Part shown: in pieces, positions 1 through 64,000 of the stretch
Layout of the letters: each line of letters opens with the position of its first letter
Position numbering within the stretch: position 1 is the first letter of the stretch
Assembly (NCBI RefSeq): GCF_003670115.1
Contig: NZ_QQTY01000001.1
Coordinates: 744,001 to 808,000 of the forward strand
Reading direction: 5' to 3'
From: Natronorubrum halophilum
Lineage (GTDB): Archaea; Halobacteriota; Halobacteria; Halobacteriales; Natrialbaceae
DNA: 64,000 nt
Position numbers and translations under genes: made by a program
The notes under the pieces: model-generated
The model's input: only the letters and a program-made list of their open reading frames with translations
Databases searched by the model: none
What the model was told of the DNA's origin: nothing

Positions 1-19
1 CACACGCTACTACGGTCCA

Positions 20-2242
20 ATGGGTGAACGGCAGGGAGCGACGAAGGCAAACTACTGGGCGGATGCAGCGGACGGCGTCGCATTCCAGCGCTTCCAGACG
101 CTCGTCAACACCATCGACGACGGGATCTACCAGCTCGATTCGACTGGGAACATCGTCGCAGTCAACGACGCAATCGTCGGTGCAACGGGGTACTCCCGCG
201 ACGAACTGCTGGGTGCACACGTTTCACTGGTTCTTGCCGACAACGACATCGCTCGTATCGAAGACGAGATTCGGACGTCCCTCGCGACGACCGGAGAGAC
301 GCGTCCGACGCTCGAGATCACGGTCGAGTCGGCCACTGGCGGGAACATTCCATGCGAGTTGCGCTTCAATCCGCTCGTCGAAGACGGCGAGTTTCAGGGT
401 ACCGTCGGCGTGCTCCGCGATATCAGTACGGCCGCCAAAGAGGCGACGTGGATGCAAACGCTGTCGGAGTACGAGACGATCCTCGAGGCGGTCGACGACG
501 GGATCTACGTCCTCGACGAGGCGTATCGGTTTACCGCGGTGAACCAGACCTACGTCGAGATGACCGGCTACTCGCGCGAGGAACTCCTCGGCGCTCACTG
601 CTCGCTCGTCGTCGACGACGAGGTCTCCGCCGAAGCGGCCGCACGGTCGATGGATCTCGCAGAGACCGGCGAGGAAGCGGTGACCATCGAAGCCGAACTG
701 CTGCGACGCGATGGAACGCGGCTGCCGGCCGAGAGTAAATTCACGGCGCGACTGTCGGACGACGGGGCGTACGAAGGGACGATCGGCGTCGTGCGCGACA
801 TCTCCGATCGTAAAGCCCGCGAGCGAGAGCTACGAAAGTACGAAACGATCGTCGAAACCGTCGAAGACGGAATCTACGTCGTCGATGAGGACGGCCGGTT
901 TTCGATGGTCAATCGAAGTTTCGCGGACATGCTGGGCTACGCGGCCGACGAACTGGTCGGGTCACACGTATCGCTGGTCGTCGACGAGCAGATCCACCGG
1001 CGCGCAGCGGAGATGGAAGAAGCGATCGTCAGGGATAGCGTTGACAACCCGTCCATGGAAGCGGCGATCAAAACCGCTTCGGGAGACCGCATCCCTTCCG
1101 AAGCGACGTTTGCGGTGTTACCCAGCGACGGGGATGCGCGTGAACGCGTCGGCGTGGTCAGAGACGTTACCGAACGGAAAGCCCGGGAACGAGCCATCGA
1201 GGAGAGCGAACAACGGTACCGGGCGCTGGTCGATCACTTCCCGGGTGCCGTCGGCCTGTACGACGAGAACTTTCGGTACACGGTAGCCGGGGGCGAACTG
1301 TTCGAGTCGCTCGACGTGTCACAGGACGACGTCGTCGGCGCGACCATCTACGAGCGCTATCCGGACGATCTCATCGAGCGGATCGAGCCGTACTTCCGGG
1401 CCGTGTTCGAGGGCGAATCCAACACGTTCGAGGAACGGTATCTCGGTCGCGATCTGTGGGCGCACACGCTCCCCGTTCGGAACGGCGCTGGCGAGATATT
1501 CGCGGGCGTCTTGCTGGTACAGGATATCACCGAGCGCAAAGCCTACCAGCGTCAGATCGAGGCCTCCAACGAGCGCTTGGAGCAGTTCGCGTACGCCGCC
1601 TCTCACGATCTCCAAGAACCGCTCCGGATGATCTCGAGTTACCTGCAACTCGTCGACCGTCGCTACAGCGACGAACTCGACGAGGACGGGCGGGAGTTCA
1701 TCGAATTCGCCGTCGACGGAGCGGATCGAATGCAGGAGATGATCGAGGGGTTGCTCCAGTACTCGCGCGTCGAGACGCAGGGCGATTCGTTCGAGCCGAT
1801 CGCGCTGGATTCGGTGTTCGAAAACGCGCGTGCGGATCTCGCGATGACGATCGACGAATCCGCCGCCGAGATCACGGCAACGTCGTTACCGCGCGTCCAC
1901 GGCGACGCGGGACAGCTTCGACAGGTGTTCCAGAACCTCCTGAGCAACGCGGTGACGTACTGCGGCGATGAGCGACCACGGATACGCGTCGCCGCCGAGA
2001 AGGACGGCCGGGAATGGGTAATTTCGGTCCGCGACGAGGGGATCGGTATCGATCCGGCCGATCGAGACCGGATCTTCGAGGTGTTCCAGCGCTTACACAG
2101 CCACGAGGTGTACGACGGGACGGGAATCGGGCTCGCACTCTGTGAACGGATCGTCGAACGTCACGGCGGCGAGATCTGGGTCGAATCCGAGTCCGGCGAC
2201 GGGTCGACGTTCTACTTCACGCTTCCCGATCGGCAGGACTGA
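20..2242 (+). CDS. PAS-domain sensor histidine kinase
   Basis: This 740-residue protein is a multi-PAS histidine kinase. Four PAS/PAC units occupy about residues 20-140, 145-265, 270-390 and 400-515; the first three share an NTIDDGIYQLD / VDDGIYVLD-like start and end in a GVVRDIS-type PAC motif. A HisKA domain follows with the phosphoacceptor in ASHDLQEPLR, then an HATPase_c domain with N box NLLSNAVTY, G1 box DEGIGI and G2 box GTGIGLAL. There is no membrane segment, so it is probably a cytosolic sensor of redox, light or small ligands. The ligand cannot be read from sequence, and no response regulator lies beside it in this window. The gene is complete, starting just 20 bases into the window. 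Confidence 0.93.
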   Translation: MGERQGATKANYWADAADGVAFQRFQTLVNTIDDGIYQLDSTGNIVAVNDAIVGATGYSRDELLGAHVSLVLADNDIARIEDEIRTSLATTGETRPTLEITVESATGGNIPCELRFNPLVEDGEFQGTVGVLRDISTAAKEATWMQTLSEYETILEAVDDGIYVLDEAYRFTAVNQTYVEMTGYSREELLGAHCSLVVDDEVSAEAAARSMDLAETGEEAVTIEAELLRRDGTRLPAESKFTARLSDDGAYEGTIGVVRDISDRKARERELRKYETIVETVEDGIYVVDEDGRFSMVNRSFADMLGYAADELVGSHVSLVVDEQIHRRAAEMEEAIVRDSVDNPSMEAAIKTASGDRIPSEATFAVLPSDGDARERVGVVRDVTERKARERAIEESEQRYRALVDHFPGAVGLYDENFRYTVAGGELFESLDVSQDDVVGATIYERYPDDLIERIEPYFRAVFEGESNTFEERYLGRDLWAHTLPVRNGAGEIFAGVLLVQDITERKAYQRQIEASNERLEQFAYAASHDLQEPLRMISSYLQLVDRRYSDELDEDGREFIEFAVDGADRMQEMIEGLLQYSRVETQGDSFEPIALDSVFENARADLAMTIDESAAEITATSLPRVHGDAGQLRQVFQNLLSNAVTYCGDERPRIRVAAEKDGREWVISVRDEGIGIDPADRDRIFEVFQRLHSHEVYDGTGIGLALCERIVERHGGEIWVESESGDGSTFYFTLPDRQD

Positions 2243-2507
2243 GACCGACGCCGGAGTCGGTTACCGGTGAGTGAATCGGGGAGCCACTCTCACCGGTTAG
2301 TACAGCATCCGTTGTTATCGAGGGCATCGGCCGCCGTCTCGAGGGTTCACCCCGCTCCGGCGGAAAATCGTTCACTTCGTTCGCGGACGCTCGAGCGAAC
2401 GTAATCGTTCGCTTCGCATCCGTCGTGAACGTGGTTTGGAGGGGGAACAAACGGCTCTCAGCGGAGTCGGGTGATCCGTATTTGTGCCTCGCCGCCTTAC
2501 GAACAGT

Positions 2508-3575
2508 ATGCCGAACGAACAATCGGTGGCGAACTCCGGGGATCGGATCGATCGAACTGCGCCGTCGGAGACCGCATCGGTCGATATCGACGGTCTCGAG
2601 CTCACATACGGCGACGGGACGACCGCCGTCAGCGGCGTCGATCTGACGGTCGCCGACGGCGAGTTCTTCGGCTTTCTCGGCCCGAACGGCGCGGGCAAGA
2701 CGACGACGATCAAAGTCCTCGCGACGCTACTGTCACCGACCGCCGGCGAGGTCCGAGTGAACGGGTTCGACGTCCGGACGGAGCCGCGGAAGATCCGTGA
2801 ATCGATTGGATACATGGCCCAGGAGACGAGTATCGATCCGGAGCTCACCGCCGAGGAGAACATTCGGTTCGCGTGCGAGGCCTACGGCGTCCCGCGAGGC
2901 GAACGCGACGCGCGAACGGCCGAGTTACTCGATCTCGTCGATCTCGAGGGAGTCGCCGACAAGCGCTCGGAGGAGTTCTCCGGCGGGATGAAAAAACGCC
3001 TCGACACCGCAACGGCGCTGGTCCACCAACCGCCGCTGGTGTTTCTCGACGAACCGACGACCGGCCTCGACCCGAAGGCGCGCAACCGACTCTGGGAGTA
3101 CTTCAGGCGGATCAACGAGCGCGGAACGACGATCTTCCTGACGACGCAGTACTTGGAGGAGGCCGACACGCTCTGTGAGCGGCTGGCGGTGATCCTCGAG
3201 GGGGAGATCGTCGCCGACGGGTCGCCGGCCGACCTGAAGCGACAGGTCGGCGGCGACGTCCTCGATATCGAACTGGGCGACGGGGCCGACGCGCGGACGC
3301 GAGCCGCGGGGATCGCTCGGGAGTTCGACGCGTTCCGCGATGCGACCGTCGAGGAGACCGAGACGGGAATAAGCGTCACCGCCCAGACGGCCCGAAAGTC
3401 CGGAACGGATCTGCTCGTCGCACTCCGGGACGCGGAGTTGACCGTCACCGGGTTCAACGTTCGCGCGCCGACGCTGGACGACGTGTTCCTGGCGATCACC
3501 GGCGAACGCGTCGATGCCGAGCGCCTCGAGAGCGAACGCAGCGTTGACGCCGCCGAAACGGAGGGGTCGGCGTGA
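2508..3575 (+). CDS. ABC transporter ATP-binding protein (DrrA-like)
   Basis: This is the nucleotide-binding subunit of an ABC-2 type exporter. The Walker A is GPNGAGKTTT, the signature is FSGGMKKRL and the Walker B is PPLVFLDEPTTGLDP, all in one ABC domain over roughly residues 25-245. The C-terminal 100 residues match the accessory domain of daunorubicin-resistance (DrrA) ATPases. An in-frame GTG lies 24 nt upstream, but the ATG at 2508 gives the usual N-terminus. The end overlaps the permease gene by 4 nt, so the two are translationally coupled and form one exporter. The substrate (drug, lipid or polysaccharide) is unknown. Confidence 0.93.
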   Translation: MPNEQSVANSGDRIDRTAPSETASVDIDGLELTYGDGTTAVSGVDLTVADGEFFGFLGPNGAGKTTTIKVLATLLSPTAGEVRVNGFDVRTEPRKIRESIGYMAQETSIDPELTAEENIRFACEAYGVPRGERDARTAELLDLVDLEGVADKRSEEFSGGMKKRLDTATALVHQPPLVFLDEPTTGLDPKARNRLWEYFRRINERGTTIFLTTQYLEEADTLCERLAVILEGEIVADGSPADLKRQVGGDVLDIELGDGADARTRAAGIAREFDAFRDATVEETETGISVTAQTARKSGTDLLVALRDAELTVTGFNVRAPTLDDVFLAITGERVDAERLESERSVDAAETEGSA

Positions 3576-4453
3576 GCACTCCGACCGAGAGCCGGACGGC
3601 CGACCGCGAGGTGGCGCGGTCCGCGAACACGTTCGCCGGGGACGTCTGGGTCAACTTCAAACGGTGGAACCTCAAGGCCGTCCGGAATCCGTTCGTGCTC
3701 GTCGTCTCGCTCGCACAGCCGTTCATCTTCCTCGTGTTGTTCACGGAGGTGTTCGGCAACGTCGCCGGCGGGGCCGTCAGTCAGGGGCTGGGTCCGGGCG
3801 TCGGCTACACCACGTTTCTCGTCCCGGCCATCGCGATTCAGGTCGCGCTCGCGTCGGCGGTCACCTCCGGGATCGGACTGGTCAACGACATCGAGAATGG
3901 CATGTTCGAGAAAGTGCTCGTCTCGCCGATGAACCGGACCGCCGTCTTCGTCGGGAAGACCGCCGCCGAAGTGTTCCGGATCGCCCTCCAGATCGCGATC
4001 ATCCTCGGGCTGGGCGTGCTCCTCGGCGCGGAGATTTCCACTGGCGTCGTCGGTGCCGTCGGGATCATCGCCGTCGGGATCCTCTTTTCGCTCTGGTTCA
4101 TCGCGTTCTCGAACATGCTCGCAGTCCTCACTCGAGATCAGGAGTCGACGATCATCGGCGCGAACCTGTTGCAGTTCCCGCTCCTCTTCCTCTCGAGCGC
4201 GTTCCTCCCGCTCGAGGTGTTGCCGAACTGGATCCAGTCTTTCGCCCGCATCAACCCGGTCACGTACGGCGTCGACGCGGCGCGGGCGATCATGATCGAC
4301 GAGGACGTGATGACCGTACTGGAGGTGACGGCGTTCGACGGAGCGCTCAACACGATCGTTCCCGCGGTCGCCGTGCTGATCGGGCTCGGACTCGTCTTCG
4401 GGTCCGGTGCTGTATACCTCCTCTCGAGAGCCTCGAGTTCGGACGTCCGGTAA
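3572..4453 (+). CDS. ABC-2 type transporter permease (DrrB-like)
   Basis: This 293-residue integral membrane protein has about six hydrophobic segments and an ABC-2 layout: a cytosolic N-terminus, a first helix near residues 45-65, and a final helix near the C-terminus. Its GTG start overlaps the stop codon of the ATPase gene, so the pair is coupled and the products probably assemble as a dimer-of-dimers exporter. The region LLQFPLLFLSSAFLPLE before helix 5 is typical of DrrB/NodJ permeases. Nothing in the context identifies the exported compound. The 287 bases after it hold no convincing gene. Confidence 0.9.
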   Translation: MSTPTESRTADREVARSANTFAGDVWVNFKRWNLKAVRNPFVLVVSLAQPFIFLVLFTEVFGNVAGGAVSQGLGPGVGYTTFLVPAIAIQVALASAVTSGIGLVNDIENGMFEKVLVSPMNRTAVFVGKTAAEVFRIALQIAIILGLGVLLGAEISTGVVGAVGIIAVGILFSLWFIAFSNMLAVLTRDQESTIIGANLLQFPLLFLSSAFLPLEVLPNWIQSFARINPVTYGVDAARAIMIDEDVMTVLEVTAFDGALNTIVPAVAVLIGLGLVFGSGAVYLLSRASSSDVR

Positions 4454-4740
4454 CTCCCTCGATCACGTATTCGACCTCGACGGGATGACCGTCGTCGTGA
4501 CGACCGACTCCGGGACTGCGGACGAGAGGCTATGCGTCGGTGACGCTTCGACCACGTCGTCGATCACGAACGAGAACGCGGACGCACCGACGACGATGAT
4601 CGCCGAGAAGCCGCCGACTTCCTTCCGACGAGGAGTGATCGGCAGGCACCCGTTCGCCCGACCCGAAACTGCTCGAGGAGTAACTACTTCGTTCTCTCCA
4701 CCCAACGAGGTCGGTAGAGCCGACAGCGGCTCGAGCTACC

Positions 4741-5403
4741 ATGAAGATCCACGAATTCGTTAGTGAGAACGAACCCAAAGCCGGCGGCGAGACCTTCCAA
4801 CTCGAGAACAGCAAACTGCTCGATATCGATCTCGACGGGTCCGTCATCGCGAAAGCCGGGTCGATGATCGCCTACGACGGTAACCTCTCGTTTAAGGGGA
4901 AGTCCTCCGCCGAAGGCGGGATTACGGGCTTTCTCAAGGAGAAAGCGACGAGCGAGGGAACGCCGGTGATGGAGGCGACCGGTACCGGACACCTCTATCT
5001 CGCGGATCAGGAAAAGAAGATCCAGATCCTCGAACTCGACGCGGACGAGGAGATCTCGGTCAACGGAAACGACGTGCTCGCGTTCGAGTCCCGGGTGAGC
5101 TACGAGATCAGGACGATCAAGAGCATCGCCGGCTTCTCCGCTGGCGGGCTGACCAACGTCTCGCTGGTGGGTCCGGGCAGCGTCGCGATCACGACCCACG
5201 GCGACCCGCTGGTCCTGCAACCGCCCGTCAGAACCGATCCTAACGCGACCGTGGCGTGGAGCGAAACGACTCCCGACAGTCACGTGGACAGCGCGCTCTC
5301 GAACATGATCGGACAGTCCTCCGAAGAGACCTACCAGCTCGAGTTTACGGGCTCGGAGGGGTTCGTGGTCGTCCAGCCATACGAGGAGCACACGCCGCAG
5401 TAG
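4741..5403 (+). CDS. AIM24 family protein
   Basis: This 220-residue soluble protein is of the AIM24 (formerly DUF124) family, a beta-rich fold related to the TRAP-like superfamily. The features used are an FQLENSKLLDIDLDGS start, an AKAGSMIAYDGN segment and a late GGLTNVSLVGPG segment before a hydrophobic C-terminal strand. The family's mitochondrial member affects inner-membrane architecture, but the archaeal role is not known. It stands alone between the ABC exporter and a convergent regulator gene. Start codon choice is clear because the ATG is followed by strongly acidic, conserved sequence. Confidence 0.82.
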   Translation: MKIHEFVSENEPKAGGETFQLENSKLLDIDLDGSVIAKAGSMIAYDGNLSFKGKSSAEGGITGFLKEKATSEGTPVMEATGTGHLYLADQEKKIQILELDADEEISVNGNDVLAFESRVSYEIRTIKSIAGFSAGGLTNVSLVGPGSVAITTHGDPLVLQPPVRTDPNATVAWSETTPDSHVDSALSNMIGQSSEETYQLEFTGSEGFVVVQPYEEHTPQ

Positions 5404-5464
5404 CGGGGTCGGCCACCTCCGTTCTCGACCGACTCGACGAGAGACGACGTGTAGCGTCCAGCCC

Positions 5465-6262
5465 TTACTCGAGTGAGAACCCAGCGTCCTCGAGCGACTG
5501 CGCCGCCTCCCAGTACTCCTCGATCGTATCTTGGGCCCACGAGCGAACCGCGTCGTCGTCCGTATCGATCGACGCTCGCAGAACGCCCTGCTCGTCGCGC
5601 AAGAGCAGATAGACGACGTCATCGAGGATCATGACTGCGAGCGGGACGCCCCCGTCGCGAACCCGAACCGACGCACCGTCGGTTTCGAGAAGCGCCTCGA
5701 GCGAGTTTCGAAGTCCGGTATCCTCGGCGAGCGCTTCGATCGCGCTCCGCGAAAAGACCCCGTCGAACGTCTGCTCGCCGTCTGCCGTCCGCTCTCGAAC
5801 GACCGTGAGGGTCTGTTCGTTGAACGCGTGCGAGACCGTCCGCACGTCGTCGGCATCCTCGAGCAACTCGAGCAGGCGCGACAGCGGCGCGTTCGGTCGG
5901 GTCTGGCTCGGAGTCGTGATCGTCGCGGTGGCGAGTCGTCGCAGATCGAACGTCATCGCATCGGCGGGCAGGTAGTCGACGATGCCGCGGAGCCGTCGTT
6001 CGGTTTCGATGATCTCCCGGAGATCGGTAAACCCGGAGGCGACGAGGCGGCCCGTCGCGGTCGCCGCGTACTCGCTCCCGTCGCGCCCGATCCACGATCG
6101 GTCCTGAAAATCGCCGAGGATTCGACCCAGCGTCGCCTGCGAAGCGCCCGTCTCCGCGGCCAGTTCGTTCCGCGTATGGCCGCCCTCGGACAGCAGCCTG
6201 AGTACGTCGACGCGGTTCGCCGAAAGCGCGAGAAACTCGATCTCCTCGAGTGCCGATTCCAT
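5465..6262 (-). CDS. FilR1-type winged-helix transcriptional regulator
   Basis: This 265-residue regulator has an N-terminal winged helix (about residues 1-75, with the helix-turn-helix around HTRNELAAETGASQATLGRI). A FilR1-like (DUF1724) sensor domain follows, the combination common in haloarchaea. I use the ATG at 6262; an upstream start at 6301 would add 13 residues but would crowd the operator-like palindrome. It is divergent from the EamA transporter gene, and a near-perfect palindrome lies 40-56 nt upstream of its start, consistent with autoregulation and control of the transporter. A paralogue with the same architecture is at 38489-39292. The effector is unknown. Confidence 0.82.
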   Translation of the reverse strand: MESALEEIEFLALSANRVDVLRLLSEGGHTRNELAAETGASQATLGRILGDFQDRSWIGRDGSEYAATATGRLVASGFTDLREIIETERRLRGIVDYLPADAMTFDLRRLATATITTPSQTRPNAPLSRLLELLEDADDVRTVSHAFNEQTLTVVRERTADGEQTFDGVFSRSAIEALAEDTGLRNSLEALLETDGASVRVRDGGVPLAVMILDDVVYLLLRDEQGVLRASIDTDDDAVRSWAQDTIEEYWEAAQSLEDAGFSLE

Positions 6263-6301
6263 ACGTGTTCTGGGATCCGGTACGCCATAGTGTTTTCGCA
6301 C

Positions 6302-6318
6302 TGTGAAAAAATTTCACA
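6302..6318. promoter_or_regulatory. palindromic operator candidate
   Basis: The sequence TGTGAAAAAATTTCACA is a perfect inverted repeat with 7-bp arms around AAA. It sits 40-56 nt before the regulator start at 6262, in the TATA/BRE zone of that gene. A degenerate relative, GTGAAATGATTTCTG, lies at 6396-6410, about 40-54 nt before the short ORF that precedes the divergent transporter gene. Two related sites placed over two divergent promoters suggest binding by the wHTH protein. This is inference from sequence and position only. Confidence 0.5.
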
Positions 6319-6395
6319 CCGCGATACCGGCGGGCGACTACGCGCCGTTTTCCCCCGTAGTCGCCCCTTTCCCGGAGAGGGGGTGTTTTCTCGAC

Positions 6396-6410
6396 GTGAA
6401 ATGATTTCTG
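6396..6410. promoter_or_regulatory. second, degenerate operator-like site
   Basis: GTGAAATGATTTCTG matches the site at 6303-6317 at 11 of 15 positions, keeping GTGAAA and ATTTC. It is followed by a TATA-like TAACCTATAC (6414-6423) about 30 nt before the ATG at 6450, so a bound repressor could block that promoter. Confidence 0.35.
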
Positions 6411-6449
6411 AATTAACCTATACCCTTCGCACTCCTACTCGGATACAAG

Positions 6450-6530
6450 ATGACGCAATTTTCCTCTACGCGGACCGGGCCCGCCTCCCCGATCCGCCCG
6501 TCCGACCGCAGAACCGGGGTGACGGCCTAA
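6450..6530 (+). CDS. 26-codon leader ORF upstream of the transporter
   Basis: An ATG at 6450 opens a 26-residue ORF ending with TAA at 6528-6530, one base before the ATG of the EamA transporter gene. A TATA-like element at 6414-6423 is about 30 nt upstream of this ATG, so a leaderless transcript would begin at the small ORF and not at the transporter. The peptide is Ser/Thr/Arg/Pro-rich and I recognise no homology. It could be a regulatory leader or a coupling ORF. It could also be untranslated 5' leader if transcription starts elsewhere. Confidence 0.35.
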   Translation: MTQFSSTRTGPASPIRPSDRRTGVTA

Positions 6531-6531
6531 C

Positions 6532-7521
6532 ATGATGGATCGTCGCTCGCTCGTCTTTTTCGCCCTCGCGAGCCTCTTCTTCGGCGGCACGTTCGTCGCC
6601 GCGAAGGCCGGCCTCGAGTACTTCCCGCCGCTCCTGTTCGTCGCGCTCCGATTCGACGTTGCAGCGCTCGTCATGCTGTCCTACGTCGCCCTCACCGCCT
6701 CGCGCGAGGAGTTCCGGCCCGAAACCCGGGGCGACGTCGTCGGAATCCTCGCAACCGGCGGCCTCGTGATCGGGCTGTCGAACGCGCTCCTGTTCGTCGG
6801 CCAGCAGTACGCGACCAGCGCCGTCGGCGCGATCGTCTTCAGCCTCAACCCCATCCTGACCCCCGTCTTCGCGGCCGTGCTCCTCTCGGACGAGCGCCTC
6901 TCGCCTCGCGGAACGGTCGGGATGGTTCTCGGTCTGCTCGGCGTTGCCCTCGTAGTCAGCCCCGACCCCGCGAACCTGCTCGGCGGCGACGCGCTCGGCC
7001 GAGCGATCCTCTTCGCCGGCGCGGTCAGCGCCGCGCTCGGGGCCGTGCTCATCCGCCGGTCCGGATCGAACGCCACCCTCTCGAGTACGGTTCGAATCGC
7101 GTGGGGGCTGCCCATCGCGGCGATACTCTGTCACACGTTCGCGTGGTCGGCCGGCGAGTCGATGGGCGCGATCACGTGGTCTTCGAGTGCGTTCGTCGCG
7201 CTCGGCTACGTCAGCGTCGTGGCCGGCGTCCTCGCTTACATCGCCTACTTCGGCCTGCTCGAGTCGACGGGTGCGATCAAGGCGAACCTGATCTTCTACG
7301 TCGTTCCGGTCGTCTCGACGCTCGGCGGGTGGGCGCTCCTCGACGAACGGATCGCGCCGCTGGCGCTCGTCGGTTTCCTGACGATCTTCGCCGGCTTCGC
7401 CGTCATCGGCAGCGAGTCGGTGGACGTTCGATCGTTGCTGCCCGAGCGGGTGGTTGAAACGGTCGTCTCGGACGAACGGACGGCCGCCACGGAAGAACCG
7501 CGCGGCTACCGATCCGACTAA
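6532..7521 (+). CDS. EamA/DMT-superfamily transporter
   Basis: This 329-residue protein has about ten transmembrane segments arranged as two EamA repeats (residues about 1-145 and 150-300), like RhaT/RarD and YdcZ-type exporters. The N-terminal FFALASLFFGGTFVAAKAGLE and mid LNPILTPVFAAVLLSDE motifs are typical of EamA domains. It is probably an exporter of amino acids or metabolites. The start codon directly follows the stop of a 26-codon leader ORF, and the operator-like sites upstream suggest control by the divergent FilR1-type regulator. MMDRR at the start allows ATG 6532 or 6535. Confidence 0.9.
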   Translation: MMDRRSLVFFALASLFFGGTFVAAKAGLEYFPPLLFVALRFDVAALVMLSYVALTASREEFRPETRGDVVGILATGGLVIGLSNALLFVGQQYATSAVGAIVFSLNPILTPVFAAVLLSDERLSPRGTVGMVLGLLGVALVVSPDPANLLGGDALGRAILFAGAVSAALGAVLIRRSGSNATLSSTVRIAWGLPIAAILCHTFAWSAGESMGAITWSSSAFVALGYVSVVAGVLAYIAYFGLLESTGAIKANLIFYVVPVVSTLGGWALLDERIAPLALVGFLTIFAGFAVIGSESVDVRSLLPERVVETVVSDERTAATEEPRGYRSD

Positions 7522-7609
7522 TCGACGCCCGGCGCATCTCGTCGCATCGACGCGGAGAGCGTCTCCGTCAACGAGTGGTTCGGTACTCGATCGAAACCGC
7601 GTTCGGCGG

Positions 7610-7711
7610 ATGGAAAAGAGCGGTATCGGCCGCGAGAAGGGCCTCGAGGCGCTCGATTCGTACCACCAGACCAAGAACGTCTCGGTGAACCTCGAGGAGC
7701 GGGATCGGTAA
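7610..7711 (+). CDS. possible 33-residue protein
   Basis: An ATG at 7610 opens a 33-residue reading frame with the charged sequence core EKGLEALDSYHQTKNVSVNL, unlike the Arg-rich translations of spurious frames in this genome. It lies 88 nt after the transporter gene on the same strand and could be co-transcribed. No motif or family is recognised and no clear promoter precedes it. It may be a small protein or a chance frame. Confidence 0.3.
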   Translation: MEKSGIGREKGLEALDSYHQTKNVSVNLEERDR

Positions 7712-8482
7712 CCGATCGCCGTCGAACGCGCGGTTTCTGTCTATCGCGACTCCGTTTCCGAAACGAATCCGGTGACTGGATGGGTCCTGCAGTTGCTGGA
7801 CACGGTGTTATCCACGACCTCCCAGCCGATTTCTCCTCACGGACGCGAAGCGTCCGTTCGGATGGTTCGCGGGACCGTCGGTCCCGCGCTAACGCTCGCT
7901 CGTGCTCACGGCTATGCCGTTCGCGTCCGCGGCGCTACGCGCCGCGCTCTCGCTCACTCATCCCTCGCACATTGTCGAACGGCGACTCACTGGTCGTTCG
8001 TCGCCGTTCAGCGCGCGCCACCCGTACGTGGTTCGATCGGTTTGTAGCGGTAATTAAACTACTCAGTCGCTACTGATCGCGGGTTCCACTGGCTATCTCG
8101 AGTAACGAAGTCGTCTTCCATCCCTCGTTATTCGCCGGCCGAATCCCGGTCGTCAGTGACGGAGACCGGAACGCGAGGTGCGCCGGGAGCGTGAGTTTAG
8201 ACGGGACACTCGCGACGACGGTCCTCGACGGATAGCGCGCGATCGATCCGACGTCGTGCATCCGATCGAATCGCTTGAGGGTTCCCGATCGAGTGAGCGC
8301 CGGAAGGGTGCGCTCGTCCGACGTTCGTCACGGCCCTCGTCCGCGCTCTGCGAGCAATCCGAACTCGCTCGAGAACTGCGCGAGGATCACCGTCACGATT
8401 CGACGTTCACCGGCGGCGACAGAATCGATCTTGGACGAACGAATCAGAGGGTTTACGGGCTTTCCGGCTGGTTGAACTACTT
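7712..8482. other. 771-bp non-coding stretch
   Basis: No convincing gene is present. The first part, 7839-8009, is a cluster of strong hairpins described separately. The rest (8010-8482) has no recognisable motif. A minus-strand frame at 8070-8261 (63 residues) lacks the acidic bias of local proteins and is not called. The last 35 bases hold a TATA-like GGTTTACGG about 30 nt before the PRC-barrel gene. Confidence 0.5.
7839..8009. repeat. cluster of four hairpins
   Basis: Four perfect inverted repeats lie within 171 bp. At 7839-7857 the arms are ACGGACGC with loop GAA. At 7868-7888 the arms begin CGCGGGACC with loop GTC (9 bp). At 7928-7946 the arms are CGCGGCGC with loop TAC. At 7977-8009 a 10-bp arm GAACGGCGAC has a 13-nt loop. 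Three have exactly 3-nt loops. The tract between them is enriched in CGCTCGCTC-like repeats common in haloarchaeal intergenic DNA. Confidence 0.75.
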
Positions 8483-9085
8483 ATGTGTGCGACTTTCACC
8501 GACGATGACGTCGGTAAGCCGGTCGAACGAACCGACGGAAAGGTGATCGGAACCGTAGCCTCGCTCGAAACGGGGACGGCTCGCGTCGAACCGGCACCCG
8601 ACGTCGTCGATGCAATCAAAGCCCGCTTCGGGTGGGACGAGATCGGCGGTCCGTTCATTCTCCACGAAAACGACATCCGTGAAATCTCCGAGACGCGCGT
8701 CCACCTCGCTGAAGGGTTCTCGAGGGCGAACGCGCCGACGCCGGCGGGCGAGTCGACGGACCGAACGGACGCCGAAACGGGCTCCGCGGACGGCTCGGCG
8801 GGTTCGACGAACGACTCGGTGGGTTCGACACCGAACTCGACGTCGAACGCGGGCGGCATCGGCCCGTTCAACACCCGATTTCAGATCGGTGCCGCGGTCG
8901 TCTCGGCGCTCAGTTTTCTCGTCGCAGTGATGTTCGGATGGACGGGGTATCAGGGATCGGCACTGTTCACCGTCGGTCCGGAACTGAGCATCGTCTCCGG
9001 GGCAGCCGGACTCATGATGTTCGCGTTCCTCGGCGTCATTTTGCTCGTCGCCGCGACCTACATGAAACCCGGTTTCGACGACTGA
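8483..9085 (+). CDS. PRC-barrel-like protein with two transmembrane helices
   Basis: This 200-residue protein has an N-terminal PRC-barrel-like domain (residues about 1-75, MCATFTDDDVGKPVE... through AIKARFGWDE and NDIREISETRV). A Ser/Thr/Gly/Asp-rich linker (about 80-125) follows, then two hydrophobic segments (about 133-155 and 170-192). The barrel would be cytosolic, tethered to the membrane by a C-terminal helical hairpin. Its N-terminus is nearly identical in plan to the next gene (9265) and related to the protein at 39300-39545. Function is unknown; PRC barrels mediate protein or RNA contacts in several systems. Confidence 0.75.
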   Translation: MCATFTDDDVGKPVERTDGKVIGTVASLETGTARVEPAPDVVDAIKARFGWDEIGGPFILHENDIREISETRVHLAEGFSRANAPTPAGESTDRTDAETGSADGSAGSTNDSVGSTPNSTSNAGGIGPFNTRFQIGAAVVSALSFLVAVMFGWTGYQGSALFTVGPELSIVSGAAGLMMFAFLGVILLVAATYMKPGFDD

Positions 9086-9264
9086 GAACGCGACTCGAAC
9101 GCGAGATCGATCACGTTTTTCGAATACGATCTTCTGCGACCCGCGAGTACGAGCGGGCCGCATCGGTCCCGAACACCGACGCCGCGGAATCAGTACCGTT
9201 TCTCGAGCCCCGCCAGACGATTGCAGGCACCACCGGCTTATCTCGAACTCGGATAGGATCGACC

Positions 9265-9915
9265 ATGTGTGCAACGTTTACGGACGACGAGGTCGACAAA
9301 GCCGTCGTGAACGACGCTGACGAGGAGATCGGCGTGGTCGCGTCGGTCGACGGCGATCTCGCCCACGTCAGGCCGAAATCGGGTGCCGTCGACTCGATCA
9401 AATCCTCGATCGGGTGGGACAGCGTGGCCGAAGAAACCCGCCCGATAAGCGGCGATTCCGTTCGCGAAATCACCGACGATGCGGTCCGACTCGAGGGGGA
9501 CCTGCCGACGGCCGGCGAGGAGACGCTCGAGGAAACGGACTCGATCCGCGAAAGCGGGGTCGACCGTGGTCTCGAGGCCGATCCGACCGAGCTGACGCGA
9601 CAGGAACCGGAGGCCGAGTTCGATCCCGGCGACACCAGTTCCCGGACCGGCACCGCCGTTGAACCGGACGACGAACACCGCTCGACCGACGCCGCTGTCG
9701 ACCTCGACGATGAACCGCGGCGGACGGACGCCACGGTCGACCCCGGCGAACAGCCCCGGCGGACGGACGCCGAGATGGATCCGGATGCGGTTCGCGACGC
9801 GGATCCGAGCGGCGGTGGGCCGACGACCGAAGGTGCGGAGCGATCGAATTTCGAGGACGGACCCGAAGCGCGGCGGATCGCTCGAGACGAGGAGTCGGAC
9901 GCCGGCGACCAGTGA
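9265..9915 (+). CDS. PRC-barrel-like protein with repetitive acidic tail
   Basis: This 216-residue paralogue of the preceding gene begins with MCATFTDDEVDKAV. It keeps the barrel (about 1-75, with SIKSSIGWDSV and SVREITDDAVRLEG) but replaces the membrane hairpin with a disordered acidic tail. The tail contains imperfect repeats of about 14-15 residues built on DDEPRRTDATVDP (about residues 130-175). The ATG at 9265 is preceded by TATA-like GGCTTATCTC about 25 nt upstream, supporting this start over the much longer open frame that begins at 8938. Function is unknown. Confidence 0.72.
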   Translation: MCATFTDDEVDKAVVNDADEEIGVVASVDGDLAHVRPKSGAVDSIKSSIGWDSVAEETRPISGDSVREITDDAVRLEGDLPTAGEETLEETDSIRESGVDRGLEADPTELTRQEPEAEFDPGDTSSRTGTAVEPDDEHRSTDAAVDLDDEPRRTDATVDPGEQPRRTDAEMDPDAVRDADPSGGGPTTEGAERSNFEDGPEARRIARDEESDAGDQ

Positions 9916-9997
9916 GACGCGGTCGCTCGAAGTGCGGTTGCGCCGCCGCTGTGTGTTCCGGCCCGAAAACTAAGTCGCACCTCGTGATACGACGGCT

Positions 9998-10795
9998 ATG
10001 GCTCGACGACGCGGTGACGGCGAACTCGAAGGTATCGACGTCGCTGGTCCGGAGGACGGCCAGTCGATCGTGTTTCTCCACGGCGCGATGTTCACGCGGG
10101 CGATGTGGCTCCCGCAGATGCACGGACTGTCCGACGAGTACCGGGTCGTGGCACCGGACCTGCCGGGACACGGCGTTCGGGCGGACGAGACGTTCCGAAT
10201 GGATCCCGCGATCGATCTGCTCGAGGCGGTGATCGAGCGCTACACGGGCGGAAGCGCAGTGTTGGTCGGGCTCTCGCTGGGCGGCTACGTTGCGACGGAG
10301 TACGCCTATCGCCACCCCGACGACATCGACGGCTTGGTACTGTCGGGGTGCAGTGCGAACCCGATCGGCGGGATGGAGACGCTCACTCGAGTCACCGGCG
10401 GGATATCCCGGGCCGCGACGAACCCCGATATCGGCGAGCGCGCCGTCGAACGGCTCGGCGAGCGATGGGTTCGCAACCGGGAGCTTCCCGAAGACGTCCA
10501 ACGAGCGATTCTCGATGGGGGAATCTATCCGAAACAGTTCGGGGACGCGGGACCCGACATCGCGGGCGAGGATTTCCGGGCGAAACTCTCGAGCTATCCC
10601 GGACCGACGCTCGTACTCAACGGCGAACGCGACAGGATCATGCGCCGCGGCGAGCGGGATCACGCGGCGGCGGCGCAGGACGGCCGTATCGAGGTGCTGG
10701 CGGACGTCGGCCACATCTGCAACCTCCACCGACCGGAGGCGTACACGTCCCGCGTTCGGAACTTCATGCACCAGCGGGTCGTCGCTCCGCAGTGA
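9998..10795 (+). CDS. alpha/beta-hydrolase fold protein
   Basis: This 265-residue hydrolase has the oxyanion motif FLHGAMF, the nucleophile elbow GLSLGG (Ser about residue 92), an Asp in LNGERDRIM and the catalytic His in DVGHICN, so the triad looks complete. It resembles esterase/carboxylesterase and BioH/EstB-like members, but the substrate cannot be predicted. It is monocistronic, with AACTAAGTC about 27 nt before the ATG as a likely TATA element. Confidence 0.87.
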   Translation: MARRRGDGELEGIDVAGPEDGQSIVFLHGAMFTRAMWLPQMHGLSDEYRVVAPDLPGHGVRADETFRMDPAIDLLEAVIERYTGGSAVLVGLSLGGYVATEYAYRHPDDIDGLVLSGCSANPIGGMETLTRVTGGISRAATNPDIGERAVERLGERWVRNRELPEDVQRAILDGGIYPKQFGDAGPDIAGEDFRAKLSSYPGPTLVLNGERDRIMRRGERDHAAAAQDGRIEVLADVGHICNLHRPEAYTSRVRNFMHQRVVAPQ

Positions 10796-10973
10796 GGCGA
10801 GGGAATTATCGTGACGCGAGCGGATCTGGAGGAAGCGGGGACCGCGAACGAGGGGCGGCCCTCGAGGCGCGATTCGAGAGACGACGCTCACAATCAGTAG
10901 CGAACTCGCCTCGCGCAAGGGGTGCCGGGAGGCGGAGACGGAACGGGTCCGAGGACGCGAGCGAACCGACGGT

Positions 10974-12290
10974 TCAGGAGCGCCGCTCGCCGATCGTATC
11001 GCGGACGCGGCCGGGAATCCCGAGTATCGAGACGCCGAAGCCGAACAGCACCATCAGCGCGTAGACGCCGAGCGTCGAGGTCCAGACGACGAACATCGCC
11101 AGGATGGCCCAGCCGCCCGAGAGGAAGTAAAACGCCGCGACGGACATCGCCGTCCCGTACAGCAAGACGAGGTACGGTCCCCAGTCGCGGGCGTGGCCGC
11201 GCCGAAATCGGCGGCGGACGTAGCGTTTGAGTTCGCTCTCGAGGGACTCCTTTCTGACGGTCCGACTCTCGACGTCGTCCTCGAACGACTCCACGCGGTC
11301 GCGCAGGCGTTCGATCTCCTCCCGGAGGGCTTCGGGGTCATCGGATCGGTCTCGAGTCCGGGCGCTCCGGCGGGCGCTCGTTCCCGTATCCGCCGTTTGC
11401 GTACCCGTCCCTGTTTGGTCCTCCGTCGCCCCCTCGTCGGCACCCGTGGCGTCGTCGGTCATCGCTTCTAGCGAAAACTGTCGAGCGCCGGGACTTTGTA
11501 GCTGCCGATCCGCTTCACGGTCGGCGAGGACGGCGTTGAGGACCGCGCCGAAGACGAGGATGATCGCGCCGATGTACAGCCAGATGAGTACGAGGAAGAC
11601 GGCCCCGAGAGCGCCGTAGAGGGTGTAATCTCCCGCAAATCTGGTGTACAGCGAGAACGCTCGACTCAGCGCGAACCAGCCGACGGCGGCCACGACCGTC
11701 CCTGGAACGGCCTCCTGTAAGCCGACGTTCGCGTTCGGGAAGACGACGTATAGCGGCAGGAACGTGGCGATCAACCCCAACACGATCAGCGGCGGGCCGA
11801 AGACGGACGCGCCGACGAACGGCGCGGTCTGGATCAGGAACTCGAGGATGGCGACGAGCGTGAGGCCGATCGAGATCGCGATGGAGACGACCATCGCGTC
11901 CCAGAACGTATCGAGCAGCGACTTCGACGCTGCGGTGCCGTACACCTGGGAAAACGCTCGGTCGAGACCGCGAAGGACTCGACTCGAGCCCCACAGCAGA
12001 CCGAGCGCGCCGACGACGGTCGCGCTCTGTCGCCCGGTGTCGTCGAGGACCGTTTCCGCGAGGACGTCCTGGGCCGACGGCGTGAGCACGTCGCTGGCCG
12101 CGGCCGTCAGCTGATCCGCGAGCGCCTCCCCGCCGAGAGAGGCTGTGATTCCCAGCGCGAGCAACATCAGCGGGACGAGCGAGATGAAGCCGTAGAAGGC
12201 GACCCCGGCCGCCAGGAGCGTCAACTGTTCACTGCGGGCGAGTCCGACGGCCTTGACCGCGAGCTCGAGGCCCCGTCTCTGGTCGATCAC
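10974..12290 (-). CDS. YihY/BrkB family membrane protein
   Basis: This roughly 438-residue protein carries a YihY/virulence-factor BrkB domain (residues about 5-275) with about six transmembrane helices and the conserved LLAAGVAFYGFISLVPLMLL and LIWLYIGAIILVFGAVLN segments. A Thr/Gly/Asp-rich linker and a coiled-coil (EALREEIERLRDRVESFED) then lead into two further C-terminal transmembrane helices. That C-terminal extension is unusual for the family. I use GTG at 12290; the open frame continues 43 codons further upstream but that part is Arg/Pro-rich and untypical. The family's molecular role is unresolved despite its old label as ribonuclease BN. Confidence 0.84.
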   Translation of the reverse strand: MIDQRRGLELAVKAVGLARSEQLTLLAAGVAFYGFISLVPLMLLALGITASLGGEALADQLTAAASDVLTPSAQDVLAETVLDDTGRQSATVVGALGLLWGSSRVLRGLDRAFSQVYGTAASKSLLDTFWDAMVVSIAISIGLTLVAILEFLIQTAPFVGASVFGPPLIVLGLIATFLPLYVVFPNANVGLQEAVPGTVVAAVGWFALSRAFSLYTRFAGDYTLYGALGAVFLVLIWLYIGAIILVFGAVLNAVLADREADRQLQSPGARQFSLEAMTDDATGADEGATEDQTGTGTQTADTGTSARRSARTRDRSDDPEALREEIERLRDRVESFEDDVESRTVRKESLESELKRYVRRRFRRGHARDWGPYLVLLYGTAMSVAAFYFLSGGWAILAMFVVWTSTLGVYALMVLFGFGVSILGIPGRVRDTIGERRS

Positions 12291-12605
12291 GTGTCGTCCG
12301 TGTCGGGGGCCAGCACAATATGTGATCGTGTGGCACAGGCCTGCAGTTCGGGGGCCGGCGATACGGGCGACGGGAGCTGATCGAACCGTGCGTACCGCGA
12401 ACGGAACGGGTGCATGCATAACAGGAAGCCGAGTACCCCTATCAGTATTCGACGGATAGTCGCACGTGCGAACGCCCTCGTTTGGCTGTAGCTTGTCGTT
12501 TCCGCCGTCGAACGCCGTGGTCGTTGACTGCTGTCTTACTGGTATCGCGCGCGAAGAGTGCTCGCAAACCGAAGTCGGTTTTTTCTGTCACGCCGTCCTC
12601 TCTAC

Positions 12606-12809
12606 ATGGAACAACGACGGTGTCCCGACTGCGGCGTGACGATGGAACCGGTTCCCGTCCGTGACGGCGAGAGCATGCGCCTCTCTATCGCGACCGGGAG
12701 CCGTGACGGACTCCTCGGGAAACTCGGCCTGAAAAACAGGGCCACCCTGCAGGGCGTCTGTTGTCCCGAGTGTCGACTCGTGAGGTTGTACGCAAGCGAC
12801 GAGGAGTGA
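12606..12809 (+). CDS. small zinc-ribbon protein
   Basis: This 67-residue protein has two CxxC knuckles, CPDCG near the N-terminus and CCPECR near the C-terminus, framing a domain of about 45 residues, so it probably binds one zinc. The ATG at 12606 removes a 16-residue upstream extension. It may be a nucleic-acid or protein-binding accessory factor; no specific family is recognised. It faces the convergent trm1 gene. Confidence 0.7.
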   Translation: MEQRRCPDCGVTMEPVPVRDGESMRLSIATGSRDGLLGKLGLKNRATLQGVCCPECRLVRLYASDEE

Positions 12810-12910
12810 CCAACCGCCCGAGTCACCGATACCGCCCGCGTCGAGAGCGATCGGATGATATCGACGTCGATCGAACGATATCGAGGGTGAGTAGACGATC
12901 TGGAGAGGGA

Positions 12911-14029
12911 TCAGACGAGGTTATCTTCGGTCGCCGCGCGAATCTCGCCGACGCTGGCGTCCGATTTGAACGTCGTGCCTCCGTAGTGGGATTCCGACGC
13001 GTCGTACCCCGCCGCCCGAAGGTCGGCGAGGAACTCGTCCATCGCGTTCGCGGGCAGCCCCCAGTTCTTACACAGTTTGTGCTGGTCGTAGTACATCGGT
13101 TCGTCGAGTTCGGCCGCGATCGTCTCGAGGAGTTCTCGCGCCTTCGGGGCCGTTCCGAACGTATACGGAATCTCCTCGCGGACCGCGGCGACGAACTCGC
13201 GGTCGCGGTACGGGCCGAGCCACACCGGCCCGGCGACGAGGAGTCGCTCGCTCCCGCAGTTCGGGCAGACGTCGAGGGGATCCGCGACGAGACCGAACTC
13301 GGTCTCGCGGTGGAGACAGTCCTCGCAGTGAGAGAGGTGGCCGAGTTGCTCGAGCGAGGCGTCGGCTGCCGTGGCTTTGCGGTCGAGTTCGAGGTAGGTC
13401 CGAACGTAGTGACTCGTCGCGTGGGTGAGGATCGGTTCGATGCCGACGTCGAAGCGAGCGGCGCTGCGGGCGAGTGCGGAGAGCAGGATTCGCACGCCCA
13501 TCTCCGTGTGATACTCGGTGTTCTGGGGATGCGCCCCGTAGGAGCGGACGCCGCTGTTGAAGTGTGCACCACAGAGCGGCGCGGTGTCGGTCGCCGTCAC
13601 GCAGACCAGGTCGCGACAGCGCGAGAACGCCGCGTCGGCGAAGGGCATCGGCGTTCCGTAGGGGTCGAGGTCGATCACGTCGAACATGTTCTCGTGCATG
13701 AGCGCGTTGACGTTCCGGTGTTCGACCGACGCGTTCTCGATGCCGTTTCGCTCGAGGTTCCGGCGCGCGAGGTCGACCGCTTCCTCGTTGACGTCACAGC
13801 AGGTCACCCGCCAGTCGTCGGCGGCCGCGCGGACGCCGCGGATACCGCTGGCCGCCATCGCGTCGAGGTACGATCCGGCGCGGCCCTCGCACTTTCGGAA
13901 CGCACGCAGCGTTGCGATCGTCAGATCCCGATTCAACTCCTGTCGCGGATTGTAGAAAACGGATTCCTCGATACCTTCCGTCTGCTCGCCGGGGACCTCG
14001 AGTTCGACCCCGCCCTCGGTGACGCGCAT
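12911..14029 (-). CDS. trm1: tRNA (guanine(26)-N2)-dimethyltransferase
   Basis: This 372-residue enzyme transfers one or two methyl groups from S-adenosylmethionine to guanine 26 of tRNA. Family hallmarks are VFYNPRQELNRDLTI near residue 26, the SAM-binding stretch YLDAMAASGIRG, the acidic VIDLDPYGTP motif and a zinc-binding CEDC...CPNCG in the C-terminal half. Length is normal for archaeal Trm1. It stands alone, transcribed convergently with the zinc-ribbon gene. Confidence 0.95.
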   Translation of the reverse strand: MRVTEGGVELEVPGEQTEGIEESVFYNPRQELNRDLTIATLRAFRKCEGRAGSYLDAMAASGIRGVRAAADDWRVTCCDVNEEAVDLARRNLERNGIENASVEHRNVNALMHENMFDVIDLDPYGTPMPFADAAFSRCRDLVCVTATDTAPLCGAHFNSGVRSYGAHPQNTEYHTEMGVRILLSALARSAARFDVGIEPILTHATSHYVRTYLELDRKATAADASLEQLGHLSHCEDCLHRETEFGLVADPLDVCPNCGSERLLVAGPVWLGPYRDREFVAAVREEIPYTFGTAPKARELLETIAAELDEPMYYDQHKLCKNWGLPANAMDEFLADLRAAGYDASESHYGGTTFKSDASVGEIRAATEDNLV

Positions 14030-14326
14030 ACCTGCTGTCGGCGGGCGACCGCGAAAAACGGCGTGGTCTCCGACGACGGCGGCGGTGTCCTCGCCGTCGA
14101 ACAGCAGTCGGTGAACGCGGTAGCGGTCACCGGCCGCTCGGCTCGAGGAGCCGTTTCCTCCCGCGATCCCGCACTGTTTCTGCGATGATCCCCCTATTTC
14201 GAGAATTTGTGAGACGTTCGTCCAGCAGTACTGGGAAGAACGATGATGAATGATGTGAAATCACGCCTATATCGACCCGTTCGTGAGGAACTCTTATGTA
14301 GTCGCCGTCCCGTATAGTAGCTATCG

Positions 14327-14413
14327 ATGGATTGGGAACCCTTGACACGCGACGATTTCCGAACGCTCGGCCGCTGGAACGCACCGGATTTGACGGGGCG
14401 GATTGCCCCGTGA
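14327..14413 (+). CDS. 28-codon ORF coupled to the amidotransferase gene
   Basis: An ATG at 14327 starts a 28-residue ORF (core MDWEPLTRDDFRTLGRW) whose TGA overlaps the GTG start of the amidotransferase gene in GTGA at 14410-14413. A TATA-like TCTTATGTAG (14292-14301) is about 30 nt upstream, which would place a leaderless 5' end at this ATG. The acidic, aromatic composition looks like real coding sequence. It could be a conserved leader peptide or a small partner protein. The frame was too short for routine ORF listing. Confidence 0.45.
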   Translation: MDWEPLTRDDFRTLGRWNAPDLTGRIAP

Positions 14414-15258
14414 CCGAACCGTCAACTACCGACCGCGACGGGAGCGACGAGGGATCCGATCAGTTGCGGATCGCGCTGTTGAACGCGGCGCACGAACGCG
14501 ACACCACCCGGGAAAACTTCGAACGAGAGCTCGAGGCCGAATTCGTCGAATTTCACTGCCCGTCGAACGAACTCCCCGAGACGTTCGAGTTCGACGCCTG
14601 CGTCGTCACCGGCTCGAGCGCCTCCGTCTACTGGGACGAAGCGTGGATCGGCGCGCTGAAAGCGTGGGTCGGCGAGGCCGTGGAGGCCGGGTTGCCGTTT
14701 CTAGGCGTCTGTTACGGTCACCAGCTCCTCGCGGACGTACTCGGCGGTCGCGTCGAGGACATGGGCGAGTACGAGATCGGCTACCGGACCGTCGAACACG
14801 ACGGCGCGAACCGGCTGTTGACGGGCGTCGACGATCGGTTCACCGCCTTCACGACGCACTCGGACCGCGTGGCCGAAGCGCCGCCGGGAGCGACGGTGTT
14901 CGCCAGAAACGAGTACGGAATCCACGGCTTCCAGCGGGAGCGCGTCTTCGCCGTCCAATTTCACCCCGAGTACGACGCGACGACGGCGGAGCGAGTCACG
15001 GCCGGGAAAGACGGCGAACTCGAGGCGGCGCGGATTCGGGCCGTCCTCGAGGGAATCGACGCCGAGAGCTACGAGGCCGCCTGTGAGGCCAAACGGTTGT
15101 TCGACAACTTCACCGAGTTCGTCCAGGAGAAACGAAACGTTCGTCTCGAGGCCACGGACGCTGCCGGTGCCGCCGTCGGCCCCGACGTCAGCGCTGGTGC
15201 CGACGCCGTCGCGACGGAGCGCCTCGAATCGCCGGTCGACTCGAGTACGTCGTCCTGA
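14410..15258 (+). CDS. class-I glutamine amidotransferase-like protein
   Basis: This 282-residue protein has a class-I glutamine amidotransferase domain with nucleophile elbow GVCYGHQ and the His-Glu pair in QFHPEYD, so the triad is intact. Such stand-alone domains resemble the GMP-synthase glutaminase subunit and YfeJ-like proteins; no synthetase partner is adjacent. I choose GTG 14410 because it is translationally coupled to the preceding small ORF; an in-frame TTG lies 26 codons upstream. A low-complexity Ala/Asp/Ser tail of about 40 residues ends the protein. Confidence 0.82.
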   Translation: MTEPSTTDRDGSDEGSDQLRIALLNAAHERDTTRENFERELEAEFVEFHCPSNELPETFEFDACVVTGSSASVYWDEAWIGALKAWVGEAVEAGLPFLGVCYGHQLLADVLGGRVEDMGEYEIGYRTVEHDGANRLLTGVDDRFTAFTTHSDRVAEAPPGATVFARNEYGIHGFQRERVFAVQFHPEYDATTAERVTAGKDGELEAARIRAVLEGIDAESYEAACEAKRLFDNFTEFVQEKRNVRLEATDAAGAAVGPDVSAGADAVATERLESPVDSSTSS

Positions 15259-15413
15259 ATCGTCGCGCCCCAATCCAGCGTGCGATACGGTCGTCCGTCC
15301 TGCGACCATACAGCGACGTCGGGTACGCGAAGTCGGTAGCCGTTCAGCGCGGCCGATCAGTCACGAACCCGAGTATTCGAGCAAACCAAACCGATTTCAC
15401 AGTCCAGTACGGA

Positions 15414-15779
15414 GTGACCGACGTGAGCGAACGGACCCCCGTCGAGCGATGGCAGGCCCAACTCGAGGAAGCGGGCGAACTCACGCCCGAACTCGTCGGG
15501 CAGATCTCCCGCGTCCACGGCGACCGCGGGGTCCGTGCGATCGAAGCCGTCGGCGAGAACCGGGTGAAAACCTACCGCGACTTTACGATCGTCGTCGGCT
15601 ACGACGACGAGTACATCGTCGAGGACGGCGGCTGTACGTGCAAGGACAGCGAGTACAACCTCGATGCTGACGATCCGACCGATCGCTGTTGGCACGTCCT
15701 CGCCGTCGAGATAGCCCGCCGAGTGGGACACGTCGACTACCACGATATGTGGTACTCGGAGGTCCGGGAACTGCTCTGA
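15414..15779 (+). CDS. SWIM zinc-finger protein
   Basis: This 121-residue protein contains a SWIM-type zinc finger with ligands in GGCTCKD and, after an acidic insert, DRCWHVL (CxC...CxH). In archaea such small SWIM proteins are linked to DNA recombination or repair partners. It starts with GTG at 15414. The gene runs convergently into orc1/cdc6 with about 50 nt between stops. Confidence 0.8.
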   Translation: MTDVSERTPVERWQAQLEEAGELTPELVGQISRVHGDRGVRAIEAVGENRVKTYRDFTIVVGYDDEYIVEDGGCTCKDSEYNLDADDPTDRCWHVLAVEIARRVGHVDYHDMWYSEVRELL

Positions 15780-15831
15780 GATCGCCGCACTGTCACCTCG
15801 AACCGAATCGAAAATAAACGGCCGGTGTTCG

Positions 15832-17031
15832 TTAATCGGACTCGTTACAGGCCGCGATAATGACCTCCGAGTCGTCGATCAACCGGTTTTCCATGTAGTT
15901 GCCCTTCCCCTTACCGGCCCACTTGCGCTCCTGTTCGATGATCGAGAGGAACTCGAGTTCCGAGAGAATGTCCCGGACGCGGCGGAGCTTCAGGTGTTCG
16001 GACTGGTCGCGATCACAGAGGCGTTTGTAGAGTTCGTACACCTCGTTCGTCCGTACGGGGGCGTCGTCGCCTTCCTTTTGCTGGGTGAGCAGTGCCATCG
16101 CCTCGAGGACCAGTTTCGCGTGGCTGGGGCTCTTGGAGATGAGTTCGGCGAGGCGGCTGGTTTCCTCGCGTTCGTGGGCTTGATCGACACAGGACTCCGT
16201 GACTGAGCCGTGATCGTTCTCCTCGGCGATCTCGCCGGCAAAGCGGAGAATGTCGATCGCCTTCCGCGCGTCGCCGTGTTCGCGGGCCGCGAGGGCGGCC
16301 ACGCGCGGCACGACGCTGTCCTCGAGGACGCCCTCGTGGAACGCGTCCGAGCGCGAGCGCAGGATCTCTCGGATCTGGTTCGCGTCGTACGGCGAGAAGA
16401 CGTACTCGCGTTCGCAGAGGCTCGATTTGATGCGCTCGTCCAGCGAGTCCTTGTACCGAACCTTGTTCGAGATGCCGATGACGCCGACCGTGCTCTCGGT
16501 GAGTTTGCCGGACTCGACCGCCCTCGAGAGCTGCATCAGGATATCGTCGTCTTCGATCTTGTCCACTTCGTCGAGGATGATCAACGCGACGTCGTAGCGA
16601 GTGTCGACGATGCGCCACAGTCGACGGTAGTACTCGGACGTGCTCAACCCCGAGTGGGGGATCGAAATCTCCGTTTCGTCCTGCTCGTTGAGCTGGTGGC
16701 CGGTCGACTGAACGGCCTGCGTTTCCGTCGATTCCTGCAGGCAGTCGACGTAGGCGACGCCGATCGAAATATCGTTTCCCTTGGCCCGCTCGACGGCCTG
16801 ATTCGTGATGAACTTCGAACAGAGCGACTTGCCCGTTCCCGTCTTTCCGTAGACGAGCACGTTGTTCGGCGTATTGCCTCGAGTCGCCGGTTTGATCGCG
16901 TTCGCGAGGTTCATCAGTTCGTCTTCGCGACCGATGATTCGGTCGCCGTCGGGAAGGTGTGAGACTTGCAGGAGCTCTTTGTTCTGGAAGATCTCGTTTT
17001 CGCTCCCGAAGTAGTCCGTGGAATCCGACAT
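15832..17031 (-). CDS. Orc1/Cdc6 replication initiator
   Basis: This 399-residue AAA+ ATPase recognises replication origins. It has Walker A GKTGTGKS (residues 62-69), Walker B VALIILDEVDKIED near residue 150, sensor and arginine-finger regions in GVIGISNK and DERIKSSL, and a C-terminal winged helix in the last 90 residues for DNA binding. Haloarchaea carry many orc1/cdc6 paralogues, each often next to its own origin, and this gene is immediately beside the repeat-rich intergenic region at 17032-18041. Number within the family cannot be assigned from sequence alone, so no numbered symbol is given. Confidence 0.94.
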   Translation of the reverse strand: MSDSTDYFGSENEIFQNKELLQVSHLPDGDRIIGREDELMNLANAIKPATRGNTPNNVLVYGKTGTGKSLCSKFITNQAVERAKGNDISIGVAYVDCLQESTETQAVQSTGHQLNEQDETEISIPHSGLSTSEYYRRLWRIVDTRYDVALIILDEVDKIEDDDILMQLSRAVESGKLTESTVGVIGISNKVRYKDSLDERIKSSLCEREYVFSPYDANQIREILRSRSDAFHEGVLEDSVVPRVAALAAREHGDARKAIDILRFAGEIAEENDHGSVTESCVDQAHEREETSRLAELISKSPSHAKLVLEAMALLTQQKEGDDAPVRTNEVYELYKRLCDRDQSEHLKLRRVRDILSELEFLSIIEQERKWAGKGKGNYMENRLIDDSEVIIAACNESD

Positions 17032-17082
17032 TCAGTTATCGGAGATATCACCCGCCCCGTTCTTAAACGTTCGGAGCCTGGT

Positions 17083-17585
17083 TGCCGCTGTATATGCACA
17101 AATTTTGAGATAGAGTGGCTGAGGACTGGGAGCTACACCCCTCGGTGCCGCTGTATAGTCTCGATTTAACCCCGGAGTTCCGCTGTATAGACGGATCGGA
17201 CCCCCGAATGCCGCTGTATAGCGAGAGTCGCGTTCGGACCGCCTGCGGACTGACGGGCGCACGGTTTGCCGTCGAACGCGATGATTTGCGGTCGGACGTA
17301 ACCGGCTTTCAGTTTCGGTCGAACCGAAGAGTCCCCCTCCGGGGTTTCGCCCGGCAATACGATCGAGGTGAACGACGCGGAATTCCGTTGCGCCTCGAGC
17401 GAAGTACCCCCGAGTGCCGCTGTATAGTCCCGTTCCCTGGGAGGGAACCGGACGTGCTCCCGCCTCGATAATACCGTAGTTCCGCTGTATGGATTCAAAA
17501 GGGTTTCTATAGGGGGTAAGTCGACCGTTTTACACCCCTCGGTGCCGCTGTATGTGGGGACACAGACCCCGTGTTGCCGCTGTAA
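17083..17585 (+). repeat. direct array of origin recognition box-like repeats
   Basis: Eight same-orientation copies share the core CCGCTGTATA/G and usually an upstream ACCCC separated by 5-8 bases. The fullest copies are at 17134-17158, 17169-17190, 17200-17221, 17406-17427 and 17531-17554; weaker ones are at 17083-17094, 17473-17491 and 17566-17585. The copy at 17531-17554 is identical over 23 bp to the inverted distal copy at 18006-18028. These are probable binding sites of the adjacent initiator. Confidence 0.85.
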
Positions 17586-17927
17586 CGATGTGTGGGTGCG
17601 TGGGCACCCGAAACGGTGGTCGGCGGCAAATGACCGACGGCAAACAGTACGGAAACGCTTCGCGAGGACGAGCTATGGAACCTGGTGAGCGACAGCGCAA
17701 GAGCGGACGAGGAACCAGAACCACAGGAGCGAACGAACAGACGGGACAAGTAGATCGAAGAACGAATTGGCCGGAAACGGACAGGAACGATGGTCGAAGC
17801 CGACTCGAGAAGCGGCGGCACGTTCGATACCGACCGAACGAGATCGCGTTCGATACGCTCAATGGACGATTACACAGAAGTGATATTTAAGCGTGTAGAT
17901 TTGCCCCGTCCCGATCGCTTTCGTCAC

Positions 17928-17971
17928 TCCTCGTTTGAAACAGGTTGGATCCTCATTTGAAACGGGTTCGG
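17928..17971. repeat. tandem 22-bp repeat in the origin region
   Basis: Two head-to-tail 22-bp units, 17928-17949 and 17950-17971, differ at four positions and share TCCTC and TTTGAAAC. They lie between the direct repeat array and the inverted distal copy and differ in sequence from both, so they may bind another factor or mark the unwinding side. Confidence 0.7.
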
Positions 17972-18005
17972 TCGAATTCTCGGGCAACGGACGCTCTTTC
18001 AGCCC

Positions 18006-18028
18006 CATACAGCGGCACCGAGGGGTGT
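18006..18028 (-). repeat. inverted distal origin repeat
   Basis: This 23-bp copy is the exact reverse complement of the repeat at 17532-17554. It closes the intergenic region on the hisH side, giving the inverted arrangement typical of archaeal origins in which recognition boxes flank an unwinding region. Confidence 0.85.
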
Positions 18029-18041
18029 CTCTCCACTGCGG

Positions 18042-18704
18042 TTACTCCGCAGCGCAGATCTCGACGAAGTTCCGCAGAATCCGGAGCCCGGTCTCGCCGC
18101 TCTTTTCCGGGTGAAACTGGGTTCCAAAGACGTTGCCCTCCTCGTTGGCGACGATCGACGGGAACTCGAGTTCGTAATCGGTCGTCGCGACCGTCGCACC
18201 CTCGTCGTCGGGAACCGCGTAGTAGGAGTGGACGAAGTAGGCGTACTGTCCATCGACACCGGCCACGAGCGGATGGTCACGCTCTACGTCCAACTCGTTC
18301 CAACCCATGTGCGGAACCTTCTGTCCCTCGGTAAACCGGACGTTAGTGCCCGGAACCAAATCGAGCCCCCGGACCGCGGACTCGCCGTCGTTTTCGCCCT
18401 CCTCACTGCTCGTCAGGAGCATCTGCATGCCGAGACAGATCCCGAACAGTGGGGTTCCGGATTCGGCGACCTCGAGGAGGTCCTCGCGGAGCGGGTCGGC
18501 GTTCTCGACGCCCTCGCGGAACGCGCCGACGCCGGGCAGAACGACGCCGTCGGCCGCGGCGAATGCCTCCGGATCGTCGGTAATCTCGACGTCGGCACCC
18601 GCGCGCTCTAAGCCGCGAGTGACGCTTCGCAGGTTCCCCAGCCCGTAATCGACGATGACAACCGAGGCGAGAGACTGCTCACTGGAAGACGTAACAGTGC
18701 TCAT
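18042..18704 (-). CDS. hisH: imidazole glycerol phosphate synthase subunit HisH
   Basis: This 220-residue class-I glutaminase delivers ammonia to HisF for imidazole glycerol phosphate formation in histidine synthesis. Motifs are VDYGLGNLRSV at the N-terminus, nucleophile GICLGMQ, HSYYAVP and the His-Glu pair in QFHPEKSG. Length is standard apart from about 12 extra N-terminal residues. Other his genes are not in the window, in line with dispersed histidine genes in haloarchaea. A 5-copy tandem repeat lies just upstream of its start. Confidence 0.95.
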   Translation of the reverse strand: MSTVTSSSEQSLASVVIVDYGLGNLRSVTRGLERAGADVEITDDPEAFAAADGVVLPGVGAFREGVENADPLREDLLEVAESGTPLFGICLGMQMLLTSSEEGENDGESAVRGLDLVPGTNVRFTEGQKVPHMGWNELDVERDHPLVAGVDGQYAYFVHSYYAVPDDEGATVATTDYELEFPSIVANEEGNVFGTQFHPEKSGETGLRILRNFVEICAAE

Positions 18705-18764
18705 ACCGGTACTCGGTGGGCCGCGTTCAAGTGCATTGCTCTTCGTGTAATCGTCTCGGGATCG

Positions 18765-18863
18765 ACTCCCACAACCCGCGGCGGACTCCTACAACCCGCA
18801 GCAGAACCCTACAATCGAAGCAGAACCCCACAACCCGTAGCGGACTCCCACAACCCGCAGTGA
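18765..18863. repeat. five-unit 20-bp tandem repeat
   Basis: Five head-to-tail units occupy 18765-18784, 18785-18804, 18805-18823, 18824-18843 and 18844-18863. The consensus is ACTCCCACAACCCGCAGCGG; the third unit is 19 bp and the most divergent. The array fills most of the 165-bp interval between the start of hisH and the end of the uracil-DNA glycosylase gene, both on the minus strand. It is therefore in the hisH upstream region and also the glycosylase 3' region. Confidence 0.88.
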
Positions 18864-18869
18864 CGCGAC

Positions 18870-19466
18870 TCAAAACCCATCAAGTCGCGTCTGTCCACCC
18901 TCGGAACCCTCCACGTCGGCGAGCTCGGCCGCCCGTTGCAGCGCGTTCTCGAACGTCTCCTCCTGGCTCCGGTCGTAGAGCGTCGCCGCCGGGTGGATGC
19001 AGATCAGTACCCGCCGCGGCGTGCCCTCGATGCGAACGTCCTCGACCGATCCCGCTTCCTTCGTGACCGCCACGGAGCGACCCAGCAGGTGCTCGCTGGG
19101 GACCTTCCCAAGGGTGACGATCACGTCCGGATCCAACCGGTCGAGTTCCCGCTCGAGGTAGCCGCGACAGTTCTCGAGTTCCGCTTTGTGGGGATCGCGG
19201 TTCTCCGGCGGTCGACAGCGTACGCAGTTGGTGATGCGGATATCATCGCGCGCGAGTCCGACGGTGCGGAGACCGTCGTCGAGTACCGTCCCGCTACGTC
19301 CGACGAAGGGTTCACCGTCGGCGTCCTCCTGTGCGCCCGGCCCCTCGCCGACGAACACCATGTCGGCGTCCTCGGGACCGGTTCCGTTGACGATTCGACT
19401 TCGAGAGTCCACGAGCGCCGGACAGCGCGTACACTCGGTTACGCAGAGATCCTCCATCTCTCCCAT
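18870..19466 (-). CDS. family-4 uracil-DNA glycosylase
   Basis: This 198-residue enzyme excises uracil from DNA, a common cytosine-deamination lesion. It has N-terminal CTRC and later NCVRC...C cysteines for the family's 4Fe-4S cluster, motif GEGPGAQEDADG (the water-activating loop) and the C-terminal HPAA motif. Start codons at 19466 and 19457 are both possible. Immediately downstream is the tandem repeat array. Confidence 0.92.
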   Translation of the reverse strand: MGEMEDLCVTECTRCPALVDSRSRIVNGTGPEDADMVFVGEGPGAQEDADGEPFVGRSGTVLDDGLRTVGLARDDIRITNCVRCRPPENRDPHKAELENCRGYLERELDRLDPDVIVTLGKVPSEHLLGRSVAVTKEAGSVEDVRIEGTPRRVLICIHPAATLYDRSQEETFENALQRAAELADVEGSEGGQTRLDGF

Positions 19467-19576
19467 AGTAGTGGCTCAAACGGCCGCCTACTACGTCTTT
19501 CGGGTCGCAGATGCGTATCGTCTGCGGGATGTGACCGTAGTATCTAGCTTCGGGATGTGATCGTGAATCCGCGATT

Positions 19577-20143
19577 TTACTCGCGTGACCTGACGTACGA
19601 ATCGCCCGCTCGAGCGGCCTGTCGGGCGACGCGAAGCGGCTCCGGGCGACCGCCGGCGGGCGTGAACGTCCGTACGACCGCCGCTGCGTCGTCGGCATCG
19701 CAACCGATGTGTCTGACGTAGACCGTTTCGTCGTTGACCGACAGCTGTCGACGGTCGGGAAGGGAGCGATACGTCTCGAGGCGCTCGGCGCGCTCGGTGC
19801 CGGAAAACGCGTCGTGGATGCCGTCCTCGAGACCGTCGCTCGCCTCGAAGGAGACGGCGATCACCGGTCGCTCGGCGGCCTCGTGAATCCGCGAGCACTC
19901 GAGCAGGTTGTACCACGCGGGTGCGATCGCGCCGAGCAGCACGTACCGGACGTCCGGACGGCAGAGTTCGCCGACGAGCGCCAGAACGGCGTCGGTCGCG
20001 TCGGTCCCGCCGACGGTACACGAGCGGTAGGCGAGTCCGTCGAGGACGCCGTCGGCACGAACGACAGCGCCGGCGAGCGTGCTCCGGTCGTTGTCAGGGT
20101 GGAACGACTCGGCGATACCCACCGCTCGCACCCCGCGTTTCAT
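19577..20143 (-). CDS. DUF99 family protein
   Basis: This 188-residue protein belongs to the archaeal DUF99 family, related in fold to endonuclease V, with the hallmark VRAVGIAESF at its N-terminus and VRADGVLDGLAY shortly after. Members have been described as endonucleases acting on deaminated bases, which fits its position beside a uracil-DNA glycosylase, but no activity can be read from this sequence alone. The ATG at 20143 is 4 nt after the stop of the DUF5786 gene, so the two form an operon. Confidence 0.82.
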   Translation of the reverse strand: MKRGVRAVGIAESFHPDNDRSTLAGAVVRADGVLDGLAYRSCTVGGTDATDAVLALVGELCRPDVRYVLLGAIAPAWYNLLECSRIHEAAERPVIAVSFEASDGLEDGIHDAFSGTERAERLETYRSLPDRRQLSVNDETVYVRHIGCDADDAAAVVRTFTPAGGRPEPLRVARQAARAGDSYVRSRE

Positions 20144-20147
20144 CGGA

Positions 20148-20321
20148 TCAGGTCTCGTCTTTGATCTCTTTGAGCCGATCGAGCAACTCGTCGCTCGACG
20201 CGCCGTTTTCGAACTCGATCTCTCCGTTGTGGTCGTTTTCGTCGGATCGTACCCCGTTGGTGTCGTCAAAATCAGCCTCGACTTCCTGTTGCTCGGATTC
20301 GTCGTAGCTTCCGAATCCCAT
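20148..20321 (-). CDS. DUF5786 family small protein
   Basis: This 57-residue acidic protein starts MGFGSYDESEQQEVEADFDD and ends in a predicted amphipathic helix LLDRLKEIKDE, the signature of the haloarchaeal DUF5786 family. It is the first gene of a two-gene operon with DUF99 (4-nt gap). It lies below the usual ORF length cutoff. Its function is unknown; the DNA-repair context of its neighbours is suggestive only. Confidence 0.85.
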   Translation of the reverse strand: MGFGSYDESEQQEVEADFDDTNGVRSDENDHNGEIEFENGASSDELLDRLKEIKDET

Positions 20322-20509
20322 ACGGTGTTCCCTTCGTGCTTACGGGTGAAAAATCTCGCGGTCGCGCAGTCCCTCGTCGGTCGCGATAGGCCCTCGTCAC
20401 CGGTGTGGGCCTCCTACGTCGGGTTTACGATCTGCGAACCGAGCTCACGACCGGCGAACGGGCGGGTACGGACGGCACCATTTTGAGCCCGGCGCTCGAC
20501 GCTTCGCGT

Positions 20510-21157
20510 ATGGAAGTCCATCACGTCACCGAGGGCGCGGAGACGTTCACCTGCAACGCCTTTCTCGCGATCGGCGAGGAAACGACGCTGGTCGACGCCG
20601 GCGCGTGGGACGGTATCGTCGATGAAATTCGAACGCACACGGACGAGATCGACGCCGTCGTTATCACCCACCAGCACGGCGATCACGTCGCCCAGCTCGA
20701 GGCCGTCGTGGACGCCTTCGACCCCGACGTATACGCCTACGACGACCATCCGACTCGCACCCACGAACTCGAGGACGGCGATACGGTGACGATCGGCGAC
20801 GAGTCGTTCGACGTGGTCTACACGCCGGGACACGCCGACGATCACGTCTCGTTCGTCTCGGACAGCTCGCTGTTCTCCGGAGACGTGGCCGTCCACGACG
20901 ACGGCGCGTTCGAGTACGGGAGTTTCGGCCGCACCGATATGGCCGGTCAGTCCCGCGAGCGACTCATCGAGAGCCTCGAAGAACTGCTCGAGCGCATGCC
21001 GAACGGCGGTCGCGCGAGTTCCGAGCGAAGCGAGTCTCCCGGCGTCGAACACATGTACTCGGGTCACGGCGGCGTCTTCCACGGCGACGTACGGGACGTG
21101 GTCGAGACGGGGCTCGAACGAGCCGAAAAGCGGGAACCGAAGTATCCCGACGAGTAA
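20510..21157 (+). CDS. metallo-beta-lactamase fold hydrolase
   Basis: This 215-residue protein has the metal-binding motif THQHGDH (HxHxDH), a later VYTPGHADDH and YSGHGG, consistent with a dinuclear-metal hydrolase of the glyoxalase II-like group. The ATG at 20510 is preferred over an upstream frame. A Ser/Arg/Glu-rich insert (NGGRASSERSESPG, about residues 164-177) interrupts a helix-strand junction between LLERMP and VEHMYSGHG; it looks like an in-frame insertion of intergenic-type repeat sequence. Confidence 0.85.
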   Translation: MEVHHVTEGAETFTCNAFLAIGEETTLVDAGAWDGIVDEIRTHTDEIDAVVITHQHGDHVAQLEAVVDAFDPDVYAYDDHPTRTHELEDGDTVTIGDESFDVVYTPGHADDHVSFVSDSSLFSGDVAVHDDGAFEYGSFGRTDMAGQSRERLIESLEELLERMPNGGRASSERSESPGVEHMYSGHGGVFHGDVRDVVETGLERAEKREPKYPDE

Positions 21158-21407
21158 CGGCGGGCGGCTCCCAAACGATATCGCGTCCGGAACGGTACCG
21201 CTGAACGTCGCGGCAAACAGACCGTGTCCGCGGAACGACACCGTCGAACGTCACGATAGTAACCGCCGAGAACTGCGATTGTAATAATCGCTGAGCGTCA
21301 CGAACGACAGCAGCCGCTGAGCACCACTACACGCGACCGCCGGTCCGGCGTCGAAACTGACGAGAGAGACGAGAACAGAACGAGAGACGAGCCGACCTCG
21401 TCGACGG

Positions 21408-21557
21408 TTATGCGGCTCGAGCTTCCTTCGCCTTCGGACGAAGGTTCTTGTAGCCGCACTTGCGGCAACTGTTTGCGCCCTTCGAGTTGCGGGCGTTACA
21501 GCGCATGCAGATCATCTTCTCGAGCGTCCGTTTTTCCGCGGCGTCGAAACTGGCCAT
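21408..21557 (-). CDS. rpl40e: large ribosomal subunit protein eL40
   Basis: This 49-residue protein matches archaeal L40e: [20 protein letters not shown] then [14 protein letters not shown], giving a four-cysteine zinc finger in a Lys/Arg-rich chain. A TATA-like ACATATAACC (complement, around 21581-21585) is about 26 nt from the start, as in leaderless transcripts. It lies below the usual ORF cutoff. About 250 bp of non-coding DNA separates it from the lactamase-fold gene. Confidence 0.95.
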
Positions 21558-21624
21558 ACCGCAGGTTACCCGGTCGGACATATAACCGCTGTGATTGCCA
21601 GCCGGCGGGTCCGACGGCCGGTCG

Positions 21625-22149
21625 CTACTCGTCCGTCGCGTCTTCGGCCCCTTCCTCGGCCAGATAGTCCGCCTGTACGGCGACGACCTCGCTCGAGTCC
21701 GTACACTCGCTGTATCGTCGAAGGGGCTCCTCGTTGAGCGTGAGGAAGGTCTCGCCCCACCGAAACGGCTCGAGGAGGTCCGCAGCGCGCTCGTACTCGT
21801 CGAAGATGCAACACGCGCTCGCGAGCGCCTCGACGGTCGTCAGTCGAAACGGACGACCGTAGTTGACGGGATTGGCGGCGACGAGGAAGGGGAGCGCCCG
21901 ATGGACGCCGTTCATTCGGAACGACGCCGATTCGGCGGACTCCCACGAGCAATCGAGCGCGACGAGCGTCCCGAGGCCGTCCTCGGCGTCAGCCGGCGAA
22001 AGCGCCCGGTCGGCGTGGGGATTGAGGACGACGCCGTAGGGGACCTGCTCCATCCGCCGGTAGAGGGTCGCCTCGTCGAACTTCTCGAGGCGGCGCGCGG
22101 TGCACTTCTTCGGATCGTCGTCACCCTCGTAGTAGACGTGACACTCCAC
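21625..22149 (-). CDS. Tsr3-type rRNA aminocarboxypropyltransferase
   Basis: This 174-residue protein belongs to the DUF367/Tsr3 family, which adds an aminocarboxypropyl group from SAM to a methyl-pseudouridine of small-subunit rRNA. It shows the [13 protein letters not shown] and [17 protein letters not shown] motifs and a [12 protein letters not shown] segment. I use GTG at 22149, where the family sequence ([16 protein letters not shown]) begins; the upstream Arg-rich frame is discounted. It is next to eL40, a ribosome-related pairing. Confidence 0.9.
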
Positions 22150-22264
22150 GGTCGTCCGTAGGGGGAGCCGAGAGAAAAGGCGTGCGAAACGAAGGCGTGC
22201 GGAACGCCCCGGAAGCGAGCCACAGCGGGCGGTTATCAGTCCTCGCAGACCGCCTCGCCGCTGA

Positions 22265-24064
22265 TCAGTCCTCGTGAATCGTCTCACCGCGATTGAGTCG
22301 CGCGGCGATCGAAAACGTCTGCTCCGCCTCCCGGCGAGTCGGACCGTGTGCGGCCATGTAGCGGGCGGTCCCGACGAGCGGAACGCGACGCCGTGGTTCC
22401 GGGCCGGTGACGGACTCCGATTGCGGTCCCGCTCGATCCTGTAACTCGAACTGTCGGAACGCCGCCTCGAGGTTCTGGAGCGTGTGGAAACCGGCGTCCT
22501 CGCGAAGCAGTCCGTGGCCCAGCGTGCGTTTCAACGCCGCCGGATCGCCGCCGCAATCGAAGAACTCGCCGACCAGCCGTCCGGCTTCGTTCACCTCGCC
22601 TTCGGTATCGAACGTCTCGAGGAGGTCCTCAAGGATCACGTCCGGATCGCGCCCGGTGTCGTTGTCGCCGGGAGCGGGAATCGGCGCAGGCGGCGTGTTG
22701 AGGAACCGATCGAGGTAGACGTTGATGGCGGCGTCGAAGACGCCCCGGTAGAGCTCCACCGCGTCCGTCCGTCGCGTACTCCGGTGGACGGCGTTCGCGT
22801 ACGTGAACGTGTGGTGGACGGTGTTCCAGTCGCTGAACTCGTTTGCGGTGCCGAACTGCGCGACGCGCGTGCCGGCGGCGGCGGCCACTTCGGCGGCGAG
22901 TTCCTCGGTAGTCCCACCCCCGCGAACGGCGTCCGCGAGCGCATCGACGATGGCTTCGGGATCATCTCCGAGCAGCGTCTCCTGAAAGTCGCTCGGCGGA
23001 GACCAGGCGTTCCCCGCCCCCGCACTCGCGAGATCCTCGAGCCCGCTCGTCTCCGTCACGTTGCCGCCGTAGACGTCCTCGAGCAACGCGACGAGATCGA
23101 TCGGCTGTCGCCACGACGATCGCTCGTCGCTCCGCGCGGCGGTGACGAGCGGCTCGATCAGGCTCGACAACGCCGCATCAGCGTGATCCCAACCCACGTG
23201 CTCGAGGCTCTCGAAGGCCGTGTTGGTGAAATCGAGCACGTGTCCGGTCGAGAGATACGGATGGTCGGTCGCGGCGGCGAGGATCAGTTCGGCGACCTCG
23301 GCTTCGGACCTCCCCGACGCGATCGTGGTGTGAAGACAGCGCTCCGCACCGTCTCGATCACGGACCTCGACGCAGTCTCGGAACCACGACTTCAGCCGGT
23401 CGAACGCGACCTCGTCCGTCGAAAACGACGGCTGCTCGAAGTTCGGCGGTTCGCCCGCACAGTCGTTCGCCACGCTGCGAACGCCGGTGTACAGCGCTCG
23501 CTTTCGATCCTCGGGTTCGAGGTCGTCGATCACGTTCGCCATGCAGCCGAGAATGGTCAGCCCCGGACCCCATCCCGATTCGCGGTACCGGGTACCGAAC
23601 TCGAGGGTCGTCGCCATCGGCTCCCGGTAGTCGACCCCAGCGTCGATAAGTCCAATCGTCGACTTCGCAACCACGAGTCGGAGATTCTCCTCGAGGCCGG
23701 TTTCGAGGCGCTCGGCCCAGTGCTCTGCGGGCGGTAGCTCACGCGACGGATTCGGATTCACGTAGACGGTGTCGTCCCGAATCCGAGTCGGATACGTCTG
23801 CACGTCGTCGGCCCACGGATCGAACGTGTCGCCACAGGAGAGTTCGAATCGCGCGTGGTGCCAGTGACAGGTGAGGATGCCGTCGTCGACGGTTCCTTCG
23901 ACCAGCGGGAACCCCATGTGCGGGCAGCGGTTGTTCACGGCCCGAACCTCGCCATCGGAGTAAAACACGGCGAGCGGCGTTCCGTCGATGCTCACCAGTT
24001 CGCGTCCCGTCTCCTCGAGGTCTGCCAGCGCAACGGCCGCCCGAAATTCATCTGCTGTCGCCAT
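22265..24064 (-). CDS. Rieske [2Fe-2S] protein with large helical C-terminal region
   Basis: This 599-residue protein has an N-terminal Rieske domain (residues about 1-105) with both cluster motifs, CPHMGFPL and CHWHHARF. About 480 residues of mainly helical sequence follow, rich in short motifs such as [14 protein letters not shown] and [10 protein letters not shown]. No oxygenase catalytic domain of the usual ring-hydroxylating type is recognisable, so this is not a standard dioxygenase. The ATG at 24064 is preferred to one 21 nt upstream. Function is unknown; the cluster suggests an electron-transfer or sensing role. Confidence is high for the Rieske part and low for the rest. Confidence 0.75.
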
Positions 24065-24236
24065 ACGAACGCTGTCGACGCACACGCGTGTAAGCGTTCG
24101 CTGAACGGAGCTATTGTATTTGAATCGACATGACGCTTCGACTGATCGAAACGGCTCCGATAGCCGCGGGTCTCGCGGCGAAGACCCATCGTTCGGAGTG
24201 GCACGTTTTTGGCGCTCGCGGCGAAACGGTCGAGGT

Positions 24237-24563
24237 ATGGATCCGACCGCCCTCGTTCGGCGATACTACGACGCGCTCGACGAGCACGACTACGAGACGC
24301 TCGAGGGTCTGCTCGCCCCCGACTTCGTCCAACGCCGACCCGATCGGACGCTCGAGAGTCGCGAGGCGTTCGTCCGCTTCATGCGCGACGACCGGCCGAA
24401 CCCGGACACGAGCCACGAACTCGAGGGAGTCCTCGCCGACGGCGACCGAGTCGCGGCCCGCGGCCGGGTGCTCGACGGCGAGACGGAACTGTTCGCCTTC
24501 GCGGACTTCTTCGACCTCGAGGACGGTCGGATCGAGCGACTCGAGACCTATAGTAGCCACTGA
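24237..24563 (+). CDS. SnoaL/NTF2-like protein
   Basis: This 108-residue protein has the NTF2-like cone fold pattern: MDPTALVRRYYDALDEHDYETLEGLLAPDFVQ, then alternating strands ending in FADFFDLEDGRIERLETY. Such proteins include ketosteroid isomerase-like enzymes and hydrolases, but no catalytic residue set is clear. The last four codons and the stop (TATAGTAGCCACTGA, 24549-24563) are the terminal repeat of a MITE-like element, so the natural C-terminus may have been replaced. Confidence 0.8.
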   Translation: MDPTALVRRYYDALDEHDYETLEGLLAPDFVQRRPDRTLESREAFVRFMRDDRPNPDTSHELEGVLADGDRVAARGRVLDGETELFAFADFFDLEDGRIERLETYSSH

Positions 24564-24672
24564 CAGTCAATGCACACCTGATCGCACGAGAGCAGCACGG
24601 TTCGGAGCGAACGGAGTGGGCGAGAACCGCGGCTGTGCAATGGGTGTGTAAATCGTTTCAATTGTTACTATA
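24549..24672. mobile_element. MITE-like palindromic element, copy 1
   Basis: This 124-bp element has imperfect terminal inverted repeats of about 39 bp, from TATAGTAGCCACTGACAG at the left to TTCAATTGTTACTATA at the right. Inside are GCACACCTGATCGCACGA and GGGTGTGTAAATCG. A loop of about 40 bp containing CGGTTCGGAGCGAACGGAGT (a common haloarchaeal repeat) separates the arms. A shorter copy is at 36951-37034 and a related right half at about 51470-51506. It has no ORF and could be a non-autonomous transposon or a structured termination element. Confidence 0.65.
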
Positions 24673-24728
24673 CTCGCGGTAGGTCGGTGCTTCGCAACTG
24701 AGTCCCGCCACAAAAGAGGGCATAGTAG

Positions 24729-24899
24729 CTAACAGAAGTGTACCCAGTACGTGTGCCCGTTCGAACACGTCACCTTCGTCTGCTCACCGAACGCTGCGAC
24801 GGAGCGACTGGGTTTCAGTTCGACGTCGTCGGGCACCGAAATACTCGTCTGCGTTGCACACTGTGGACATTTCACCTGTTGTATCGCGGTTACCTGCAT
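24729..24899 (-). CDS. small zinc-binding protein
   Basis: A 56-residue ORF starts at ATG 24899 and carries KCPQCATQ near the N-terminus and VTCSNGHTYWVHFC at the C-terminus, a plausible Cys4/Cys3His zinc site. A TATA-like element at 24933-24939 lies about 35 nt upstream of the start. The frame is too short for the routine ORF list but has normal codon use and a clear promoter. No family is recognised. Confidence 0.65.
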   Translation of the reverse strand: MQVTAIQQVKCPQCATQTSISVPDDVELKPSRSVAAFGEQTKVTCSNGHTYWVHFC

Positions 24900-25024
24900 C
24901 TTCTTTTCCCGTGTGTCCAGACGCCATGCTAGTATATAACACGTATTCAGGAAAACGATAGTAAGTCCGCTACTGGCCGAACGGTCGTGCCACCGCTCCG
25001 TTCACACTCGGCAACCGCCAGCGC

Positions 25025-26167
25025 TTATGCCGAGCAGTTGTTCGGCCCCAACTCGAGTTCCGCTCGTTCCTCGGGTGGTCGCTCCGTCACGCCGCGGTTC
25101 AGATCGATGATCTCCTCGTAGTTCGCCGGCTCCTCGCCGCTGTCCGCCATTCGATCCACGAAGTCGGCCTCCTCGAGTTCGAGCAGATCGATTCCAGTGC
25201 GCGCGTTTCTGACGGTCGTCGCGATCGCCTCGCCCGGCGCGCCGTGTTCGAACTCGCCGTCCGCGGTGACCGTGACGTGGCCCGGCAGAACGGTGAGTCC
25301 CTCCGGCTCGGCCAGGATCGTGCCATGCAACGTCCGGTAGAGCAGTTCCGCCCCTCGCTCGCCCTCGTCCTCGCTGAACTCGAGTTCCGTCCGCCCCACC
25401 GACTGGGTGTGCAGCGTGTCGGCGGTCAACAGCGCCTCGTCGTCGACGAGGAGATTGATCATCTCGGTCGTGTGCCCCGGCGCGGCCAGCGTCTTGAGTT
25501 CGCGCTCGCCGACGTCGAGGACCGCGTTACGCTCGAGCGACTCGAACTCAAGGTCGACGCCACGGTCGCCGGCCCGCTCGCCGAGGTAGTAGGGGACCTC
25601 GAGTCGGTCGGCGAGTTCCCGACCACCGGAAACGTGATCGGCGTGGACGTGCGTATCGATCACGCCCGCGATCGTAAGCCCGGCCTCCTCGGCGGCGATC
25701 TCGAACTCGTCGACGTCGCCGGTCGGGTCGACGACGACGGCCTCGCCCGTCGCGTCGCAGCCGACGACGTAGCCCAGACAGCCCTTCGCGCGACGCTGTA
25801 CCTGAACGATCGTCAACCGGTCGTCGACGTCGAGTTCGACGTGATCGTAGACGCCGCTCCAGCCTTTCATCCCGCCGTCGACGGTTTGGACGTCGTACTC
25901 GTCGGTGGCCGACTCGAGGTGCGTCGCTAAGTTGCCCGACGAAATCCCCTTCGCGCACGTGGTGATCACCCGCTCGGCGTCACCGACGAGGTCACGGAAC
26001 TCCTCGAGACGGCCGTCGAGATCCTCCTCCGGTCCGAACGGGAAGTGTAACGCGCCGGAAATGTGCCACGACTCGTAGCTCTCTTCGGGCCGCGTATCGA
26101 CGATGGCGAACTCGGTGCCCTCGTCCTGAAGGTCCGCGAGTCGATCAGCGGAGAGTGTGGTGACCAT
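25025..26167 (-). CDS. rhodanese-metallo-beta-lactamase fusion (persulfide dioxygenase-like)
   Basis: This 380-residue protein has an N-terminal rhodanese domain (residues about 1-110, with cysteine in TCAKGISS). A metallo-beta-lactamase domain follows with the motif DTHVHADHVSGG, then a late GLTVLPGH. This combination is typical of ETHE1/CstB-related persulfide dioxygenases, which oxidise glutathione- or CoA-persulfides in sulfide detoxification, although here rhodanese precedes the dioxygenase-like domain. The ATG at 26167 is preferred to the longer frame. The thiol carrier in a haloarchaeon is unknown. Confidence 0.85.
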   Translation of the reverse strand: MVTTLSADRLADLQDEGTEFAIVDTRPEESYESWHISGALHFPFGPEEDLDGRLEEFRDLVGDAERVITTCAKGISSGNLATHLESATDEYDVQTVDGGMKGWSGVYDHVELDVDDRLTIVQVQRRAKGCLGYVVGCDATGEAVVVDPTGDVDEFEIAAEEAGLTIAGVIDTHVHADHVSGGRELADRLEVPYYLGERAGDRGVDLEFESLERNAVLDVGERELKTLAAPGHTTEMINLLVDDEALLTADTLHTQSVGRTELEFSEDEGERGAELLYRTLHGTILAEPEGLTVLPGHVTVTADGEFEHGAPGEAIATTVRNARTGIDLLELEEADFVDRMADSGEEPANYEEIIDLNRGVTERPPEERAELELGPNNCSA

Positions 26168-26570
26168 AGCGGATCTACACCGGCATTCGACGTAAGTCTC
26201 GCCACGCACATGCCACCGAAACGAAACGCGGTTCCGCGCCTGCCCAGCGGTGTCGGATATCGATCGGCCGCCATCGCGTACAGACTCCCTGCATATAGCG
26301 GGAATCGGTCCCTCCACCCTCGAGGCCGGCCCATCACCTGAATGCGTGAGCGATCGTCGGCCTTCGACTCCTGATGGCGAAGTGCTAACGGCGGACCGGA
26401 GCAAGCTGACGGGTGATTTTTCTTTCGGCGGCCCTCGTCGCCGTCTCCGTCATCCCCACCGGCGGATTTACCCCGCGACCCGCCGGTAGCGGATTCGACG
26501 ACGACTCGACCGACCCGTTCGACGACCGAACATTCAACTAGGTTACCTACTAGCGGATTAACTACCACCT
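26168..26570. other. 403-bp divergent intergenic region
   Basis: No gene is supported; frames here are Arg-rich or lack a start context. The right end contains GGTTACCTAC about 26 nt before the ATG at 26571 as a weak TATA/BRE candidate. The left part should carry the promoter of the rhodanese fusion, but I see no clear TATA. Confidence 0.5.
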
Positions 26571-28100
26571 ATGTCCCTCTCCGATTCCGTTACTGCTACC
26601 GTCGCTGTACTCCGCCGCCGACCAGCAGATATCCTGCCGTGGTACCTGCTCGGAGCCGCCATCCCCGCTATCGTTCGCGTCGTTCCGTTTCTCGCCATCG
26701 TCGTCGGCTTCATCTATCTCGAGGTAACCGGTCACCTCGCGGTGATACGGGAGGAACTGGCCGGAATGGACACCGAGCCGCCGGATCCGAACGCGAGTCC
26801 CGAAGCGTTCGACGAGTGGGTGAGCGGGTTCGAACCCGTCTTCGACCAGGTGTTTACGCTGGGAATGAGCGCACTGATCGTCGTGACGATCATCGTGACG
26901 GTTCTCGTGAGCGTGTTCCTCGCTTCCACCGTCGCTGCCGGACAGCTAACGGCCTGTGCGTCCCGGCTGCGAAACGATCGAGGGTTAACCGCCGGTATCG
27001 CCGGCGCTCGTCGCTACTGGCTGCGGTTTCTCGGCCTGTACGTTCTCGAGTTTCTGCTGTGGATGGCGGTGCTTCTGACGATCGGAATCGGGACGGCACT
27101 CGTCACCGGTATCGCCGTGATGATGACCGGATCGCCGCTGCTCGCCGCCGGTTTTGCAGTCGTGGCTGCACTGATCGTCGTCGTCGTTCTCGCAGCGGTT
27201 CGGGCGCTGTTCGCGTTCGCGCCAGTTGCGGTCGTCGTCGACGACGAGACCGTTTTCGGGTCGCTGTCGAACGCCGGCGGGTTCATACGCTCCCGGCCGG
27301 TCGGTGCGGTATTCTACTACGCCATCGCCGTCGGAACGATGATCGCGATATCGGTCATCTCGGGCGCGCTCGTCCTCGTCAACGTGATGGCCTTTCCCTC
27401 GCTCGTGACCGCGCTGCTCGTCTTCCCGGCGCTCGATCTCCTGAAGACGGCTCTTTACACCGAGCACCGAAACCGACTGACGCCGCCGGTGATGCCGGAG
27501 CGCTCGCTCCGTAACCAGTTCACGACCGGCGCTCGACGCGGCTGGTCCGAGATGACGTCGTTCGTTCGGGCCACGCTCGGCACGCACGCGATCGTCGTCG
27601 CCCTCGCCCTCGCCAGTTTCTGGGTCGGCTGGGCGGTCGCCGGACCGTTCGCGGGTCCTCTCGAGACCTCGATTTCGGCTCGTCTCGAGGGCCACATCCC
27701 GCCGGCCGCGGCGCTCGAGTTCTTCGGAAACAACTGGATGGTCGCGATCACGACGGCCCTCTCCGGGATCGTTCTCGTCCTCCCGGCGATCGCCTCGTTG
27801 CTGTTCAACGGCGTCTTCATGGGGGTCTTCGCTCGGACCGAAGTCGAGCCGCTCGAACTCCTCGCGTTCGTGCTCCCCCACGGCGTCTTCGAGATTCCGG
27901 CGATCCTCATCGCGACGGCGCTCGGGATCCAGCTCGGTCTCGCCGGCTGGCGGACGCACCAGGGCCGTGCGACGCGGGCGGATCTCGCCGACGCGCTCGA
28001 GCGCGCGTTCTGGGTGCTCATCGGTATCGGTATCCTCCTCGCCGTCGCGGGGTTCATCGAGGGCTTCGTCAGCCCCTACTACTTCCGGCTCTTCCTCTGA
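26571..28100 (+). CDS. multipass membrane protein with SpoIIM-like C-terminal half
   Basis: This 509-residue protein has about ten transmembrane helices. Residues about 1-320 form a YIP1/DUF-type bundle of six helices. The C-terminal part (about 340-509) matches the SpoIIM/DUF95 family: FFGNNWMVAITTALSGIVLVLPAIASLLFNG and LPHGVFEIPAILIATALG segments. SpoIIM proteins in non-sporulating organisms are of unknown role. The N-terminal extension is a fusion not seen in the classical family. It is monocistronic. Confidence 0.78.
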   Translation: MSLSDSVTATVAVLRRRPADILPWYLLGAAIPAIVRVVPFLAIVVGFIYLEVTGHLAVIREELAGMDTEPPDPNASPEAFDEWVSGFEPVFDQVFTLGMSALIVVTIIVTVLVSVFLASTVAAGQLTACASRLRNDRGLTAGIAGARRYWLRFLGLYVLEFLLWMAVLLTIGIGTALVTGIAVMMTGSPLLAAGFAVVAALIVVVVLAAVRALFAFAPVAVVVDDETVFGSLSNAGGFIRSRPVGAVFYYAIAVGTMIAISVISGALVLVNVMAFPSLVTALLVFPALDLLKTALYTEHRNRLTPPVMPERSLRNQFTTGARRGWSEMTSFVRATLGTHAIVVALALASFWVGWAVAGPFAGPLETSISARLEGHIPPAAALEFFGNNWMVAITTALSGIVLVLPAIASLLFNGVFMGVFARTEVEPLELLAFVLPHGVFEIPAILIATALGIQLGLAGWRTHQGRATRADLADALERAFWVLIGIGILLAVAGFIEGFVSPYYFRLFL

Positions 28101-28185
28101 CTTCCTCCTCGTCGTGAACGCGGGTCCCTGTCGCCGAACAACGAGACTCGAGGAACGATCTCGAAGCGATTCGCCGGAGGCGGGG

Positions 28186-29565
28186 TTACCGGTACGCTTC
28201 GAACTCCTCGCCGAACAGCAGGAAGTAGGCCGTTCCGATCAGACCGATCACCGTCGCGATGGCGAACGCGAGGGCCGGGGAGCCGGCGAGCACCGCCTCG
28301 CCGGTCAGCGGGTTCGAAAACCCCTCCCAGATCAGGCCGCCCAGTGCGGCGCTCGGGATGACGATCAGGTTCCGCAGAAGGTAGTAGGTACCCGTGACGC
28401 GACCGCCAGCGCCCTGCTTCGCCGGGCCGACGATCAGCGCTTTGTGCGCGGGCAGGCCGGCGAAGCGCAACCCGGAGAACGCAAAGAGGACGGCGAGCGC
28501 GGCCGCGCTCTCGGGTGCGTTGATGAGTAGGATCGGAAAGATCGCGTAGACGGCGAAGCCGAGTGCGACCACCGGTTTCAGCCCGACCCGTTCGGCGGCT
28601 TTCGAGGCCGGAATCATGACCAGTAAGGCGACGAGCATCTCGAGGACGAGCAACATCCCGAAGTACGACTGGGGGCTGAGATCGACGGTGCCGACCGCGG
28701 GCATGGAAAGGGAGAGTCCGACCCCGAGAAATCGGGTGACGACGATGACGAAGAAGACGTAGACCATGCCGTTGGAGAACCGAACGAGGGTGTCGCCGAT
28801 CAACAGCGGACGGAGTTCGTCGGGCATGGCTCGCAGGTCCGTGAGGACCTGTGAGACGCCCTCGAACTCCTTGCCGAAACTGTCCTCCGCGGCTTCGTAG
28901 AGGAAATGCTGGACGAGGGTGCCGAGAACACCGAAGACGAGCGCGACGATCAGGATCAGCTGGAACGCGATCCGAACGTCGGCATCGCCCGAACCGAAGG
29001 GGAAGAAGAGGACGGCAGCGATCAGCGGGCCGACGAGAAAGGCGGTGCGACGAAACGTTTCGGTGCTCGCGAAGCCGGCAGCTAACTGCGACGGGGGGAC
29101 CGCCTGCTTGACGATGGCATAGGTCGCGCCGAGTCCGAACGACTTCCAGGCCTGTGCGAGGATCAACCCGACGAAGACGGCGACGATGGCGAGCGACGTC
29201 GGCCCGGCCGAAACGTCCGCGAACAGGGGTGCGGCGAGCCAGATACCGAAACCGAGCGTCGAACACAGCCCGAACGCGGTCAGGGCGTACCGCGAGCCGA
29301 TTCGATCCGAAACCGCCCCGCCGGGGTAGGGGTAGAGGGCGCTGATAACGTTCCCGAAGGTCCCGAACAAGCCGATGACGATCGCCGTCGCGCCCAGCGC
29401 GGACATGTACTCCGCCATGTACCGGTTCGTCATCTGGAACCCCAGACTGAACGCGAACATCGCCGCAGAGAGGACGATGACGTCGCGCTCGAGCGCGAAG
29501 AACTGCCGAAAGGCGTCGAGCGGATCGGCCTCCTCGTTCCTCGAGTCACCCTGCTCGAGACTCAT
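28186..29565 (-). CDS. major facilitator superfamily transporter
   Basis: This 459-residue protein has twelve predicted helices, with a loop between helices 2 and 3 containing GGAVSDRIGSRYALT, the MFS motif A. The cytosolic middle loop (about 210-245) carries DSFGKEFEGVSQVL. The ATG at 29565 is chosen because the longer open frame is Arg/Asp-rich antisense sequence of the neighbouring gene. It is divergent from the desuccinylase-like gene. Substrate cannot be predicted. Confidence 0.85.
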   Translation of the reverse strand: MSLEQGDSRNEEADPLDAFRQFFALERDVIVLSAAMFAFSLGFQMTNRYMAEYMSALGATAIVIGLFGTFGNVISALYPYPGGAVSDRIGSRYALTAFGLCSTLGFGIWLAAPLFADVSAGPTSLAIVAVFVGLILAQAWKSFGLGATYAIVKQAVPPSQLAAGFASTETFRRTAFLVGPLIAAVLFFPFGSGDADVRIAFQLILIVALVFGVLGTLVQHFLYEAAEDSFGKEFEGVSQVLTDLRAMPDELRPLLIGDTLVRFSNGMVYVFFVIVVTRFLGVGLSLSMPAVGTVDLSPQSYFGMLLVLEMLVALLVMIPASKAAERVGLKPVVALGFAVYAIFPILLINAPESAAALAVLFAFSGLRFAGLPAHKALIVGPAKQGAGGRVTGTYYLLRNLIVIPSAALGGLIWEGFSNPLTGEAVLAGSPALAFAIATVIGLIGTAYFLLFGEEFEAYR

Positions 29566-29703
29566 ACGCCTACAGTGCTCGCCCAGGGGACTTTGCGTTT
29601 CGCGTTCGGCGACGGGCGGACCGACGGCGGGTCGACCACCGAAACCCCGCTCCGGCTGGCGGACACCGAACCAATAAAGACGAACCGGTCCGTCGTCAGG
29701 GAC

Positions 29704-30663
29704 ATGACGACGACGCTCGGAACGGCGAGCGCGGGGCCCGGAGAGATCGATACGGGCCGTCTCGAGGTGGGCGAAACCCGGGACGGAAGTTCGGTCGGTC
29801 TGCCCGTCGCCGTGATCAACGGCGAACGGGCGGGAAAGACCCTCTACATGCAGGCGGCGAGCGACGGTGACGAACTCAACGGAATCGGCGTCATCCAGCG
29901 CGTCGTCCCCCGGATCGATCCCGCCGAAATCGACGGCACGATCCTGATCGTCGGGATCGTCAACTATCACGCCTTTCAACTCGCACAGCACCGAAACCCG
30001 ATCGACGACACGAAGATGAACCGTACGTACCCCGGAAACGAGTCCGGAACCTCGAGCGAGCGGATCGCGGCCGCAACGTTCGCGCCCGCGGTCTCGGCGG
30101 ATCTGATCCTCGATCTCCACCAGGGTTCGACCAGCCGGATGATCGACGAGGTTCGGGTTCGCTGTGGGAAACGCCACCGGCTCCACGACGAGTGTCTCGA
30201 ACTCGCGAAGGTCTTCGGCTGTGGCTACGTCCTGGACCAGAAGGGGCCCGACGGCCAGTTGGCTCGTGCGGCTCCCAACGAAGGCGTGCCGACCGTCGAT
30301 CCCGAACTCGGCGGCTGCGTCGGCTGGGACGACTCGAGCATCCGGAAGGGCGTCGAGGGCGTGTTCAACGTGCTCACCCACTACGGCTTCCTCGACGGCA
30401 GCGTCTCGTCCGAGCCCCAGACTCGCGCCCGCGGCTTCGACCAGTACGGCGCGCCGGGCGGTGGCCTCGTCACCTTCCGGAAAGAACTCGGCGATCGCGT
30501 CGGCAGCGGCGATCTGCTGTTCGAAGTAACGACACCCTTCGGCGAGCCGAAAGCCGAAGTGGCAGCCGACAGCGACGGTATCCTCTGGCGGACCCGCCGC
30601 CTGCCCCAGGTTGCGACGGGCGAGTACGTCTGTTCCGTCGCCACCGACATCGACGAGTACTAA
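29704..30663 (+). CDS. succinylglutamate desuccinylase/aspartoacylase family protein
   Basis: This 319-residue zinc deacylase of the AstE/AspA (M14-related) family has zinc ligands in ASDGDELNG and DLHQGS, and a Glu in TVDPELGG. The spacing suggests active enzyme architecture. Such proteins deacylate N-acyl amino acids; here the substrate is unknown. The start at 29704 lies about 17 nt after an AATAAAGACG stretch. The stop codon is followed by one base and the start of the threonine synthase-like gene, so they form an operon. Confidence 0.85.
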   Translation: MTTTLGTASAGPGEIDTGRLEVGETRDGSSVGLPVAVINGERAGKTLYMQAASDGDELNGIGVIQRVVPRIDPAEIDGTILIVGIVNYHAFQLAQHRNPIDDTKMNRTYPGNESGTSSERIAAATFAPAVSADLILDLHQGSTSRMIDEVRVRCGKRHRLHDECLELAKVFGCGYVLDQKGPDGQLARAAPNEGVPTVDPELGGCVGWDDSSIRKGVEGVFNVLTHYGFLDGSVSSEPQTRARGFDQYGAPGGGLVTFRKELGDRVGSGDLLFEVTTPFGEPKAEVAADSDGILWRTRRLPQVATGEYVCSVATDIDEY

Positions 30664-30664
30664 C

Positions 30665-31819
30665 ATGCCATCCGATCTCATCTGTCCGATCTGCGAAACG
30701 GTCTACGAGGCCGGGCCGAACGAACCGTGGCGCTGTACGTGCGGACGCGCCCTCGAGTTCACCGACCGACCGCATCCCGAGGGCGATCCGCTTCCGCTCC
30801 ACAGCCTCGACACCAGCGACGGCCTATGGACGTTCTTCGAGTTCCTCCCGATCGAGAAACACGTGACCTTCCACGAGGGGTTTACGCCCCTCGTCGACGC
30901 GCCCGAGTGGGACGCCCAGTTCAAACTCGAGTACGTCTTCCCGACGGGTTCGTTCAAGGACCGCGGTGCGACGACGACGCTCTCTCGAGCCGTCGAACTC
31001 GGCGTCGAGAAGGTCATCGAGGACTCCTCGGGCAACGCCGGGGCCGCAATCGCGACGTACGCGGCGCGGGCGGGCCTCGAGGCGGACATCTACGTGCCAG
31101 CGGACGTCAAACAGTCGAAGCTGATGGCGATCCAGCGGGCGGACGCCCGTCCCGTCCGAATCGAGGGCGACCGACAGGACGTAACCGACGCCTGTATCGA
31201 CGCCGTGGAGGGCGGGGCACGACGCACCTCGGAACGCCGGAGCGTGGGTTCCCCGCAACAGACGGGCGAGGGCTGGTACGCCAGCCACGCCTGGAATCCG
31301 GCCTTCTACGCGGGCACGATGACGTTCGCGTTCGAAATCGCCGCCCAACAGGGCTGGACCGTGCCCGACGCCGTCGTGCTCCCGGTCGGTCACGGCACCC
31401 TCTTCCTCGGTGCCTACCGCGGCTTCTCGCTGCTCAACGAAGCCGACATCGTCGACGGAATGCCCCGATTACTCGGCGCGCAGGCGGCGGGATACGCCCC
31501 CATCGTCGAGGAACGAGGTGGGACGACGACCGACGAGGACGGGAACGGAACCGACATGGCCGACGGAATTAAGATCACCGAACCCGCCCGCAAGAGCGAG
31601 ATCCTTACCGCGATCGAGGAAACCGGCGGCGACGCCATCGCAGTCGGTTCGGATTCGATCGAGAGCGCGCTCGACCGACTCCACCGCGGCGGGTTTTACG
31701 TCGAGCCGACCTGTGCGGTCGCCCCCGCGGCGCTGGAAGACTACCGCGAGGCCGACATCCTCGCGGACGACGCGACCGTCGTCGTTCCCCTGACCGGGAG
31801 CGGATTGAAAACGCTTTGA
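30665..31819 (+). CDS. threonine synthase-like PLP-dependent enzyme
   Basis: This 384-residue fold-type II PLP enzyme has the Schiff-base lysine in PTGSFKDRGA (Lys98), the SSGNAGAA phosphate loop and a C-terminal PLTGSG. An N-terminal zinc ribbon (CPIC...CTCG) is typical of this archaeal subgroup. It is threonine synthase-like; a related role such as dehydratase cannot be excluded. A stretch of about 18 residues, GGARRTSERRSVGSPQQT, interrupts EGWYASHAWNP and looks like an in-frame insertion. Confidence 0.85.
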   Translation: MPSDLICPICETVYEAGPNEPWRCTCGRALEFTDRPHPEGDPLPLHSLDTSDGLWTFFEFLPIEKHVTFHEGFTPLVDAPEWDAQFKLEYVFPTGSFKDRGATTTLSRAVELGVEKVIEDSSGNAGAAIATYAARAGLEADIYVPADVKQSKLMAIQRADARPVRIEGDRQDVTDACIDAVEGGARRTSERRSVGSPQQTGEGWYASHAWNPAFYAGTMTFAFEIAAQQGWTVPDAVVLPVGHGTLFLGAYRGFSLLNEADIVDGMPRLLGAQAAGYAPIVEERGGTTTDEDGNGTDMADGIKITEPARKSEILTAIEETGGDAIAVGSDSIESALDRLHRGGFYVEPTCAVAPAALEDYREADILADDATVVVPLTGSGLKTL

Positions 31820-31844
31820 ACCCCCGGTCCTGATGCCACGGTAG

Positions 31845-32381
31845 ATGGTCAGCCGACCGCCGACGTTTTGTCCCGACTGTGGCGCTCGTCTCGAGACGGG
31901 TACCGTCGATAACCGCGAGCGCAAGCGCTGTCCGGCCTGCAAGGACGTGGTCTGGCACAATCCGGTCCCCTGTACAAGCGTCGCGGTCGTCGATCGGTCG
32001 GGTCCCGAACCGGCGGTACTCTGCGTTGAACGGGCCGTCCCGCCGGGCGTCGGCGAGTGGACGATCCCCGGCGGACACATGGAGGTCGGGGAGGAGCCCG
32101 CGGCGGCCGCCGTCCGCGAACTCGAGGAGGAAACCGGCGTCGTCGTCGATCCCGACGCCCTCGAGATTTGCGACGCGGCCACCGTCCCGCCTCGGGACGG
32201 CAAACACGTGGTGACGGTCCACTACGTCGTAGCGTGGAGCGACGCCGCGGGTACGCCGACAGCCGGCAGCGACGCGAGCGCGGCCCGGTTCTTTACGCCG
32301 GCGGCGTTCGACGCCACCGACGAGGCGTTTCGTCCGATTCACGACGCGTGGTTTCGAGCCGCTGCCGGTCGGTTCGAGTGA
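31845..32381 (+). CDS. Nudix hydrolase with zinc ribbon
   Basis: This 178-residue protein has an N-terminal zinc ribbon (CPDCG and CPACK, residues about 9-40) followed by a Nudix domain with a perfect box, GHMEVGEE...RELEEETGV. It hydrolyses a nucleoside diphosphate-linked substrate, possibly NADH or ADP-ribose. It lies 25 nt downstream of the threonine synthase-like gene, and the uridine kinase gene follows by about 69 nt, so it may share a transcript. Confidence 0.9.
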   Translation: MVSRPPTFCPDCGARLETGTVDNRERKRCPACKDVVWHNPVPCTSVAVVDRSGPEPAVLCVERAVPPGVGEWTIPGGHMEVGEEPAAAAVRELEEETGVVVDPDALEICDAATVPPRDGKHVVTVHYVVAWSDAAGTPTAGSDASAARFFTPAAFDATDEAFRPIHDAWFRAAAGRFE

Positions 32382-32450
32382 GTGCCGGAGTACCCCCTCG
32401 AGCGACCGAGTATCAACAGATTCAGTAGTGTCCTCCCCATCGGTTGGACG

Positions 32451-33131
32451 ATGAGTATTCCATCGTTCGTTATTGGGATCGCCGGTGGGACGGGTGCCGG
32501 CAAGACGACGGTCGCACGCACCGTCGCCGAGACCGTCGGCGAAGCCGTCACCCGAATTCCGATCGACAACTACTACGAAGACCTCTCGCACCTCGAGTTC
32601 GAGGACCGAGCGGCGGTCAACTACGACCACCCGGACGCGTTCGAGTGGGAGTTGCTTCGAGAGCAGTTGAACGCGCTGTTGATGGGACAGTCGGTCGAGA
32701 TGCCCCAGTACGATTTCGAGGTGCACAACCGCACGGACGAGCGGGTGACGGTCGAACCCACGGACGTCATCGTGCTCGAGGGAATCCTCTCGCTGTACGA
32801 CGAGGCGGTCCTCGAGATGCTCGATCTGCGGGTTTACGTCATGACCGACGCGGACGTGCGGATCCTGCGGCGGATCGAACGCGACGTCATCGACCGGGGT
32901 CGCGGTCTCGAGGGCGTGATCGACCAGTACCTCGGAACGGTCAAGCCGATGCACGAGCAGTTCGTCGAACCGACGAAGAAGAACGCGGACGTGATCATTC
33001 CCGAGGGTGCGAACCGAATGGCCGTCGACCTCCTGACCGAGAAGATCGAGGCCGAACTCGCGACCGAGGGACCCGACCGAGACGCCGACCCCGACTACGA
33101 ACTGTCGTTCAACGAACCCACGGCGAACTGA
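32451..33131 (+). CDS. udk: uridine kinase
   Basis: This 226-residue P-loop kinase has Walker A GIAGGTGAGKTT, the substrate segment DNYYEDLSHL and a lid region with RRIERDVIDRGR, the hallmarks of uridine/cytidine kinase. It phosphorylates uridine or cytidine in pyrimidine salvage. ATG 32451 gives the typical N-terminus; an in-frame GTG at 32382 directly follows the Nudix stop codon and would add 23 residues. The last residues are acidic and probably disordered. Confidence 0.92.
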   Translation: MSIPSFVIGIAGGTGAGKTTVARTVAETVGEAVTRIPIDNYYEDLSHLEFEDRAAVNYDHPDAFEWELLREQLNALLMGQSVEMPQYDFEVHNRTDERVTVEPTDVIVLEGILSLYDEAVLEMLDLRVYVMTDADVRILRRIERDVIDRGRGLEGVIDQYLGTVKPMHEQFVEPTKKNADVIIPEGANRMAVDLLTEKIEAELATEGPDRDADPDYELSFNEPTAN

Positions 33132-33189
33132 ACGGCCCGCCGTGGACGAACCCGACATTCCTTTACTCGAGCCCTGAATACGGGCGGGT

Positions 33190-34977
33190 ATGTTCCTCTC
33201 TCTACGCGCAGAGGTCGAGGCCGCCCTCGAAGGGGCCCTCGCCGAACTCGACTTCCCGACGGACGATCTGGGGATCGAAGAACCGCCGGAAGACGTCGCG
33301 AGCGTCCTCGCCTCGAGTGCGGCCTTCCGGCTGGCCGGCGAGGCGGGCGCGTCGCCGCCGCAGGTCGCCGGCAGACTCGCCGACGAACTCGACGCCGACG
33401 AACTGACCTACGTTTCGGAGATCCGTACGCAGGGTCCGTACCTCAACTTCCTGCCGAGCGACGCCTACTTCGCCGAGACGCTGGCGTCCGCGACCGACGA
33501 CAGCTACGGCGCGCTCGAGGACCGCGGGGAGTCCGTCGTCGTCGAGCACACGAGCGCGAACCCGACGGGGCCGGTTCACGTCGGCCGGGCGCGGAATCCG
33601 ATCATCGGCGACGCCGTCGCGAACCTGCTGGATCTCGCCGGCTACGACGTCGACCGCCACTACTACGTCAACGACGCCGGCCGGCAGATGGCCGTCTTCA
33701 CGTGGGCCTACGAGACCTTCGACGAGGACGACCTGGAGGACGACCCCGAACGCGACCGCATCGAGTACGACCTCGTCCGCTACTACCGGAAGGGGAACGC
33801 CTTCCTCGAGAACGCCTCGGAGGCCGACCGCGAGGAGGCCGAAGCCGAGATCGAGTCGATCATGCAGGGGCTCGAGGCGGGCGACGAAGGGACCTACGAA
33901 CGGGTCAGCGAGGTCGTCGATCAGGTGCTCTCGGGTATGAAAGGCTGCCTCGCGCGACTCCCCGCGGAGTTCGACGAGTTCGTCAAGGAGACGCGGTTCA
34001 TGCGCAACGGCGACACCGACGACCTCGTGGCTCGGCTCGAGGAACTCGACGAGGCGATCTACGACGAGGACGCCTGGCAACTCGAACTGGACGAGTACGG
34101 CATCGACAAGAACCTCGTCTTCCTGCGCTCGGACGGCACCTCGCTGTACGCCACCCGCGATCTGGCCCACCACGAGTGGAAGTTCGACGAGTACGACCGC
34201 GCGGTGACGGTGCTCGGCGAGGATCACAAACTCCAGGCCAAGCAGGTTCGGACGACGCTCGAGTTGCTCGGTAACGATACCGACGTCCTCCAGCAGGTGC
34301 TGTACTCCTACGTCAACCTGCCCGAGGGGAAGATGTCGACCCGTCGCGGCACCGGCGTCGACTTGGACGATCTGCTCGACGAGGCGATTTCGCGCGCGCG
34401 CCAAGAGGTCGAGGACCGACTCGACGACCGCATCCGGGACGACGATCTGGACGAAGGCGATATCGAGCGCATCGCCCACCAGGTCGGGATCGGCGCGGTC
34501 CGGTACGATATCGTCTCCAAGCAGCCGACGAAGGCGATCACCTTCGAGTGGGATCAGGCGCTGGACTTCGAGGCCCAGTCCGCGCCGTACGTCCAGTACG
34601 TCCACGCGCGCTGTTGTGGCATTCTGGAAGAAGCCGGACTCGATCCCGACGCCGACCTCGCGGATCAGGACGTCGAGCTCGACTCGCTCCGCACCGACCT
34701 GCTCGAGACGGACGCGGAACGCGACCTCCTCGAGACGATCGCCCGGTTCCCGGCGGTGGTCGACGAGGCCGCGGACGATCTCGAGCCCCACCAGATCGCG
34801 ACCTACACCCGCGAGTTCGCCGACCGGTTCAACGGCTTCTACCGCGAGTGTCCGGTGTTGGCCGACGGCGTCGATCCCGACGTTCGCGAGGCCCGACTCG
34901 CGCTCGTGGCCGCATCGAAACACACGGTCGCGAACGCGCTGTCGGTCCTCGGCGTCGAACCGCCGCGTTCGATGTAG
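33190..34977 (+). CDS. argS: arginyl-tRNA synthetase
   Basis: This 595-residue class-Ia synthetase charges tRNA-Arg. It has an N-terminal additional domain (residues about 1-110), the HIGH-class motif [13 protein letters not shown] (HVGR), a KMSTRRGT motif near residue 380 and a C-terminal helical anticodon-binding domain containing [22 protein letters not shown]-like TTTACTC (33160-33168) lies about 26 nt before the ATG. Length is normal. Many long antisense frames over it are artefacts. Confidence 0.97.
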
Positions 34978-35099
34978 ACGGGGACCCGTTCTCACAGGAG
35001 ACGCGGCGACGACCCACGTATAACTACCCAGTTTGCTGTCTCGAAAAATCAGTCGCCGGTGGACCGACTACCGCTCGATCGTTCGCACGACTGTTGGCG

Positions 35100-35624
35100 T
35101 TACTCGGCCGTTTTCTTGACCTTGTCGACGAACTCGTCTCGCGAGATGTTGTTCTTGTAGTAGTCGACGATCCACTGCACGTTAACGGAGAACAGTGCTA
35201 TCTGCTCGCCTTTGTGCTTGATCGTCCACTCGATGGTTTTGATCTTGGAAACGAACGTCTCGTAATCGACCGCGGCCTTCTCGTGATTGTCGACGATCGT
35301 CTCGAGCTCGCCGTACAGCACATCGAGATCGGTGACCTCGGTCGTCGCGACGACGTGGACCATGTCGTCTTTGTGCTCGATTTTCTTCACCGAGATCACG
35401 TCGCTATCGAGGTCGAGTTTCGTGCCGTCGAACCCGGGGACATCGTCGATATCTTTTTCGCCGTTATCGCCGTTGTCGCCGTTATCTCCGTTATCGTTGC
35501 CCCCGTCGTCCGATCCGGGGGAATCGTCGTCGGGATCGTCGTTGCTTGTTTCGCTATCGGAACAACCAGCCAGTGCGGTTGCGAGCGCAGCGCCACTGCC
35601 GAGGAGTACTTTTCGTCGCTCCAT
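35100..35624 (-). CDS. Tat-type lipoprotein
   Basis: This 174-residue protein starts MERRKVLLGSGAALATALAGC. The twin arginine, hydrophobic core and LAGC lipobox predict export by the Tat route and lipid attachment at Cys21, as is common for haloarchaeal lipoproteins. A low-complexity Asp/Asn/Gly stretch including NGDNGDNGDNG (about residues 40-60) follows, then a compact C-terminal domain of about 110 residues. The ligand or role is unknown. It is convergent with argS. Confidence 0.85.
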   Translation of the reverse strand: MERRKVLLGSGAALATALAGCSDSETSNDDPDDDSPGSDDGGNDNGDNGDNGDNGEKDIDDVPGFDGTKLDLDSDVISVKKIEHKDDMVHVVATTEVTDLDVLYGELETIVDNHEKAAVDYETFVSKIKTIEWTIKHKGEQIALFSVNVQWIVDYYKNNISRDEFVDKVKKTAE

Positions 35625-35766
35625 ATTCGGGCCATCGATAACGGAGGTGATTAGTAATCAGTTCGTTACTGTCCCCAGCCGGAGACTGTGAGGCGCTACT
35701 CGGCCGTCAGCCGCGATCGGCGCTACCCCGCGCCGTTCGGCCTCGAGCGAGTATCTCGCGGTCGAA

Positions 35767-35943
35767 ATGGTGTTCATTACGGCGGTTGTGAAAGACGCTA
35801 CTATCCGCGTCATCCCGCTGCACCACGGAATCGAGTTCGAGAGTTTCGGCGGTCGTTACCCGCTCGATGCCGGTTCAGGAACCGATTACCACGGTGACAC
35901 TCATCCGGAGCGACGAATCAGAGATCCGACTCGGCTTCCGTGA
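35767..35943 (+). CDS. possible 58-residue ORF of uncertain status
   Basis: An ATG at 35767 opens a 58-residue frame with a plausible hydrophobic/acidic start (MVFITAVVKDATIRVIPLHH) but an Arg-rich end that overlaps the 3' end of the convergent minD-like gene by 26 nt. It could be a truncated or degraded gene in this roughly 290-bp interval, or chance. No family is recognised. Confidence 0.22.
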   Translation: MVFITAVVKDATIRVIPLHHGIEFESFGGRYPLDAGSGTDYHGDTHPERRIRDPTRLP

Positions 35944-36841
35944 TCGCATTCGAGACGTCGTCGTGCGCTGCCTCTCGTTCGTCGGCCTCCTCGTCGCCGT
36001 CACCGGCGTCGTCGGTCTCGTCGGAGTGATCGACGGTGGAATCGTGGTCGCGGTGGGAGTCGCCGGCATCGTCCGCCGGCGGTTCGGACGCCTCACCGTC
36101 GGCGTCGGTTTGGCCCGCCACGTCGGACACGTCGATCCCGGATAGGTCCGCCGCGAGTTGCCGGTAGGCGGCGGCCGCGGGGCCGTCGGGTTCGTAGACG
36201 ACCAGCGGCGTTCCGGCGTAGACGCTTTCTCGAGCCGCAAAGTCCTCGGGGATCGTTCCCAGCAGGGACGTCTCGAGGCGTGTCGCGATCTCGTCGTAGG
36301 AGATGTCGCTGTCCGGCCGCGTGCGGGTGACGAGGAGTCCCGCGATTTCGCCGCCAGCGCGCTCGGTCAACTCGAGGGTCTTCTTCGAGTCGTGGACGGC
36401 CGCGGGTTCGGGCGTCGAAACGAGGACGACGGCGTCGGCCAGCCCCAGGGGCAGTACGGTTTCGTGACTGACGCCGGCCCCGACGTCGAGAAAGACGTAG
36501 TCGAAGCGGTCCCGGAGGTCGGAAACGACCTCGCGGAGCCCTTCCGGAGCGGTGTCCGCGTACTCGTCGAGGCTGGTGCCACTCGGGACCGCGACGATGT
36601 TATCTGCGATTCGATAGGTAGCATCGTTGACCGATGCGTCACCGGACAGCACGTCGTGCAGCGTCGTCGAGTCGGGAGTCAGGCTGACGAATCCGGCGAG
36701 GTTCGCCATTCCGAGGTCGGCGTCGACGATGGCGACGCGCTGGCCGGCCTGTGCGAGGGCCGTGCCGAGGTTTACCGTCGTCGTCGTCTTTCCCACGCCG
36801 CCTTTCCCACTCGCGATAGCATAGACCGTCTCGTGAGACAT
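35918..36841 (-). CDS. MinD/ParA family ATPase
   Basis: This 307-residue deviant Walker ATPase has KGGVGKTT (residues 13-20), DADLGMANLAG, and the FLDVGAG switch, matching archaeal MinD proteins. It would bind membrane or nucleoid and organise cellular components. In haloarchaea some MinD paralogues position archaella and chemosensory arrays rather than division. The last 80 residues form an unusually acidic, Asp/Glu-rich and likely disordered tail. No minE is adjacent, as expected for archaea. Confidence 0.9.
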   Translation of the reverse strand: MSHETVYAIASGKGGVGKTTTTVNLGTALAQAGQRVAIVDADLGMANLAGFVSLTPDSTTLHDVLSGDASVNDATYRIADNIVAVPSGTSLDEYADTAPEGLREVVSDLRDRFDYVFLDVGAGVSHETVLPLGLADAVVLVSTPEPAAVHDSKKTLELTERAGGEIAGLLVTRTRPDSDISYDEIATRLETSLLGTIPEDFAARESVYAGTPLVVYEPDGPAAAAYRQLAADLSGIDVSDVAGQTDADGEASEPPADDAGDSHRDHDSTVDHSDETDDAGDGDEEADEREAAHDDVSNAITEAESDL

Positions 36842-36950
36842 ACTGGAGTACTGTCCGGACTGTGGAACGGCAGGGTCTTAAATCGTCACCTCGGTGCACG
36901 CTACGTGATGTGAAACCGACACGTCTGCGAGACGGATCGGAATCGCGTGC

Positions 36951-37034
36951 TAGAGTAGCCACTGACAGTCACTGCACACCTGATCGCACGATAGCTGTGC
37001 GATGGGTGTGTAAATCGGTTCAGTCGTTCCTATA
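36951..37034. mobile_element. MITE-like palindromic element, copy 2
   Basis: This 84-bp copy shares both arms with the element at 24549-24672: TAGAGTAGCCACTGACAGTC at the left, GCACACCTGATCGCACGA inside, then GTGCGATGGGTGTGTAAATC and TATA at the right. It lacks the 40-bp loop of copy 1. It sits between the divergent minD and aRF1 genes, upstream of both starts, so it does not serve as a gene end here. Confidence 0.65.
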
Positions 37035-37111
37035 CTGCGTCTCCGACAGTCGTTGACACGTTGGCAAGTGTGTCAAAGGATTCTTACCCACAGCACCGCT
37101 TTGTACGGACA

Positions 37112-38371
37112 ATGAGCCAGGAGGGCGGGCAGGAGCAATCCGACCGGAAAAAATACGAGTTCCGGAAGGTAATCGAGGATCTCAAGGATTTCGACGGCTC
37201 CGGGACGCAGCTCGTAACGATCTACGTTCCGGACGACCGTCAGATCAGTGACGTCGTTCAACACGTTACCCAAGAACACAGTGAAGCGGCCAACATCAAG
37301 TCCAAACAGACCCGGACGGCCGTTCAGGACGCACTGACGAGTATCAAGGACCGACTCCGATACTACGACACTTATCCGCCGGAGAACGGACTCGTGTTGT
37401 TCTCCGGTGCGGTCGACTCCAGCGGCGGGCGGACCGAGATGGTAACCCGAGTGCTCGAGAGTCCGCCCCAACCCGTCGAGTCCTTCCGCTATCACTGCGA
37501 CTCGGATTTCCTCACCGAGCCGCTCGAGCACATGCTCGCGGACAAGGGCCTCTACGGCCTGATCGTCCTCGATCGGCGCGAAGCGAACGTCGGCTGGTTG
37601 AAAGGGAAACGCATCGAGCCGGTCAAGTCCGCGTCGTCGCTCGTCCCCGGGAAGCAACGAAAGGGTGGCCAGTCCGCCCAGCGGTTCGCCCGGCTGCGGC
37701 TCGAGGCGATCGACAACTTCTATCAGGAGGTCGCCGGGATGGCCAACGACCTGTTCGTCGCGAAACGCCACGAACTCGACGGGATCCTCGTCGGCGGTCC
37801 CTCGCCCACCAAAGACGAGTTCCTCGACGGCGACTACCTCCACCACGAGATACAGGACAACGTCATCGGAAAGTTCGACGTCGCCTACACCGACGAGTCC
37901 GGCCTGAAGGACCTCGTCGACAACGCCGAAGAGGCGCTGGCCGACGCCGAGGTGATGAAGGACAAAAAGCAGATGGAGGAGTTCTTCGAGGAACTCAACG
38001 CGGGCGACCTCGCGACCTACGGCTTCGAGCAGACCAGGCGGAACCTCATGATGGGGGCGGTCGACCGACTCCTGATCAGCGAAGACCTTCGCAAGGACGT
38101 CATCACCTACGACTGCGGCGAGTGTGGCAGTACCGAGCGCGAAGTCGTCGACCGGCGAAAGGCCACGCCCGTCCACACGTGTACTGACTGCGGCTCCGAA
38201 GTCGAGGCAACCGAGGAGGACCGCGAGGACGCGATCGACCACCTCATCGAGATCGCCGAACAGCGGGGCTCGGAAACGAAATTCATCTCGACCGACTTCG
38301 AGAAGGGCGAACAGCTCTACAACGCCTTCGGCGGCTTCGCGGGTATCCTGCGCTACAGTACCGGCGTCTAG
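37112..38371 (+). CDS. prf1: peptide chain release factor aRF1
   Basis: This 419-residue factor decodes stop codons and triggers peptide release. It has the stop-codon recognition motif NIKS (residues 61-64), the catalytic GGQ in GGQSAQRFARLR and a C-terminal zinc-binding segment (CGECG...CTDCG). The ATG at 37112 gives the usual N-terminus; an upstream in-frame extension of 17 residues is discounted. A weak TATA-like TTCTTACCC lies about 27 nt upstream. It is complete. Confidence 0.97.
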   Translation: MSQEGGQEQSDRKKYEFRKVIEDLKDFDGSGTQLVTIYVPDDRQISDVVQHVTQEHSEAANIKSKQTRTAVQDALTSIKDRLRYYDTYPPENGLVLFSGAVDSSGGRTEMVTRVLESPPQPVESFRYHCDSDFLTEPLEHMLADKGLYGLIVLDRREANVGWLKGKRIEPVKSASSLVPGKQRKGGQSAQRFARLRLEAIDNFYQEVAGMANDLFVAKRHELDGILVGGPSPTKDEFLDGDYLHHEIQDNVIGKFDVAYTDESGLKDLVDNAEEALADAEVMKDKKQMEEFFEELNAGDLATYGFEQTRRNLMMGAVDRLLISEDLRKDVITYDCGECGSTEREVVDRRKATPVHTCTDCGSEVEATEEDREDAIDHLIEIAEQRGSETKFISTDFEKGEQLYNAFGGFAGILRYSTGV

Positions 38372-38488
38372 ATCGACACCGGCGTTCCGGCGGCATCCGA
38401 TGTTTCGTTGCCCCACCCGCTTCTCCGTTGATCCTCTCTACCGAGGTCGTTTTACCGGCGGCGACCGTATCGGTGGCTGACCTGACCG

Positions 38489-39292
38489 ATGTGTTCGTCG
38501 TGTCCATCCCGCGACGTCCTTCGAACGAGCATCCAGCGGCGGGCGATCCTCGAGTGTCTCGACGGCGGCCCGCGACACAAGCGGGATCTCGTCGAGGCGC
38601 TCGAGTGCTCACGATCGACGATCGACCGGGGAATGCGCGAACTCGAGCAACTGGAACTCGTCCGACGCAGGGGTGGTTCGGACGGGCGGTGTCAGCTGAC
38701 GCTTCTCGGGAGAGTGGTTCTTTCGAGCTGTCGTCGACGCGTCGAAACCGTGGCAGCGATCGACGAGAGCAGCAGGGTGCTCGAGTACGTTCCGAGCGAC
38801 GCGCCGATGTCGACCGCGTTACTCGAGGGGGCAGACGTTTCGGAACCATCACCGCACGCCCCGTACGAACCGCTCCAGCAGCTCGTCGAGAGCATCGCCG
38901 TGGCGGATCGGATACGCGCCGTTATTACCGCCGAACGAACCCCCATGACCCGTGTCCAACTCTACAACCGAACCGTCGACGGTACTCTCGACATCGAGGC
39001 CGTCTTCACCGAGGAACTCGCGACGTTCCTGTCCGAGACGCACCCGGGACAGGTTCGTGACGTGATGGTCGATGGCGGGTTCGACATATACGTCACCGAC
39101 TCGGCACCCTACGAACTCATGATCATCGAGACGGGATCCGAGTCGCGGGTCATCGTGTTCGTTCTGAACGAGACGGGGGAGGTCCGCGGCGTCATCACGA
39201 ACGAGACGGCCGCCGCACTCGAGTGGGCTACCGGGGTGTACCGCGGGTTTCGGGCCGACGCACAGCCCCTGTCGCCGCCGGTTGACGATTGA
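38489..39292 (+). CDS. FilR1-type winged-helix regulator (second copy)
   Basis: This 267-residue protein has an N-terminal winged helix (recognition helix around KRDLVEALECSRSTIDRGM) followed by a FilR1-type sensor domain, with ARDVM/YDLYLT-like strands near the end (RDVMVDGGFDIYVT). It parallels the regulator at 5465-6262. It begins 117 nt after aRF1 and lacks a nearby palindrome of the type seen at 6302. Ligand and targets are unknown. Confidence 0.8.
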   Translation: MCSSCPSRDVLRTSIQRRAILECLDGGPRHKRDLVEALECSRSTIDRGMRELEQLELVRRRGGSDGRCQLTLLGRVVLSSCRRRVETVAAIDESSRVLEYVPSDAPMSTALLEGADVSEPSPHAPYEPLQQLVESIAVADRIRAVITAERTPMTRVQLYNRTVDGTLDIEAVFTEELATFLSETHPGQVRDVMVDGGFDIYVTDSAPYELMIIETGSESRVIVFVLNETGEVRGVITNETAAALEWATGVYRGFRADAQPLSPPVDD

Positions 39293-39299
39293 CCGTCGG

Positions 39300-39545
39300 T
39301 TAGAGCGTTCCCCGAAGACGAACTTCCTCGTCGGTGATCTCCTCGATACTGCCTTCATCGAGCGGGTGTGCCTCTTCGCTCTTCGTGGCCCAGCCGAGTT
39401 TCGCCTTTATTGTCTCCGTCGTACTCGGATCGAGTTCGACGTAGCCGTAGCCGTCGCGAACTTCGATGATCCGGCCGACTGCGGTACCGTCGGCGTTCAG
39501 GACCCGCTTTCCTTCGTCGTCTTTGGTGATCGCATCCTCAGTCAT
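39300..39545 (-). CDS. small PRC-barrel protein
   Basis: This 81-residue protein is a single PRC barrel: DDEGKRVLNADGTAVGRIIEV, then ETIKAKLGWATKSEEAHPL and EEITDEEVRL. It is the third member of the family in this window (8483 and 9265 genes carry extra tails). The ATG at 39545 is preferred over an Arg-rich extension. It is convergent with the regulator gene, 7 nt from its stop. Confidence 0.85.
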   Translation of the reverse strand: MTEDAITKDDEGKRVLNADGTAVGRIIEVRDGYGYVELDPSTTETIKAKLGWATKSEEAHPLDEGSIEEITDEEVRLRGTL

Positions 39546-39830
39546 TGGTTGTGAAACGATCCGTTCGAACCGCGTACCGATCGGTCGGTCACCACGATTG
39601 ATCTGCCAGAGCGGCTTGGAACGACGGCGAACGGACAGAGGTAGTGGTGGCACGGATACGCGACTAATAAAGCGGTAAAACCGTTCCGTCGATCACAGGA
39701 CCATTACGCCCCGAGCGACCGAGGGCCGTCGAGTACGCTGTCCCTACTCCGCGACCCCGCTCGCTCGCCCGGAAGGTAGCCACACACAACAGAAGGGTTA
39801 TGCCGGTAGTCACGTATTACCACTCGATCA

Positions 39831-40580
39831 ATGGCCGAATCCCCGTCCTTTGCCGCATCGTTCGACGACCCGCGGATCACCGCGCAGTTCTGTCGTCGGG
39901 TGACCGGGTCGGCAGGCGATTGTCTGCTTCTCGGCGTGGTCCACGACCACCCCGCGAGCGTCGCCCGCGTCGAACGCGTCCTCGAGTCGGTCGAACCCGA
40001 AACGCTCGCCCTGGAGTTACCGACGGCAGCCCTCCCCCTGTACCGCGCCTACGCTCGCGACGGCGAATCCGACGCCCCACCGCGGTTCGGCGGCGAGATG
40101 AGTGCGGCGATTCGCGCCGCGCCGGACGCTTCAGTCGTCGGCATCGACGCCCCGAACTGGTCGTTTCTCCACCAACTCGTCACCCGCCTGATCGCCGACC
40201 GCGTCTCGACGACGACGGCTCGGCGCGTTATCTCGAGCCTCGGCGGGGCGACGCGGGAGGCCCTGACCTGTCGCGTCGCCGCGACGCTGACCCACGCGAC
40301 GTCGATGACCGTCACCTGCGACGAACCGATCGAATACGAGTGTGATCACGCCGATCCGCCGGCGGAACAGGCCGCCCACGAGCGCTCCCACGTCGCCGGC
40401 GTCCAGGCGCTGCTCGCCAGCGTCCGAACCGACGACAGCGCGCTCGCCTACCGCGACGAGACCCGCGAACGCTGTATGGCCGACCGGCTCGAGGAGCTTC
40501 GGTCGACCACCGACGGTGACGTGGTCGCCGTCGTCGGCGTCGACCACCTCGAGACGCTCGCGGAGTCGCTTTCCTCGTAA
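39831..40580 (+). CDS. TraB/PrgY-like protein
   Basis: This 249-residue soluble protein begins with a segment typical of TraB/Tiki folds (DCLLLGVVHDHPASVARVERVLESVEPETLALELP), with the GxxH motif in GVVHDH and a C-terminal His/Glu pair in VVGVDHLETL. Related proteins include peptidase-like and pheromone-shutdown factors. Unlike TraB, no C-terminal membrane helices are present. Function is unknown in archaea. Confidence 0.68.
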   Translation: MAESPSFAASFDDPRITAQFCRRVTGSAGDCLLLGVVHDHPASVARVERVLESVEPETLALELPTAALPLYRAYARDGESDAPPRFGGEMSAAIRAAPDASVVGIDAPNWSFLHQLVTRLIADRVSTTTARRVISSLGGATREALTCRVAATLTHATSMTVTCDEPIEYECDHADPPAEQAAHERSHVAGVQALLASVRTDDSALAYRDETRERCMADRLEELRSTTDGDVVAVVGVDHLETLAESLSS

Positions 40581-40651
40581 CTGCTGGGACCGCTCGCGCG
40601 TGGAATCGCGCCGTGAGCGCAAGCGGAACGAACCGACGAGAAACGAGTGTG

Positions 40652-40972
40652 TTACCGCCGAGCGGGCGGTTCGATCAGGATTTCACCGGTGCTACTGACC
40701 GTTACGCGGTGGTCGTGGACGACGAACGAGAGCGAGCCGCCGGTTCGGGACCGTCCGTCGTAGCGCGGTCGAAAGAGGGTGTCGAGTGCGTCGGGGTCGA
40801 CGGTATCGTACAGCGAGAGACGACCGTCGGTAACGTCGACACCCAGACAGTCGGCCAGCGCGTGGATCACGGTCGTGCTGAGCGTCGCCGGACCGTTCGG
40901 GTCGTGTGTCGCGCGGTACACCGACGGGGGGCGAAACTGCGAAGCGGGAGGATAGGGGCGTTGTCCGTACAT
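40652..40972 (-). CDS. HalOD1 output-domain protein
   Basis: This 106-residue protein consists of a HalOD1 domain: STTVIHALADCLGVDVTD, YDTVDPDALDTLF and a C-terminal HRVTVSSTGEILIE. In haloarchaea HalOD1 is fused to receiver or PAS proteins or occurs alone, as here. The ATG at 40972 removes 19 residues. No sensory domain is attached, so it may be an output module working in trans. Confidence 0.8.
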   Translation of the reverse strand: MYGQRPYPPASQFRPPSVYRATHDPNGPATLSTTVIHALADCLGVDVTDGRLSLYDTVDPDALDTLFRPRYDGRSRTGGSLSFVVHDHRVTVSSTGEILIEPPARR

Positions 40973-41144
40973 GACTATTCGTCGTCTCTCCCCTCTCTGT
41001 GTTTGAAGGATAAAAGCGTAATCGTTCATTACTGGGCGAAACTGTCGAGTCGGGGCCCGTTTCCGACACTATTCCAAGAACGTCCGGAAAGTGTGAATTA
41101 TCGGTACAAGATTGATAGTGGCGGTAGCGACCGCGATCCGGGAG

Positions 41145-41474
41145 TCACTGACGAAGCGACAGGACACAGTTCCAGCAGTACGTAAACGTCTGATCAGCCT
41201 CGTTTCGCACCCCGCAGTGTGGGCACTGAATCGTCTCCCCGTCGAACTCGAGTTCGCGGTCGTCCTCGCGTTCCTCGGGGTCGTCGAAATCGTCGGCCGA
41301 CCTCGGATAGCGGTCGGGACCCGGCGAACTGTGCGAACTCGCGCGATTGGGGTCGGCGAACGACGGCGGGCTTCCGCTATCGCTGTCACTGTCCCGGACG
41401 TAGACGTAGTACAGTAGCAGATGTAACAGGGCGAACAACACCACGTACCCGACGAGCCAGCCCCAGAGCTCCAT
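41145..41474 (-). CDS. membrane-anchored zinc-ribbon protein
   Basis: This 109-residue protein has one N-terminal transmembrane segment (residues about 3-24), an acidic linker and a C-terminal zinc ribbon with CPHCG and CWNC, ending soon after. This is the layout of small haloarchaeal membrane proteins with a cytosolic zinc hook. No function is known. Confidence 0.72.
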   Translation of the reverse strand: MELWGWLVGYVVLFALLHLLLYYVYVRDSDSDSGSPPSFADPNRASSHSSPGPDRYPRSADDFDDPEEREDDRELEFDGETIQCPHCGVRNEADQTFTYCWNCVLSLRQ

Positions 41475-41635
41475 ATCGTGTCATTGGTTCTCAAGACACT
41501 TGGATATTCCCTGAGTTATGGCTCGCGGAGAGTCAACCAGAACTGAATGCGGAGTACGCTCTCCGGCTCGTCGAAACATATCACACATCCACCGAACGGG
41601 CGTCGTTCGATCCGGCGTATCGTGGCGTTCGATGG

Positions 41636-42526
41636 CTACGAGAGGTCGCGACCGAACTCGTCGAAGACCTCGAAGTTGTCAGGAAGATCGTACTCGAGGC
41701 GTCGCTCCTCCTGACGGTTGACGCCGGCTTCGTCGATCGGCGTGGCGGCGTCCTCCCATCCGGGTTTGATTTTGACGCTCTTGGCCGGCATGCCGATCGC
41801 GATGTGGTGAGCGGGAACGTCGTGCTGGACGATGGCGCGCGCGCCGACGATGGCGTTCTCGCCGACCTTGCAGCCGGCACGGACCATCGCGTCGTAGGTG
41901 AGGCGCACGTCGTCCTCGACGATCGTGTGATAGTTACGAACCTCGGTCTGGTCGACAACGTCGTGATCGTGGCTGTAGACGTGGACGCCGTCCGAGACGG
42001 AGACGCGGTCGCCGATGGTCAGTTTCCCGCGGTCGTCTAAATGGACGTCGTCGTGGACGACGGCGTTGTCGCCGATCGTGATATTGTGACCGTAGGTGAA
42101 CGAGATCCCCTTGAAAAACCGGCAGTTGTCGCCACAGTCCTCGAAGAGGTGATCGGCGAGCATCCGCCGAAATCGCAGGGCGAACTCGACGTTGTCCGCG
42201 ATCGGCAGGCTATCGAACTGTCGCCAGAGCCACTGGAGGTGTTTCGACCGGCGGAACAGCTGCTCGTCCTTTTCGGCGTAGTACTCGCTCTCGAGGGTGG
42301 TGTTACAGGGATCGTAACTCTGTAAGCGGACGCGTTCGGCCGGAGTCATCGACTCGCCGGCCCGCCAGCGCTCGTAAGCCTCGCGATCGCCCGAAAGGTC
42401 GATCAGGACGTCCTCGACGACTGAACAGGTGTCCTCGTCGCTCGCCAATCGCTGATCGACGTCGTCGATGAACTCGCGCATTCCCGCCTCTGCCTCATCA
42501 GGGAGCGAGACGAACCGCTTTGTCAT
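41636..42526 (-). CDS. hexapeptide-repeat acyltransferase
   Basis: This 296-residue protein has an alpha-helical N-terminal region (about 1-130) and a left-handed beta-helix (about 140-270) built from hexapeptide repeats such as ITIGDNAVVHDDV and ENAIVGARAIVQHDV. The IAIGMPAK loop is typical of xenobiotic/galactoside acetyltransferases. It transfers an acyl group from acyl-CoA to an unknown acceptor, possibly in surface polysaccharide modification. The ATG at 42526 is preferred. Confidence 0.82.
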   Translation of the reverse strand: MTKRFVSLPDEAEAGMREFIDDVDQRLASDEDTCSVVEDVLIDLSGDREAYERWRAGESMTPAERVRLQSYDPCNTTLESEYYAEKDEQLFRRSKHLQWLWRQFDSLPIADNVEFALRFRRMLADHLFEDCGDNCRFFKGISFTYGHNITIGDNAVVHDDVHLDDRGKLTIGDRVSVSDGVHVYSHDHDVVDQTEVRNYHTIVEDDVRLTYDAMVRAGCKVGENAIVGARAIVQHDVPAHHIAIGMPAKSVKIKPGWEDAATPIDEAGVNRQEERRLEYDLPDNFEVFDEFGRDLS

Positions 42527-42915
42527 ACTTCGACGTATTATCCGCGGAGTTGATAGGGGTTCGGTTGTACGATCGGTTTGCCGGACCACACGCGGAAACC
42601 GCAATACGGGGAGGCTCTGGCCGTCCCGTACAGCCATGCGCTACGTCTGGACTCGAGCCGTCGCGATCGTCCGGATATCGTCCATATCGGCCGGCACTCC
42701 GTTCAAAACCCCGATAACGGCTCTGGACTCTCTCGAGAACCGTCGCGGCTGCCGGGATCGCGCCTCGCTCGAGCACGCCGCCCGAGCCTCGAAAATCCGT
42801 TGCGTCGTTCCGTCGCCGATGAGAGTCTCCGCGAGCCGGGAAAACCCTCATTTTCGCCTCCGGTGTACGTTCACGACGGACGCGCCGTTTTAGCCGCGGC
42901 GCGAACGGAGCACCG
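42527..42915. other. 389-bp divergent intergenic region
   Basis: No gene is supported. It carries the promoters of the acyltransferase (CCCCTATCAA on the minus strand, about 29 nt before 42526) and of nuoCD (GTTTTAGCC at 42885-42893, about 27 nt before 42916). Short frames here are shadows. Confidence 0.5.
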
Positions 42916-44601
42916 ATGAGCGAGCCCCAACACCACGAGCCGGCGGGTATCGATCCCGAGTACGATCACCTCCGAGCAGACGGCGTCGACGAGGAGCGAC
43001 TCGAGGCGCTGCTCTCCGACTACGCGCTGGGCCGGGACGACCACGAGAACGCGCCGGCGTTCCTGATTCGGCCGGACGACGTTCAGGAGGTGCTTGCACT
43101 CCTGCGCGATGAGGCCGGATTCGACCACCTCTCGTGTCTCACGCCGCAGGAGTACGAGGATCGGTACGAGTCGATCCTTCACCTGACGAAGTACGATCGG
43201 CGGACCCACGAAGTGACGCTGGTCGTCCAGCTTCAACCGGACGACCCCGTCTGCCAGACCGCGGAACCCGTGTTTCGGACGGCGGAGTGGCACGAGCGCG
43301 AGGCGTTCGATCTCGTCGGCATCGATTACGAGGGCCACCCCGACCCGCGACGAATTTTGCTCCCCGAGACGTGGCAGGGTCACCCGCTCGCGCTGGACTA
43401 CGACCAGGACAAACCGCAGGTCGTCAAATTCGCCGAACACGCCAACCCGATCCAGCCCGACCACCGCGACTCCGAAAGCGATACGATGCTGTTGAACATC
43501 GGTCCGCACCATCCCGCGACCCACGGGGTGCTCCACCTCAAGACGACGCTCGACGGCGAGTCGGTCGTCGACGTCGATCCCGACGTCGGCTACCTCCACC
43601 GGTGTGAGGAACAGATGTGCCAGAACGGCACGTATCGCCACCAGATCATCCCCTACTCGAACCGGTGGGACTACACGGCGAACCTCCCCAACGAGTGGGC
43701 GGTCGCCCGCGCCATCGAGGACCTCGCCGACATCGAGGTCCCCGAGTACGCCCAGGTCCTGCGCACGATGTCGACCGAACTCGGCCGGATGCTCGGCCAC
43801 TTCCTCGCGGTGGGCACGTTCGCGCTCGACGTCTACGGCGACTTCACCGCCATCTTTCAGTACGCCTTCCGCGACCGGGAGGTCGTCCAGGATATTCTCG
43901 AGGACCTCACCGGTCAGCGGATGATGTTCTACTACTTCCGGCTCGGCGGCGTCGCCTGGGATCTGCCCGAACCGCGCGCGGAGTTCTTCGAGAAGACGCG
44001 GGACTTCCTCGACGAACTGCCGGCGAAGGTCGACGAGTACCACTCGCTGCTCACCGGCAACGAAATCTTCCAGATTCGGACGGTGGATACGGGCGTTCTC
44101 GAGCCCGAAGTCGCCAAGGAGTACGGCTGCACCGGCCCCGTCGCGCGCGGCTCCGGAATCGAGTACGATATCCGACACGACGACCCCTACGGCTACTACG
44201 AGCACCTCGAGTGGGACGTCGTCACCGAAGAGAGCTGTGACAACCACGCGCGGGTGCTCGTCCGGATGCGCGAGGTCGAGGAGTCGGCCAAGATCGTCGA
44301 GCAGTGTCTCGACTTGCTCGAGGAGTGGCCCGAGGACGACCGAACCGTCCAGAGCAACGTGCCGCGGACACTGAAACCGGACGCTGGCACCGAGACCTAC
44401 CGCACCGTCGAGTCCGCGAAGGGAGAACTCGGCGTCTACATCCGCGCCGACGGCTCGAACTCGCCGGCCCGGTTCAAGATCCGCAGCCCGTGTTTCCACA
44501 ACCTCTCCGCGCTCCCGGAGATGGCCGAAGGCGAGTACGTCGCCGATCTGATCGCCTCGCTCGGGAGCCTCGATCTCGTGCTCGGTAGCGTCGATCGGTG
44601 A
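42916..44601 (+). CDS. nuoCD: NADH dehydrogenase-like NuoC-NuoD fusion
   Basis: This 561-residue fusion joins a NuoC domain (about residues 25-185, with ESILHLTKYD and FRTAEWHEREAFDL) to NuoD (about 190-561, with NIGPHHPATHGVLHL, GYLHRCEEQM and the C-terminal GSLDLVLGSVDR). It would form part of the quinone-reducing module of a complex I-like enzyme. In haloarchaea nuoCD normally lies inside a nuoA-N cluster; here flanking genes are an acyltransferase and a YeiH-like protein, so this looks like an orphan copy. No frameshift is visible. Confidence 0.92.
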   Translation: MSEPQHHEPAGIDPEYDHLRADGVDEERLEALLSDYALGRDDHENAPAFLIRPDDVQEVLALLRDEAGFDHLSCLTPQEYEDRYESILHLTKYDRRTHEVTLVVQLQPDDPVCQTAEPVFRTAEWHEREAFDLVGIDYEGHPDPRRILLPETWQGHPLALDYDQDKPQVVKFAEHANPIQPDHRDSESDTMLLNIGPHHPATHGVLHLKTTLDGESVVDVDPDVGYLHRCEEQMCQNGTYRHQIIPYSNRWDYTANLPNEWAVARAIEDLADIEVPEYAQVLRTMSTELGRMLGHFLAVGTFALDVYGDFTAIFQYAFRDREVVQDILEDLTGQRMMFYYFRLGGVAWDLPEPRAEFFEKTRDFLDELPAKVDEYHSLLTGNEIFQIRTVDTGVLEPEVAKEYGCTGPVARGSGIEYDIRHDDPYGYYEHLEWDVVTEESCDNHARVLVRMREVEESAKIVEQCLDLLEEWPEDDRTVQSNVPRTLKPDAGTETYRTVESAKGELGVYIRADGSNSPARFKIRSPCFHNLSALPEMAEGEYVADLIASLGSLDLVLGSVDR

Positions 44602-45112
44602 CCCGCGTTCGCGTATTCCTCACTCGACGAGCGCCGAATCCCGCGTTCACTCGGTCTCGTCGTTCTTCGACGTACTCGATCCTCGGCGTCGTGGTCGCGC
44701 TCGGGCTCGCCTTCCATACCGGCGGTCCAACGTCGGTCCGGGTAGGTCTCCGGCCTGCCGGCGGCGGGACGCGAGGGGTTCGAAGCGATCCTCTCGAGGT
44801 GTTGCGATCCCGTCGCGGACGGGCGAAGCGGCCGATGTTTACCGAGGATAGCCGCATGACATCCTCCCCGGCGTAAACGGCGCGGCTCTCGCTGTGGCAG
44901 GTAGCTTGCCGAAACCTTCGACGAGGTCGACAAGCGTTAAGTTCGCCGGACCGAAGACACCGAACGAATGCCGATTGATCGATGGACGGCGGACAGCGGT
45001 GTCGTCCGCGTCCGGTGGACGGCCCTCGGGCGCGACCGGCGAAGCGGCGGTGTCGGGGCGGCGACCGTCGCACTGACAGACGCGTTCGCGCTCCCGGCTC
45101 CTCGGTAGCGAC
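44602..45112. other. 511-bp intergenic region
   Basis: No gene is convincing; the frame at 44598-44876 is Arg-rich and overlaps the nuoCD stop. A degenerate transposon-end-like hairpin is at 44855-44885. The last 100 bases hold the promoter of the YeiH-like gene, without a clear TATA. Confidence 0.45.
44855..44885. repeat. possible IS200/IS605-type end relic
   Basis: The sequence CATGACATCCTCCCCGGCGT followed by AAACGGCGCGG resembles the subterminal hairpin found at ends of haloarchaeal IS200/IS605-family elements, with an imperfect stem (44866-44885) and TAAA loop. No TnpA or TnpB gene is present, so this would be a solo remnant. The assignment rests on remembered similarity. Confidence 0.3.
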
Positions 45113-46093
45113 ATGGTTTCCCATCGTCTTCCGGGGCTCGCGGTCCTCTGTCTCGGTGCGCTGCTCGCCCAGGTCATCGCGCAGATCGCCCCGCTCAATC
45201 ACCTGCTCGTCGCCATCGCGATCGGATTTCTCCTGGCGAACGGCGTCGACGTCCCGGAGCGGTTCGAGCCGGGTATCGCAACCCACAAGCTCTGGCTCGG
45301 TGCCGGCATCGTCCTCATGGGCGCGTCGTTGACGCTGGATACCGTCCTCGAGGTCGGCGTGACCGTCCTGCTCATCGTCGTTCTCGTGGCCGGGATAACG
45401 ATCGCCATCGTCGAAACGCTCTCCCGGACCGTCTTCGGACTCGCCGATCGGCTCGGATCGTTGCTCGCGGCCGGTGCGGGCATCTGTGGGGTGTCGGCGG
45501 TCGTCGCGGTCGCCGGGGCGGTGGAGGCTCGAGAGGATCAGATCGCCTACGCGGCGGCGACGGTCCTGTTGTTCGATGCGGTCACCATCGTGGTCTATCC
45601 GATCGTCGGCGACGCGCTCGGGCTATCGGGGGTCGTCTTCGGAATCTGGGCCGGCGTCAGCATGTTCTCGACCGGACCGGTCGTCGCGGTCGGATTCGCC
45701 CACTCGGAGGTCGCCGGCCAGTGGGCGACGATGACGAAGCTCTCGCGAAACGTGCTGATCGGCGTCGTCGTCCTCGGGTACGCGAGTTACTACGCACGAA
45801 CGGGGAGCGGGAACAGCTCCTCCGTTCGGGCCCTCTGGAACGATTTCCCGACGTTCGTGCTCGGATTCCTCGCATTCATGCTCCTCGCGAGTGCGGACGT
45901 GTTTTCGTCGACGCAGCAGGCGACGATCGAGACGATCTACGACTGGCTGTTCGTGCTCGCGTTCGTCGGCCTCGGCACGGAAATTCGGCTCGCCGAGCTC
46001 CGAACCACCGGAATGATGCCAGCAGTCGCCGTTCTGATCTCGCTGCTCGTCGTCAGCACGCTCTCGCTCCTGGTGCTGACGCTGCTGTTTTGA
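45113..46093 (+). CDS. YeiH family putative sulfate exporter
   Basis: This 326-residue protein has about ten transmembrane segments and the family landmarks LLAAGAGICGVSAVVAVAGA, GIWAGVSMFSTGPVVAVG and the C-terminal FVGLGTEIRLAEL. It belongs to the UPF0324/YeiH group, annotated as sulfate or taurine exporters. It is monocistronic. Related proteins usually run near 340 residues, so this is near full length. Confidence 0.88.
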   Translation: MVSHRLPGLAVLCLGALLAQVIAQIAPLNHLLVAIAIGFLLANGVDVPERFEPGIATHKLWLGAGIVLMGASLTLDTVLEVGVTVLLIVVLVAGITIAIVETLSRTVFGLADRLGSLLAAGAGICGVSAVVAVAGAVEAREDQIAYAAATVLLFDAVTIVVYPIVGDALGLSGVVFGIWAGVSMFSTGPVVAVGFAHSEVAGQWATMTKLSRNVLIGVVVLGYASYYARTGSGNSSSVRALWNDFPTFVLGFLAFMLLASADVFSSTQQATIETIYDWLFVLAFVGLGTEIRLAELRTTGMMPAVAVLISLLVVSTLSLLVLTLLF

Positions 46094-46225
46094 GGGGGTT
46101 TTCGGCTCGCGTCCGGACACGGCAGCAACCAACCAGTGCGCTGAATCCGCGCTTCAGTGCCGATTCGCCCCTTTCTCCCGCTCTATCGCGTACTCGTCGG
46201 CTATCTCGGCCGTCCTCGAGTCGAA

Positions 46226-46387
46226 TCAGTCGATGAACAGCTGCGGCAGATTCGGGTGGCGAGCGTCGGTTTCGTCGGCGAGATCACGGTGATAGCGGAC
46301 GTGCGTTTCGGCGTCGTACGGGAACTCGTCGGCGTCGACGCCGACGAATCCGTGGCCGTTCCGGGTACCGTTCGACGACTCACTCAC
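46226..46387 (-). CDS. candidate 53-residue protein
   Basis: A GTG at 46387 opens a 53-residue frame rich in Asp/Glu with core HGFVGVDADEFPYDAETHVRY, ending LFID. The composition matches haloarchaeal coding sequence, unlike the opposite-strand frames. A 24-residue frame (46380-46454), ending in GDLGDVETFRE, overlaps its start by 8 nt, so the two may be coupled, or be one gene split by a frameshift. No family is recognised. Confidence 0.4.
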   Translation of the reverse strand: MSESSNGTRNGHGFVGVDADEFPYDAETHVRYHRDLADETDARHPNLPQLFID

Positions 46388-46524
46388 GAAACGTCTCGAC
46401 GTCGCCGAGGTCGCCGGGCGAGATGCCCTCGTTTGCGCCGCCTCGAGCCGACACTGGACGGAACCGTTCCGCCGACAGACACCTCCGCCCAGTGGAGACG
46501 GCGCGTCTCACCCGACGAAGCGGT

Positions 46525-48258
46525 TCACCAGCCGAACGTCGCGAAGAAGAACACGACGCCCAGATAGCCCGCGATGATGACGACCGCGGCGATCGGCACG
46601 GTCTCGACGAGGCCGTACGAACCGTTGGTGACCGTCCGCTCGACTCGGGAATCGGACGCCGCCTCGAGTCGCTCTACCGTCGGCATCACTTCGGGAAGGC
46701 CCTTCCGGCGGGCGTCCCACTTGTTCAGCGCGACGACGGCGACGGCGGTCATTACGAACGCGAGCGGGAGCAACACGAGCGGCGTCGTGATTCCGAATCC
46801 GTACAGCAGCAGTACCAGAACCGTGACGCCGGCGGCGGTTAGCGCGAACGGAATCTGGGTGTTGACGTGGTCGATGTGGTCCGACCCCGCGAAGATGGAC
46901 GACATCACCGTCGTGTCGCTGATCGGCGAGCAGTGATCGCCCAAGATCGCCCCGCCGAACAGGACGCCGAGCAGCACGGGCAGGAGCGACGCGCCCCCAA
47001 GGTCGTACCCGAGGGGGATCGCGAGCGGCGTCAAAATCGCCATCGTCCCCCACGAGGTCCCGGTCGTGAAGGCGACGAACGTCGCGGCGACGAAGATCAG
47101 GATCGGGAGGAACGAGCCGGGAACGCCGCTGCCGACGAGCAGGTCGGCGATGTAGTCCGCTGTTCCGACCTCGCCAGCGGCGTGGCCGATTCCCCACGCG
47201 AGTACGATGATCGCGGCGGCGATCATCATCGTCTTGAACCCGTCGAGCATCGTTTCGCTCGCTTCCTCCAGCGTCATCGTTCGATACCCGATCGAACCGA
47301 ACAGCCCGACCGCCATGAACGCGAACGCGCCGTAGAGCAGTCCGAGCGCGACGTCGGTCTCCTGGAACGCGGTGGCGACGTCGACGTCGGGCTGGTACCC
47401 GCCGCCGAGCCACCACATCGCGCCCAGTCCGACGACCAGCAGCGCCAGGATCGGCGCGAAGAAGTTGACGAGCGTCGGATTCTCCTCGCTCGGCTCGCCG
47501 ACCTCGCTCGAGACGTCTGACAGCGGTGTCGAGTCCTCGCGGATCGTTCGCTTCTCGCTTCGCGCCCGCCACTCGGCGTCGAGCATCGGTCCGTAGAACC
47601 GCTGCGTGATGGCGATGAAACCGACCATGAAGAACGCGAGCAGACAGTAGACGTTCCACGGAATGCTCTGTAAGAAGAGGCCGAACGGCGTCAGGCCGAG
47701 GTCCGACGCGGAAACGCGGGCGGCCTCGAACCCCACGATAATCATCGAGACCTGGTAGCCGATCCAGTTCGAGACCGGCCCGAACGTCGTCACGGGGGAG
47801 GTAGTTGAGTCGAGGACGTACGCGTGCATCTCGCGCGAACTGTGGTTCTCTTCGGAGAGGTCCCGCGTCGCGTTCCCCGTGACGATGGTGCTCGTGTACG
47901 AATCGAAGAAGATGAAGATCCCGATGAGCCACGTCAGGACCTGCGAATCGCGAGCAGTGTTCACTCGGTGTCCGATCCAGTTCTGCAGCGCGATGACCCC
48001 GCCCGAACGGTAGATGAACGCGGCGCCGGCGCCCATGAACAGGATTAGAACGAGAAAACGCGTGTTGAACGGTTCGCGGACGACCTCGACGAGCCAGTCG
48101 ATCGAGAGCGCCGTGGCGGAGATCGGATTTCCTCCGACGACCATCAGTGCGCCGATCCAGACGCCGGCGAACAGCGATACCAGCACCTGTCTCGTGTACA
48201 TCGCGAGTCCGATTGCGAGCAACGGGGGTGCTAGTGCTAGAATACCATACTCGGACAT
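46525..48258 (-). CDS. nhaC: NhaC family Na+/H+ antiporter
   Basis: This 577-residue protein has about twelve transmembrane helices and the NhaC landmarks SYTSTIVTGNATRDLSEE, TGTSWGTMAILTPLAIPLG and GDHCSPISDTTVMSSI. It probably extrudes sodium in exchange for protons, useful to a halophile. A TATA element TTTATAACG (48283-48291, complement) lies about 27-33 nt before the ATG at 48258. A GTG nine nt upstream is an alternative start. The length is somewhat above the usual NhaC range because of a longer cytosolic loop around residues 225-280. Confidence 0.92.
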   Translation of the reverse strand: MSEYGILALAPPLLAIGLAMYTRQVLVSLFAGVWIGALMVVGGNPISATALSIDWLVEVVREPFNTRFLVLILFMGAGAAFIYRSGGVIALQNWIGHRVNTARDSQVLTWLIGIFIFFDSYTSTIVTGNATRDLSEENHSSREMHAYVLDSTTSPVTTFGPVSNWIGYQVSMIIVGFEAARVSASDLGLTPFGLFLQSIPWNVYCLLAFFMVGFIAITQRFYGPMLDAEWRARSEKRTIREDSTPLSDVSSEVGEPSEENPTLVNFFAPILALLVVGLGAMWWLGGGYQPDVDVATAFQETDVALGLLYGAFAFMAVGLFGSIGYRTMTLEEASETMLDGFKTMMIAAAIIVLAWGIGHAAGEVGTADYIADLLVGSGVPGSFLPILIFVAATFVAFTTGTSWGTMAILTPLAIPLGYDLGGASLLPVLLGVLFGGAILGDHCSPISDTTVMSSIFAGSDHIDHVNTQIPFALTAAGVTVLVLLLYGFGITTPLVLLPLAFVMTAVAVVALNKWDARRKGLPEVMPTVERLEAASDSRVERTVTNGSYGLVETVPIAAVVIIAGYLGVVFFFATFGW

Positions 48259-48422
48259 ACGGTTCACAGTTGTTCAATAATACGTTATAAACTTACGTGG
48301 AGTCCCTCGTCACCCACTCAGGGGTTTCGAATCGCCCGGAAAACCCCTCAAAGACGTGTCACGTCGAGCGCCACCGGGCGGCACAGAACATACTTTACCT
48401 CGAGCGCGCAACTACCCGGCGT

Positions 48423-49574
48423 ATGTCCGATGGCGCATTCGACGGCTACGGCGGGAGACACGTTCCGGAACCGCTGCTCGAGCCGCTCGAGCAACTCGCG
48501 ACCGCCTACGACGACGTCGCCGGCAGCGACGAGTTCCGAGCCGAGTTGCACGACTTGCTCGAGGGGTTCGCCGGGCGGCCGACGCCGCTGTATCACGCGA
48601 GCAATCTGAGCGAGCGCTACGGTGCTGAAATCTACCTCAAGCGCGAGGACCTGCTCCACGGCGGCGCACACAAGATCAACAACTGCCTCGGGCAGGCCCT
48701 CCTCGCCAAACGCGCCGGTCGGAATCGACTGATCGCCGAAACCGGGGCCGGCCAGCACGGCACGGCGACCGCGATGGTCGGCGCGCTGCTCGGCCTCGAG
48801 ACGGAGATCTACATGGGCGCGAAGGACGTCGCCCGCCAGGAGATGAACGTGTTCCGGATGCGTCTGATGGGTGCCGAGGTCAACGAGGTCACCCGCGGGG
48901 ACGAGGGACTCACGGACGCCGTCGATGCAGCGCTCGAGGACTTCGCGGAGAACGTCGACGACACGCACTACCTCGTCGGCAGCGTCGTCGGTCCGGATCC
49001 GTTCCCGCGAATGGTCCGGGATTTCCAGAGCGTCATCGGTCGGGAGGCCCGCGAACAGTTCCGCGAGGAGACCGGCGAACTCCCCGACGCCGCGGTCGCC
49101 TGCGTCGGCGGCGGCTCGAACGCGATCGGTCTCTTCCACGCGTTCCGCGAGGACGACGTCGACTTCTACGGTGCCGAAGGTGGCGGCGAGGGAAGCGACT
49201 CGAGTCGCCACGCCGCCCCGCTTTCGAAAGGCAAAGACGACGTCATTCACGGGATGAAAACGCGCGTGATCGACGACGACGTGGAGGTCCACTCCGTCTC
49301 GGCGGGACTCGATTACCCCGGCGTCGGTCCCGAACACGCCATGTTTCGGGCCGTCGGCCGCTGTGAGTACACCGGAATCACCGACGACGAAGCCCTCGCG
49401 GCGTTCCGCGAGTTGAGCGAGACTGAAGGAATCATCCCCGCTCTCGAGTCCAGCCACGCCGTCGCGCGAGCGGTTCGACTCGCCGAAGCCGGCGAACACG
49501 AGACGATCCTCGTCAACCTCTCCGGACGCGGCGACAAGGATATGGAAACGATGGCCGCGAAGTTCGACCTCTGA
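48423..49574 (+). CDS. trpB: tryptophan synthase beta chain
   Basis: This 383-residue TrpB converts indole and serine to tryptophan. It has the PLP lysine in GGAHKINNC (Lys84), the ETGAGQHG phosphate loop, GGGSNAIGLF and the C-terminal LSGRGDKD. No trpA or trpC lies nearby, so it is a stand-alone copy. The start at 48423 follows an Arg-rich upstream frame that is discounted. It appears enzymatically complete. Confidence 0.93.
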   Translation: MSDGAFDGYGGRHVPEPLLEPLEQLATAYDDVAGSDEFRAELHDLLEGFAGRPTPLYHASNLSERYGAEIYLKREDLLHGGAHKINNCLGQALLAKRAGRNRLIAETGAGQHGTATAMVGALLGLETEIYMGAKDVARQEMNVFRMRLMGAEVNEVTRGDEGLTDAVDAALEDFAENVDDTHYLVGSVVGPDPFPRMVRDFQSVIGREAREQFREETGELPDAAVACVGGGSNAIGLFHAFREDDVDFYGAEGGGEGSDSSRHAAPLSKGKDDVIHGMKTRVIDDDVEVHSVSAGLDYPGVGPEHAMFRAVGRCEYTGITDDEALAAFRELSETEGIIPALESSHAVARAVRLAEAGEHETILVNLSGRGDKDMETMAAKFDL

Positions 49575-49627
49575 TCGCTCGCTCGAGCGTACTCCGTGGC
49601 GGCGTCTCGAGCTCTGTGAGCCCGCTA

Positions 49628-50038
49628 TCACAACGACGATCGCACTCGAGTCGCCAGCGCCGACGCATCGTCGGGCTCGAGTCGGTCCCGAAACAGCGAG
49701 AGCGACACGTCGTCGTCTACGGTCCGGGGCAGAAGGTGTACGTGTGCGTGGTCGACGGTCCCAACCAGCGGTCCGCTGGTGTGGAAGACGCTGAATCCGT
49801 CGGGATCGAGCACCGCCTCCAGCGCGTTCGCGACGGTTTGAACCGAGTCGAAGACGGCCGCCGACATCGCCTCGTCGACCGCCAGCAACTCCTGCTCGTG
49901 GACGCGTGGAACGACGAGGCTGTGTCCCCGGACGGCCGGGTTAGCGTCGAGAAACGCGATCGTTCGGTCGTCCTCGTAGAGCACGTGCGCCGAGCGATCG
50001 CCGGCGACGATTCGGCAGAACTCACACTCGTCTTCCAT
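49628..50038 (-). CDS. HIT family hydrolase
   Basis: This 136-residue protein has a zinc-binding CEFC near the N-terminus and the HIT motif HAHVHLLP (HxHxH), the nucleotidyl hydrolase active site. Substrates in the family include AMP-lysine and diadenosine polyphosphates. The ATG at 50038 is preferred over a long Arg-rich upstream frame. It follows the glycosyltransferase gene by about 80 nt in the same direction. Confidence 0.9.
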   Translation of the reverse strand: MEDECEFCRIVAGDRSAHVLYEDDRTIAFLDANPAVRGHSLVVPRVHEQELLAVDEAMSAAVFDSVQTVANALEAVLDPDGFSVFHTSGPLVGTVDHAHVHLLPRTVDDDVSLSLFRDRLEPDDASALATRVRSSL

Positions 50039-50121
50039 ACCCGATACCTCTCGCGAGCGAACATATAGGTAACTCTGCACGAACGATCGACCGGTTCGGC
50101 CGAAGCCGCCGAGAGACGAAA

Positions 50122-51183
50122 TCACAACAGTCCGTGTTCGTCCTGCAGCGTCCGGTACTGCTCGAGATACCGATCGGCGACGGCGTCCCGGTCGTAGTCG
50201 GCGAACCGATCGTCGAACTCCCGGTACTCGAGGTCGCCGGCGTCGAGAATCGCATCGGCGAGTTCCTCCTCGCTGGTCGTCCGAAAGCCCCGGTCCCAGC
50301 CTTCGACGAGTTCGTGGGCGCTCGAGTCGGCGTGGTACTCGACGATGCCGACACAGCCCGACGCCAGCGCCCACAGCATCTCCGTCGGAAAGACGCAGCG
50401 TTCGGCCGTCTGTGCGAAGACGTGCGCCCCCCGGTAGGCCGCGATACGCTCCTCGAGGGATAAGTCGCCGACGAACGTGATTCGATCGTCGATCCGGAGA
50501 TCGCTCGCGAGCCGTTCGTACGCCGCCCGTTCGGGGCCATCGCCGACCACCGTCAGCTGCCAGCCGCGACCGCGAAGTTCCGCGAGCGCGAGCAGGAGGC
50601 TCTCGAGGTTCGCACCCTCGTCGAGCCGGCGGGCGTAGATCACGTCGACTCGATCGTCCGGCGTCACCGCCCGGATTCGCTCGAGGTTGATCGGGTTCGG
50701 AACGGTCTCGACGTCGTCGCCGTCGGCTCCGCGCTCCCGGACCCACGTTGCGACGAGTTCCGACGGCGCGACGATTCGGGCACCCCGCCCCGCCGCCAAC
50801 CGGGTCCACCGATCGTCGGTGATGCCGCCGTCGCCGTACCATTCGGTGACTAGCGGCACGCGCGCGAGCGTCGCACCCCAGCTAGCCGCGAGCACCGACG
50901 TCGGCGGCTGCGCCGTCGCGTGAACGATATCGGGACTCGCAGCCGCCAGATCGAACGGCAGTCGCAGGCAGAACGACCGGCGAGCCTCCGGGTCGGCCGA
51001 AACGGCGTGATAGGTGACGTCGTCCCGCTCGAGCGTGCCCGATTCGTCGTCCCAGAAGTTGGCACAGAACAGGTGCACGTCGTGATCTCGATCGCGGAGT
51101 ACCTCGATGATCGTCTGCAACCGCCGGTTCGTCTCGGTGTCGCGGTGGTGAACCGTTTCGAGCGAGACGAACGCGACGCGCAT
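50122..51183 (-). CDS. GT4-type glycosyltransferase
   Basis: This 353-residue glycosyltransferase has the Rossmann-type N-terminal half (MRVAFVSLETVHHRDTETN), the APSELVATWV linker and a C-terminal half with VVGDGPERAAYERLASD and the GT4 EX7E-like segment FPTEMLWALASGCVGIVEY. It probably transfers a sugar from a nucleotide donor to a glycoconjugate. Neighbours give no pathway. Confidence 0.88.
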   Translation of the reverse strand: MRVAFVSLETVHHRDTETNRRLQTIIEVLRDRDHDVHLFCANFWDDESGTLERDDVTYHAVSADPEARRSFCLRLPFDLAAASPDIVHATAQPPTSVLAASWGATLARVPLVTEWYGDGGITDDRWTRLAAGRGARIVAPSELVATWVRERGADGDDVETVPNPINLERIRAVTPDDRVDVIYARRLDEGANLESLLLALAELRGRGWQLTVVGDGPERAAYERLASDLRIDDRITFVGDLSLEERIAAYRGAHVFAQTAERCVFPTEMLWALASGCVGIVEYHADSSAHELVEGWDRGFRTTSEEELADAILDAGDLEYREFDDRFADYDRDAVADRYLEQYRTLQDEHGLL

Positions 51184-51354
51184 ACAGCGCGGGACGTAGC
51201 GGGAGGATAAAAAGTCACTTCTTTCGGCTAGTCGGCCGCCGGGTTACCGATTCGGCATCAAATCGTCGGTCCCGGCCGCGGGATTCTGGAATCTATAGAC
51301 GCGTACTCCCGTCTCGAAGAAGGGTGTGTGCCTGCTCGTTCCGGAGCTGTTTTC

Positions 51355-51506
51355 GAGCGCGGTTCGGAGCGAGCGCGGTTCGGAGCGAACGGAGTGAGCG
51401 AGAACCGCGGGGAAGCGAGCGGCGAGCCGTGCGAGCCGTGAGCCAACGGAGTGAGCGAGAATCGCGGACGATGCGATCGGTGTGTAACTCGTTTCAGTTG
51501 GTACTC
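51355..51506. mobile_element. MITE-like element, copy 3 (degenerate)
   Basis: The right side (51470-51506) matches the right arm of the elements at 24549 and 36951 (GGTGTGTAA and CGTTTCAGTTGGTAC). The interior (51355-51465) is an expanded series of CGGTTCGGAGCGAACGGAGT and AACGGAGTGAGCGAGAA units like the loop of copy 1. The left end is poorly defined. The right arm supplies the stop codon of the minus-strand gene ending at 51494. Confidence 0.5.
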
Positions 51507-52168
51507 GAGTCGTCACCGAAGGAGACCGCATCGGTGAAGAATTCGGTGATTCGATCGAGTATACCGCCGTTCTCGCTCCCTTCGTCGTCCTCGGTACCGG
51601 TGTCGTCGGAATTACCGTCCGCGGCAGTTTCGTCGCCGTCCGCATCGTCGCCACCACCGTCGTCGGCCCCGCTGTCATCGCTGTCTGGTGGCTCCTCGAC
51701 ATCGCCGTCGTCTTCGACATCGCTGTCGGCGTCACTGTCATCGGGTTCGTCCTCGTCGCTCGAGTCGTCCGTCCCCGAATCTACGTCCGTCGACTCCTCG
51801 TCTTCGCCTTCATCGTCTGTATCAGCAGAATCGGAGCCTTCACCCGTCGCGTCGTCCTCGCTTCCTTCTTCGTCCGCCCCGTCGTCGGCCGTGTCATCGC
51901 CGTCACCAGCGTCCGCCGAGTCGTTCGTCGCCTCGCTCACCTCCGAATCCACGCCGCTATCGGCCTCGTCGGAGTGTTCGTCGTCGGTCTCGTTGCCAGC
52001 ATCGACCGGATCCTCGTCGTCGCTCGTCGAATCCCCGATCGAAAATCCGGTTCCAACGACTGCGATCGTCGTACCGAACGCGACGAGGACGATCAGAACC
52101 GTCACGAGGACGACGCCGGTCGAAACACCGACCTGATCGTCGCCACTCCGCTCACCAGAGTTTTGCAT
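51494..52168 (-). CDS. membrane-anchored acidic low-complexity protein
   Basis: This 224-residue protein has one N-terminal transmembrane segment (residues about 16-43, GVVLVTVLIVLVAFGTTIAV) followed by about 150 residues dominated by Asp, Glu, Ser and Gly, then a short amphipathic end ILDRITEFFTDAVSFGD. It could be an extracellular or cytosolic polyacid tether. The last codons and stop lie in the terminal repeat of the adjacent element. No family is recognised. Confidence 0.65.
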   Translation of the reverse strand: MQNSGERSGDDQVGVSTGVVLVTVLIVLVAFGTTIAVVGTGFSIGDSTSDDEDPVDAGNETDDEHSDEADSGVDSEVSEATNDSADAGDGDDTADDGADEEGSEDDATGEGSDSADTDDEGEDEESTDVDSGTDDSSDEDEPDDSDADSDVEDDGDVEEPPDSDDSGADDGGGDDADGDETAADGNSDDTGTEDDEGSENGGILDRITEFFTDAVSFGDDSSTN

Positions 52169-52445
52169 TGTGTAGAACGGTATCCATCTCGAGACGTTTT
52201 GTTACGCACGCCAATCAACGCTGCACTACGGTCAACCACGCGTTTGCGACTCGAGAAAGCGAGTGAAACGCCGAACTCGAGGGCCTCGAGACAGTGTCGT
52301 GCGGTTGGAATCGCTGTAGGATCGGGCTAGACGGATAGCGAAACCGTACTGAGACGGTATCTCGGTCCGGAGACGCGGGATCGGGAACCGGGAGCCAGCG
52401 TGGCGCAACCAAAACCACTACCGCCTCGAGTCGAGACCCTGTGGT

Positions 52446-54266
52446 ATGGACACCTACGACATCGAACGCTATCTCAACATTCGAAGCGCCTACGGGCCGT
52501 CGTTCGGCCCCGAGGGCGAGCGCCTCTCGTTCCTGATGAACACGACCGGAACGCCACAGGTCTGGACGCTCGAGGAGCCCCGGTCCTGGCCCGAGCAGCG
52601 GACGTTCTACGACGAGCGGGTGACGTTCGCCTCGTGGTCGCCGGAGCGACCCGAGGTAATCTTCGGAAAGGACGAGGGCGGCAACGAACGCGCCCAACTA
52701 TTCAAACTGGACGCCGAGACCGGCGCGATCGAGAACCTGACGGGAATGCCCGACGCGAAGCATCGATGGGGCGGCTGGAGTCACGACGCCGAGCGCTTCG
52801 CGTTCGCCTCGAACCGCCGCGACGAATCCGTCTTCGACCTCTACGTTCAACGGCGGGACGAATCGGGAGACGATGCGACGCTCGTCTACGAGGGCGACGG
52901 CTGGCTCTCGCTCTCCGGCTGGAGCCCCGACGACTCCCGCGTGCTCGTCTCGCAGGCGTACTCCAACTTCGACCAGGACCTCTACCTGCTCGACCTCGAG
53001 AGCGACGAGCGGGAACTCGAACACCTCACGCCCCACGAGGGCGACGTCCGCTATCAGAGCGCGAGTTGGGCACCGGACGGCGATGGGATCTATCTCGTTA
53101 CCGACGAAGGCGACGTCGATACCCTCTATTTGACCTATCTCGACCTCGAGAGCGGCGAGCTCGAGACCGTCGCCGACGGCGACGGATGGAACGTCGACGG
53201 CATCGCGCTGGACGACGAGACGGGGCGATTCGTCTACTCGCGAAACGTCGAGGGCTACACCGACCTGACGGTCGGCGAGTTCGACGAGACCGACCCCACC
53301 GAGTTCGAGACCTTCCCAGAACCCGATCTTCCGGGGGGCATCTCCGGCGGCGTGAGCTTCGACCCCGACGCCGAACGCTTCGCGCTGTCGACGACCGGCG
53401 ACGTGGTCAACACGAACGTCTTCGTGGTCGACATCGAGACCGGAGCAGCCGAGCGCTGGACCGACGCCCCGACGGCGGGCATCCCGCGGGAGTCGTTCGA
53501 CGAATCCGAACTGGTCCACGTCGAGAGCTTTGACGGGTTGGAGGTCCCCGGATTTCTGACCCTCCCGGACGCTCGCGAAGCGAACGAGACGCCGGTCATC
53601 GTCGACATCCACGGCGGCCCCGAGAGCCAACGTCGCCCGTCGTTCTCGAGCGTCAAGCAGTACTTCCTCGATCGGGGCTACGGCTACTTCGAGCCGAACG
53701 TTCGGGGTTCGTCGGGCTACGGAGCCGACTACGCGGCCCTCGACGACGTCGAAAAACGGATGGATTCGGTCGCGGACGTCGAAGCGTGTGTCACATGGCT
53801 CCAGGAGCATTCGGCCGTCGACCCCGACCGGATCGTCGCCAAAGGCGGCTCCTACGGCGGCTTCATGGTGCTCGCCGCGCTGACCGAGTACCCCGACCTG
53901 TGGGCGGCCGGCATCGACATCGTCGGCATCGCCAACTTCGTCACCTTCCTCGAGAACACCGGCGACTGGCGGCGCGAACTCAGGGAAGCCGAGTACGGCA
54001 GTCTCGAGGACGACCGCGAGTTTCTCGAGCGTATCTCGCCGACGAACAACATCGAACGCATCGAGGCACCGCTGTTCGTCCTCCACGGCGAGAACGATCC
54101 GCGCGTCCCCGTCGGCGAGGCCGAGCAGATCGCCGAGAAGGCGGCCGAACAGGGAGTTCCCGTCCGCAAGCTGATCTTCGACGACGAGGGTCACGGCTTC
54201 TCGAAGCTCGAGAACCGCATCGAAGCCTACACCGAGATCGCGACGTTCCTCGACGAGCACGTCTGA
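52446..54266 (+). CDS. S9 family prolyl oligopeptidase-like peptidase
   Basis: This 606-residue enzyme combines a beta-propeller-like N-terminal domain (about residues 1-350, with repeated WSPD-type strands) and an alpha/beta-hydrolase peptidase domain (about 360-606). The triad is Ser in GGSYGG, Asp in GENDPRVP and His in DEGHGF. It probably cleaves peptides from the N-terminal side as an acylaminoacyl- or dipeptidyl-peptidase. No signal peptide is seen, so it is cytosolic. Confidence 0.93.
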   Translation: MDTYDIERYLNIRSAYGPSFGPEGERLSFLMNTTGTPQVWTLEEPRSWPEQRTFYDERVTFASWSPERPEVIFGKDEGGNERAQLFKLDAETGAIENLTGMPDAKHRWGGWSHDAERFAFASNRRDESVFDLYVQRRDESGDDATLVYEGDGWLSLSGWSPDDSRVLVSQAYSNFDQDLYLLDLESDERELEHLTPHEGDVRYQSASWAPDGDGIYLVTDEGDVDTLYLTYLDLESGELETVADGDGWNVDGIALDDETGRFVYSRNVEGYTDLTVGEFDETDPTEFETFPEPDLPGGISGGVSFDPDAERFALSTTGDVVNTNVFVVDIETGAAERWTDAPTAGIPRESFDESELVHVESFDGLEVPGFLTLPDAREANETPVIVDIHGGPESQRRPSFSSVKQYFLDRGYGYFEPNVRGSSGYGADYAALDDVEKRMDSVADVEACVTWLQEHSAVDPDRIVAKGGSYGGFMVLAALTEYPDLWAAGIDIVGIANFVTFLENTGDWRRELREAEYGSLEDDREFLERISPTNNIERIEAPLFVLHGENDPRVPVGEAEQIAEKAAEQGVPVRKLIFDDEGHGFSKLENRIEAYTEIATFLDEHV

Positions 54267-54454
54267 TCGGTCCGCGCCGGACCCGATCCAGCGGTTCACC
54301 ACCTCGATCGCCGTCGGCACCGTCAACGTAGCGTCGATCGACGTTCATCGACCGCGTCGGTCGTCCGCTTTCCGCGTTTGTTACTCTCTATCGGTCGTTA
54401 ATCGCTCCCCATACCCATAGCAAGGTTTACATTTCGACGGGGAGTGATTCATGT

Positions 54455-55402
54455 ATGCCCGCTATCACAACGACCGCCCTAACCAAACGGTACGGCGAGG
54501 ACGTTCTCGCGGTCGACGGGTTGAACCTCACCGTCGAAGAAGGCGAAGTCTTCGGCTTTCTCGGCCCGAACGGAGCCGGGAAGTCGACCACGATCAACAT
54601 GCTGCTGGACTTCGTACGTCCCTCCGAGGGGACCGCGACGGTGCTCGGCTTTGACGCACAGACCGACACCGACGAGATCCGCCACCGGATCGGCGTCCTT
54701 CCCGAAGGCGCGAGCGTCTACGATCGACTCACCGCGCGCGAACACCTCCAGTGGGTCATCGACACGAAAGGGGCCGACGACGATCCGGACGAACTCCTCG
54801 AGCGGGTCGGACTCACCAGCGAGAACGGCGACCGAGCCGCCGGCGGCTACTCGAAGGGGATGACCCAGCGCTTGGGATTCGGGATGGCGCTGGTCGGCGA
54901 CCCCGACCTCCTGATTCTGGACGAACCCTCCTCGGGACTCGACCCCACGGGAATGCAGGAGATGCGCGAGATCATCCAACAGGAGGCCGATCGGGGGACG
55001 ACCGTCTTCTTCTCGAGTCACATTCTCGGCGAGGTCGAGGCCGTCTGTGACCGAATCGGTATCATGAACGAGGGGAACCTGGTCGCAACCGGTACGCTCG
55101 ACGACCTGCAGGGCGATCTTGATCTCGGCGCGCCGATCTCGCTGGAGGTCGCGACGGTGCCCGATTCGTTCGCCCTCGAACACCTCGATGGCGTCCGCTC
55201 GGTCAGCGTCGAGGGGACGACGATCACGGCAACCTGCGCCGACCCATCGGTCAAGGTCGACGTCGTCGAACGCGTCGCCGCGGCGACGACCGTCGAGGAC
55301 ATCATCTCCGAGGACACGTCGCTCGAGCAGTTGTTCAACAGCTACACGAACGGCGAGCGGGCGGACGAAGAGAAGGCTCCGGCGCCGGAGGTGACGGCAT
55401 GA
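54455..55402 (+). CDS. ABC transporter ATP-binding protein
   Basis: This 315-residue ATPase has Walker A GPNGAGKST, signature YSKGMTQRL (GYSKGM in place of the LSGG consensus), and Walker B LLILDEPSSGLDP, followed by a C-terminal extension of about 100 residues. It pairs with the permease gene through a 4-nt ATGA overlap and forms a second ABC-2 exporter in the window. ATG 54455 is preferred over an ATG 4 nt earlier in another frame. Confidence 0.93.
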   Translation: MPAITTTALTKRYGEDVLAVDGLNLTVEEGEVFGFLGPNGAGKSTTINMLLDFVRPSEGTATVLGFDAQTDTDEIRHRIGVLPEGASVYDRLTAREHLQWVIDTKGADDDPDELLERVGLTSENGDRAAGGYSKGMTQRLGFGMALVGDPDLLILDEPSSGLDPTGMQEMREIIQQEADRGTTVFFSSHILGEVEAVCDRIGIMNEGNLVATGTLDDLQGDLDLGAPISLEVATVPDSFALEHLDGVRSVSVEGTTITATCADPSVKVDVVERVAAATTVEDIISEDTSLEQLFNSYTNGERADEEKAPAPEVTA

Positions 55403-56226
55403 GCACGCTCGACGTCGCGAGGAAGGATTTCCTCGACGTCCGCCGGGCCAAGATCATCTGGTTCGTCACCGGTCTCTACCTGCTTATCGCGGTGTTGATG
55501 TTCTACTTCGGTCAGAACGGCGTCGAGAATCCAGAGTTCCGGAACGCTCTGGGAGGGTTGACCGGTAACGGTGCGATGATCATCCCGCTCATCGCACTCA
55601 TCACCGCTTATCTGGCCATCGCCGGTGAGCGCGAGTCCGGGAGCATCAAGTATATGCTCTCGATCCCGAACAGCCGACGCGACGTCGTCCTCGGAAAATT
55701 CCTGACCCGCTCGGCCGTCGTCGTCGGCTCGATTCTCGTCGCCTTCGGCATCGGCACGGTTCTCGGTTACCTCTGGTATCCGTCGGTTGACGTCGAGATG
55801 CTCCTCGGGACGCTCGCGTTGACGATCCTGTTTACCCTGACATACGTCTCGATCGCCATCGGTATCTCCGCGGCGACGGCCTCTCGGTCGCGAGCGATGG
55901 GCGGCACGATCGCCTACTTCTTCGTGACGAACGTGCTGGCCCTGTTCGGACTGCTCGGCAATGCGCTCGGCTGGATTTTCAACGACGTCCTCGCCGCCGA
56001 TCTCTCCGCGGGTGTTCTCTCCGTTATCGAGGCACTCGTGAGTCCGATAATCGCGTTCATGGGGGCGCTCGATCTCGTCTTCCCGAATACGACGACGCAA
56101 GCCACGCAGGCAGCGGAGGATCCCTGGTATCTCGAGGGCGAGGTGATGATCGTGATCCTACTGGCGTGGCTGGTCGTCCCGCTCGTGCTCGGCATCTGGC
56201 GATTCGAACGCGCCGATCTGGGCTGA
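55399..56226 (+). CDS. ABC-2 type transporter permease
   Basis: This 275-residue permease has about six transmembrane helices with a short cytosolic N-terminus (MSTLDVARKDFLDVRRAK), a large hydrophobic block after residue 60 and a C-terminal LLAWLVVPLVLGIWRFERADL. The ATG overlaps the end of the ATPase gene. The NosY-like layout with SGSIKYMLSIPNSRRDVVLGK suggests membrane-protein or lipid handling, but the substrate is unknown. Confidence 0.88.
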   Translation: MSTLDVARKDFLDVRRAKIIWFVTGLYLLIAVLMFYFGQNGVENPEFRNALGGLTGNGAMIIPLIALITAYLAIAGERESGSIKYMLSIPNSRRDVVLGKFLTRSAVVVGSILVAFGIGTVLGYLWYPSVDVEMLLGTLALTILFTLTYVSIAIGISAATASRSRAMGGTIAYFFVTNVLALFGLLGNALGWIFNDVLAADLSAGVLSVIEALVSPIIAFMGALDLVFPNTTTQATQAAEDPWYLEGEVMIVILLAWLVVPLVLGIWRFERADLG

Positions 56227-56267
56227 TCGCTGGCCGACGAGTCCACCCCTCGTTCTCGAGCCGTCGC

Positions 56268-57380
56268 TCAGTCGATAACGCCCGTTTTCGTCGCTACCTC
56301 TCGAGCGGCCCGCTCGTCCATCCCGTCGCCCAGAATCGTGTAACGGTCGCGAATCGCGTGGCAGGTCGTCAGCGACTCGATCACGGTCTCGTCGTCGATG
56401 CCGAGTTCGTCGGCGGTCGTCGGCGCGTCGATACTAGCGAGCGCGTCCCTGATATCGCGCCAGATGCCGTCCTCGCCAACGGACCGGCGAAGCCGTCCCG
56501 AGCTTCGACTCGCCACGCTCGTCGAACCGCCGTGGAGGTAGGCGGTCATGATCGAGCCGACGCCGACCTGATGGCCGTGGAGCGCCGCGCCGGGTGCCAG
56601 TCGGTCGAGTTGGTGCGAGAAGAGGTGTTCGGCACCGCTCGCGGGTCGCGAGGAGTCCGCGATGCTCATCGCGACGCCCGACGACATGAGCGCCTTGCTG
56701 ACGATCCAGGCCGACTCCTCGAGACCGGGACGGACGAGATCCGCGTTGTCGACCAGAATCTCGGCGGTCATCTCGGAGAGCGCGGCGGCGTACTCCGAGT
56801 ACTCGACGCTTTTGAGCCGGTTCGCCAGTCGCCAGTCCATCACCGCGGTGTAGTTCGAGATGATGTCGGCACAGCCGGCGGTCGTCAGCTCCCAGGGTGC
56901 CCGAGCGAGCACTTCGGTATCCGCGACGACCGCGAGCGGCGGTTCGGCCGCGACGCTGTGACGGGTGTCGCCGTCCGGCACGGAGCCGCGGTTGCTGATG
57001 ACGCCGTCGTGGCTGGCCGCCGTCGGTACCGAGAGAAAGCCCATGTCGAGGTGGTGGCTCGCCATCTTGGCGATATCGATCGCCTTCCCGCCGCCGATGC
57101 CGACGAGATAGGAGATCTCCTCGGCTTCGGCGGTCTCGATCACGCGTTCGACGGCGTCGAACGTCGCTTTCTCGATCGTCACGACCGCGGGATCGATGCC
57201 TGCAGCCTCGAAATCCGCGGCGATCGGATCCGCGGCGACCTCGCGCGGCGTCGGACTGGTCACGAACAACGGCCGGCCCTGCAGGTGGAGGTCGTCGATG
57301 ACGTCGACGACCTGATCGATGACACCGTGGCCGACAACGACATTTCGCGGCAGCCGAATCCACGTCGACTTTTCGAACAT
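56268..57380 (-). CDS. egsA: sn-glycerol-1-phosphate dehydrogenase
   Basis: This 370-residue enzyme makes sn-glycerol-1-phosphate from dihydroxyacetone phosphate, the first step of archaeal ether lipid synthesis. It has the nucleotide-binding GIGGGKAIDIAK, metal and substrate residues in GCADIISNY, GAEHLFSHQLDR and HGHQVGVG. Length and motifs fit archaeal G1PDH. ATG 57380 is used; a GTG 12 nt upstream is possible. It is upstream-adjacent to the epimerase gene (96-nt gap, same strand). Confidence 0.94.
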   Translation of the reverse strand: MFEKSTWIRLPRNVVVGHGVIDQVVDVIDDLHLQGRPLFVTSPTPREVAADPIAADFEAAGIDPAVVTIEKATFDAVERVIETAEAEEISYLVGIGGGKAIDIAKMASHHLDMGFLSVPTAASHDGVISNRGSVPDGDTRHSVAAEPPLAVVADTEVLARAPWELTTAGCADIISNYTAVMDWRLANRLKSVEYSEYAAALSEMTAEILVDNADLVRPGLEESAWIVSKALMSSGVAMSIADSSRPASGAEHLFSHQLDRLAPGAALHGHQVGVGSIMTAYLHGGSTSVASRSSGRLRRSVGEDGIWRDIRDALASIDAPTTADELGIDDETVIESLTTCHAIRDRYTILGDGMDERAAREVATKTGVID

Positions 57381-57475
57381 AGCTGTTCTCACTCACCCGC
57401 GGGTCATGTGTTTTTCCTGTCGTTCGGACCGAGACGAGATGACGGTCGTCTCCCGGCGGGCCGGCGGATTTCGAG

Positions 57476-58465
57476 TTAGAGCGTCTCTAAAATGCCCAAC
57501 ACCCGCTCTTCGGCCTCCCGCTCCGGGCCGTGTTCGCTCCCGTCGCGGTCGCTCTCGAGGTGGGAGGCGACCGAGCGATCCATCGCCTCCTCGAGCGGCG
57601 TCGACTCCCAGCCCAGGTCGGCGAGTTTCGCCGTCGAGAGGACGTGGGGATACTCCCGGTAGAGCAGGTACTCGTCGAGAGAGATACCGCCCGCCTCGAG
57701 TTCGTGGGGCCCGGCGGTGACGACGTCGATATCGGTACCGAGTTGGGCCGCGATCAGCTCGACCAGCTCCTCGAGCGTCACGAGTCGCCGGTCGCCGACG
57801 TTGTACGCCTCGCCGGCCTCGCCGCGCTCGGCGACGATCCGTAACGCGGCGGCGACGTCCTCGACGTACGCCCGGTGCCAGACGTTCGTCCCGTCGCCGG
57901 GGACGATCACGCGATCGAAGCGGTTCACCCGGTCGATCCACCAGTCCAGTCGCTCGGTGTAATCGTGGGGGCCGTAGACGATACACGGGCGGACGCTCAT
58001 CGCATCGATCCCGTTCTCCGCGGCCGTGAAGACCGCACGGTCGCCCTCGGCCTTCCGATTTCCGTAGGTATCCATCGAGTCGTCGGTGGCCTGGTCGGGC
58101 GTGCAGGGCTCGAGGGATGTCACGCCTTCGCGCTTGGGTATCTCCTCGGAGCCGTAGACCGCGCCGCTCGAGACGTAGACGTACGCCCGGCTGTCGTCGA
58201 AGATCCGCGTCGCGGCGTGTACGTCCTTCGGATGGTAGGCCACGCAGTCGAAGACGGCATCGGGAGCGACCGTCGTCGCAGCCGCCTCGAGCGCCGAGTC
58301 GTTCGTCCGGTCGCCCCCGATGTGGCTGACGCGCTCGTCGGCTTCGAAGGGGTTCTCGCGGGTCCCGCGATTGAAGATCGTCACGTCGTAGCCGTGCTCG
58401 AGCAACTCCTCGACGAGGTGGCGACCGATAAACCGGGTGCCGCCGATAACGAGTGCGCTGTCCAT
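57476..58465 (-). CDS. NAD-dependent epimerase/dehydratase
   Basis: This 329-residue short-chain reductase-like enzyme has GGTRFIGRHL as the dinucleotide loop, a serine in VYVSSGAVYG and the YGNRKAEGD Tyr/Lys pair, so the catalytic set is present. It is of the extended SDR type, probably acting on nucleotide sugars. The ATG at 58465 is chosen at the dinucleotide-binding start; the longer frame is untypical. Confidence 0.87.
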   Translation of the reverse strand: MDSALVIGGTRFIGRHLVEELLEHGYDVTIFNRGTRENPFEADERVSHIGGDRTNDSALEAAATTVAPDAVFDCVAYHPKDVHAATRIFDDSRAYVYVSSGAVYGSEEIPKREGVTSLEPCTPDQATDDSMDTYGNRKAEGDRAVFTAAENGIDAMSVRPCIVYGPHDYTERLDWWIDRVNRFDRVIVPGDGTNVWHRAYVEDVAAALRIVAERGEAGEAYNVGDRRLVTLEELVELIAAQLGTDIDVVTAGPHELEAGGISLDEYLLYREYPHVLSTAKLADLGWESTPLEEAMDRSVASHLESDRDGSEHGPEREAEERVLGILETL

Positions 58466-58669
58466 ACCAACTCGTCGCCGCTCGCGGTAAAAACGTCGGC
58501 GATGGGACTGCACCGAGCGAACGATCACCCTACGAACGCCTTCGCGAACCGACCGTCCGCTCCGCGCTCGACTCCGAACCGTCTCGAGTGCAAGTCGGTC
58601 GCTCGCAGTCGGGAGGGGAGCGGACGCCGGCCACCCCGAATTATCCCCCTCCATCGTGAACAGATACCG

Positions 58670-59284
58670 ATGCCCGATTCAGACACAGATACCGAAGTCA
58701 CAGTCGACCCAGTACTCGGCGACGACGCGATGGACCGGTTTCACGTTCCCGATCTCGAGACCCTCCCCGACGATCTCCGCGACCGAATCGAAGACGAGAC
58801 CGAGCGGGCGGGGTTCACGCCGAACGTCTTCGCCGCGATGGCGTACAGGCCCTCGCACTTTCGGGCCTTCTTCGAGTACCACGACGCGCTCGTCGAAGAC
58901 ACCGCCCTCGAGCGCGAGGAGATCGAGATGATCGTCGTCGCGGTCTCCGGCGTCAACCACTGCTACTACTGCAACGTCGCCCACGGCGCGCTCGTCCGGA
59001 TCTACGCCGACGATCCGACCCTGGCCGACCAACTGGTCGCCAATTACCGGACGGCGGATATCAGCGAGGCCCACCGGACGATGCTCGACGTCGCCGTGAA
59101 ACTGACCGAGCGGCCGACCGAAGTCGAGGAAGGGGATCTCGAGGCGCTTCGGGAAGCCGGCTTCAGCGAGAACGCCATCTGGGACATCGGAGCTGTCACG
59201 GCGTTCTACAACCTGAGTAACCGACTCGCGATGTTTGCCGGAATGCGACCGAACGACGAGTTCCACACGCTCGGTCGATCGTAG
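58670..59284 (+). CDS. AhpD-like peroxidase-related protein
   Basis: This 204-residue protein has the AhpD/carboxymuconolactone-decarboxylase fold with the redox pair in NHCYYCNVAHG (CxxC followed by His) and a C-terminal AVTAFYNLSNRLAMFAG. It belongs to the peroxidase-related enzyme group, likely using the CxxC for peroxide or thiol chemistry. It is divergent from the epimerase gene and convergent with gltB. Confidence 0.88.
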   Translation: MPDSDTDTEVTVDPVLGDDAMDRFHVPDLETLPDDLRDRIEDETERAGFTPNVFAAMAYRPSHFRAFFEYHDALVEDTALEREEIEMIVVAVSGVNHCYYCNVAHGALVRIYADDPTLADQLVANYRTADISEAHRTMLDVAVKLTERPTEVEEGDLEALREAGFSENAIWDIGAVTAFYNLSNRLAMFAGMRPNDEFHTLGRS

Positions 59285-59326
59285 GAATCGAATCCGCAAA
59301 ACGGTCGAATTCGCGCGTCTCCCCGA

Positions 59327-62300
59327 TCAGTCGTCGCTCGCGGCGAAACTGGCCGATTCGGCCGTCGCTTCCGCCTCGGGCGACCCCGGCAGTTCGCTGC
59401 GGACGTCGTCGCTTCCCTGCTCGGTGATCGCCTCGTAGTAGGCTTCGGGCATGACCTTCACGAAGGCCTCGAGCGCGCGCTCCCAGTTCTCTAAGAGGCG
59501 CTCGCCTCGCTCGGAGCCGGTGTAGGCGACGTGATTCTCGACGAGGCGGCGCAGCATCTCCTCGTCTTTCTCCTCGAGTTCGTCGTGGAGCGAGACCATC
59601 CCGGTGTTGGCGCGGTCCTCGAACTCCTCGTCGGGGTCGTAGACGTAGGCGATGCCGCCGGACATGCCGGCCGCGAAGTTCGTGCCCGTCTCGCCGAGGA
59701 CGGCGACGACGCCGCCGGTCATGTACTCACAGCCGTGGTCGCCGACGCCTTCGACGACGGCCTTCGCACTGGAGTTCCGGACGGCGAAGCGCTCGCCGGC
59801 GACGCCGTTGACGTACAGTTCGCCGCCGGTCGCGCCGTAGAGCGCGACGTTGCCGATGGCGATGTTTTCGGTCGGGTCGTAGGTCGCCGTCTCGGGGGTC
59901 CGGACGGTGATCTTGCCGCCCGAGAGCCCCTTCCCGACGTAGTCGTTGGCGCTGCCGTTGAGGTGCATGGAGACGCCGCTGGCGAGGAACGCACCGAAGC
60001 TCTGTCCGGCGGTTCCCTCGAGATCGACGGTGATGGTGTCCTCGGGGAGGCCGGGCTCGCCGTACCGACTGGTGATGCGGTTCGAGAGCATCGCCCCGAC
60101 GGTTCGGTCGACGTTCGTCACGTCGGCCGCGAGCGAGACCGGCTCCTCGGCCTCGATCGCGTCGGCCGCGGCCTCGATGAGATCGCGGTCGAGCTGGTCC
60201 TCGAGTTCGTGATCCTGCTCGCGGATCTTGCGGCGGACGTCGCCGCCTGGATCGGCCAGCACGTCCGAGAGATCGACGTTACGGGCCTTCGGATGGTCGA
60301 CATCGGTTCGCTGCTCGAGCACGTCGACCTGTCCGACCATCTCGTCGACGGTGCGGAAGCCGAGTTCGGCCATGTGCTCGCGCAGTTCCTGGGCGATGAA
60401 CGTCATGTAGTTGATGACGTGTTCCGGCTCGCCCGGGAAGCGCTTTCGCAGGTCCTCTCGCTGGGTGGCGACGCCGACCGGGCAGGTGTTCTTGTGACAC
60501 TGCCGGGCCATCACGCAGCCGCTGGTAACGAGCGAGGCGGTCCCGAAGATGTACTCCTCGGCACCGAGGAGGGCGGCGACGGCGACGTCGCGGCCCGTTT
60601 TCAGCCCGCCGTCGGCGGAGACGCGGATCCGGTCGCGCAGCCCGGTCCGACAGAGCATCTGGTTCGCTTCGGCGAGGCCGAGCTCCCAGGGGAGGCCGGC
60701 GCTTTTGATCGAGGTGCGCGGCGAGGCACCCGTTCCGCCGGAGTGGCCCGAGATGTGGACCACGTCGGCGTTCGCCTTCGCGACGCCGGCGGCGACCGTG
60801 CCGATGCCGGCTTCGGAGACGAGTTTGACGTTGATATCCGCCGCCTCGTTTGCGGCTTTGAGGTCGAAGATCAGCTGCTTCAAGTCCTCGATGGAGTAGA
60901 TGTCGTGGAGCGGCGGCGGGGAGATGAGGCCGACGCCCGGCGTCGACTTGCGGACGTGGGCGATCATCTCGTTGACCTTCTCGCCGGGCAGGTGGCCACC
61001 TTCGCCGGGTTTGGACCCCTGGGCCATCTTGATCTGCAACTCGTCGGCGCTCGAGAGGTACGTCGAGGTGACGCCGAAGCGGCCGCTGGCGACCTGCTTG
61101 ACGTTGCACTCGCGATCGGTGTTGAACCGCTCCGGCGGTTCGCCGCCCTCGCCCGAGTTGGACTTCCCGCCCAGACGGTTCATCGCGATCGAGTTGTTCT
61201 CGTGGGCCTCCGGCGACAGGCTGCCCAGCGACATCGCCGCCGTCGAGAAGCGCTGGACGATATCCTTGATCGGCTCGACCTCCTCGATCGGCACCGGATC
61301 GCGGTCCGAGTCGAACTCGAGCAGACCGCGAAGCGTCTGGAGGTTCCGCTGCTGGTCGTTGATCAGCTCGGCGAACTCCCCGTAGCGCTCGTAGTCGTTC
61401 GATCGGACCGCCTGCTGGAGCGCGCCGACCGTGTCCGGGTTCCACTGGTGGTAGATGCCGTTCGAGCGGTGTTCGAACTCGCCCTGACGATCGAGTTTGG
61501 ACTCCTCCGCTCCGAACGCGGCGTCGTGGCGCTCGCGGACGTCCGCTTCGATCTCTGCGAGGCCGATCCCTTCGGTTCGGTTCTCGGTTCCCTCGAAATA
61601 GGCGTCGACAACCGCGGAGTCGAGGCCGACGGCCTCGAAGATCTGAGCACCCTGATAGCTCTCGACGGTCGAGATTCCCATCTTGGCCATGATCTTCAAC
61701 AGGCCGTCCTCGACGGCACCGACGTAGGCGTCGATGGCGACCTCGGTATCCGCGCCGTCGGGACCGGCGGTGAGATCCTCGATGGTCTGGTAGGCGAGGT
61801 ACGGGTTGATGGCACCGGCACCGTAGCCGACCAGCGTCGCGAAGTGGTGGACGGTCCGCGGGTCGGCGGACTCGACGACGAGTCCGACGTGGTTGCGAAG
61901 CCCGTTCCGCACGAGGTGGTGGTGGACGCCGCCGGTCGCGAGCAGGCTCGGAATCGCCGCCCGATCCTCGTCGACGTTCCGGTCGGAGAGGACGATGATG
62001 TCGTACCCGTCTTCGATCGCCTCGACGGCGTCCTCGCGGACGCGTTCAATCGCCGACTCGAGGTCGGGGCCGTGCTCGTCGCTCGTGAGTTCGTAGGTGA
62101 TGTCGACCGTCGCGGCCGTGATTCCGTTGGCGTCACAGTCGCGGATCGAACCGAGTTCGGCGTCGGTGAGGATCGGCGAGTCGAGGACGAGTTGGCGGGC
62201 GTGCTCGGGCGACTCGTCGAGCAGGTTGCGCTGGAAGCCGAGGCGGCTCTCCATCGAGGTGACCAGTTCCTCGCGGATGTAGTCCAGCGGCGGATTGGTG

Positions 62301-63877
62301 ACCTGTGCGAACAGCTGCTTGAAGTACGAGAACAGCGGTCGGTTGAACTCGGTGAGCACCGACAGCGGCGTGTCGTCGCCCATCGAGCCGACGGGGTCTT
62401 TCCCCTTCTGGGTCATCGGCTCGATCATGTTCTCGAGTTCGTCGTGCGTGTAGCCGAAGGCGGCCTGCTGGTCGCGCAGCCCGGAGACCGCCTGCTGCGG
62501 CGAACTGTCGCCGGTCGTCCGGATATCGTCGAGATGGACCTGTTCCCGGTCGACCCACTCGCCGTAGCGGTCGTCGGTGAGGCCGTCGAAGACCTCGTCG
62601 TCGGGAATAACGCGACCCTCGTTCGGATCGGCGAGGAAGAGCTGTCCGGGCTGGAGTCGGCCTCGTTCCTCGATTTCGTCGGGTTCGGGCTCGAGCGCAC
62701 CGGCCTCGCTGGCCACGATCAGGCGGTTGTCCGTCGTCACGTCGTACCGGCAGGGACGCAGCCCGTTCCGGTCGAGGACGGCCCCGACGCGTTCGCCGTC
62801 GGTCGCGGCGACGAGCGCGGGCCCGTCCCACGGCTCGACGAGGGAGGCGTGGAAGTCGTACCAGTCTTTTCGGTCCTCGTCCATCGCGTCGTCGCCGCGC
62901 CAGGCTTCGGGGACGAGCATCCGCAGCGCGTGCTCTAAGTCCCGTCCGTCCTGCATGAGGAGTTCGAGCGCGTTGTCGACGCTCGCCGTATCCGACTGGT
63001 TCGGGTCGTCGATGATCGGCTTGACCGCCTCGAGATCCTCGAGGACCTCGCTCTCGATGTCGGTTTCGCGGGCGCGCATCCAGTTGATGTTGCCCTGAAT
63101 GGTGTTGAACTCGCCGTTGTGGATGATGTTCCGGTACGGATGGGCGAGGTGCCAGGCACCGAGCGTGTTGGTCGAGAACCGTTCGTGGACCATCGCGAAC
63201 GTCGATTCGATGCGGTCGTCGGTGAGATCCGGATAGTAGGCGGGGACCTGAACGCCCTTGAGCAGGCCCTTGTAGACGAGCGTGTCCGAATCGAGCGAGC
63301 AGACGTAGAACCGCTCCGAGCCGTCGATATCGGCGTCCTCGACCGAATTTTCGAGCGCACGTCGGGCGACGTAGAGGCGTCGGTCGAACGTCTCGCCGTC
63401 GATGTCGGCTTCGGGCGTGACGACGACTTGCCGGACGTCGGGTTCGGAATCGACCGCCGTCGCCCCGAGGCCCTCGTTGTCCGTCGGTACGTCCCGCCAC
63501 TCGAGGGCGTCGAGTCCGTACGTCTCGAGTGATTCCTCGACGATCGAGACGAGTTCCTCGCGTGCCTCGTCGTCCTGCGGGAAAAAGAGCGAGCCGACAG
63601 CGTAGGTATCCGGAAGAGTTGCGTCGAGAACGTCCGCAAAGAATGCGTCGGGCGTCTGGATCATGATGCCCGCGCCGTCGCCGGTGTTCCGTTCCGCGCC
63701 GGTCGTCCCCCGATGTTCGAGATTGCTGAGTAGTTCGAGTCCGTCGGCGACGACGTCGTGACCTCCCTCTCCATCGAGGTCCATAACGACGCCAACACCG
63801 CAGTTCGACCGTTCGTCCGCGGGGTCCGCGAGCCCCCGTGAACGCTCGGTGGATGGTGCTATATGTGGCTGTGACAT
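59327..63877 (-). CDS. gltB: glutamate synthase large subunit
   Basis: This 1516-residue enzyme makes glutamate from 2-oxoglutarate and glutamine. It has an N-terminal class-II amidotransferase with nucleophile Cys26 in NCGVG after a short propeptide, a central domain, the FMN-binding synthase domain and a GXGXG C-terminal domain. Cysteines CVMARQCHKNTCPVGVA bind the 3Fe-4S cluster. Length is normal. A TATA element at about 63897-63904 lies some 24 nt before the start, giving a leaderless mRNA. No gltD partner is in the window; archaeal large subunits may use ferredoxin. Confidence 0.96.
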   Translation of the reverse strand: MSQPHIAPSTERSRGLADPADERSNCGVGVVMDLDGEGGHDVVADGLELLSNLEHRGTTGAERNTGDGAGIMIQTPDAFFADVLDATLPDTYAVGSLFFPQDDEAREELVSIVEESLETYGLDALEWRDVPTDNEGLGATAVDSEPDVRQVVVTPEADIDGETFDRRLYVARRALENSVEDADIDGSERFYVCSLDSDTLVYKGLLKGVQVPAYYPDLTDDRIESTFAMVHERFSTNTLGAWHLAHPYRNIIHNGEFNTIQGNINWMRARETDIESEVLEDLEAVKPIIDDPNQSDTASVDNALELLMQDGRDLEHALRMLVPEAWRGDDAMDEDRKDWYDFHASLVEPWDGPALVAATDGERVGAVLDRNGLRPCRYDVTTDNRLIVASEAGALEPEPDEIEERGRLQPGQLFLADPNEGRVIPDDEVFDGLTDDRYGEWVDREQVHLDDIRTTGDSSPQQAVSGLRDQQAAFGYTHDELENMIEPMTQKGKDPVGSMGDDTPLSVLTEFNRPLFSYFKQLFAQVTNPPLDYIREELVTSMESRLGFQRNLLDESPEHARQLVLDSPILTDAELGSIRDCDANGITAATVDITYELTSDEHGPDLESAIERVREDAVEAIEDGYDIIVLSDRNVDEDRAAIPSLLATGGVHHHLVRNGLRNHVGLVVESADPRTVHHFATLVGYGAGAINPYLAYQTIEDLTAGPDGADTEVAIDAYVGAVEDGLLKIMAKMGISTVESYQGAQIFEAVGLDSAVVDAYFEGTENRTEGIGLAEIEADVRERHDAAFGAEESKLDRQGEFEHRSNGIYHQWNPDTVGALQQAVRSNDYERYGEFAELINDQQRNLQTLRGLLEFDSDRDPVPIEEVEPIKDIVQRFSTAAMSLGSLSPEAHENNSIAMNRLGGKSNSGEGGEPPERFNTDRECNVKQVASGRFGVTSTYLSSADELQIKMAQGSKPGEGGHLPGEKVNEMIAHVRKSTPGVGLISPPPLHDIYSIEDLKQLIFDLKAANEAADINVKLVSEAGIGTVAAGVAKANADVVHISGHSGGTGASPRTSIKSAGLPWELGLAEANQMLCRTGLRDRIRVSADGGLKTGRDVAVAALLGAEEYIFGTASLVTSGCVMARQCHKNTCPVGVATQREDLRKRFPGEPEHVINYMTFIAQELREHMAELGFRTVDEMVGQVDVLEQRTDVDHPKARNVDLSDVLADPGGDVRRKIREQDHELEDQLDRDLIEAAADAIEAEEPVSLAADVTNVDRTVGAMLSNRITSRYGEPGLPEDTITVDLEGTAGQSFGAFLASGVSMHLNGSANDYVGKGLSGGKITVRTPETATYDPTENIAIGNVALYGATGGELYVNGVAGERFAVRNSSAKAVVEGVGDHGCEYMTGGVVAVLGETGTNFAAGMSGGIAYVYDPDEEFEDRANTGMVSLHDELEEKDEEMLRRLVENHVAYTGSERGERLLENWERALEAFVKVMPEAYYEAITEQGSDDVRSELPGSPEAEATAESASFAASDD

Positions 63878-63896
63878 ACCCTCACTAGCGAAAACA

Positions 63897-63940
63897 GGTA
63901 TAAGAGGCTACCCCATAATGACTAAGTGTATTATAGACAC
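63897..63940 (-). promoter_or_regulatory. gltB promoter region with inverted repeat
   Basis: The GGTATAAG on the plus strand (63897-63904; complement CTTATACC) is the likely TATA element of gltB, about 24 nt before its start. Upstream, 63926-63940 reads GTGTATTATAGACAC, an inverted repeat with 4-bp arms GTGT/ACAC around ATTATAG, a possible site for nitrogen-responsive control. The regulator is unknown. Confidence 0.4.
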
Positions 63941-64000
63941 ATATAATCGAATATAAGGTCTATTGCTATCCGCGGTGCGAACGGGTGTACTGGCCGAGAG

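Follow-up and report, generated by a model that had tools for sequence, protein, structure and literature searches.

The analysed stretch of Natronorubrum halophilum DNA (64,000 nucleotides, hereafter the window) holds three copies of a short repeat, two of which overlap the 3′ ends of protein-coding genes (Table 1). One of these genes encodes a SnoaL-like protein (Pfam SnoaL_2, E 1.1e-21) and the other an acidic, probably membrane-anchored protein. As the preliminary description had noted, the SnoaL-like gene ends in the left arm of copy 1 and the acidic-protein gene inside the arm of copy 3, where its last codons are ACC AAC TGA, and both ends lie in the same arm context. The stop is at arm base 15 in each. 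Near copy 2, the 5′ end of a ParA-like ATPase gene is 109 bases off and the other neighbouring gene starts at 37112; placement between these genes may influence their promoters. The window also carries a repeat of 26-28 bases, ACACCCCTCGGTGCCGCTGTAT, three times within 910 bases (17129-17156, 17532-17557 and 18003-18034), one of them inverted.

Table 1. Genes, repeat copies and arm segments in the window (coordinates are window positions)
Feature	Position	Strand	Remarks
SnoaL-like gene	24237..24563	+	108 aa, ATG at 24237, ends ETYSSH-stop; codon-model gene call
Repeat (putative MITE) copy 1	24549..24672		124 bp with both TA included; arms at 24549-24578 (left) and 24643-24672 (right)
Arm bases 1-15 of copy 1	24549..24563	+	TAT AGT AGC CAC TGA = Y-S-S-H-stop
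Displaced native end CTCGCGGTAG	24673..24682	+	with preceding TA: TAC TCG CGG TAG, same as G004 orthologue
Repeat (putative MITE) copy 2	36951..37034		84 bp; between divergently oriented genes, not at a gene end
Repeat (putative MITE) copy 3	51354..51508	-	long form, distal arm lost
Acidic, probably membrane-anchored protein gene	51494..52168	-	224 aa; ends GDDSSTN-stop
Arm bases 1-15 of copy 3	51494..51508	-	TCG AGT ACC AAC TGA, read 51508 to 51494

The core of the repeat, 84 bp long, forms an imperfect palindrome whose two arms (TATAGTAGCCACTGAAAGTCAATGCACACC and TATAGTAACAACTGAAACGATTTACACACC) differ slightly. Longer forms, of 103-139 bp and 197-258 bp, contain extra GC-rich repeats in the middle of the element. 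At least one GCGGTTCGGAGCGAACGGAGTGAGCGAGAACCGC unit, in either orientation, was observed in the loop of long forms (24590-24632 and 51354-51470 in the window; loci L011, L015 and L051), and judged from these units a second repeat family seems to be nested inside the first. Near-identical 84-bp copies stand in tandem at two loci, L117 (863-1036) and L141 (948-1148), with spacings of 6 and 33 bases, respectively. At an arm threshold of 20/30 or more, 100 arms were counted in the genome to which the window belongs, of which 26 are single and the rest make up 37 pairs; the paired copies are 73-258 bp long and carry no transposase gene. The arm pattern gave 46 + 46 matches in this genome versus 0 + 3 for a reversed control pattern. 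Of 125 family genomes, 100 carry the element, and these represent 23 of 29 genera; it also occurs in 49 plasmid records, including those of Haloarcula and Halomicrobium. No copies were found in the phage records searched, and a pattern scan of viral contigs returned 26 candidate stretches (L255-L280).

Judged by its ends, the repeat is most plausibly a non-autonomous MITE belonging to the IS630-type (Tc1/mariner-like) elements. Parent elements were located by way of annotated plasmid records: plasmid pNMAG02 of Natrialba magadii contains ISNma7 (L284:14279-15419) and ISNamo16 (L285:9495-10635), both named by the NCBI annotation and annotated there as IS630-like. Both start with TATAGTAGCCACTGC and finish with an TATTGTAACAACTGC or TATAGTAACAACTGC arm, and since the same arms thus stand at their outer ends, the repeat can be assigned to the MITEs of the IS630 kind. 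The left arm agrees in 28/30 bases and the right arm in 20 and 22/30, with TA at the ends, whereas ISNma7 and ISNamo16 are 1141 bp long, possess a transposase gene and carry TGC at arm bases 13-15, where the repeat has TGA. The repeat itself is short, lacks a transposase gene, shares its terminal inverted repeats with these elements, uses a TA target and occurs in many dispersed copies, all of which are features of an IS630-type MITE; a TA target is typical of the IS630 group. TA stands on both sides after insertion at one site that could be read fully (copy 1), and further sites are consistent with this; the second TA could be a target duplication or belong to an element that carries one extra TA, and the data fit both. 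The IS630-type MITE RUP is likewise described as using a TA target, in line with the empty site of copy 1 (PMC2229807). The IS630-type transposase domain PF13358 had no match in the window's genome at E<=0.001, the same search being positive in three of 14 control genomes, which may leave the copies in the window's genome stranded; because a transposase in the same genome is needed for present mobility and not for descent, its absence does not exclude membership in this group of MITEs. Two other assignments were rejected. An IS5-type (DUF4096) MITE is not supported since PF13340 was found in none of the 125 family genomes, and identity with the SMR of Haloquadratum fails because SMR ends are unrelated to known transposons, whereas the ends described here match IS630-like elements.

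The preliminary description had suggested that insertion recut the C-termini of the two proteins, and had named a comparison with orthologues lacking the element as the refuting test. In that comparison the residues differ, and the suggestion is supported for both genes. All nine congeneric SnoaL orthologues, none of which has the element in the gene, end ETYSR-stop, versus ETYSSH-stop in the window. Among 27 named haloarchaeal orthologues (two of them from the same genomes as congeners), 15 end in ETYSR and none in SSH, and no arm scoring at least 21/30 was found in the region reaching from 50 nt upstream to 400 nt downstream of their SnoaL stop. The native end is still legible just past the element (Table 1): if the flanks of copy 1 are joined by one TA, a protein of 107 aa ending RLETYSR-stop is restored, the orthologues hold that TA once, and the empty-site stretch GAGACCTACTCGCGGTAG is found letter for letter in congener G004. 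From these comparisons, copy 1 evidently went into the TA of the antepenultimate sense codon, a Tyr codon, of the SnoaL-like gene; Tyr and Ser reappear because the arm happens to encode them, Ser-His takes the place of Arg, and the original Ser-Arg-stop is left stranded on the far side of the element. In congener G009 (L103), an arm-like stretch, TGTAGTAGCCACTGAAA, was seen approximately 45-50 bases past the SnoaL stop, which may represent an independent landing of the element near the same gene.

For the acidic protein, six congeners could be compared (G001 and G002 gave no match and G008 was left out). In two of them (G004 and G006) the protein terminates immediately after GDD and in four (G003, G005, G007 and G009) within two residues of GDD or GD, so that SSTN is missing from all six ends, which lie 0-2 residues past GDD/GD. 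The near arm of copy 3 is decayed (26/30) and its far arm is lost, which makes the displaced native stop unreadable; the simplest reading is that copy 3 entered at the stop codon and that a native GDD-stop became GDDSSTN-stop.

The same arrangement recurs at other genes. A gene stop codon lies inside 19 of the 100 arms of the window's genome, at base 15 in 14 cases, at base 3 in three, and at bases 5 and 8 in one each. Of 64 copies sampled independently from other family genomes, 15 hold a gene stop (base 15 in 11, base 5 in three and base 8 in one), with the orthologous pair L116/L173 counted twice both here and in the pooled counts that follow. Most of these gene ends come from a codon-usage gene caller and a few were checked against public annotation. 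On the annotated plasmid pNMAG02, which has mostly TGC-type arms, one annotated gene end each falls at base 15, 33, 67 and 1 among 38 arms, a check that covers 33 of 211 annotated features, picked by eye near arms, and 250,000 of 254,950 bases. When repeated flanks and copies near stretch ends were dropped, 340 arms remained in a pooled set; its 26 gene-ending TGA arms are entered in the first frame, with the stop at base 15 or 3, in 21 cases and in the third frame in five. At L370 of congener G007, a long coding frame enters a TGC-type arm in the second frame and stays open through the arm.

The resulting tails read YSSH or YSNN, some of them decayed, as in DSNN and YRSH. A relative of the IF-2B/ribose-1,5-bisphosphate (R15P) isomerase (C2:889264, L068) ends in DSNN after a Phe residue, right after which all nine congeners stop. 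TrpG of congener G008 ends LESV-YSNN, compared with LESV in the window's genome and LETV in G001; the remaining congeners carry other tails. For both genes, the orthologues place the native stop at the insertion point. The housekeeping gene gatB (L009, C2:576264) illustrates a different outcome: its arm now starts with TAG instead of TAT, so that GatB stops at once as ELES, without an element tail, and its congeners end ELEA, ELEG or ELE (read in nine of ten congener loci, L186 being left out). The TAT to TAG change was also seen at two more gene-end arms of the window's genome. For the gene at another gene-end copy (L011), an orthologue was found in none of the nine congeners. Bases on the far side are mutated at some copies (TCG, GCG), where the native stop is consequently inferred and not read.

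Position in the arm, reading frame, the empty site, the displaced native end, recurrence and the kinship of the ends with IS630-type elements are the evidence in hand, and we consider it very probable that an IS630-type MITE inserts at TA and re-ends genes with its own in-register stop. In the course of events that we propose, an IS630-type transposase would move the MITE in trans into a TA, which would then stand on both sides. Genes of haloarchaea offer few suitable TA sites except TAA or TAG stops and some Tyr codons, and hits inside genes would be lost, leaving the surviving copies between genes or at gene ends. Where the TA opens a stop codon, or a Tyr codon close to the gene end, translation would continue into the arm as TAT AGT (AGC CAC or AAC AAC) TGA; the protein would gain a YSSH or YSNN tail, later mutated, and stop at the TGA of the arm, and the old stop would be stranded past the element. 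A TA at positions 2-3 of the last sense codon would make the next arm codon TAG, and a TA split across codons would leave the arm open. Hits at stop codons presumably survive since they are harmless.

A further proposal is that TGA at codon 5 of the stop-codon-TA frame was itself selected, making stop codons safe landing sites, which we regard as possible but doubtful. Genes end in the first frame at 23/204 TGA arms versus 2/162 TGC arms of relatives (score >=20; Fisher P 9e-5), and third-frame ends, where both types stop at once, show no such difference (6/186 versus 4/141, P 1.0); 13 of the 340 pooled arms, with neither TGA nor TGC, were excluded from the comparison of types. At the lower score limit, the unstratified first-frame counts are 22/186 for TGA and 4/141 for TGC, and the unstratified P is 1e-4 when the pair L116/L173 is removed and one annotated N. 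magadii case is added. In addition, a TAT to TAG change at base 3, which restores the stop, was observed in 3/17 first-frame arms of the window's genome versus 2/81 others (P 0.035, in a comparison selected post hoc). However, the two arm types are uneven over genera, and the difference between them is not significant when stratified by genus (P 0.11; P 0.27 before an extra sample was added). TGC arms stop early too, after YSNNCN or YSSHCKSLHT, and TAA and TAG stops are scarcer at the sampled TGC loci (38% of 73 genes versus 53% of 70). Moreover, the TGA sits within the terminal repeat, where transposase binding alone could conserve it. As proof of adaptation the contrast between TGA and TGC arms was therefore rejected, being confounded with genus, and we treat it as a lead and not as a result. 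Equally tentative is the wider notion of a portable stop, according to which both arms would be kept as TAT AGT xxx xxx TGA in the stop-codon-TA frame, landings would be near-neutral, and a YSSH/YSNN tag would have been placed on many unrelated haloarchaeal proteins, including TrpG.

The preliminary description had left a choice between C-termini recut by insertion and an element that had evolved into a gene end and terminator. Only the first part stood up; an evolved role is not favoured because the TGA lies in the terminal repeat shared with IS630 elements and placement near 3′ and 5′ gene ends is about equal. An exapted role of the element as a transcription terminator at the ends of genes is improbable. 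Strong hairpins are predicted for a canonical copy (-38.4 kcal/mol, z -7.2), for copy 1 (-41.8, z -2.1) and for copy 2 (-32.5, z -3.1), but the element is palindromic and any palindrome folds in this way. Outside genes, gene starts are about as frequent neighbours as gene ends: TGA arms without overlap lie within 150 nt of gene 3′ versus 5′ ends in 14 versus 13 cases in the window's genome and in 27 versus 24 in the sample, and an Rfam search of the window at gathering scores returned no match to any known RNA family. A terminator role was thus set aside as being without support.

Still less likely is a transposase that targets stop codons as such. Stop codons account for 140/2452 (5.7%) of the non-coding TA sites in 366,009 bases from the window and the congeners, and the 9/37 paired copies located at stop codons exceed this share (P 2e-4); yet stop codons make up 19.7% (50/254) of non-coding YTAR sites and 16.1% (9/56) of CTAG sites, and 9/37 is not above either (P 0.30 and 0.13, respectively). 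The far side is TAG at 113/186 TGA arms, so that a CTAG-like base preference around the TA, together with the loss of hits inside genes, suffices to explain the number of copies at stop codons. Special aiming was rejected, as YTAR sites account for the excess at stop codons. Finally, that two unrelated genes end in AT-rich repeat arms by chance, the insertion having had no effect, has a negligible probability, since the position and frame are fixed in 14 genes of the window's genome and in 11/64 copies elsewhere, the native end is displaced beyond copy 1, the empty-site comparison refutes it for copy 1, and nothing was found in its favour.

Several small repeats resemble the insertional re-ending of genes by the haloarchaeal MITE in one respect or another. 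RUP of Streptococcus pneumoniae is a repeat of about 107 bp that has terminal repeats in common with an IS630 element and a TA target, but it is reported to bear stops in all six frames and to be intergenic, and the accessible parts of the sources describe no fixed in-register tail (PMC2229807, PMC3049150). In the same species, 36 annotated genes have their stop codon within a BOX repeat; BOX differs in being modular and in its proposed link to ISSpn2, and no strong evidence of truncated C-termini is given in the section of the report that treats it (PMC3049150). QMITE1 and QMITE2 of Coxiella burnetii are MITEs that extend over the 3′ ends of functional genes, which was taken as tolerance of the C-terminus, whereas their overlaps of 1 to 50 bp are, as far as the available account goes, without a fixed frame or tail (PMC5896051). 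Insertion of RU-1 in enterobacteria took out a native stop and lengthened ECA3499, here by a longer open frame that added about 35 residues (PMC2759123). The SMR of Haloquadratum walsbyi are haloarchaeal, approximately 80-110 bp long, with inverted terminal repeats and no transposase, but according to the portion of the source available they match no known transposon and leave no target duplication (PMC3119063). Repeats that supply stop codons are thus already known in bacteria; in the accounts available of BOX, QMITE, RU-1 and RUP, no fixed frame and tail is described, and the in-register stop of the haloarchaeal MITE is unusually regular. No published description of the haloarchaeal element or of its use as a stop codon was found in the open literature, of which our search had partial coverage.

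The haloarchaeal MITE is a clear example of a mobile element that repeatedly re-ends genes in a fixed frame, with the end from before the insertion legible alongside. It makes a general question testable, namely whether small elements evolve ends that turn stop codons into safe landing sites. For the annotation of haloarchaeal genomes, it means that C-termini reading YSSH, YSNN or decayed forms of these are often sequence of the element and not of the gene.
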